A stretch of 23,451 bases of DNA from a virus: IMG/VR virus record IMGVR_UViG_3300023313_000029, positions 1 to 23,451 of that record. One strand, given 5' to 3'. Under the pieces are notes generated by a model. It was not told the origin of the DNA, made no database searches, and saw only the letters and a program-made list of their open reading frames with translations. Below, one piece after another: positions 1 through 23,451 of the stretch (positions are counted from its first letter, which is position 1; the number at the start of each line of letters is the position of its first letter). Both the position numbers and the translations under genes were made by a program.

Positions 1-46
1 GTTAATTTTGTGCTTTTTTGAACCCCTATACTGAGGCATAGCAGCA

Positions 47-106
47 TATAATTCTGTTTGAATCGAAATAACAGAATATAATTCTGTTTAATGAATTTTA
101 ACAGAA
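47..106. promoter_or_regulatory. tandem inverted-repeat operator-like sites with TATAAT boxes
   Basis: Two copies of TTCTGTT-N11-AACAGAA occur at 52-76 and 82-106, separated by 5 bases. The four half-sites alternate in orientation with a 30-bp overall period. TATAAT occurs twice (47-52 and 77-82), each time running into a TTCTGTT half-site, and the inner half-sites 70-76 and 82-88 also form a 7-bp hairpin around TATAA. This is the look of a promoter covered by a dimeric repressor, but I cannot find a convincing -35 box. It is not a LexA box, because the CTGT-to-ACAG gap is 13 rather than 8. A terminase-binding or replication role is an alternative. The remainder of 1-251 shows no gene, only a weak imperfect inverted repeat at 141-164 (GATCTAGA / TCTAGGATC). 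Confidence 0.5.
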
Positions 107-251
107 CATCAGTATATTGAAATATTAGCCATAGGGCATCGATCTAGAGCAGTTTCTAGGATCACTAATCAATAAACTCATTCCAAAAATTACCCAGAAG
201 AAAAAAGTCTATACTCTGAGTACGCATAAACAAAGGCTTCAAGGAGAGAAC

Positions 252-998
252 ATGGCTACGAAACCCAAAACTAAGACCAAGGCAAAGCCTAAAGCTAAGT
301 TATCTGATAGAGTTCAGCGCAGAAAGGTTAGAGAGACAAATTCTAAGGGTACTAAGGAAGAAGAAGAAAAGAAAGCTCAGAGACTATCAGACTTACTTAC
401 AGGTCAAGAGGCTAATAAGCCAGAGTATACGACATACGTCAATCCATATAACGATTCTATTGTTCTAGCTGATATATTGATACCAATTCGCCTAGACGAA
501 ACATACATTTTATTTGATGAAGATTTTGAATCAGAAATGATCCTCAAATACGATTTTAGTTATTTACCTTATACATACCAAATTTTATTAGGTGCTATAT
601 TAAAACGAACGAATCAAGTACCGTTTGTATTTCATCCTGATGTTATTGGCTCTTTGATGAAAGAAAAAGAAAATTCTAATTACTATAAGAAAACAGATAA
701 AGAAATAGAAACAGTCTATCGCAGAGAGTCAACCAAGAGTATTCGCAGAACAGAAGAATACAAACAGATGCAAAAAGATGTTGACCTTAATGATAACGCT
801 ATAAGAACAAAACGAAGTCTTGCTGTCAAAAACTTAGTCAATCTAGGATATGACAGATTAATGGTTCGTGACAAGATTGCTAAGATGATTGAAGAATGCG
901 GATCAGGTTTACTTGGTTTAACGCCAACACGCATAGCTGAAATTGTTGATGAAGAATTACAGAAAGATTTTAAAAACAGAAAACAAATGGTTAGATAG
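252..998 (+). CDS. unknown lysine-rich protein; weak candidate for small terminase subunit
   Basis: This is a 248-residue protein I do not recognise. The ATG follows a strong AAGGAGAG ribosome binding site. The first 50 residues are a basic, probably disordered stretch rich in Lys, Thr and Ala (about residues 4-16), then Glu/Lys-rich sequence. A mixed middle part (about 55-130) is followed by an alpha-helical, highly charged C-terminal half. The part from about residue 195 to 240 could hold a helix-turn-helix-like fold, but that is a guess. It is the first gene after the repeats at 47-106 and lies about 2.2 kb before the large terminase gene. Position, basic N-terminus and helical C-terminus would fit a small terminase subunit, but no family motif proves it. 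A regulatory DNA-binding protein is an equal alternative. Confidence 0.75.
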   Translation: MATKPKTKTKAKPKAKLSDRVQRRKVRETNSKGTKEEEEKKAQRLSDLLTGQEANKPEYTTYVNPYNDSIVLADILIPIRLDETYILFDEDFESEMILKYDFSYLPYTYQILLGAILKRTNQVPFVFHPDVIGSLMKEKENSNYYKKTDKEIETVYRRESTKSIRRTEEYKQMQKDVDLNDNAIRTKRSLAVKNLVNLGYDRLMVRDKIAKMIEECGSGLLGLTPTRIAEIVDEELQKDFKNRKQMVR

Positions 999-1027
999 TT
1001 GACTAATAAGTTATGATGTAGTATTAT
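999..1027 (+). promoter_or_regulatory. sigma70-type promoter
   Basis: TTGACT (999-1004) and TATTAT (1022-1027) are separated by exactly 17 bases, and each differs from the consensus at one position. The -35 box begins on the base after the stop codon of the preceding gene. Transcription would start near 1034, about 20 bases before the ATG at 1054, leaving room for the AAGGGG ribosome binding site. It probably drives the small-gene cluster and the DpdA-like gene. Confidence 0.7.
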
Positions 1028-1053
1028 ATAGCCTCTTAAATAAGGGGATATAA

Positions 1054-1281
1054 ATGGATACTAAAATTGATGCTGAACTGCATATTCAAATGATAAAATC
1101 TACTGTTGAAAAACTTGATGATTTTTCACAAGACGTTTTTGAATCTGCACACGATGAAATTAATACATTAGTGAGAAAGCTTACAGATACAACAAATGAA
1201 GATTATAAGTTTGTTGTTATGTCTGCACTGAGTATTGTGCATTTAGAAACTGCCATTAGATTAGAAAATGGATATAACTAA
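1054..1281 (+). CDS. small unknown acidic helical protein
   Basis: This is a 75-residue protein of unknown function. The ATG follows an AAGGGG ribosome binding site and the promoter at 999-1027, so it is probably the first gene of a short operon. The sequence is acidic and predicted helical throughout, with regularly spaced Leu/Ile/Val and no Cys, signal peptide or membrane segment, consistent with a small soluble helical bundle or a protein-binding factor. The next ATG directly abuts its stop codon, so the two genes are probably translationally coupled. Small early-region phage proteins of this kind often act on host factors, but nothing here shows which. Confidence 0.65.
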   Translation: MDTKIDAELHIQMIKSTVEKLDDFSQDVFESAHDEINTLVRKLTDTTNEDYKFVVMSALSIVHLETAIRLENGYN

Positions 1282-1572
1282 ATGAACTCTACACAATCAA
1301 CAAGTTTAATATTAAATGCAGGAATGAAAATTAGCGCTATCGAGCTTGCTGTCAAACAAATAGAAAATAGTGCTATTAATGAATATAAAAAACTATTATC
1401 AGAAAGTGAAAACTTTATTGAAATTGAATGCGTTGATCTATTAACAGAGCAAATTGACAGTAACGGATTGAGTAGATATTCAGTTAAAAATACTATTGCT
1501 GGTTTTGTTATGGTTCCAGATTTGGATGGTTTTTGGTCGCCTAACAATCAATTTACAGAAAGTATGATTTAA
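1282..1572 (+). CDS. small unknown protein
   Basis: This is a 96-residue unknown protein whose ATG immediately follows the TAA of the previous gene, so it probably depends on coupled translation; its own ribosome binding site is weak. Residues 1-60 look helical and acidic. The last 30 residues are less charged and contain aromatic and Pro residues (near PDLDGFWSPNNQ), like a small folded domain or a peptide that binds a partner. There is no membrane segment or recognised motif. A reading frame covers much of the opposite strand, but codon use, ribosome binding sites and gene direction favour the + strand. Confidence 0.6.
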   Translation: MNSTQSTSLILNAGMKISAIELAVKQIENSAINEYKKLLSESENFIEIECVDLLTEQIDSNGLSRYSVKNTIAGFVMVPDLDGFWSPNNQFTESMI

Positions 1573-1575
1573 ATT

Positions 1576-1779
1576 ATGGGTGTAAATAGGTTATGTTAGA
1601 TAATCATACATTATTTAATATCTTTAGTAGCGGTTGTTCGTTCTCATTGGAGAAAGCTTAAAGGTGATGTGTTTGGTAAAGACAGATCAGGTAATCGCAC
1701 CGTTAACGGTTATACCTTTGTTTGTTCATATAACAAAGGTAGCGGCACACAATTGAATAAGATCCGCAGAGTTAAATAA
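1576..1779 (+). pseudogene. small ORF broken by an in-frame TAG or lacking a normal start
   Basis: A frame ending at TAA 1777-1779 encodes a convincing, basic C-terminal part (from about 1639, containing GKDRSGNRTVNGYTFVCSYN). No ATG opens it. The ATG at 1576 is in this frame but meets TAG at 1597 after seven codons. GTG at 1669, with AAAGG four bases upstream, could start a 36-residue version. A separate ATG at 1593 in another frame gives 22 codons that would join this frame only by a +1 shift. The stop overlaps the next ATG as TAATG, which suggests an intact coupled gene once existed. I cannot tell whether this is a decayed gene, a sequence error, or a short gene starting at GTG. Confidence 0.35.
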
Positions 1780-1923
1780 TGAAAATATCAATCATTGATA
1801 TTTTGAGACAAGAAGATATTGATTATATAGACCATCTTGAGCTTGAAAATAAAAAACTTAAAATTGGAAAAAGAGTTAGAGCGTGTACATGATGTTCTAC
1901 AATCTTTGGATATAAATGAATAA
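1779..1923 (+). pseudogene. small coiled-coil ORF with an apparent +1 frameshift
   Basis: The ATG at 1779 overlaps the preceding stop. In its own frame it stops at TGA 1890-1892 after 37 codons, with an unconvincing basic tail. Moving one base forward near the A-run at 1860-1863 gives a smooth heptad-like continuation (LEKELERVHDVLQSLDINE) that ends at TAA 1921-1923. That stop overlaps the ATG of the next gene at 1916. The restored product would be about 47 residues, acidic and coiled-coil-like, as expected for a small oligomerising protein. The simplest reading is one extra A, either a real mutation or a sequence error in a homopolymer; a programmed +1 shift is possible but less likely. Function unknown. 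Confidence 0.45.
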
Positions 1924-2122
1924 ACGCAAGTTACAGGAATATTTCATGCTAGTAAAAAGTGAATGGGAAATTAAAGTCGAAGAATCTCGAATTAATTTAT
2001 GGTTAGTAACAACAACAGTAGGTAAGTTTGTTTGTAAAAAAATTAAAGGTGTATTTTTCGTTAAAGATTGCAAAGATCAATTACCAGTTCAGGGAACAGT
2101 ATTATACAATGAACAACTCTAA
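1916..2122 (+). CDS. small unknown protein
   Basis: This is a 68-residue basic protein of unknown function. Its ATG overlaps the TAA of the preceding frameshifted ORF, and its own stop lies 11 bases inside the following DpdA-like gene, so it sits in a tightly coupled chain. The N-terminus is helical and charged. The middle (about residues 22-50) has alternating hydrophobic residues typical of beta strands, including one Cys each side of a Lys/Ile-rich turn. No motif was recognised. Its close overlap with the DpdA-like gene suggests co-expression, but a role in DNA modification is only a possibility. Confidence 0.5.
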   Translation: MNKRKLQEYFMLVKSEWEIKVEESRINLWLVTTTVGKFVCKKIKGVFFVKDCKDQLPVQGTVLYNEQL

Positions 2123-2885
2123 TGTGGTAGTTCATTATCACGGTACGCCTATTTGGGGAAATAAAGGAGAAGTCCATCAACACGCAGTTAGTAAAGCTGG
2201 TGCATTTGTTTCTTATGCCAGACCAGACCAGATGAAACAAAGCTTAAAGTATGCTAATAGTGTAGCTATAGATAATGGCGCGTTTAGTGCTTGGAAACGC
2301 GGATTAAAGATTAATTGGGTTGATTTTTATACGTGGTTAATGCACTTTTATTTCCACCCAAAGATGGATTTTTTTATTATTCCTGATGATATAGAGGGTA
2401 GCGAAGAAGTTAATAACAATTTGATAAACTCTGTTCCAACAATGTTTAAAGAAAAGTCTGTACCTGTATGGCATTTACACGAATCTCTTGATAAGCTTGA
2501 TTGGTTATGTAGTAGCTTTGATCGTATTGCTCTTGGATCGAGTGGTGATTATGCAACTATCCGTACTAAAGCATGGCATGGTCGTATGATTGAAGCTTTT
2601 GTATTGATAAAAGAACAGAATTACAAAACCAAAATTCATGGTCTAAGAATGTTAGATGGGCGCATATTAGGTAATTATCCGTTAACTAGTGCTGATAGTA
2701 CCAACCTAGCGTGTAATATTCCAAAGTATAAAGTTAAATATCCTAAAATTGGTAGTCATATTTTAGAGAGAATTCCATTCACACAAGAAGATAAAAATGA
2801 ATTATTGTTACATAGATGTGCTTGCTTGAAAGGAGCTATAGAAAGTGTTTTACCACCAACTTTGATTGAGTGGAATGTATCATAA
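2109..2885 (+). CDS. dpdA: DpdA/TGT-like 7-deazaguanine DNA transglycosylase
   Basis: This 258-residue protein resembles phage DpdA proteins, relatives of tRNA-guanine transglycosylase (TGT) that swap guanine in DNA for a 7-deazaguanine such as preQ0. Seen in the sequence: a barrel-like strand/helix pattern with AIDNGAFSAW (Asp55, where TGT has its DSGGFQ motif), FFIIPDDIEG (90-97), WHLHES (121-126), IALGSSG (140-146, like the TGT glycine-rich base pocket) and LTSADSTNL (Asp196, where TGT has its nucleophilic Asp). The full TGT zinc site is not obvious; only a C-terminal CxC is present. The ATG at 2109 is preferred to an upstream TTG because AGGGAA lies 12 bases before it and the overlap with the previous gene is then short. 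No preQ0 synthesis genes are in the window, so the base must come from the host or from genes elsewhere. The subfamily and the exact base are not determined. The assignment is from remembered motif patterns. Confidence 0.6.
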   Translation: MNNSNVVVHYHGTPIWGNKGEVHQHAVSKAGAFVSYARPDQMKQSLKYANSVAIDNGAFSAWKRGLKINWVDFYTWLMHFYFHPKMDFFIIPDDIEGSEEVNNNLINSVPTMFKEKSVPVWHLHESLDKLDWLCSSFDRIALGSSGDYATIRTKAWHGRMIEAFVLIKEQNYKTKIHGLRMLDGRILGNYPLTSADSTNLACNIPKYKVKYPKIGSHILERIPFTQEDKNELLLHRCACLKGAIESVLPPTLIEWNVS

Positions 2886-2911
2886 TCAATTGTTTTGATT
2901 ATGATACATTC
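2873..2911 (+). terminator. 17-bp perfect hairpin at the end of the DpdA-like gene
   Basis: GAATGTATCATAATCAA (2873-2889) and its exact reverse complement (2895-2911) flank a 5-base loop, TTGTT. The stem includes the last codons and stop of the DpdA-like gene. There is no T-run after it, so it is not a classical intrinsic terminator, although so stable a stem could still stop transcription or protect an mRNA end. Its right arm runs into the first TTCTAAG motif of the neighbouring array, so it may instead belong to that DNA element. Confidence 0.5.
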
Positions 2912-3192
2912 TAAGCTCCACATAACCCTCTCTAAGCTCTTAAAATCTAAAAGTAATACCCTAGGTAGGGTTTAAGATTTTAACGCCTTAGAATCGCTTG
3001 TACGAACTCTAATCGGTATATAATAGATACAAGCAATTAAACATATATAACATTCTATCATACCAAATAACAACTCATATATCCATTCTAAGCTCCACAT
3101 AACCACTTCTAAGGCGTTAAAACCTTTAAAAGGTACAAACACCTTATGGATATATTTTAAGCCCTTAGAATGGCAACCACACGCTTAGAATA
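2907..3192. repeat. duplicated two-fold-symmetric TTCTAAG array; candidate packaging (cos/pac) site
   Basis: TTCTAAG or its complement occurs six times, with one near copy: + at 2909, 2930 (CTCTAAG), 3086 and 3107; - at 2987, 3164 and 3184. Neighbouring copies are spaced 20-21 bp, two helical turns. Four carry an extension TTCTAAG-N3-TTAAAA, arranged as two facing pairs (2930-2945 with 2978-2993; 3107-3122 with 3155-3170). 2978-2993 is the exact reverse complement of 3107-3122. A 21-bp identical direct repeat starts at 2907 and at 3084, and the whole module repeats every 177 bp. An inner palindrome ACCCTA-GG-TAGGGT lies at 2958-2971. The array fills the gene-free gap 2886-3207 before the large terminase gene. 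Phased protein binding is likely; a cos/pac role is inferred from position. Confidence 0.7.
2996..3024 (+). promoter_or_regulatory. possible promoter for the packaging and structural operon
   Basis: A perfect TATAAT lies at 3019-3024, between the two array modules. The best -35 options are weak (GCTTGT 2996-3001 at 17-bp spacing, or TTGTAC 2998-3003 at 15 bp). GCTTGTA (2996-3002) and TACAAGC (3028-3034) form an inverted repeat around it that could be an operator. If it is active, transcripts would pass through the second module and start the large terminase operon. Confidence 0.35.
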
Positions 3193-3207
3193 CAAACAAG
3201 GAGGTCT

Positions 3208-4956
3208 ATGTCATTTCATAAAAAAATCAAGAATATAGACCTAGAAGAATACAACCATAATATACAAGAATATGATCAGTCATGGCAATCATGTGATCAG
3301 TACGCATATAACGTATTAACAGAAAAAATAATAACAAATAAACACGTTAAAATGACTTGTGCTAGGTATATTTATGATAGAACTCGACAAGATTTAGAAT
3401 TCAGAACAGAAGAAATAACCCAAGCAATAAAATTCACTAATTTACTAAAACACATCAAAGGTCCAATTTCAGGACAACCAATGCTATTGCAACAATGGCA
3501 AATATTTATTATTGGTAATTTATTAGGATTTTATTTTGTAGCTGGTGATAGAAATGGTGAAAGACGTTTCAATAAAGCGCTATGTTTAGTTGCCCGTGGT
3601 AATTCAAAAACTACATTATCTGCGGTGTTGTCATTATTATTTATGACAAACAGCCCAAACGGTAGCCCAAGTGTATTTTCAGCAGCAAGAACAAGGTCAC
3701 AAGCAGCCCTATCATTCCAAGATACTAAAAAAATGATAGCTGGTGCTGATTTTAGCCTGAGTTCATTATTTAATATACAAGCGCATGAAATTCATGGTGT
3801 TGTTAATGATAGTTTATTCAGACCATTAGCATCCGAAGCACAATCAGTTGATGGTTTACGTTCAGCACTGAATGTTGTTGATGAATTAGCAAGCCACCAT
3901 AACGGTGAAATGCTGTCAACCTTAATTACAGGCACATCAGCAACCAAAGATCCACTTACATTCTGTATATCAACTGCTGGTATTCAATTAGATGGTGTTT
4001 GTATACACGAAAGAAATCTATGCAGAGATATTAATGCTGGTATTGAAATTGAAGATTCACAATTTGGTATTGAATATTGTATTGATGAAGAAGATGAATG
4101 GGATGATGAAACTCATTGGTGTAAAGCCAATCCATCATTAGGTCATGCAGTTAACATTAATAGTTTACGTTCAGAATTAGCCAGAGCCAGACAAACATCA
4201 GTTAACAAAACATCATTCAAAACAAAATACTTAAATGTATTCGTAAACACAAATGACTCACCATTTTTAGATATTGAAGATACTCAAAAATGTGCTAAGT
4301 CATTAGATATTAGGGATTATTTTGGTAGAGAATGCAGTTTAGGATTAGATTTAGCACAACGGTTTGATTTAGCCTCACTCGCATTATTATTCCCAGAAGA
4401 TGATGGTTCAATGACAGTATTTTTAAGGAATTATTGTGCAAGAGGCGCAATGAAAAAACTAACAGCCGCGAAATATGAGATGTATAACCAGTGGGAAGAA
4501 GATGGTTGTTTAATTGTGACTAATGGAAACTCTACTGATTTTGAATACATTAAAGATGATATTCGTTTTGCTGCCAAAAATTTTAACTTAAAAATGTGCG
4601 GTTATGATCCGTATGCTGGCAGCCAATTAGCCATTGACCTTGAATCTGAGGGCATTGAAATGGTTGAAGTCAGACAAGGTTATGCACAACTATCAGAACC
4701 AGCAAAATTACTACAAACTTTAGTATCAGATGAAAAATTTAACTATGACGAAACAGATAAATGTTTTGAATGGTGTGTTTCTAATTCATCAACCACAGAA
4801 GATAAAAATGGAAACATAAAAGTTCATAAATCTATTGATAAACCACACGATAAAGTTGATGCAGTTGTAGCCATAATTACAGGCTTAAATCCTGAATCAC
4901 TTAGAACCCCAAAAACCAAAGATCCTTACCATGAGCGCGGTATGATAACAATATAG
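3208..4956 (+). CDS. terL: terminase large subunit (TerL)
   Basis: This 582-residue protein is the phage DNA-packaging motor: an ATPase that pumps DNA through the portal and a nuclease that cuts the concatemer. The N-terminal ATPase has a Walker A variant ARGNSKTT (residues 129-136) and a Walker B LNVVDE (221-226, with Asp225 and Glu226). The C-terminal RNase H-like nuclease shows acidic residues at Asp381 (in GLDLAQRFDLAS), Asp467 (in GYDPYAG) and Asp551 (in HDKVDAVV), as expected for metal binding. Length and motif order match the HK97-type TerL family. The AAGGAGG ribosome binding site ends only three bases before the ATG, unusually close. It is the first gene after the TTCTAAG array and nine bases before the portal gene, so the two are probably co-transcribed. 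Confidence 0.95.
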   Translation: MSFHKKIKNIDLEEYNHNIQEYDQSWQSCDQYAYNVLTEKIITNKHVKMTCARYIYDRTRQDLEFRTEEITQAIKFTNLLKHIKGPISGQPMLLQQWQIFIIGNLLGFYFVAGDRNGERRFNKALCLVARGNSKTTLSAVLSLLFMTNSPNGSPSVFSAARTRSQAALSFQDTKKMIAGADFSLSSLFNIQAHEIHGVVNDSLFRPLASEAQSVDGLRSALNVVDELASHHNGEMLSTLITGTSATKDPLTFCISTAGIQLDGVCIHERNLCRDINAGIEIEDSQFGIEYCIDEEDEWDDETHWCKANPSLGHAVNINSLRSELARARQTSVNKTSFKTKYLNVFVNTNDSPFLDIEDTQKCAKSLDIRDYFGRECSLGLDLAQRFDLASLALLFPEDDGSMTVFLRNYCARGAMKKLTAAKYEMYNQWEEDGCLIVTNGNSTDFEYIKDDIRFAAKNFNLKMCGYDPYAGSQLAIDLESEGIEMVEVRQGYAQLSEPAKLLQTLVSDEKFNYDETDKCFEWCVSNSSTTEDKNGNIKVHKSIDKPHDKVDAVVAIITGLNPESLRTPKTKDPYHERGMITI

Positions 4957-4965
4957 GAGTTATTA

Positions 4966-6291
4966 ATGGGAATAAAGAACTGGATTGTTAAAAAGTTCGA
5001 CACTAAAATTAGCTCACTAAAATTAGAAGAAAAATACAATCCATATTCAGATAGCTCCTTTTTCGGTCAATCATTTTCGCAAACCTTTGCTGGTGTAGAT
5101 GTTAACGCATCTACGGCAATAATGCACCAAGATGTATACACTTGTATACGGATCAAAAGTGAAGCTGTTGGTCAATTACCAATGACATTATTTCGTAATG
5201 CTAACGGTAAAAGAGAAAAAATTACATCAGGTCGAGAATTTAAAATATTCACCCAAAGACCAAATGCTTACCAAACATGGCAAGAGCTAAATGAAATGTA
5301 TGTTACTACAATGGAATTGCGAGGTAACTTTTATGCAGAGATTAAGCGTAATTCATTTGGTAATGTATATGAAATAGCACCATTTCGTTATCAAGATAAT
5401 ATATCAGTCAATATGAACTCGTTAGGTCAAGTGTATTACACGTACTCAACGAATGACAACAAGTCTGGTCAAAGTATAAGAACATACCAAAACAACCAAA
5501 TATTACATATTAAAAATAACTCATTAGATGGTTATCGTGGTATGTCACCAATATCATATACAGCTAAATCTATTGCTGGTGCTATTGCTGGTGAAAAACA
5601 TGCTAATTCATTATTTGAAAACGGTGCAAAACCATCAGGTGTATTAACTACTGATGAATCGTTTGGTGATGATTTTGAAGCAGTAGAAAGATTGCGTAAA
5701 AATTGGAATGATATGCACTCAGGCTCTAATAATACAGGTAAAACTGCAATATTAGAAAATGGTATGACATATAAACCAATTCAAATGTCTGCTGTTGATA
5801 CTCAATTATTAGAACAAAGAAAACTTTCAAGAGAGCAAATTTCTTCTATATTTCGTGTACCAATTCAAATGCTTAACGCTGCATCAGGATTGAAATACAA
5901 CACAATAGAACAAACCAACATTGCATTTTTCCGTGACTCATTAATGCCATTAGTCACCAAACTAGAAAATGCTATATCCCCATTATTACCCGATAGCCAT
6001 GAAATCAAATTAGATCAATCTCAATTTGTACGTGGCGATAGAACAACACAAGTGTCCAACGTCAAAACTGAAATTCAAATGGGTACGTTATCCATTAATG
6101 AGGGCAGAGTTGAACTTGGATATGAACCTATTGATGGTGGTGATGTTTATGTTGTTGCAACAAACAATGCAACGTATGGCACTTGGGATAAATTAGATGA
6201 AATTCAGCAAGCTAATAATGGAAATTTAGCACAAACCAACATCAGCCCACAGGACTCCAATACTGACCCAAATAATAAAGAGAATCAATGA
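4966..6291 (+). CDS. portal protein, HK97 family
   Basis: This 441-residue portal protein forms the twelve-subunit ring at one capsid vertex through which DNA enters and leaves and to which the neck attaches. Typical HK97-portal segments are seen in order: VYTCIRIKSEAVGQLPM (about 47-63), a Pro/Asn NAYQTWQEL segment, GYRGMSPI (about 190) with the following helix rich in Ala and Gly, and LSREQISSIFRVP (about 286-298), followed by a long stem/crown helix. The last 30 residues are Asn/Gln-rich and probably disordered. The ATG follows AGGAGTTATTA. Its stop overlaps the protease start as ATGA, which indicates coupled translation. Confidence 0.95.
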   Translation: MGIKNWIVKKFDTKISSLKLEEKYNPYSDSSFFGQSFSQTFAGVDVNASTAIMHQDVYTCIRIKSEAVGQLPMTLFRNANGKREKITSGREFKIFTQRPNAYQTWQELNEMYVTTMELRGNFYAEIKRNSFGNVYEIAPFRYQDNISVNMNSLGQVYYTYSTNDNKSGQSIRTYQNNQILHIKNNSLDGYRGMSPISYTAKSIAGAIAGEKHANSLFENGAKPSGVLTTDESFGDDFEAVERLRKNWNDMHSGSNNTGKTAILENGMTYKPIQMSAVDTQLLEQRKLSREQISSIFRVPIQMLNAASGLKYNTIEQTNIAFFRDSLMPLVTKLENAISPLLPDSHEIKLDQSQFVRGDRTTQVSNVKTEIQMGTLSINEGRVELGYEPIDGGDVYVVATNNATYGTWDKLDEIQQANNGNLAQTNISPQDSNTDPNNKENQ

Positions 6292-7259
6292 AAAATATTA
6301 CACAAAAATTTGAGATAAAGGCACATAACGATGAAACGGGAACCTTTACCGCTTATGCAAATGTATTCAACATCAAAGATGAAGCCAACGATGTAACAAT
6401 GAAAGGCGCTTTTATTAATACAATCGCTGAACATAAAGCTAAGCAAACTATGCCTAAACTATTAGCGCAGCATGGTCATACATCTATGCCTATCGGTGTT
6501 ATTACTGATATGGAAGAAGATGAAAAGGGTCTTAAAATATCAGGCAAATTTGCATTAGGCACACAAGCTGGTAAAGAGGCTTATGAACTTGTTGTGATGA
6601 AAGCTATCGACTCATTCAGCATTGGCTTTGTGACAGTCGAATCAAAAAACGATGTGTTTGACGGGGAATCCGTTAGGGCATTATTAGAATTAGACGTTAA
6701 AGAAGTGTCATTAGTGACTTTCGCGTGTAATGAGGACTCTAAAATAGAGTCTATCAAAAGTGCATTATTAAATAATAGTGTTACTCCCAAAATGGTACAA
6801 GGTGCATTACAAGAATCTGGTTTGACAAATCGACAAGCAGAAAAAGCAATGCAACAAATCAAACGTATAGATTTGTCAACAAAGGAGTCAGAAATGACAC
6901 AAAAAGAAAAGGTTGATACAGGTGAAGTTGTTACTGAAACTGTTGAAACTAAAACTGAAACTAAGACTATAGAAGAAAAAGCTGGTTATTGGATGCGTGA
7001 ATGCTTACAAGATCCTGTGATTTCTCTTAAATGTTTATTGGAGGTGATTTCTTATCTGCCACCAACTACTCATGCTGCAATGCTTGAGATAGCCGAAGTT
7101 GGTCGGTTAGAGCAATTATCTGCTCTAGGCTATGAAGTAGAAACCGTAGAAGAAACAACTAAAGATATGCACGATGATAATACAGAAGAAAAATCATCAG
7201 CAGAAACAAAAGAAACAAAATTATCACTAACCGACACTCAAGGTTGGTTTAAAGAATAG
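6288..7259 (+). CDS. prohead protease with C-terminal extension
   Basis: This 323-residue protein is an HK97-type (U35/S78-like) maturation protease that trims the capsid precursor inside the prohead. The first 160 residues hold the enzyme: a conserved His region (LLAQHGHTSMPIGV, about 58-71), IDSFSIGF (about 106-113, with the probable nucleophile in SFS), and ELDVKEVSLVTFACN (about 133-147). Beyond residue 170 is an extension unusual for the shortest members of the family: a linker, then a Lys/Glu/Thr-rich acidic part. An in-frame ATG at 6894 with a perfect AAGGAG site could also produce the last 121 residues separately. It overlaps the portal gene by four bases and is followed by the hairpin-bearing gap before the capsid gene. 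Confidence 0.9.
   Translation: MKNITQKFEIKAHNDETGTFTAYANVFNIKDEANDVTMKGAFINTIAEHKAKQTMPKLLAQHGHTSMPIGVITDMEEDEKGLKISGKFALGTQAGKEAYELVVMKAIDSFSIGFVTVESKNDVFDGESVRALLELDVKEVSLVTFACNEDSKIESIKSALLNNSVTPKMVQGALQESGLTNRQAEKAMQQIKRIDLSTKESEMTQKEKVDTGEVVTETVETKTETKTIEEKAGYWMRECLQDPVISLKCLLEVISYLPPTTHAAMLEIAEVGRLEQLSALGYEVETVEETTKDMHDDNTEEKSSAETKETKLSLTDTQGWFKE
6894..7259 (+). CDS. putative internal-start product of the protease gene; scaffold-like
   Basis: ATG 6894 is in frame with the protease gene and preceded at six bases by AAGGAG (6882-6887), a better ribosome binding site than that of the full-length gene. It would yield a 121-residue acidic protein (starting MTQKEKVDTGEVV) with a Thr/Glu/Lys-rich N-terminus, a short folded, hydrophobic middle with Cys and Pro, and an acidic C-terminus. 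Lambda makes its scaffold Nu3 in this way, from an internal start in the protease gene C. Here a scaffold role is inference. The major capsid protein also carries an N-terminal coiled-coil delta-like domain, so this product may have another task or none. Confidence 0.45.
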   Translation: MTQKEKVDTGEVVTETVETKTETKTIEEKAGYWMRECLQDPVISLKCLLEVISYLPPTTHAAMLEIAEVGRLEQLSALGYEVETVEETTKDMHDDNTEEKSSAETKETKLSLTDTQGWFKE

Positions 7260-7326
7260 TGGGTTAACCATAATTCTAATCCTCGGTTAATCATAACCAC
7301 AATTGTTGTAGTGGGTTATCCATAAT
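7258..7326 (+). promoter_or_regulatory. repeat and hairpin region upstream of the capsid gene
   Basis: AGTGGGTTAWCCATAAT occurs twice, at 7258-7274 and 7310-7326, with one mismatch. Between them ATAACCAC (7293-7300) can pair with GTGGGTTAT (7311-7319) with one bulged G. Each copy ends in CATAAT, one base from a -10 box, but no matching -35 is seen. Possible roles are a phage-specific promoter, an mRNA-processing hairpin or a regulator site for capsid expression. An A-rich leader with only a weak AGG site follows to the ATG at 7367. Confidence 0.4.
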
Positions 7327-7366
7327 AACAAAAAAATAAAAACAAATAAAACAGGTAAAATCCACA

Positions 7367-8641
7367 ATGGAATTAAATAAAGATATTCAAGATGCAGTAG
7401 CAACTATTGCAGAAGAAAAAGCACAATTAGTATCAGTAGAACTTAAAACAGCTCAAGAATCATTTGAAGCTAAAAATACTGAACTAAACACTCAGATCGA
7501 AGAAGTTAAAAACTTAACTGCTGATCTTGAAGCAAAATTAGCTGCACAGACAGTTGAAACTAAAGAAGTTAGCACTGAATTTGATGTTAAATCAGCTAAC
7601 GTAGCATTAAAAGCTGCTATGACAGGTGATAAAGCTGTAGAAATTAAAGCTTTAACAATCGCTGGCGGTGAAGCATTAGGTATTGATAACGAATTGGGTC
7701 GTACAGTAATTGAACGCGCCCGTGAAAATGTTGCAATTTTGGGTGCTGTTGGTAGTAAGTCAGTTGGTAGTGTTAACTATCGTGAATTAGTATTGCGTAC
7801 ATACCCTGCTACTGCCGAAACTGGTGAGAATACTACACTAGCTGGCGCTGATTGGAGTGCTACTGCAACTCAAACTTATGTTGAAGTTGTAATGAAAGTC
7901 GGCAAGCAGTATTGCAAGCCACAAATTACTGATGAAGCAGTAAGTGATCCACATATTGATATTTTCGCTCATTTGGAATCGTTACTAGCGGAAGAAGTTG
8001 GTCGTTATTGGGCGCAACAAGTATTGGCTGGTAATGGATCTGCTAATCAAATCAAAGGTATTTTAACTAATGCAGTTGGCGCAGCCGCCTCATTAGGTCA
8101 CATGGATACTCGTGATCCATCTGTAGCAGAGGAGGGAGTTTTAGGTGAATCGTGGAAAGATAATGCCACTCGCGATCCTGAAATCTTCCCTGTTGTTCCT
8201 AGTGGCGTGTTGGGTGCTTTCCCTGCAACATCATTAGCATTCATGGATAAATTGATTGATATTACAGCAGCACTTCCAAGTAATTACTTGAATAATGCTT
8301 CATGGACTATGAATAGACGCACCCTAGCATCTATTCGCAAATTGCGTGATACTCAAGAGCGCCCATTGGTACAGTTTGAGGGTGGTGCTTTCAACTTAAT
8401 TGGTTATCCAATTATCTTAGAAGATTATATGCCTAATGCTGCTCAAGATGCGTTCCCTATCATCTTTGGTGATTTAGAAAAAGCATACAAGTTAATCAAT
8501 ATTGATGAAACTTATTTAATTGACCCTTACAGTGTTGATGGTGCAGTTCAGCTTAAATCAACTACCCGTAAAGGTTCATTGATTGGTAACAACGATGCAA
8601 TTGTAGTTTTCCAAACTACTGATGCTGATGGTTTAGTATAA
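7367..8641 (+). CDS. major capsid protein, HK97 fold
   Basis: This 424-residue major capsid protein builds the icosahedral shell. Residues 10-65 are a Glu/Ala/Lys-rich coiled coil, matching the HK97 delta domain that acts as scaffold and is removed by the protease, probably somewhere before or around FDVKSANVALKAA. Family signatures follow: an N-arm region, WSATATQTYVEVVMKVGKQY, the helix LLAEEVGRYWAQQVLAGNG, then SWTMNRRTLASIRKLRD (about 307-323) and FNLIGYPIILEDYMP (about 343-357). Ahead of the SWTMNRR motif is a Pro/Gly/Asp-rich stretch (about residues 245-285) that looks longer than in the smallest homologues. The ribosome binding site is weak. An intrinsic terminator follows the stop by about 20 bases, so this gene ends a transcription unit or is expressed at a different level from its neighbours. 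Confidence 0.95.
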   Translation: MELNKDIQDAVATIAEEKAQLVSVELKTAQESFEAKNTELNTQIEEVKNLTADLEAKLAAQTVETKEVSTEFDVKSANVALKAAMTGDKAVEIKALTIAGGEALGIDNELGRTVIERARENVAILGAVGSKSVGSVNYRELVLRTYPATAETGENTTLAGADWSATATQTYVEVVMKVGKQYCKPQITDEAVSDPHIDIFAHLESLLAEEVGRYWAQQVLAGNGSANQIKGILTNAVGAAASLGHMDTRDPSVAEEGVLGESWKDNATRDPEIFPVVPSGVLGAFPATSLAFMDKLIDITAALPSNYLNNASWTMNRRTLASIRKLRDTQERPLVQFEGGAFNLIGYPIILEDYMPNAAQDAFPIIFGDLEKAYKLINIDETYLIDPYSVDGAVQLKSTTRKGSLIGNNDAIVVFQTTDADGLV

Positions 8642-8661
8642 TTTTATCCTAAATTAATTAT

Positions 8662-8684
8662 AGGGCGCTAAGCGCCCTTTTATT
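8662..8684 (+). terminator. rho-independent terminator after the capsid gene
   Basis: AGGGCGC (8662-8668), loop TAA and GCGCCCT (8672-8678) form a 7-bp GC-rich stem followed by TTTATTT. This is a standard intrinsic terminator. It is the only GC-rich hairpin with a T-run in the window and probably lowers transcription into the connector and tail genes. Confidence 0.9.
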
Positions 8685-8695
8685 TAGGAGTTATT

Positions 8696-9244
8696 ATGAT
8701 CACTAAACAAACATCATATCCAATTTTAGATGTTGTTGATATTGACCAAGCATTAGAACATTCAAGAATAACAGAAGTCGAAGATGAAGTAATGGTTGAA
8801 ATGGCATTAGAATCTGCTCATTCATCCGTCCAACAATGGCTAAATAGAAAAATAGTTACTACAACTATGCGTGGTATAGAACCAATCTTCAAAAAAGAAA
8901 TAGTTTTACCATATCCACCTATCCAGTCAGTTGAAAGTGTTACATATACAGATGCTAATGATGTCTCTCAAACATTAAATATTACGGATTACTCATTCGA
9001 TGATATTACAGGATCAGTAAAATTCAAAACCGACCTATCAAAATATAAAGATTTTATTGTTAATTATACATGTGGATATAACGCCACTGATGTTATTCCC
9101 CCTGCTGTGAAACATGCCATAAGAATGACTTTCGCTACATTATATGAAATGCGAGAAGATGCTTTAACAGGCACACAGATTAATGAAGTTCCAGTATCAG
9201 CTAGAAACATCATTAAATCATTCAGAGTAAGGAGTACATCGTAA
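8696..9244 (+). CDS. head-tail connector (HK97 gp6-like adaptor)
   Basis: This 182-residue protein is probably the first neck ring under the portal. It has the family pattern: an N-terminal helix region reading HSRITEVEDEVMVEMALESA, then Ser/Gln/Trp (about 46-50), LPYPPIQSVESVTYTD (about 72-87) giving beta strands, VNYTCGYNATDVIPPAVKHAI (about 122-142) and a C-terminal helix running to VSARNIIKSFR. The order helix, beta hairpin, YxCG..., Pro-Pro, long helix is typical of the gp6/gp15 connector family. An AGGAG site lies upstream, shortly after the capsid terminator. Its stop overlaps the next start as TAATG. Confidence 0.85.
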   Translation: MITKQTSYPILDVVDIDQALEHSRITEVEDEVMVEMALESAHSSVQQWLNRKIVTTTMRGIEPIFKKEIVLPYPPIQSVESVTYTDANDVSQTLNITDYSFDDITGSVKFKTDLSKYKDFIVNYTCGYNATDVIPPAVKHAIRMTFATLYEMREDALTGTQINEVPVSARNIIKSFRVRSTS

Positions 9245-9576
9245 TGGCTGTTAGTTCAGGAAAGTATAGACATAGAATTAAAATATATAAAACGGCAAAG
9301 ATTCGTGATGAATTTGGCGGTTCTACTAATCAAAGAACGCTTGTTGCTAATCCGTGGTGCAAACTTAGAGTATTAGCTGATGTTGAATATGCAAACCTAA
9401 CAACAGTAGCACAAACAAGAATTGAATTTGAAGTTAGATATAGTAGTTTAATTGATAACCCTACTGATGATATGTGGATCTCATTTAAGAATGAAGAATA
9501 CGATATTATATCAACGATAAATGTTAACGAGATCAATGAAAAATTGCTAATCGTTGGTAAACAGCGAGGTGTATAA
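9244..9576 (+). CDS. head closure / head-tail joining protein
   Basis: This 110-residue, all-beta protein fits the phage head-tail joining family (SPP1 gp16, HK97 gp7-like), a small ring below the connector that helps keep DNA in the head. The signature start SGKYRHRIKIYKTAKIRDEFGG, then a short WCKLRVL strand, RIEFEVRYSS and the ending YDIISTINVNEINEKLLIVGKQR match the usual order for this family. It is coupled by TAATG overlaps on both sides to the connector and to the tail-terminator-like gene, as in many siphovirus neck operons. Confidence 0.8.
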   Translation: MAVSSGKYRHRIKIYKTAKIRDEFGGSTNQRTLVANPWCKLRVLADVEYANLTTVAQTRIEFEVRYSSLIDNPTDDMWISFKNEEYDIISTINVNEINEKLLIVGKQRGV

Positions 9577-9950
9577 TGTCATTTATAGTCGATATAAAAA
9601 CACATCTTGAAAGTAATACAGGATTATTAGCCTATCCATTTCACATTCCAAAAAATGAACCATTACCAGCAATACAATACGATGAAGTTTCTAACATAAG
9701 AGATAGCGATTCTAATTTATCAGAATCAAATATCCGTCATATTAGAATGCAATTCACGATTGTATCAACAACAACAAAAACTACATTAGATTTAAAAGAT
9801 CAAATTGAAAATCTCTATGAGAATTATTCAGGATTAATAGGCACATCTAAAGTATTAATTTCAAGGCTACAAACTTCTGTAGCTTTATACAACTCACAAT
9901 TACTAACTTATGAATACGCTATAGATGTGGTATTCAAAGTATTATTATAA
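9576..9950 (+). CDS. tail terminator / tail completion protein
   Basis: This 124-residue protein lies just before the major tail gene, where siphoviruses carry the tail terminator (lambda gpU-like or DUF3168-like) that caps the tube at the head side. It starts with a helix (FIVDIKTHLESNTG), then a Pro-rich IPKNEPLPAIQYDEVS strand, HIRMQFTIVSTT (about residues 55-66), a helix, and a C-terminal beta part ending EYAIDVVFKVLL. That helix-strand-helix-strand order suits the family, but no single residue proves it. Its stop is followed by two further in-frame stops, so it cannot read through into the next gene. Confidence 0.7.
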   Translation: MSFIVDIKTHLESNTGLLAYPFHIPKNEPLPAIQYDEVSNIRDSDSNLSESNIRHIRMQFTIVSTTTKTTLDLKDQIENLYENYSGLIGTSKVLISRLQTSVALYNSQLLTYEYAIDVVFKVLL

Positions 9951-9951
9951 T

Positions 9952-9968
9952 TCAAGCTAAGTGCTTGA
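9952..9968 (+). other. small hairpin upstream of the major tail gene
   Basis: TCAAGC (9952-9957) and GCTTGA (9963-9968) pair around a 5-base loop, ending two bases before the AGGA ribosome binding site (9971-9974). It could shape translation of the unusual ATT-started major tail gene, or just separate it from the previous gene. It is too small and lacks a T-run for a terminator. Confidence 0.4.
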
Positions 9969-9980
9969 TAAGGAACTATT

Positions 9981-10424
9981 ATTGCAGGTTTAATCGACAT
10001 TTCAGTTGCAAATTATACAAAATTAGAATACACAACTGATGCTGGAACAACATGGGTCACAGTAACCGATGTTCAAAGTATCGGTGAATTATCAGATGAA
10101 AAGACAATCATTGATGTTCAAGAATATGGTGTATCTTATTTACGTAAATTAGTCGGTACAGCTAATGCTGGTCCACTTGAGGTTGTTGTAAATCACAATC
10201 CAGCGGAACCAACACACACTTACTTACTTAACTCATATAAAAATGGAACATTAGAAACATTTAGATTAGTTATGACAGAACCAACAGGTTTAATTGGCTC
10301 ATATATTAAATTTAATGGTTTTGTTGGCTCTAAATCCGCAGGTAATGAATTTGATGCTGCTCGTACTTTAACATTCAGTATTGCTATTGACGGTGCATTA
10401 TTAGATCCAGTTACTTTACCATAA
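9981..10424 (+). CDS. major tail protein (tail tube), apparent ATT start
   Basis: This 147-residue tail-tube protein polymerises around the tape measure. The frame reads AGLIDISVANYTKLEYTTD, then WVTVTDVQSIGELSDEK, GVSYLRKLVG, TYLLNSYKNGTLETFRLVM and ends with FDAARTLTFSIAIDGAL, a beta-rich pattern typical of tube proteins, at the expected place before the gp10-like and chaperone genes. The frame has stops just upstream (TAA 9969-9971) and no ATG, GTG or TTG until about residue 97. Translation must therefore begin at ATT 9981 (AGGA six bases before) or ATT 9978. A rare ATT start for what should be the most abundant tail protein is odd. A hairpin follows the stop. Confidence 0.8.
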   Translation: MAGLIDISVANYTKLEYTTDAGTTWVTVTDVQSIGELSDEKTIIDVQEYGVSYLRKLVGTANAGPLEVVVNHNPAEPTHTYLLNSYKNGTLETFRLVMTEPTGLIGSYIKFNGFVGSKSAGNEFDAARTLTFSIAIDGALLDPVTLP

Positions 10425-10430
10425 TTATGA

Positions 10431-10457
10431 ATAATGCACTCGTAATGGGTGCATTAT
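10431..10457 (+). terminator. hairpin after the major tail gene
   Basis: ATAATGCAC (10431-10439) and GTGCATTAT (10449-10457) form a 9-bp perfect stem with a 9-base loop just after the major tail gene. There is no T-run, so it is more likely an mRNA-stabilising 3' hairpin or partial attenuator than a full terminator. The next gene's AAGGAA site lies just downstream. Confidence 0.5.
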
Positions 10458-10473
10458 CCAATTAAGGAATATC

Positions 10474-11064
10474 ATGGCTAGAAGTCCAATAATAACAACA
10501 ACTAAAGTTACAGGGTTAAAAGAATTAGACAACATGCTTAATCAATTAACACATAAAAATTTTAGAAAACAAGCATTAATGAATTCTGGCAGAACAGCAA
10601 TGGCTCAAATGTTAGCAGATGCCATAACAGGCGCACCTATGCTTAGTGGTGAAAATTTAGATAAAAACCCTAATGTTAAGGCTGGTACATTAAAAAATGA
10701 TATTAAATATGTTGGAAAATATAACCTATCACCAAAAATTAAAGCATCAGGTCGTGGTAAAGGCAGAGCGCAGCCATTAAAGGCGTATGAATATATCGGT
10801 CGAATAATGACAGGTAAAGCATCAGAGGGATATTCTATTCCAGTTGAATACGGGCGTGATGAATTCATAGCTGTTAGGACTGTAGTGTTTGGTCGTGATG
10901 TTGCTCCATACGAAGTAAAAATAGCAAAAATAAAACCACAACCATTCATGCGACAAGCATTAGATAACAACTCAAAATCAAGTATACAAATATTTCAAAA
11001 TGAAATGACTAAAAATATATTCGACAGAGTAAAAAGACAAAGAAAAATCAGGAGAAAAAAATGA
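10474..11064 (+). CDS. HK97 gp10-like neck/tail protein
   Basis: This 196-residue protein matches the HK97 gp10-like family of neck or tail-completion proteins. Family marks are GLKELDNMLNQL near the N-terminus (about 14-25), a helix with MAQMLADAI, a Leu-Lys-Asn segment for the GxLxxxI pattern (about 71-76), IPVEYGRDE (about 122-130) and PQPFMRQALDNN (about 154-165). The C-terminus is very basic. In many siphoviruses this gene lies before the tail terminator and major tail genes; here it follows the major tail gene. Its stop overlaps the chaperone start as ATGA. Confidence 0.8.
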   Translation: MARSPIITTTKVTGLKELDNMLNQLTHKNFRKQALMNSGRTAMAQMLADAITGAPMLSGENLDKNPNVKAGTLKNDIKYVGKYNLSPKIKASGRGKGRAQPLKAYEYIGRIMTGKASEGYSIPVEYGRDEFIAVRTVVFGRDVAPYEVKIAKIKPQPFMRQALDNNSKSSIQIFQNEMTKNIFDRVKRQRKIRRKK

Positions 11065-11369
11065 TAACAAAAGAAATGTTATTCAGTAGAAAAACAAAAA
11101 TTGAAAAGGTATTTATCAAATCACTAGACGATCATATTTATGTTCGAGAATTTGTTGTATCTGAACGAAATAAATTAAGAGATATTGATAATATTGATTA
11201 TCAGTTTCTTAGCCTAATATTAGGCATTTGTGATAAAGATGGCAAAGCTATTTTTACATACGAAGATATTCCACAAATGGAAAAAATGTCACAATTAGTA
11301 GCAGATGAATTATTCCTTGCTGTGGTTAAAACTAATGATCCAGATGATAAAGATGCTATAAAAAAGTAA
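11061..11369 (+). CDS. tail assembly chaperone, short form (gpG-like)
   Basis: This 102-residue protein lies between the gp10-like and tape-measure genes, the standard place for the lambda gpG-type chaperone that coats the tape measure during tail assembly. It is acidic and helical, with FVVSERNKLRDIDNIDYQFL and a C-terminal acidic patch, as in other G-type proteins. The frame ends at TAA 11367-11369 immediately after A AAA AAG, so most ribosomes make this short form. It overlaps the upstream gene by four bases. Confidence 0.85.
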   Translation: MITKEMLFSRKTKIEKVFIKSLDDHIYVREFVVSERNKLRDIDNIDYQFLSLILGICDKDGKAIFTYEDIPQMEKMSQLVADELFLAVVKTNDPDDKDAIKK

Positions 11370-11818
11370 TAAGGAATTCATATAGAAAATTCCAATTACA
11401 ATTATCAGTAAGTTTAAGTCAACCGATTGAATACATCGAGCAAATGCCTGAAAGTGTCATTAATGAATACATGGCACTTAATGTTATATCCCCGTTTATA
11501 TATGATGCTCAATCATATCGAGAGGGTTTGATTGCTACGTTATTATATAACAATAACATTACAAAAAAATCAGACTCAAAATCAGTCAGTGATTTATTCC
11601 CATATTTATCCAATGACATTCCTGAATATTTGGAAGATGAACGCATCATTAAAGCCAAAGCATTAATGAAATCTATTCGTTGTCACACTATTACTAAAAC
11701 TTACCAAAAAAGTTATGACAGTGTATCAAAGGCAATCAGAGAAGAAATTCAAATAGAGAAAAAGAAAAATAAACCAGATATTTATGTTATTTCAAAATTA
11801 GAAGATATTATAAACTAA
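11061..11818 (+). CDS. tail assembly chaperone, -1 frameshift fusion (gpGT-like)
   Basis: Slipping back one base at A AAA AAG (11360-11366) joins the G-type frame to the downstream frame, which is open from 11351 through the stop at 11816-11818. The predicted fusion is about 252 residues. The T-part begins VIRNSYRKFQLQLSVSLSQP and continues IEYIEQMPESVINEYMALN, the usual gpT-like pattern (Phe-Arg-x-x-Gln-Leu, then Pro and a Pro-Phe after MALNVIS). An ATG at 11444 could give a 124-residue part alone, but it has no good ribosome binding site and would lose the family-typical start. As in lambda, a small amount of the fusion would bind the tape measure and recruit tube protein. Confidence 0.85.
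11360..11393 (+). promoter_or_regulatory. -1 ribosomal frameshift signal
   Basis: A AAA AAG lies at 11360-11366 in the exact phase X XXY YYZ, with the zero-frame stop TAA next. Six bases after it, GGAATT (11373-11378) pairs with AATTCC (11388-11393) around a 9-base loop, a plausible stimulatory stem-loop although short and AT-rich. The same heptamer works in E. coli dnaX. No upstream Shine-Dalgarno stimulator is obvious. Confidence 0.85.
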
Positions 11819-11827
11819 GGAGTCAAT

Positions 11828-14311
11828 ATGTCAAAAAGTATGGATGCTGGCAGATTAACCATTTCTATGGTAGCTGAAACTGTTCAGTATGTTAATAAAC
11901 TTAAAGAAATGGAAAAGGTGACAGGTAAGTCACTTAATAGAATGATCAAGGATTATGATAAAGTTGGCGCTCATGCTAAAAAGTTTGGCGATAAAACAAC
12001 TGGATTATCAAATCGATTAAAAAATATGTCACAAACCGCAGCCTTAGTGACTGGTCCACTTGGCGGCATTTCCTCTAGATTATCTATATTATCTAGTGTT
12101 GTTAGTGCTGGTCCACTTGTCGGTGGTGTAGTTGCACTTGGTGCTACATTTGCTGGTTTATTCAAAATTTTATCGAATGGTGTAAGTAAAATTGATCAAG
12201 ATATAATGCAACTTGATCAATTATCAGCAACAATAAAACAAACTGGTTATGCTGCTGGTATAACAGTTAACGAAATGAATGCTTTCGCTAAAGTATTAGC
12301 TGTTGACACATTAGCTAGTTTAGAAGATACCCGTAAAGCTATGGGTAAATTGATAACATTTACAAGCATTACAGGTGATGTATTTTTCGAGACTACAAAA
12401 ATAGCCGAAGATATGGCTGCCGCTGGTTTTGGATCATTAACAGATAATGTTGTTCAATTAGCTAAGGCTATGTCAGATCCAGCTAAAGCTTTGGGTGCAT
12501 TAACTCGAAATGGTGTAACATTTACCGAAGCACAAAAAGAATTAATAGTTGCTCTACAAAAAGAAAACCAATTATACAAAGCCCAAACATTAATATTAAA
12601 AATAGTAACAGATCAATTAGGTGAAGTTGGTAAATCTCAAGCATTAAGAACCATAGCAGGGCAAACAGATACACTAGGATTGAGATGGGATGAATTATCT
12701 AAAACATTAAGTGAAACATCACATGGTCCAGTTTTAGAGTTTTTAAAATCTCTAAATGAGCAAATATTATGGCTCAATAAAAAGTTAGATCATAATTACC
12801 AATTTAAACTAGACTCACCAACACAAGCAAGAAAGGAAATAGAGTCTGTTATTAAAGGATTGGATGATGCAGCCGCTAAGTCAAAAATTGAGTTAGAAAT
12901 TAAAACTAAAACTGATAGCTTAAAGAAATATCAGAGTGAGATTGGAGCATTAACAAAAAGTAAAGAATTCAGAACATGGATAGATGGTCAAATTGGTGGT
13001 AGTTTAATTGGTTATAATAAGTTTAGACACTCAATACACGAAATAACAACTGCTGTAATGGGTACTAATGATGTTATAAATAATAATATTGATAGTTATG
13101 AAAGATTAGTTATAAAAACCAATAACGAAATTGCTGCATTAAAAGCTGCAAATGGCACTATAGATCGAAGAATAGAAAAAGAAAAAGAAATTGCTAACAC
13201 TAAAAAGAAAGCAGCCGCAGATGCAGCCGCAGCAGATAAGTTAGCTAAAAAGGCTGCTGATCTAAAAGCGAGCAATAAAGGTCTACAGAGTATTGGTGTT
13301 GATGCAGCTATTCCTTATTTTGAGTTACTAAAAAAACAGCAAGAATTTTCAGACAAATTATCAACAGTTGGTATTAATGTATCTGCCTCAACTCTTATGG
13401 GTATGACAGAAGATGATATAAACAAATTAAGAGCGCAATATGAAGTCGTATATAAATCTTATGTTGATATTAAAGAAAGGGTAGCAAAATACGATGAAAA
13501 ATTAGCAAAATCTAAAACTGATTTGAATGCTGGTATGAGCCTTTCTGCTGATTTAAAAGGCAAAGATTCTTCTGATATATTCAAGTTAGAACAAGATAAA
13601 AATGTAAAATTATTAGCATTAACTGATGCTATGAATGCTGCAAAATTCCTTAAAGATACGACAGCTTTAGCAGAACTAAATGCAGCTAAAACTTTACTTG
13701 ACGAAGATTATGCCAAAAAGAAAGCAGAAATAGAGGAAAGATCAGCAAAAACAAAAACTGAACTAGATAGAACTTTATATATGAATGGTTTAACTGCTGT
13801 TCAGACTGGTCTTGGTGCAATTTCTGATCTTTATGACAAATCAAATAAAGATCATGATAAAGCACAAAGAAATTTATTTCTAGCTACACAAGCAGTAGCG
13901 TTTGCTATGAATATTATACAAACACAACAAAATATGTCTCAATATCCTGTGACTGATCCAAGATATTCTATGGAGATTGCTGCTGGTATAACTCGCGGTG
14001 TAACAATTGCAGCTACAGCAGTTGGCGCATTTCATGGTGGTACAGATTCAGTACCAAAAACACATGATAATCAATCATTTCTACTTAAAGCAGGTGAACG
14101 TGTTGTTCAACCACAAGCTAACAAAGACCTTACTGCATTCCTAAAAAATGGAGATTCTGGATCAGGTATTAGTATATCTGCCCCATTAACAATCCAAGGT
14201 AATGTTACAGATCAACGATGGTTCCAAGGTGAACTTGTTAAACACAGACAACTAATAGCTGCATCAATAAGAAAAGCAGAAAAAGAAAAACCAAATAGGC
14301 GTACTAACTAA
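11828..14311 (+). CDS. tape measure protein
   Basis: This 827-residue protein fills the tail tube during assembly and sets tail length; with the usual rule of about 0.15 nm per residue the tail would be roughly 120 nm. The N-terminus has Ser/Lys-rich helices, then a hydrophobic, Gly-rich stretch (about residues 85-115) that could insert into the host membrane during infection. Long coiled-coil-like Lys/Ala/Glu regions follow (about 440-480 and 520-670). Near the C-terminus are FLATQAVAFAMNI, then AVGAFHGGTDSVPKT and LLKAGERVVQPQAN, a motif set common in tape-measure C-termini. No lysozyme or peptidase motif was seen. AAGGAG precedes the ATG, close behind the chaperone stop. Confidence 0.95.
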   Translation: MSKSMDAGRLTISMVAETVQYVNKLKEMEKVTGKSLNRMIKDYDKVGAHAKKFGDKTTGLSNRLKNMSQTAALVTGPLGGISSRLSILSSVVSAGPLVGGVVALGATFAGLFKILSNGVSKIDQDIMQLDQLSATIKQTGYAAGITVNEMNAFAKVLAVDTLASLEDTRKAMGKLITFTSITGDVFFETTKIAEDMAAAGFGSLTDNVVQLAKAMSDPAKALGALTRNGVTFTEAQKELIVALQKENQLYKAQTLILKIVTDQLGEVGKSQALRTIAGQTDTLGLRWDELSKTLSETSHGPVLEFLKSLNEQILWLNKKLDHNYQFKLDSPTQARKEIESVIKGLDDAAAKSKIELEIKTKTDSLKKYQSEIGALTKSKEFRTWIDGQIGGSLIGYNKFRHSIHEITTAVMGTNDVINNNIDSYERLVIKTNNEIAALKAANGTIDRRIEKEKEIANTKKKAAADAAAADKLAKKAADLKASNKGLQSIGVDAAIPYFELLKKQQEFSDKLSTVGINVSASTLMGMTEDDINKLRAQYEVVYKSYVDIKERVAKYDEKLAKSKTDLNAGMSLSADLKGKDSSDIFKLEQDKNVKLLALTDAMNAAKFLKDTTALAELNAAKTLLDEDYAKKKAEIEERSAKTKTELDRTLYMNGLTAVQTGLGAISDLYDKSNKDHDKAQRNLFLATQAVAFAMNIIQTQQNMSQYPVTDPRYSMEIAAGITRGVTIAATAVGAFHGGTDSVPKTHDNQSFLLKAGERVVQPQANKDLTAFLKNGDSGSGISISAPLTIQGNVTDQRWFQGELVKHRQLIAASIRKAEKEKPNRRTN

Positions 14312-14323
14312 ATAAGGAGAATT

Positions 14324-14905
14324 ATGCCAATATATTTCCCAAGTGGTGTTATCACATCAAATTATAACATATCGCATTACACTCCTAATTTTACTAATAC
14401 ATCTATCAATTTAAAGTCTAATTCTTATGATCGAGGTATACATCAAATACAAGGCAGTTTTGATGCTTACATAAATACAGAAAAAGATAAACGATTATAT
14501 GAGTCATTTTTAATGCAAATCAGAGGTAAGTTATTACCATTTTATATTTTTCCAAAAGGTAGATTTGCCTCACCAACAGTTATTAGCTCAAATGTTCCAA
14601 TTACCGCTGCATTTTCAAAAGGATCTACAGCTATAACACTCGGAACATTTATAGGATCTATATCTGAGGGTGATGTTTTTTATGTTATTAATGATACTAA
14701 AGTTTACATGGCATTAAATGATGCAACATCAAACACAACCTTAAATTTTTATCCACCATTAATGAAAGATGTACCCATAAGCCAATTCTGTCATTTTAAT
14801 AATGTTCCTGTATTGGTTCGTATGGATACTGATAACCCAAGCATAGATTATATGCAAGCAGGGCTAATTCATAAAACAACCATAAATTTTAAGGAAGAAA
14901 TATGA
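14324..14905 (+). CDS. distal tail-like minor tail protein
   Basis: This 193-residue beta-rich protein directly follows the tape measure, where siphoviruses keep the distal tail protein or lambda gpM-like protein that starts the tip. It begins MPIYFPSGVITSNYNISHYT and contains a SFDAYINTEKDKRLYESFL segment (about 45-65), LLPFYIFPKGRF, and a C-terminal domain with DVFYVIND (about 117-124) and DYMQAGLIHKTTINF at the end. The position equals gp12 (DUF2460) of gene transfer agents, though I cannot confirm that family from motifs. AAGGAG precedes the ATG, and the next gene overlaps as ATGA. Confidence 0.65.
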   Translation: MPIYFPSGVITSNYNISHYTPNFTNTSINLKSNSYDRGIHQIQGSFDAYINTEKDKRLYESFLMQIRGKLLPFYIFPKGRFASPTVISSNVPITAAFSKGSTAITLGTFIGSISEGDVFYVINDTKVYMALNDATSNTTLNFYPPLMKDVPISQFCHFNNVPVLVRMDTDNPSIDYMQAGLIHKTTINFKEEI

Positions 14906-15426
14906 TATGCAACTTAGTTCATTTACAACTTAATGATTTTAACGGTGGATTAATTCATTACAGATTATCAACATCACAATTTGACGTAATTTTGAATGGT
15001 GATGTTTATTCTGCTACAGGTGATGTTTTAAAAATTGATACAACAGAGGATACAGGTGAAGTATCAAAAACAGGATTAACAATATCATTATCAGGTATTG
15101 ACCCTGCAATACAAGCAGATATAGATGCTGGATCATTTGTTCGCGCCCCTATTGATATTTATATTGCTGATGTTCCTGATGGTAGTGACACTGTATCTTC
15201 ATATAATTTTTATCATCGTGGTTATTGTGATACACCCATAACAGAAATGGATTATAACAGTGGAACAATATCAATCCAATTAGAAACAACTAATGTATTC
15301 ACTGATATTGATAAAATTCCCAATCTTTTAAGATCCTCTTTGGCTTCACATTCTAGCAGACACGCAAACGATAAATTCTTTGAATATGTAGCAGATATAG
15401 ATATAACAGAAATTTGGAAAGACTAA
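14902..15426 (+). CDS. DUF2163-like minor tail / tip hub protein
   Basis: This 174-residue protein sits second in the tip block, like lambda L or gene-transfer-agent gp13. It reads as a beta-sandwich: LVHLQLNDFNGGLIHYRLST at the start, DVILNGDVYSATGDVLKI (about 28-45), TGLTISLSGIDPAIQADID (about 57-75), APIDIYIADVPD (about 82-93), GYCDTPI and a repeated-strand region ending with Arg, Ser and Trp residues. The pattern of a strand with thr/leu/ser and GID followed by an Ala/Pro strand is like DUF2163 proteins. No Cys cluster for an iron-sulfur site is seen, unlike lambda L. Start and stop overlap both neighbours. Confidence 0.6.
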   Translation: MICNLVHLQLNDFNGGLIHYRLSTSQFDVILNGDVYSATGDVLKIDTTEDTGEVSKTGLTISLSGIDPAIQADIDAGSFVRAPIDIYIADVPDGSDTVSSYNFYHRGYCDTPITEMDYNSGTISIQLETTNVFTDIDKIPNLLRSSLASHSSRHANDKFFEYVADIDITEIWKD

Positions 15427-15824
15427 TGAATTTAAGTGCAATCGTACAAAAATATAATAATAAAGAACGCATTTGTGGAAGTGTAGATTGTAACTTAATG
15501 ATATTAGAATTATACGAGCCAAAAATGTATACCGCTCTTGTTGATCAATACTCAACGATTAAAGAGGGCATAAAAAAAGCAAAAAAACTTGTTGGTTATA
15601 GATCAATAAAAGAGATTTTAGAAAAATCAGGTAATTATGAAAAGGTTCCAAATGGATTTAGTTCTGTTGGGGATATTGGTTGTACATTAGATTCTAATTG
15701 TACATTTTTACATTTAGGTAATTGTGTGTTTTTAGTTCAAACTATAAACGATAAAGAAATTTTCACTGTATTAGACACAATAAAAATAGATAAAAATAAA
15801 ACAGTTTTTTATAGGAGAAAATAA
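15426..15824 (+). CDS. DUF6950/NlpC-P60-like tail protein
   Basis: This 132-residue protein is in the position of lambda K or gene-transfer-agent gp14, the NlpC/P60 peptidase of the tail tip. It has CGSVDCNLMILELYEP (about 17-32), in which the Asp-Cys pair lies where the catalytic Cys sits in NlpC-like folds, then YSTIKEGIKKAKKLVGYRSI and a later GDIGCTLDSNCTFLHLGNCVFLV, which matches the short DUF6950 type better than a full peptidase. It is unsure whether it is an active enzyme, since the expected His is only suggested (FLHLGNC). ATG 15426 overlaps the previous stop as TAATG and has GGAAAG upstream; an in-frame TTG at 15414 is less likely. Confidence 0.6.
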   Translation: MNLSAIVQKYNNKERICGSVDCNLMILELYEPKMYTALVDQYSTIKEGIKKAKKLVGYRSIKEILEKSGNYEKVPNGFSSVGDIGCTLDSNCTFLHLGNCVFLVQTINDKEIFTVLDTIKIDKNKTVFYRRK

Positions 15825-18800
15825 TGGGATTAGAAGTATCCACGATTGCATATATAGCAACAGCAATATCAGTATCAACAACAGTATACACTTTAATACA
15901 AGCATCCAATCAAGAAGAAGTCGGATCAAAAGTTCAAAAGCGTGGTGTAGATGCACCTCGAAAGGTTCCTTATGGTCGATCTATTGTTGATACTGTAAAT
16001 GTTTATAACAATGTATCAAATTGGCAAGCTGTATCTTTACTTAAAATATTTTCTATTGGTGTTGGTGAAATAAACGCCATTAAACAAGTATGGGTTGATG
16101 ATTTAGCATTACTTCAAAATCATAACACAATTAATCCAAATACAAATCCAACGTATAGAATGCTTAGAGATAACGGTGATTTTGTACCAGCATTCAAAAA
16201 ACAACACATTGGTATGCAATTCAGATACGGACAAGCAAACGAAAACGCTTCTGAATATGCTATTGCATTTGGTGATGGTGAATGGACTACCTCACATAGA
16301 GGCGATAGAGTACCACACATTGCATTAGTAGTTAATAAATCAACTGATGCTGACACTCCAATTTTATCACCATCATATACACTTACAGCTTTAGTTGAGG
16401 GTGTACTTGTTCATGATCCTCGCTTTCATGCTGTTGGAGTTAAAGAATACGAGCATTCGAATAATGCTGTGCCATTACAAAACAGATCATGTGGTCGTAA
16501 CCCTGCTATTTGTTTATTAGACTTTCTAACTGATACTTATTATGGTATGGGAATTAGCTCTACTTACTTAAATGAACAATCATTTATGGATGCAGCTAAT
16601 TGGACTGATAGTAACGGCATATTCTGTGATGGCGCTGTAGATACAGGTGAAAGTTACGGTGATTGTATATCACAAATAATGTCTGCCTTTCAGGGTATTC
16701 TCGTTATTGAAAACGGATTAATCACTTGTAAATATGAAGATGTTGTATTAGTACCATATGCAACAACTTTCGATGAAGATAACATCATCGAAATTAAAAA
16801 CATTCAGAATTCAACAGAAAATAAATATTATAACATTGTTGAAACAAAATATAAAAATTCTATTATGTCTGAAAAGGGTGATGTTTATCAATTACCACAA
16901 GACATTAATTATATTCCTGTTGGTCAAACTAAATCCAGAATAGAAAAAGACGGATTTAAAAAAACTAAAAAACTTGAAATGCCAATGACGGTAGATAACT
17001 CAAGTGGTACTGTAACAGGTGCAGTAAAATTATTCACAAACAGATTATACATAAAGGCGTTATATCAAAAAGGTGTAACGATTGCTATTGATCTAAAACA
17101 AGATCCAGTTAAAGTTTATGATGTTATTAAAATATCAAATAAATTGTTAAATTGGACTAATAAATTATTTAGAATTAAATCAATAAATAAATCAGTTGAT
17201 AACGATAGCTTCAATGTCGGAGAGCTTAATTGTGAAGAATATAATGCAGAGGTTTATTCAGGCAGTTTAGATGGGCTAACGGGGCGCAATAGGGCAAGAA
17301 TAGAGCAAGTATTGCTTGATATGACCAACCTTACCTTTAACTTAGATAACTTCGTTACAGATGGTTATGGCACACTGTCATGGACTGATCCTAACCCATT
17401 AAATGCTACAAAGTACGTTATTGAGTATAAACTATCATCAGAAATCAATTGGGTTGTTTATACAGATGTAAGAATACCAACAGCTAAAATTACTGGTCTT
17501 AAATTAGATACTTATGATTTTAGAGTACAAGCTAAAAAGTTACACTGGTACGATTCTGATTATACTGAATTACTAAATCAAACAGTATCACCAACAGTTA
17601 CTTTACCTAATGTGACTAATTTATCTGTTGATGATCAAGGTATGAACTTTGTATTCTCTTGGGATGATATGTCAAGTGTTGTTGTTATTAATCCACCTGA
17701 TCCTACTGATCCAGATTCAAGCGGCACAACAGGTAAAGTCTCTGATTATTTTAAATATTATGAAGTAAAAATATATCATAATAATGTGTTTAAAAAAACA
17801 TATAAAACAATGGATAATATATTTCATTATTTATTTGAGCATAATGTTGCTAATACCTTATCAAGAGACATTAAAGCCGAAGTATCCATAGTTGCTCAGG
17901 ATGGTTCTAAATCATTATTACCAACGGCTTTATCTGGTCATAATAATCAAATGGGATTACCAGCTAATATTTCAATTAATGTATTATTAGGATTAGCTAA
18001 CATATCATGGTCTCCAAATACAAATGAAGATTTTAGTGGTACAGAAATTCACATTTCATCATCCCCTGCATTTACTCCAAGTTTAACTACCTTAGCTGAT
18101 ACATTACAAGCAGAATCAACTTGGCAGTATTTATATCCAACAAATGATATAACTGATAAATACATCAGAATAGGACATTTCGATAAGTTCAGTACAACAG
18201 GTATAGTTTACTCACCATCTTCATTAATAAGCACAACCAAAGGATTTCCTGTAAATGATGGCATAGATGGGTTGGATGGTTCATTCACATCTGCTATTTA
18301 TTTAAACTCACCAACACAACCAAACACCCCTACAGGTGGATCGTATAATGGAACAGCAGAAACATTTCCTTTGGGTGGATGGGCTGATGATCCAACATCA
18401 CCAACAGGATCAGATTTTATATGGGTATCAAGAACAAAATACTCGGTAGATGCTAATGGTGTTTGGACTAATTCTGGTTGGTCGATAGCTGCAAAATTCT
18501 CAGGTGATGATGGTTATACGCCAATCAAGGGTGTTGATTACACTGATAGTGATTATACTTCATTCTTATACGTAAACTCACCAACACAACCAAACACACC
18601 CACAGGTGGATCGTATAATGGAACAGCAGAAACATTTCCTACAGGTGGTTGGGCTGATAACCCTACCTATGCTGCTGGTCAAATTACTTGGGTAACTGTT
18701 ACTAGATATAAACAACAATCAGATTTATCTTGGGTTGGTAGTCCGTGGTCAACACCATCTAAATTTTATGAAGTTGGAAATAGAGGAAGTGTAAACTTTT

Positions 18801-20725
18801 ATAGAGATATTTCATCATCGGCAACTAATAACGCTTGGAGTGATGTTGAGGCAGATTTAGCAATAACATCTGTTGGTTTTCTCAAAGGTGATAGAGATCA
18901 AGTAACACTATATAACCAAACTTTAAATTTTTCAGAAACTAAGTTTTGGGATACAGTACCAGCTACACCTTTATGGGTTTCTGTTACTCAGGTAATTGAT
19001 GGTACTTTAATTGTTAATGGTACTATTGGCGCTAATGAAATAAAAGTTGATGAAATATTTGCCCAAAATATAACAGCACAAGGTATTATTACAGGAGCCA
19101 CTTTACAAACTGCGTTATCTAATGCTTCTGGTACTAGAGTAGTAATGCAGAATACTACCGAACCCTTTCAAATGTGGAATGGTACAAACCTAATATTTGG
19201 TGTAGATAGTGTAGGTAATTTATCCTTTGCAGGTAGCTTAGCTGATGGAACTATTAGTAATATAAGTATGTTCAGTCAAGAAGTTTTAGACTTAATAATG
19301 TCGAATTCTTCTGGCTCTGCGGGTACTGGTACAGGTGGCGTTGTTAGTTTAAGTTTAGGTGATATTTCTTCTGGTTCATTTACTAGCATCTTAGAAATAC
19401 CAAGTATTAATGCTACACCTATTACGATTTCCTTCACATTAACGGATAACGCAAGCAGGGTTTCACCAGCGTATATAGCACCCGTTTGGCAAGTGGTGGT
19501 AAGAGAAAATTCTAGCGCTGGTCTTATAGTGCATACAGGTAACTACAACGGCACATCTACTACAGAGGCTGACTTAAATCGTGAAGTGTTATTCATGGAT
19601 CAAAGTTTCTCATTCCAAGTAGGAACTGCGGTTGCTCCAAGTACAGGTAAGTATCATATAGCCGTTACTAAATTATCGGGTGATAGCGTTAACGCTAAGC
19701 TTAAATCATTTAAAGTAGCTCAGGCTGTAGAGGGTGGTGCGTATGCTTTACCTATTGCTACCGCTGGTGTGTTAGGTGGGGTTAAGATTGGTACTGGTTT
19801 AAGTGTTGATACTAATGGCTTAGTTACTGCTGATACTCAAACCGCTGTAACATGGAGTACACTTTCTGGTAAGCCATCAACTTTTCCTGCCTCACTAACG
19901 GGTAATTTACTAACCGCTGTACCTGTTGGCGCTAATTTTAATAATACTACATACTCAGTGGGGGATAATGGGTTAACGGCTAAAAACTTTACGCTGGCTT
20001 TATTTAATAAACTCGATGGTATAGCCACAAGTGCTAACTATATTACTAACAATAATCAGTTAACAAATGGTGCTGGTTATATTACATCCTACGTTAACAC
20101 TCAACGTACTGATGAAGAAATCCGTGATGTTATTGGTTTAACTATAAAGCAAGGTGGTGCGACTACTGTTACTGTAAATGATGCTGCCGATACTATTACA
20201 ATAAGTTCAACGGATACACATGTCGGTCTTAGTGATTCAGTAGGTAGTGCATTATCTAATGTTGCTGCAACATCTTATGCTGTTAAATTGGCTTATGATT
20301 TAGCAGCAGGAAAGGCGAATGCCTCTCACACACATGCTACTAGTGAAGTTACTGGATTAGACGGAGTTCTGGCTGGTAAATTTGATAATGGTAGTGCGTT
20401 AACTTGTTCAAGTATCTCAGTAACATCATCAATAACTTATAAGAATATTGATTATAGAGAAGATATTTATACCTCACTTTCTGATGTTATCGCTATTGGA
20501 AATAAAGGTGTTGCTGTAGGTCACTATAAGAAAGATGAAGAAAAAGTAACTCATAACTTCTTTATAGCAGAAGAAGTTGGCGCAGTAGATGAAAACTGTG
20601 TAGTGATCGAAGATGAAAACCCAATTGCAATTAAGACGAATGACTTACTTGCTAAAGCGTATGCCGCTATTGCAGCGTTAAATGCTAAAGTTGAAGAATT
20701 GGAGGCTAAAGTCAATGGCTACTAA
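15824..20725 (+). CDS. giant tail-tip / receptor-binding protein (gpJ-like) fused to a fibre
   Basis: This 1633-residue protein probably forms the central tip and host-contact fibre. The N-terminus is hydrophobic (about 5-27), then a gpJ-like base region with KVPYGRSIVDTVNVY, and later RNPAICLLDFLTDTYYGMGI, a typical tip signature. Fibronectin-III-like domains follow (about 505-690, and one near 705-795). A 90-residue repeat with NSPTQPNTPTGGSYNGTAET starts near 827 and 917. Later come IVNGTIGANEIKVDEIFAQNI, then fibre-like Gly/Thr/Asn repeats. The last about 100 residues (HNFFIAEEVGAVDE, then AAIAALNAKVEELEAKV) resemble the S74 chaperone that trims itself from fibres, but the catalytic Ser/Lys pair is not certain. 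It overlaps the previous gene as TAATG and the next one by 11 bases. Confidence 0.85.
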   Translation: MGLEVSTIAYIATAISVSTTVYTLIQASNQEEVGSKVQKRGVDAPRKVPYGRSIVDTVNVYNNVSNWQAVSLLKIFSIGVGEINAIKQVWVDDLALLQNHNTINPNTNPTYRMLRDNGDFVPAFKKQHIGMQFRYGQANENASEYAIAFGDGEWTTSHRGDRVPHIALVVNKSTDADTPILSPSYTLTALVEGVLVHDPRFHAVGVKEYEHSNNAVPLQNRSCGRNPAICLLDFLTDTYYGMGISSTYLNEQSFMDAANWTDSNGIFCDGAVDTGESYGDCISQIMSAFQGILVIENGLITCKYEDVVLVPYATTFDEDNIIEIKNIQNSTENKYYNIVETKYKNSIMSEKGDVYQLPQDINYIPVGQTKSRIEKDGFKKTKKLEMPMTVDNSSGTVTGAVKLFTNRLYIKALYQKGVTIAIDLKQDPVKVYDVIKISNKLLNWTNKLFRIKSINKSVDNDSFNVGELNCEEYNAEVYSGSLDGLTGRNRARIEQVLLDMTNLTFNLDNFVTDGYGTLSWTDPNPLNATKYVIEYKLSSEINWVVYTDVRIPTAKITGLKLDTYDFRVQAKKLHWYDSDYTELLNQTVSPTVTLPNVTNLSVDDQGMNFVFSWDDMSSVVVINPPDPTDPDSSGTTGKVSDYFKYYEVKIYHNNVFKKTYKTMDNIFHYLFEHNVANTLSRDIKAEVSIVAQDGSKSLLPTALSGHNNQMGLPANISINVLLGLANISWSPNTNEDFSGTEIHISSSPAFTPSLTTLADTLQAESTWQYLYPTNDITDKYIRIGHFDKFSTTGIVYSPSSLISTTKGFPVNDGIDGLDGSFTSAIYLNSPTQPNTPTGGSYNGTAETFPLGGWADDPTSPTGSDFIWVSRTKYSVDANGVWTNSGWSIAAKFSGDDGYTPIKGVDYTDSDYTSFLYVNSPTQPNTPTGGSYNGTAETFPTGGWADNPTYAAGQITWVTVTRYKQQSDLSWVGSPWSTPSKFYEVGNRGSVNFYRDISSSATNNAWSDVEADLAITSVGFLKGDRDQVTLYNQTLNFSETKFWDTVPATPLWVSVTQVIDGTLIVNGTIGANEIKVDEIFAQNITAQGIITGATLQTALSNASGTRVVMQNTTEPFQMWNGTNLIFGVDSVGNLSFAGSLADGTISNISMFSQEVLDLIMSNSSGSAGTGTGGVVSLSLGDISSGSFTSILEIPSINATPITISFTLTDNASRVSPAYIAPVWQVVVRENSSAGLIVHTGNYNGTSTTEADLNREVLFMDQSFSFQVGTAVAPSTGKYHIAVTKLSGDSVNAKLKSFKVAQAVEGGAYALPIATAGVLGGVKIGTGLSVDTNGLVTADTQTAVTWSTLSGKPSTFPASLTGNLLTAVPVGANFNNTTYSVGDNGLTAKNFTLALFNKLDGIATSANYITNNNQLTNGAGYITSYVNTQRTDEEIRDVIGLTIKQGGATTVTVNDAADTITISSTDTHVGLSDSVGSALSNVAATSYAVKLAYDLAAGKANASHTHATSEVTGLDGVLAGKFDNGSALTCSSISVTSSITYKNIDYREDIYTSLSDVIAIGNKGVAVGHYKKDEEKVTHNFFIAEEVGAVDENCVVIEDENPIAIKTNDLLAKAYAAIAALNAKVEELEAKVNGY
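18303..18640 (+). repeat. recent duplication inside the tail-tip gene
   Basis: Sixty-eight bases at 18303-18370 recur at 18573-18640 with only two mismatches, exactly 270 bases (90 codons) apart. The proteins between remain similar only in part (GGWADDPTSPTG versus GGWADNPTYAAG, then Trp-rich strands). The high DNA identity of one segment points to a recent duplication or gene conversion of a beta-rich receptor-facing module. Confidence 0.85.
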
Positions 20726-22163
20726 TTGGACAATAAACGGTGTACTTGCTGAAAACTTATATGAGTTTGGTACAGCGGCACAGTCAGTATTGCAAAATAT
20801 GGCTATTGGTACGGCAACCGCTTTAGGTAACGCGTCAACGCTTAACGCTGGTGATCTAGAATCAATAGTTCGCAGTACAAACACATTAGCTGGAAGTAGC
20901 CCTGTTAGTACAGCTTACAACGGTCTAGTTAAGGTTTATATCCATGATGTAAGTGTTATAGATAATATTGATGTTTATCGTTATTTAGACATAAATGTAG
21001 GTGCAGCGGCTAAAGGTATTTTTGCCACTGTTCCGACACCTATAGCGCCAACTAATGTATCGCAAACTTTCGCAAGCCCAGCCTCATACAATGGTGATGG
21101 TGCAACAAGTTCAACGTATTCTGAAACTTTTGCAGATAGGTTTAATGCTAACGGTGACGCAATAACTTTGTATGATTTTAGCGCTAGTGGCTGGTCTGAT
21201 AGTAATACGCTTATTGATATTGGGAATAACCAGAACGTATCTACAGGTCAAATAACTAACGCTAAATTTACGTTAGCAACCAACGCACCAATTGGTACGC
21301 ATACGGCTACGTATGTGTTTAGGTGTTATGCAACGAATGGCGCTGGTGAGTCTGTCGCTTATGCGTCTTGGACAGTAAGTGTTTCATTTTCTGTAACGCA
21401 AGGTGCTGTACCGACAACGACTAATGATTATACCAACTTAGGTACACAACAGGTAAATCAAGGCAGTACCGCACAAAACACAATATCTGCTAGTTTTGTA
21501 AGTAATTTTACCAGTGTTGATCCAATACTTGAATATCGACTAGACAGTTTAACTCAGGTGCAATTCAATAATGTGTCGGTAACTGCACCCTTTAATACTG
21601 TGACAGCTTGGGCTACACATGAACATAATTTGCTGTCTACTGCACCTATTGGGTTACATACAGAAGTCACCACAATGAAAGTTTCTGCAAGAAACAAGTA
21701 TGGGTGGAGTGCTACTAGCGCTATATGGGAGGTAACTTCCTCATTTAATGTTAATGCGGTACTTCCCACCGTTATAACACCATCAACTATTTTGAGCCAA
21801 ACTAGATCATATTTGGCTGGATCAGGGATTAAAACATTTCCAGTGTTTAGCTTTGATGTAAGCACAGCATTTAGTAATCCTACTGGTGGAGGTGCATTGA
21901 CATATTCAATAACAGCTTATGCCACGTCTACAACTAATATTGCTGAAATAAGTTGGCAGAGCAAGAGTCTTACAGGAAGTATTCTTGATGTTTATATGCA
22001 GTTTTTTACTGATACAGCAGCACTCAACACACAATTCCATGAGATATTTGATGTACAAATAACAGCTACTAATAGCTTTGGTTCGTCAGTTAGCACAGCA
22101 ACATTTAGAAGCGAAGTTTATGCAACGGCTGTTAGTTCTGGCGGTGGCGGTGGAACGCAATAA
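20715..22163 (+). CDS. beta-rich Ig-like structural or adhesin protein
   Basis: This 482-residue protein is of unknown family. It begins MATNWTINGVLAENLYEFG and an Ala/Asn-rich head domain of about 110 residues. Two clear Ig-like repeats follow, each ending in a similar motif: APIGTHTATYVFRCYATNG ... WTVSVSFSV and APIGLHTEVTTMKVSARNK ... WEVTSSFNV. A third, more diverged repeat follows, and the C-terminus ends in a Gly-rich stretch after SAVSS. There is no signal peptide or membrane segment. GGAGG lies nine bases before ATG 20715, inside the previous gene, so the two are coupled. It could be a fibre accessory, a tip protein or a capsid/tail decoration that binds sugars; only the beta-sandwich nature is supported. 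Confidence 0.65.
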   Translation: MATNWTINGVLAENLYEFGTAAQSVLQNMAIGTATALGNASTLNAGDLESIVRSTNTLAGSSPVSTAYNGLVKVYIHDVSVIDNIDVYRYLDINVGAAAKGIFATVPTPIAPTNVSQTFASPASYNGDGATSSTYSETFADRFNANGDAITLYDFSASGWSDSNTLIDIGNNQNVSTGQITNAKFTLATNAPIGTHTATYVFRCYATNGAGESVAYASWTVSVSFSVTQGAVPTTTNDYTNLGTQQVNQGSTAQNTISASFVSNFTSVDPILEYRLDSLTQVQFNNVSVTAPFNTVTAWATHEHNLLSTAPIGLHTEVTTMKVSARNKYGWSATSAIWEVTSSFNVNAVLPTVITPSTILSQTRSYLAGSGIKTFPVFSFDVSTAFSNPTGGGALTYSITAYATSTTNIAEISWQSKSLTGSILDVYMQFFTDTAALNTQFHEIFDVQITATNSFGSSVSTATFRSEVYATAVSSGGGGGTQ

Positions 22164-22204
22164 ATTTTTATTTAATTAAATCACTAACAAAAAGGTATAT
22201 AACA

Positions 22205-22564
22205 ATGTTTACAAAAACAGGAGCGTGGACAGATCCACAAGGCGCAATACACACAGATGCAGTATTTGAAGTTGCGTATGCAAGCAAACACATCAACACC
22301 ACAGACCAATATAATTACGATGCTAGTAGCGGATTTACAGGATCACTAGGTACAACGATTAATAGCGTACAACAACACGTTAACTATCGCATGTACTATT
22401 GGACTAATCAGGCTAGCCGTGATGCTGGGAATATGCCTTATGTGTTAGCATCTTTAGATCCCGTAGGAGAAATTCATAATGGTAATAGTTTAGGTGCTAC
22501 TTATGATGGCTTAAGTGCTGTAGCTATGGCTGAGAAACATTGTCAAGATGTTGTGTTGGTGTAA
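22205..22564 (+). CDS. small unknown protein of the tail-fibre region
   Basis: This 119-residue protein is not recognised. It follows the beta-rich gene after 41 bases, with AAAGG well upstream of the ATG. The sequence is rich in Tyr, Ser, Thr and Asn, with Trp at residue 8 and near 66, and it looks like a small beta-rich soluble domain. One Cys lies near the C-terminus. There is no membrane segment or signal peptide. Its place suggests an accessory of the fibre genes (for example a small structural subunit or chaperone), but this is only by association. Confidence 0.6.
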   Translation: MFTKTGAWTDPQGAIHTDAVFEVAYASKHINTTDQYNYDASSGFTGSLGTTINSVQQHVNYRMYYWTNQASRDAGNMPYVLASLDPVGEIHNGNSLGATYDGLSAVAMAEKHCQDVVLV

Positions 22565-22575
22565 ACATGAGAATA

Positions 22576-22631
22576 TTTATAATATAAACTAATTCATTAT
22601 AAATCTAGTTAGATCCTAGTTAGGATCTAAC
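22576..22631 (+). terminator. two hairpins between the fibre and lysis regions
   Basis: TTTATAAT (22576-22583) can pair with ATTATAAA (22596-22603). GTTAGATCCTA (22608-22618) pairs perfectly with TAGGATCTAAC (22621-22631), an 11-bp arm palindrome with a 2-base centre. Neither is followed by a T-run. The second is a good mRNA end or processing candidate, or a protein-binding palindrome at the boundary of the tail-fibre genes. Confidence 0.5.
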
Positions 22632-22651
22632 ATAATTAAAGGAATAAACAA

Positions 22652-22972
22652 TTGCCAATACCTCAAGATGTAGCTGTAAAGGCTACAGACCTTATTGTAA
22701 TGTCTGTAGCCTTATTAAGTGGTGTAACAGCTTGGCTTTGGAGATTAACCACAGCCAACAAAACCACAGCAATTAATAACGAAACAAACATAAAACTTAT
22801 CAACCAAGAAATAAATAATCACCAAGGAAAAGTTAACAGTATCGAAGATAAAGTTACTAAGTTAACTGATGAAATAACAAAAATGAAATTTAGTATCCAA
22901 GAATTAAATCACAAACAAGAAATTAATCATACTGAATTGCTTAACGAAATAAGATCAATAAATAAACAATAA
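22652..22972 (+). CDS. one-TM coiled-coil protein; holin or XhlA-like candidate
   Basis: This 106-residue protein starts at TTG 22652, with AAAGGA eight bases before it, and no ATG is available in this part. Residues 13-32 form one membrane helix (Ile/Val/Leu/Ala-rich, with Trp at its end), followed by a long Lys/Asn/Glu/Ile coiled coil up to the end. One membrane helix plus coiled coil is typical of small phage proteins near the lysis genes, such as XhlA-type or class III holins, antiholins and spanin subunits. There is no lipobox Cys for an o-spanin. Holin is the best guess from position after the fibre genes, but the sequence alone cannot choose. Confidence 0.55.
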   Translation: MPIPQDVAVKATDLIVMSVALLSGVTAWLWRLTTANKTTAINNETNIKLINQEINNHQGKVNSIEDKVTKLTDEITKMKFSIQELNHKQEINHTELLNEIRSINKQ

Positions 22973-22987
22973 TAATTTTTATTGTTT
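22964..22987 (+). terminator. hairpin over the stop of the one-TM gene
   Basis: AAACAATAA (22964-22972, including the stop) and TTATTGTTT (22979-22987) pair perfectly in nine positions around a 6-base AT loop. The stem is AT-rich and weak, with no T-run after it. The AGGAAT ribosome binding site for the following gene begins three bases later, so it may tune translation of that gene rather than terminate transcription. Confidence 0.35.
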
Positions 22988-23002
22988 CGAGGAATAATAA
23001 AA

Positions 23003-23451
23003 ATGACACTAGAACAATATTTAATCGCTAACCCAACGGCTACTTTAGCAAATGTACAGGCATATACTGAAACAACCGATAAGAAGAAAGTTGGCTCAGG
23101 TCAAGCAAGAGGTTACTTTGCGGGTAATGGATTGTGGTTAACCCTTAAACTAATTCAAGGTGATTTAACTCACCCAATGTTTTCGCTAGTGGATGCTGTT
23201 ATTGCAACCGCAACAGATGCTGCTTCATTCTTTGGCTTAGACACTACCACAGCAGCAGGACAAGGTAATATTGCAGGGTTGGATGCTTTGGTATCTGGTG
23301 GTGTTATGACCGCAACACAGAAAGCTGAGTTCTTATCAATGGCATTAACAGTTACTACACCCTTTGCAAATGTTACTCAAGCTGAAATAGATGCTGCTAA
23401 AGCATTAACCTTACTTAAAACTAATCCTATTATTAATCAAGAGGTTAGCTA
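23003..23451 (+). CDS. unknown protein, cut by the right edge
   Basis: An open frame begins at ATG 23003 (GAGGAATAATAAAA upstream) and is still open at the end of the window after 149 codons. It starts MTLEQYLIANPTATLANVQ, is Ala/Thr-rich and helical, and has a basic patch TDKKKVGSGQARGYF and an aliphatic segment LWLTLKLIQGDL. The later part is Ala/Thr/Gly-rich with ALVSGGVMTATQKAEFLSMAL. No catalytic motif of a lysozyme or peptidase is visible in the part seen. I do not recognise the family. Codon use and ribosome binding site match the neighbours, so it is a real gene whose C-terminus lies outside. Confidence 0.75.
   Translation, partial: MTLEQYLIANPTATLANVQAYTETTDKKKVGSGQARGYFAGNGLWLTLKLIQGDLTHPMFSLVDAVIATATDAASFFGLDTTTAAGQGNIAGLDALVSGGVMTATQKAEFLSMALTVTTPFANVTQAEIDAAKALTLLKTNPIINQEVS

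Follow-up and report, generated by a model that had tools for sequence, protein, structure and literature searches.

What is the function of a dense array of TTCTAAG repeats that stands directly before a terminase gene? The question is raised by the 23.5-kb virus record IMGVR_UViG_3300023313_000029, which belongs to an HK97-type phage. The whole stretch of 23,451 nucleotides was analysed and is called the window here. The gap of 322 bp between the ORF at 2109-2885 and terL (3208) is filled by the array. A sequence-only reading had described it as the probable binding site of a multimeric protein, with a cos/pac recognition element as a fitting role. The array was found to be a recurrent non-coding phage element present twice in tandem; the element is intergenic, independent of orientation and not specific to terL. 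There is good reason to regard it as a cis element working at the DNA level and not as a pac or cos site.

Architecture of the array and the genes around it

The module is present twice in window 2903-3196, and its copies are offset by 177 bp. It is built of site a (TTCTAAG), 14 nt, site b (YTCTAAG), 50 nt and site c (CTTAGAA), to which a site d is sometimes added. All seven of the TTCTAAG-type sites reported earlier before terL could be located (Table 1), and the spacing within the pairs is 21, 21 and 20. The repetition at 177 bp was also borne out: it takes the form of a 45-nt direct repeat, in which the identical 21-nt stretch is CATTCTAAGCTCCACATAACC. Several inverted pairs accompany it, and 2978-2993 is indeed the exact reverse complement of 3107-3122. 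The proposed arrangement as two facing pairs holds for module copy 2 but not for copy 1, in which three sites are seen and a d site is not clearly discernible.

Exact TTCTAAG occurs ten times in the window against an expectation of 3.8 +/- 1.9, a number reached by none of 100 shuffles, and six of these ten sites fall in 2909-3190. Direct TTCTAAG pairs at a gap of 10-16 nt were observed twice, with 0.00 expected. An array of such fixed geometry supports the earlier suggestion of a site that a multimeric protein may bind.

Table 1. Coordinates of the array and of the neighbouring features in the window
Feature	Position	Strand	Details
Candidate small terminase	252-998	+	42% identity to the ORF abutting terL in L001; homologue in L034
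Perfect 17-bp inverted repeat, 5-nt loop	2873-2911	.	Covers the stop codon of ORF 2109-2885, extends into site a1
Module copy 1	2903-2995	+	Three sites (a1/b1/c1); R1 71.2 bits, but a training sequence
Site a1	2909-2915		TTCTAAG
Site b1	2930-2936		CTCTAAG
b1/c1 imperfect inverted repeat, potential bulged hairpin	2931-2992	.	Apical ACCCTAGGTAGGGT; 82% complementary; inner fold z -1.9
Site c1	2987-2993		Reverse, CTTAGAA
Module copy 2	3080-3196	+	Four sites, two facing pairs; R1 72.5 bits, but a training sequence
Site a2	3086-3092
Site b2	3107-3113
b2/c2 imperfect inverted repeat, potential bulged hairpin	3107-3170	.	88% complementary; inner part alone z -1.2
Site c2	3164-3170		Reverse
Site d2	3184-3190		Reverse
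terL	3208-4956	+	phrog_9 and Pfam TerL_ATPase/TerL_nuclease; starts 12 bp past module copy 2

The array is preceded by the ORF at 2109-2885, for which phrog_887 (queuine tRNA-ribosyltransferase) was matched at E 4e-80; the product of this ORF may take part in a 7-deazaguanine modification of DNA. The product of the 252-998 gene is a plausible candidate for the small terminase, as it is homologous both to the ORF that abuts terL in the relative L001 and to an ORF upstream in the relative L034. The family libraries searched gave no match to it, and its predicted structure (mean pLDDT 47) is too poor to use. In the window and in L034, additional genes and the array stand between this gene, or its homologue, and terL. 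Upstream of the 252-998 gene, at 38-89, lie two 22-nt ATAACAGAATATAATTCTGTTT-like copies at 30 bp, which are operator-like. Further along the window, at 18303-18666, a direct repeat of 94 nt, with 90% identity between copies that lie 270 bp apart, represents an internal duplication of a 1633-aa ORF.

Recurrence of the module in phages and plasmids

IMG/VR was scanned with the permissive pattern TTCTAAG-N(10-18)-TTCTAAG-N(30-60)-CTTAGAA, which allows 9 x 31 geometries, and 107 stretches matched. Of the matches, 88 represent a single marine phage coding sequence (GSK..SSKELKRDLL..LFLE) and were discarded as a coding artefact, the codons being explained by amino-acid conservation together with the search pattern itself. 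This marine phage gene (most of the loci L013-L118) shares the 21/85 geometry in coding DNA; it is a matter of ascertainment, yet the coincidence in spacing is odd.

Eight independent non-coding lineages were recognised, namely L034/L096, L038/L058, L053, L070/L099, L078, L083, L119 and the window, their independence being decided by eye from sequence and context. In all of them, the a-b distance is exactly 21 and the span is 84-87. If the geometry were free, that of the window would be expected for 1.4% of matches; it was seen in 8 of about 15 independent ones (binomial p 1e-11). Later scans added L120, L124, L151, L155 and others. On alignment of thirteen modules, the 7-mers proved invariant or nearly so, while the remainder has diverged. 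ATC precedes site a in most of the copies where it had not been selected for. Genomes often hold two copies, which are dispersed. The a-b spacers within one genome are similar (the window; L034; L038 vs L206; both L151 copies), and this suggests either duplication inside the genome or adaptation to one factor.

One scan pattern matched 15 viral stretches, and a near-identical version of it matched only five in 257 Gb of genome sequence from bacteria and archaea. These genome-contig matches (L125-L129) were rejected as chance, being simple TTCTAAG-type repeats or coding. Judged from these counts, the module would be restricted to phages, perhaps also to plasmids. A blast search of the window gap against phages returned weak matches only, the best being Goslar (E 0.03) and Streptococcus satellite phages (E 0.3), and a search with a 39-mer consensus likewise returned weak matches only.

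A covariance model of the module (R1), the E-values of which are rough, was also applied to sequences outside its training. It matched the Enterococcus plasmid L161 with 57 bits and an E of 1.3e-10 in 622 kb; the effective E is nearer 1e-6, because 7.3 Gb had been searched to retrieve the plasmid. Two further Enterococcus plasmids were matched, and second copies were detected in contigs G019, G027 and, weakly, G005. In Bohxovirus sp., a crAss-like phage, a copy lies at 89078-89170 (E 1.4e-7, independent of the match by which the record was fetched), and a second one lies at 96300-96391, near tRNA-Cys (L236 1884-1972). For two Melvirus genomes (Zobellviridae), the match was weaker, with E 2.6e-4 in one and 5.5e-4 in the other, and fell in the same gap of both. 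By these model matches, the module extends to the crAss-like Bohxovirus and an Enterococcus plasmid, and probably to the Zobellviridae.

Two groups of matches were left out of the members: the T5-like ones (Sugarlandvirus, Eos), which are weak (E 0.19-0.26), and those in small E. coli plasmids, which have only an a-like half and a terminator after rep. In L125/genome G029, a Clostridiales MAG, 34 R1 matches were obtained at E <= 0.1, several of which are the two strands of one place. These dispersed TTCTAAG/CTTAGAA-type palindromes of the chromosome are probably a separate repeat family.

Placement of the copies and the question of packaging

Positions relative to ORFs were assigned for 24 copies, 22 of which are clear of any ORF of at least 80 aa. 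Their orientation relative to the flanking genes is mixed, both orientations being seen, and the neighbours are unrelated (terL, terS, capsid, tail, lysis and recA/dnaB). Where the genes were named by eye from their translations, the L070 copy lies between capsid and connector genes, that of L155 among tail genes, that of L156 by lysis-type genes and that of L083 upstream of TerS/TerL-like genes. The copies in L142 and L119 stand at convergent gene ends. A comparison of protein families over the module-bearing contigs revealed none common across the lineages beyond head/packaging and methyltransferase-type ones.

A packaging site, at which the small terminase would recognise the module to begin packaging, is suggested by the position directly before terL in the window and L034/L096, and by the L083 copy. 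The TerL of the window is about 51-52% identical to those of the Vibrio phages henriette 12B8, 2.058.O and V6Aob, 59% to that of L001 and 70% to that of L034. The last of these is the nearest relative with the module and carries two tandem copies before terL. In L001, a TerS-like gene abuts terL with no gap and the module is missing; it is also absent from the complete genomes of the henriette-type Vibrio phages, the nearest isolates with the same TerL type, and R1 found no module in either. Conservation of the motif among close relatives is, therefore, partial: it extends to L034/L096 but not to L001 and the henriette group. The proposed tie to terL fails in other phages too, most of which carry the module away from packaging genes. 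No consistent association with the terminase is seen, the contexts being capsid, tail, lysis-type, recA/dnaB and convergent. Tandem cos sites are expected to be unstable, the DNA between them being lost, and two such sites 177 bp apart should, therefore, lose the intervening DNA. As the copies adjoin unrelated genes and relatives of the same TerL type lack the module, a cos/pac role is unsupported. With the instability of tandem sites added, packaging becomes the least likely of the explanations and a very improbable one; the array is probably not a packaging start. In L034, a tRNA gene (1106-1178; undetermined anticodon, Rfam tRNA 48 bits) was noticed between the two modules.

The same placement data bear on regulation of the adjacent genes. 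Direct and inverted sites at helical spacing are what an operator or enhancer array for a transcription factor would display; the copies of the window, L034, L120 and L155 are near gene starts, and the a-b spacers are alike within a genome. Such control is nevertheless unlikely, given that the copies in L142 and L119 lie at convergent gene ends, the adjoining genes are unrelated, no regulator is common to the carriers and no promoter excess was found near the array.

Dispersal of the module

The core of module copy 2 is found elsewhere only in the IMG/VR contig 3300023313_000142, where it occurs twice, on opposite strands. These copies fill the recA-dnaB gap and another gap of ~120 bp, with other early genes nearby. 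The contig is probably of the same broad clade as the henriette-type phages, since its T7-like RNA polymerase (31%) and DnaB (45%) are related to theirs. In henriette itself (L218 854-1480), an endonuclease-like ORF lies between recA and dnaB, where L160 has a module copy; the slot seems to be favoured by mobile DNA. A ribonucleotide-reductase-like ORF of 1136 aa in L160 (7262-10672) appears to hold an intein-like insertion.

It could be proposed that the module is a non-autonomous mobile unit of the MITE or REPIN kind, in which a transposase or recombinase recognises the sites as ends and the copies have been inserted in intergenic slots. The copies are dispersed on both strands, and 3300023313_000142 has two near-identical cores filling short gaps. 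Relatives without the element differ at the gaps, with no gap before terL in L001 and the endonuclease-like ORF in the henriette slot instead. The four-site symmetry that would correspond to terminal inverted repeats is confined to window copy 2, L120 and the second L151 copy. However, the length is fixed at 84-87 bp although the inner sequences bear no relation to one another, and insertion alone would not keep it so. Neither a target duplication nor an empty/occupied pair was found, and a search for relatives of the L155 and L156 flanks yielded no empty sites. Further, no transposase is common to the carriers. A mobile unit is, on this evidence, somewhat unlikely.

Folding and the choice between DNA and RNA

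Compared with dinucleotide shuffles, the inner regions fold better overall (Fisher p = 2e-6). Those of L038, L053, L119 and L124 fold no better than shuffles, and the hairpin potential is thus not universal. The folding energy of whole modules lies below that of shuffles in many cases (z -2 to -7), and compensatory b/c change is seen in L155 and in G027 copy 2. The folding energy of whole modules could point to a structured RNA signal, that is, an mRNA hairpin for processing, stability or attenuation. The copies of L034, L120 and L195 start a few nt from a stop codon, and a palindrome folds whichever way it points.

What is conserved, nevertheless, is the repeated 7-mers, including site a, which has no pairing partner, and not the loops; moreover, a-b is retained in copies where c has been lost, and the orientation is mixed. 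An Rfam search of the window stretch (E up to 5) and of eight carrier loci gave no element family, but only unrelated tRNA and tmRNA. An RNA signal is, for these reasons, quite unlikely. The mixed orientation, the conservation of the unpartnered site a and the retention of a-b without c favour a reading in which the module is recognised as double-stranded DNA and, as a second property, can often form a hairpin.

A proposed mode of action

The element would thus act at the DNA level. Sites a and b, which are two helical turns apart, may be bound cooperatively by an oligomeric protein. The same protein could also contact the inverted sites c and d, which lie about 50 nt off, by looping the DNA; alternatively, c and d could pair with b and a upon extrusion of the element as a bulged hairpin. 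For a signal that is restricted to phages (perhaps plasmids) and placed independently of any gene, a single-strand-initiation-like or attC-like site would be a likelier use than packaging, and the likeliest one. It is tentatively suggested from these patterns that the module is a place where DNA synthesis is initiated, or recombination occurs, on single strands that have folded. As the carriers have no common protein family across lineages, the module is more likely to be read by a host factor or by a phage protein that changes rapidly.

The module may, equally tentatively, stand for an undescribed class of cis DNA elements, present in unrelated phages, the Crassvirales among them, and in some small plasmids but absent from chromosomes. 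Such elements would be read by a conserved host factor or act as an initiation or recombination hairpin, independently of any phage protein family. Recurrence of an element of fixed geometry across phage families that have no gene in common would mean that a single DNA signal engages the same host machinery in phages that differ greatly, and perhaps in plasmids. The module could then help to locate origins of replication or hot spots of recombination in phages that have not been cultured.

Comparison with known systems

The recognition arrays of cos/pac are helically spaced repeats that precede a terminase gene. The window repeats are likewise helically spaced and lie before such a gene; the module differs in that it is duplicated, occurs at scattered places and for the most part does not adjoin terminase genes.

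Another point of comparison is the attC site of integrons, which consists of a 7-bp box stem, a short internal loop, a second stem and a variable apical part. Like the module, it is an imperfect inverted repeat of about 60-110 nt, and a bulged hairpin of this type (box stem, internal loop, second stem) is seen in many module copies, though not in all. The boxes are different: the module alignment has CTTAGAA / TTCTAAG where attC has the cores GTTRRRY (R') and RYYYAAC (R''), and L155 alone has GTTAGAC. The module also has a second direct copy of the box 21 bp upstream, and no integron integrase was seen near the module copies.

Similarly, the single-strand origins (sso) of rolling-circle plasmids are bulged hairpins in intergenic DNA, and in the Enterococcus plasmid match the b-c hairpin encloses an RSB-like ATGCCGAC, as in such origins (PMC5703833, PMC6395029). 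RSB and CS-6 were sought in window 2881-3210 and were not found there, the plasmid copy being the only one to agree in this respect. An sso works in one orientation only, whereas the module occurs in both, as judged relative to genes and not to the direction of replication (PMC5703833, PMC6395029). Since other plasmids with an RSB-like hairpin are mostly without TTCTAAG, the link to single-strand origins may be coincidental. In the Enterococcus gallinarum plasmid pEG81-2 (L166 570-749), the GTTCTAAGGCGTTTTA box is the point at which the plasmid hairpin has been broken and rejoined, a rearrangement that would fit recombination at this box.

The open-access literature, to which the search was limited (subscription papers lay outside it), contained no description of the motif or element that could be found, and its novelty is provisional. 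The nearest described phage repeats found are the SAS/ESAS of Cluster K mycobacteriophages, which are dispersed non-coding repeats, as is the present element; no function is known for the ESAS, which are inverted repeats of imperfect symmetry (PMC3203893). The SAS/ESAS are 17-bp repeats with spacers of 4-13 bp, found in one cluster only and mostly in one orientation before gene starts (PMC3203893). The present element, in contrast, is found in unrelated phages, has a 50-nt spacer and follows no orientation rule; its copies do not share the habit of lying upstream of gene starts in mostly one orientation.
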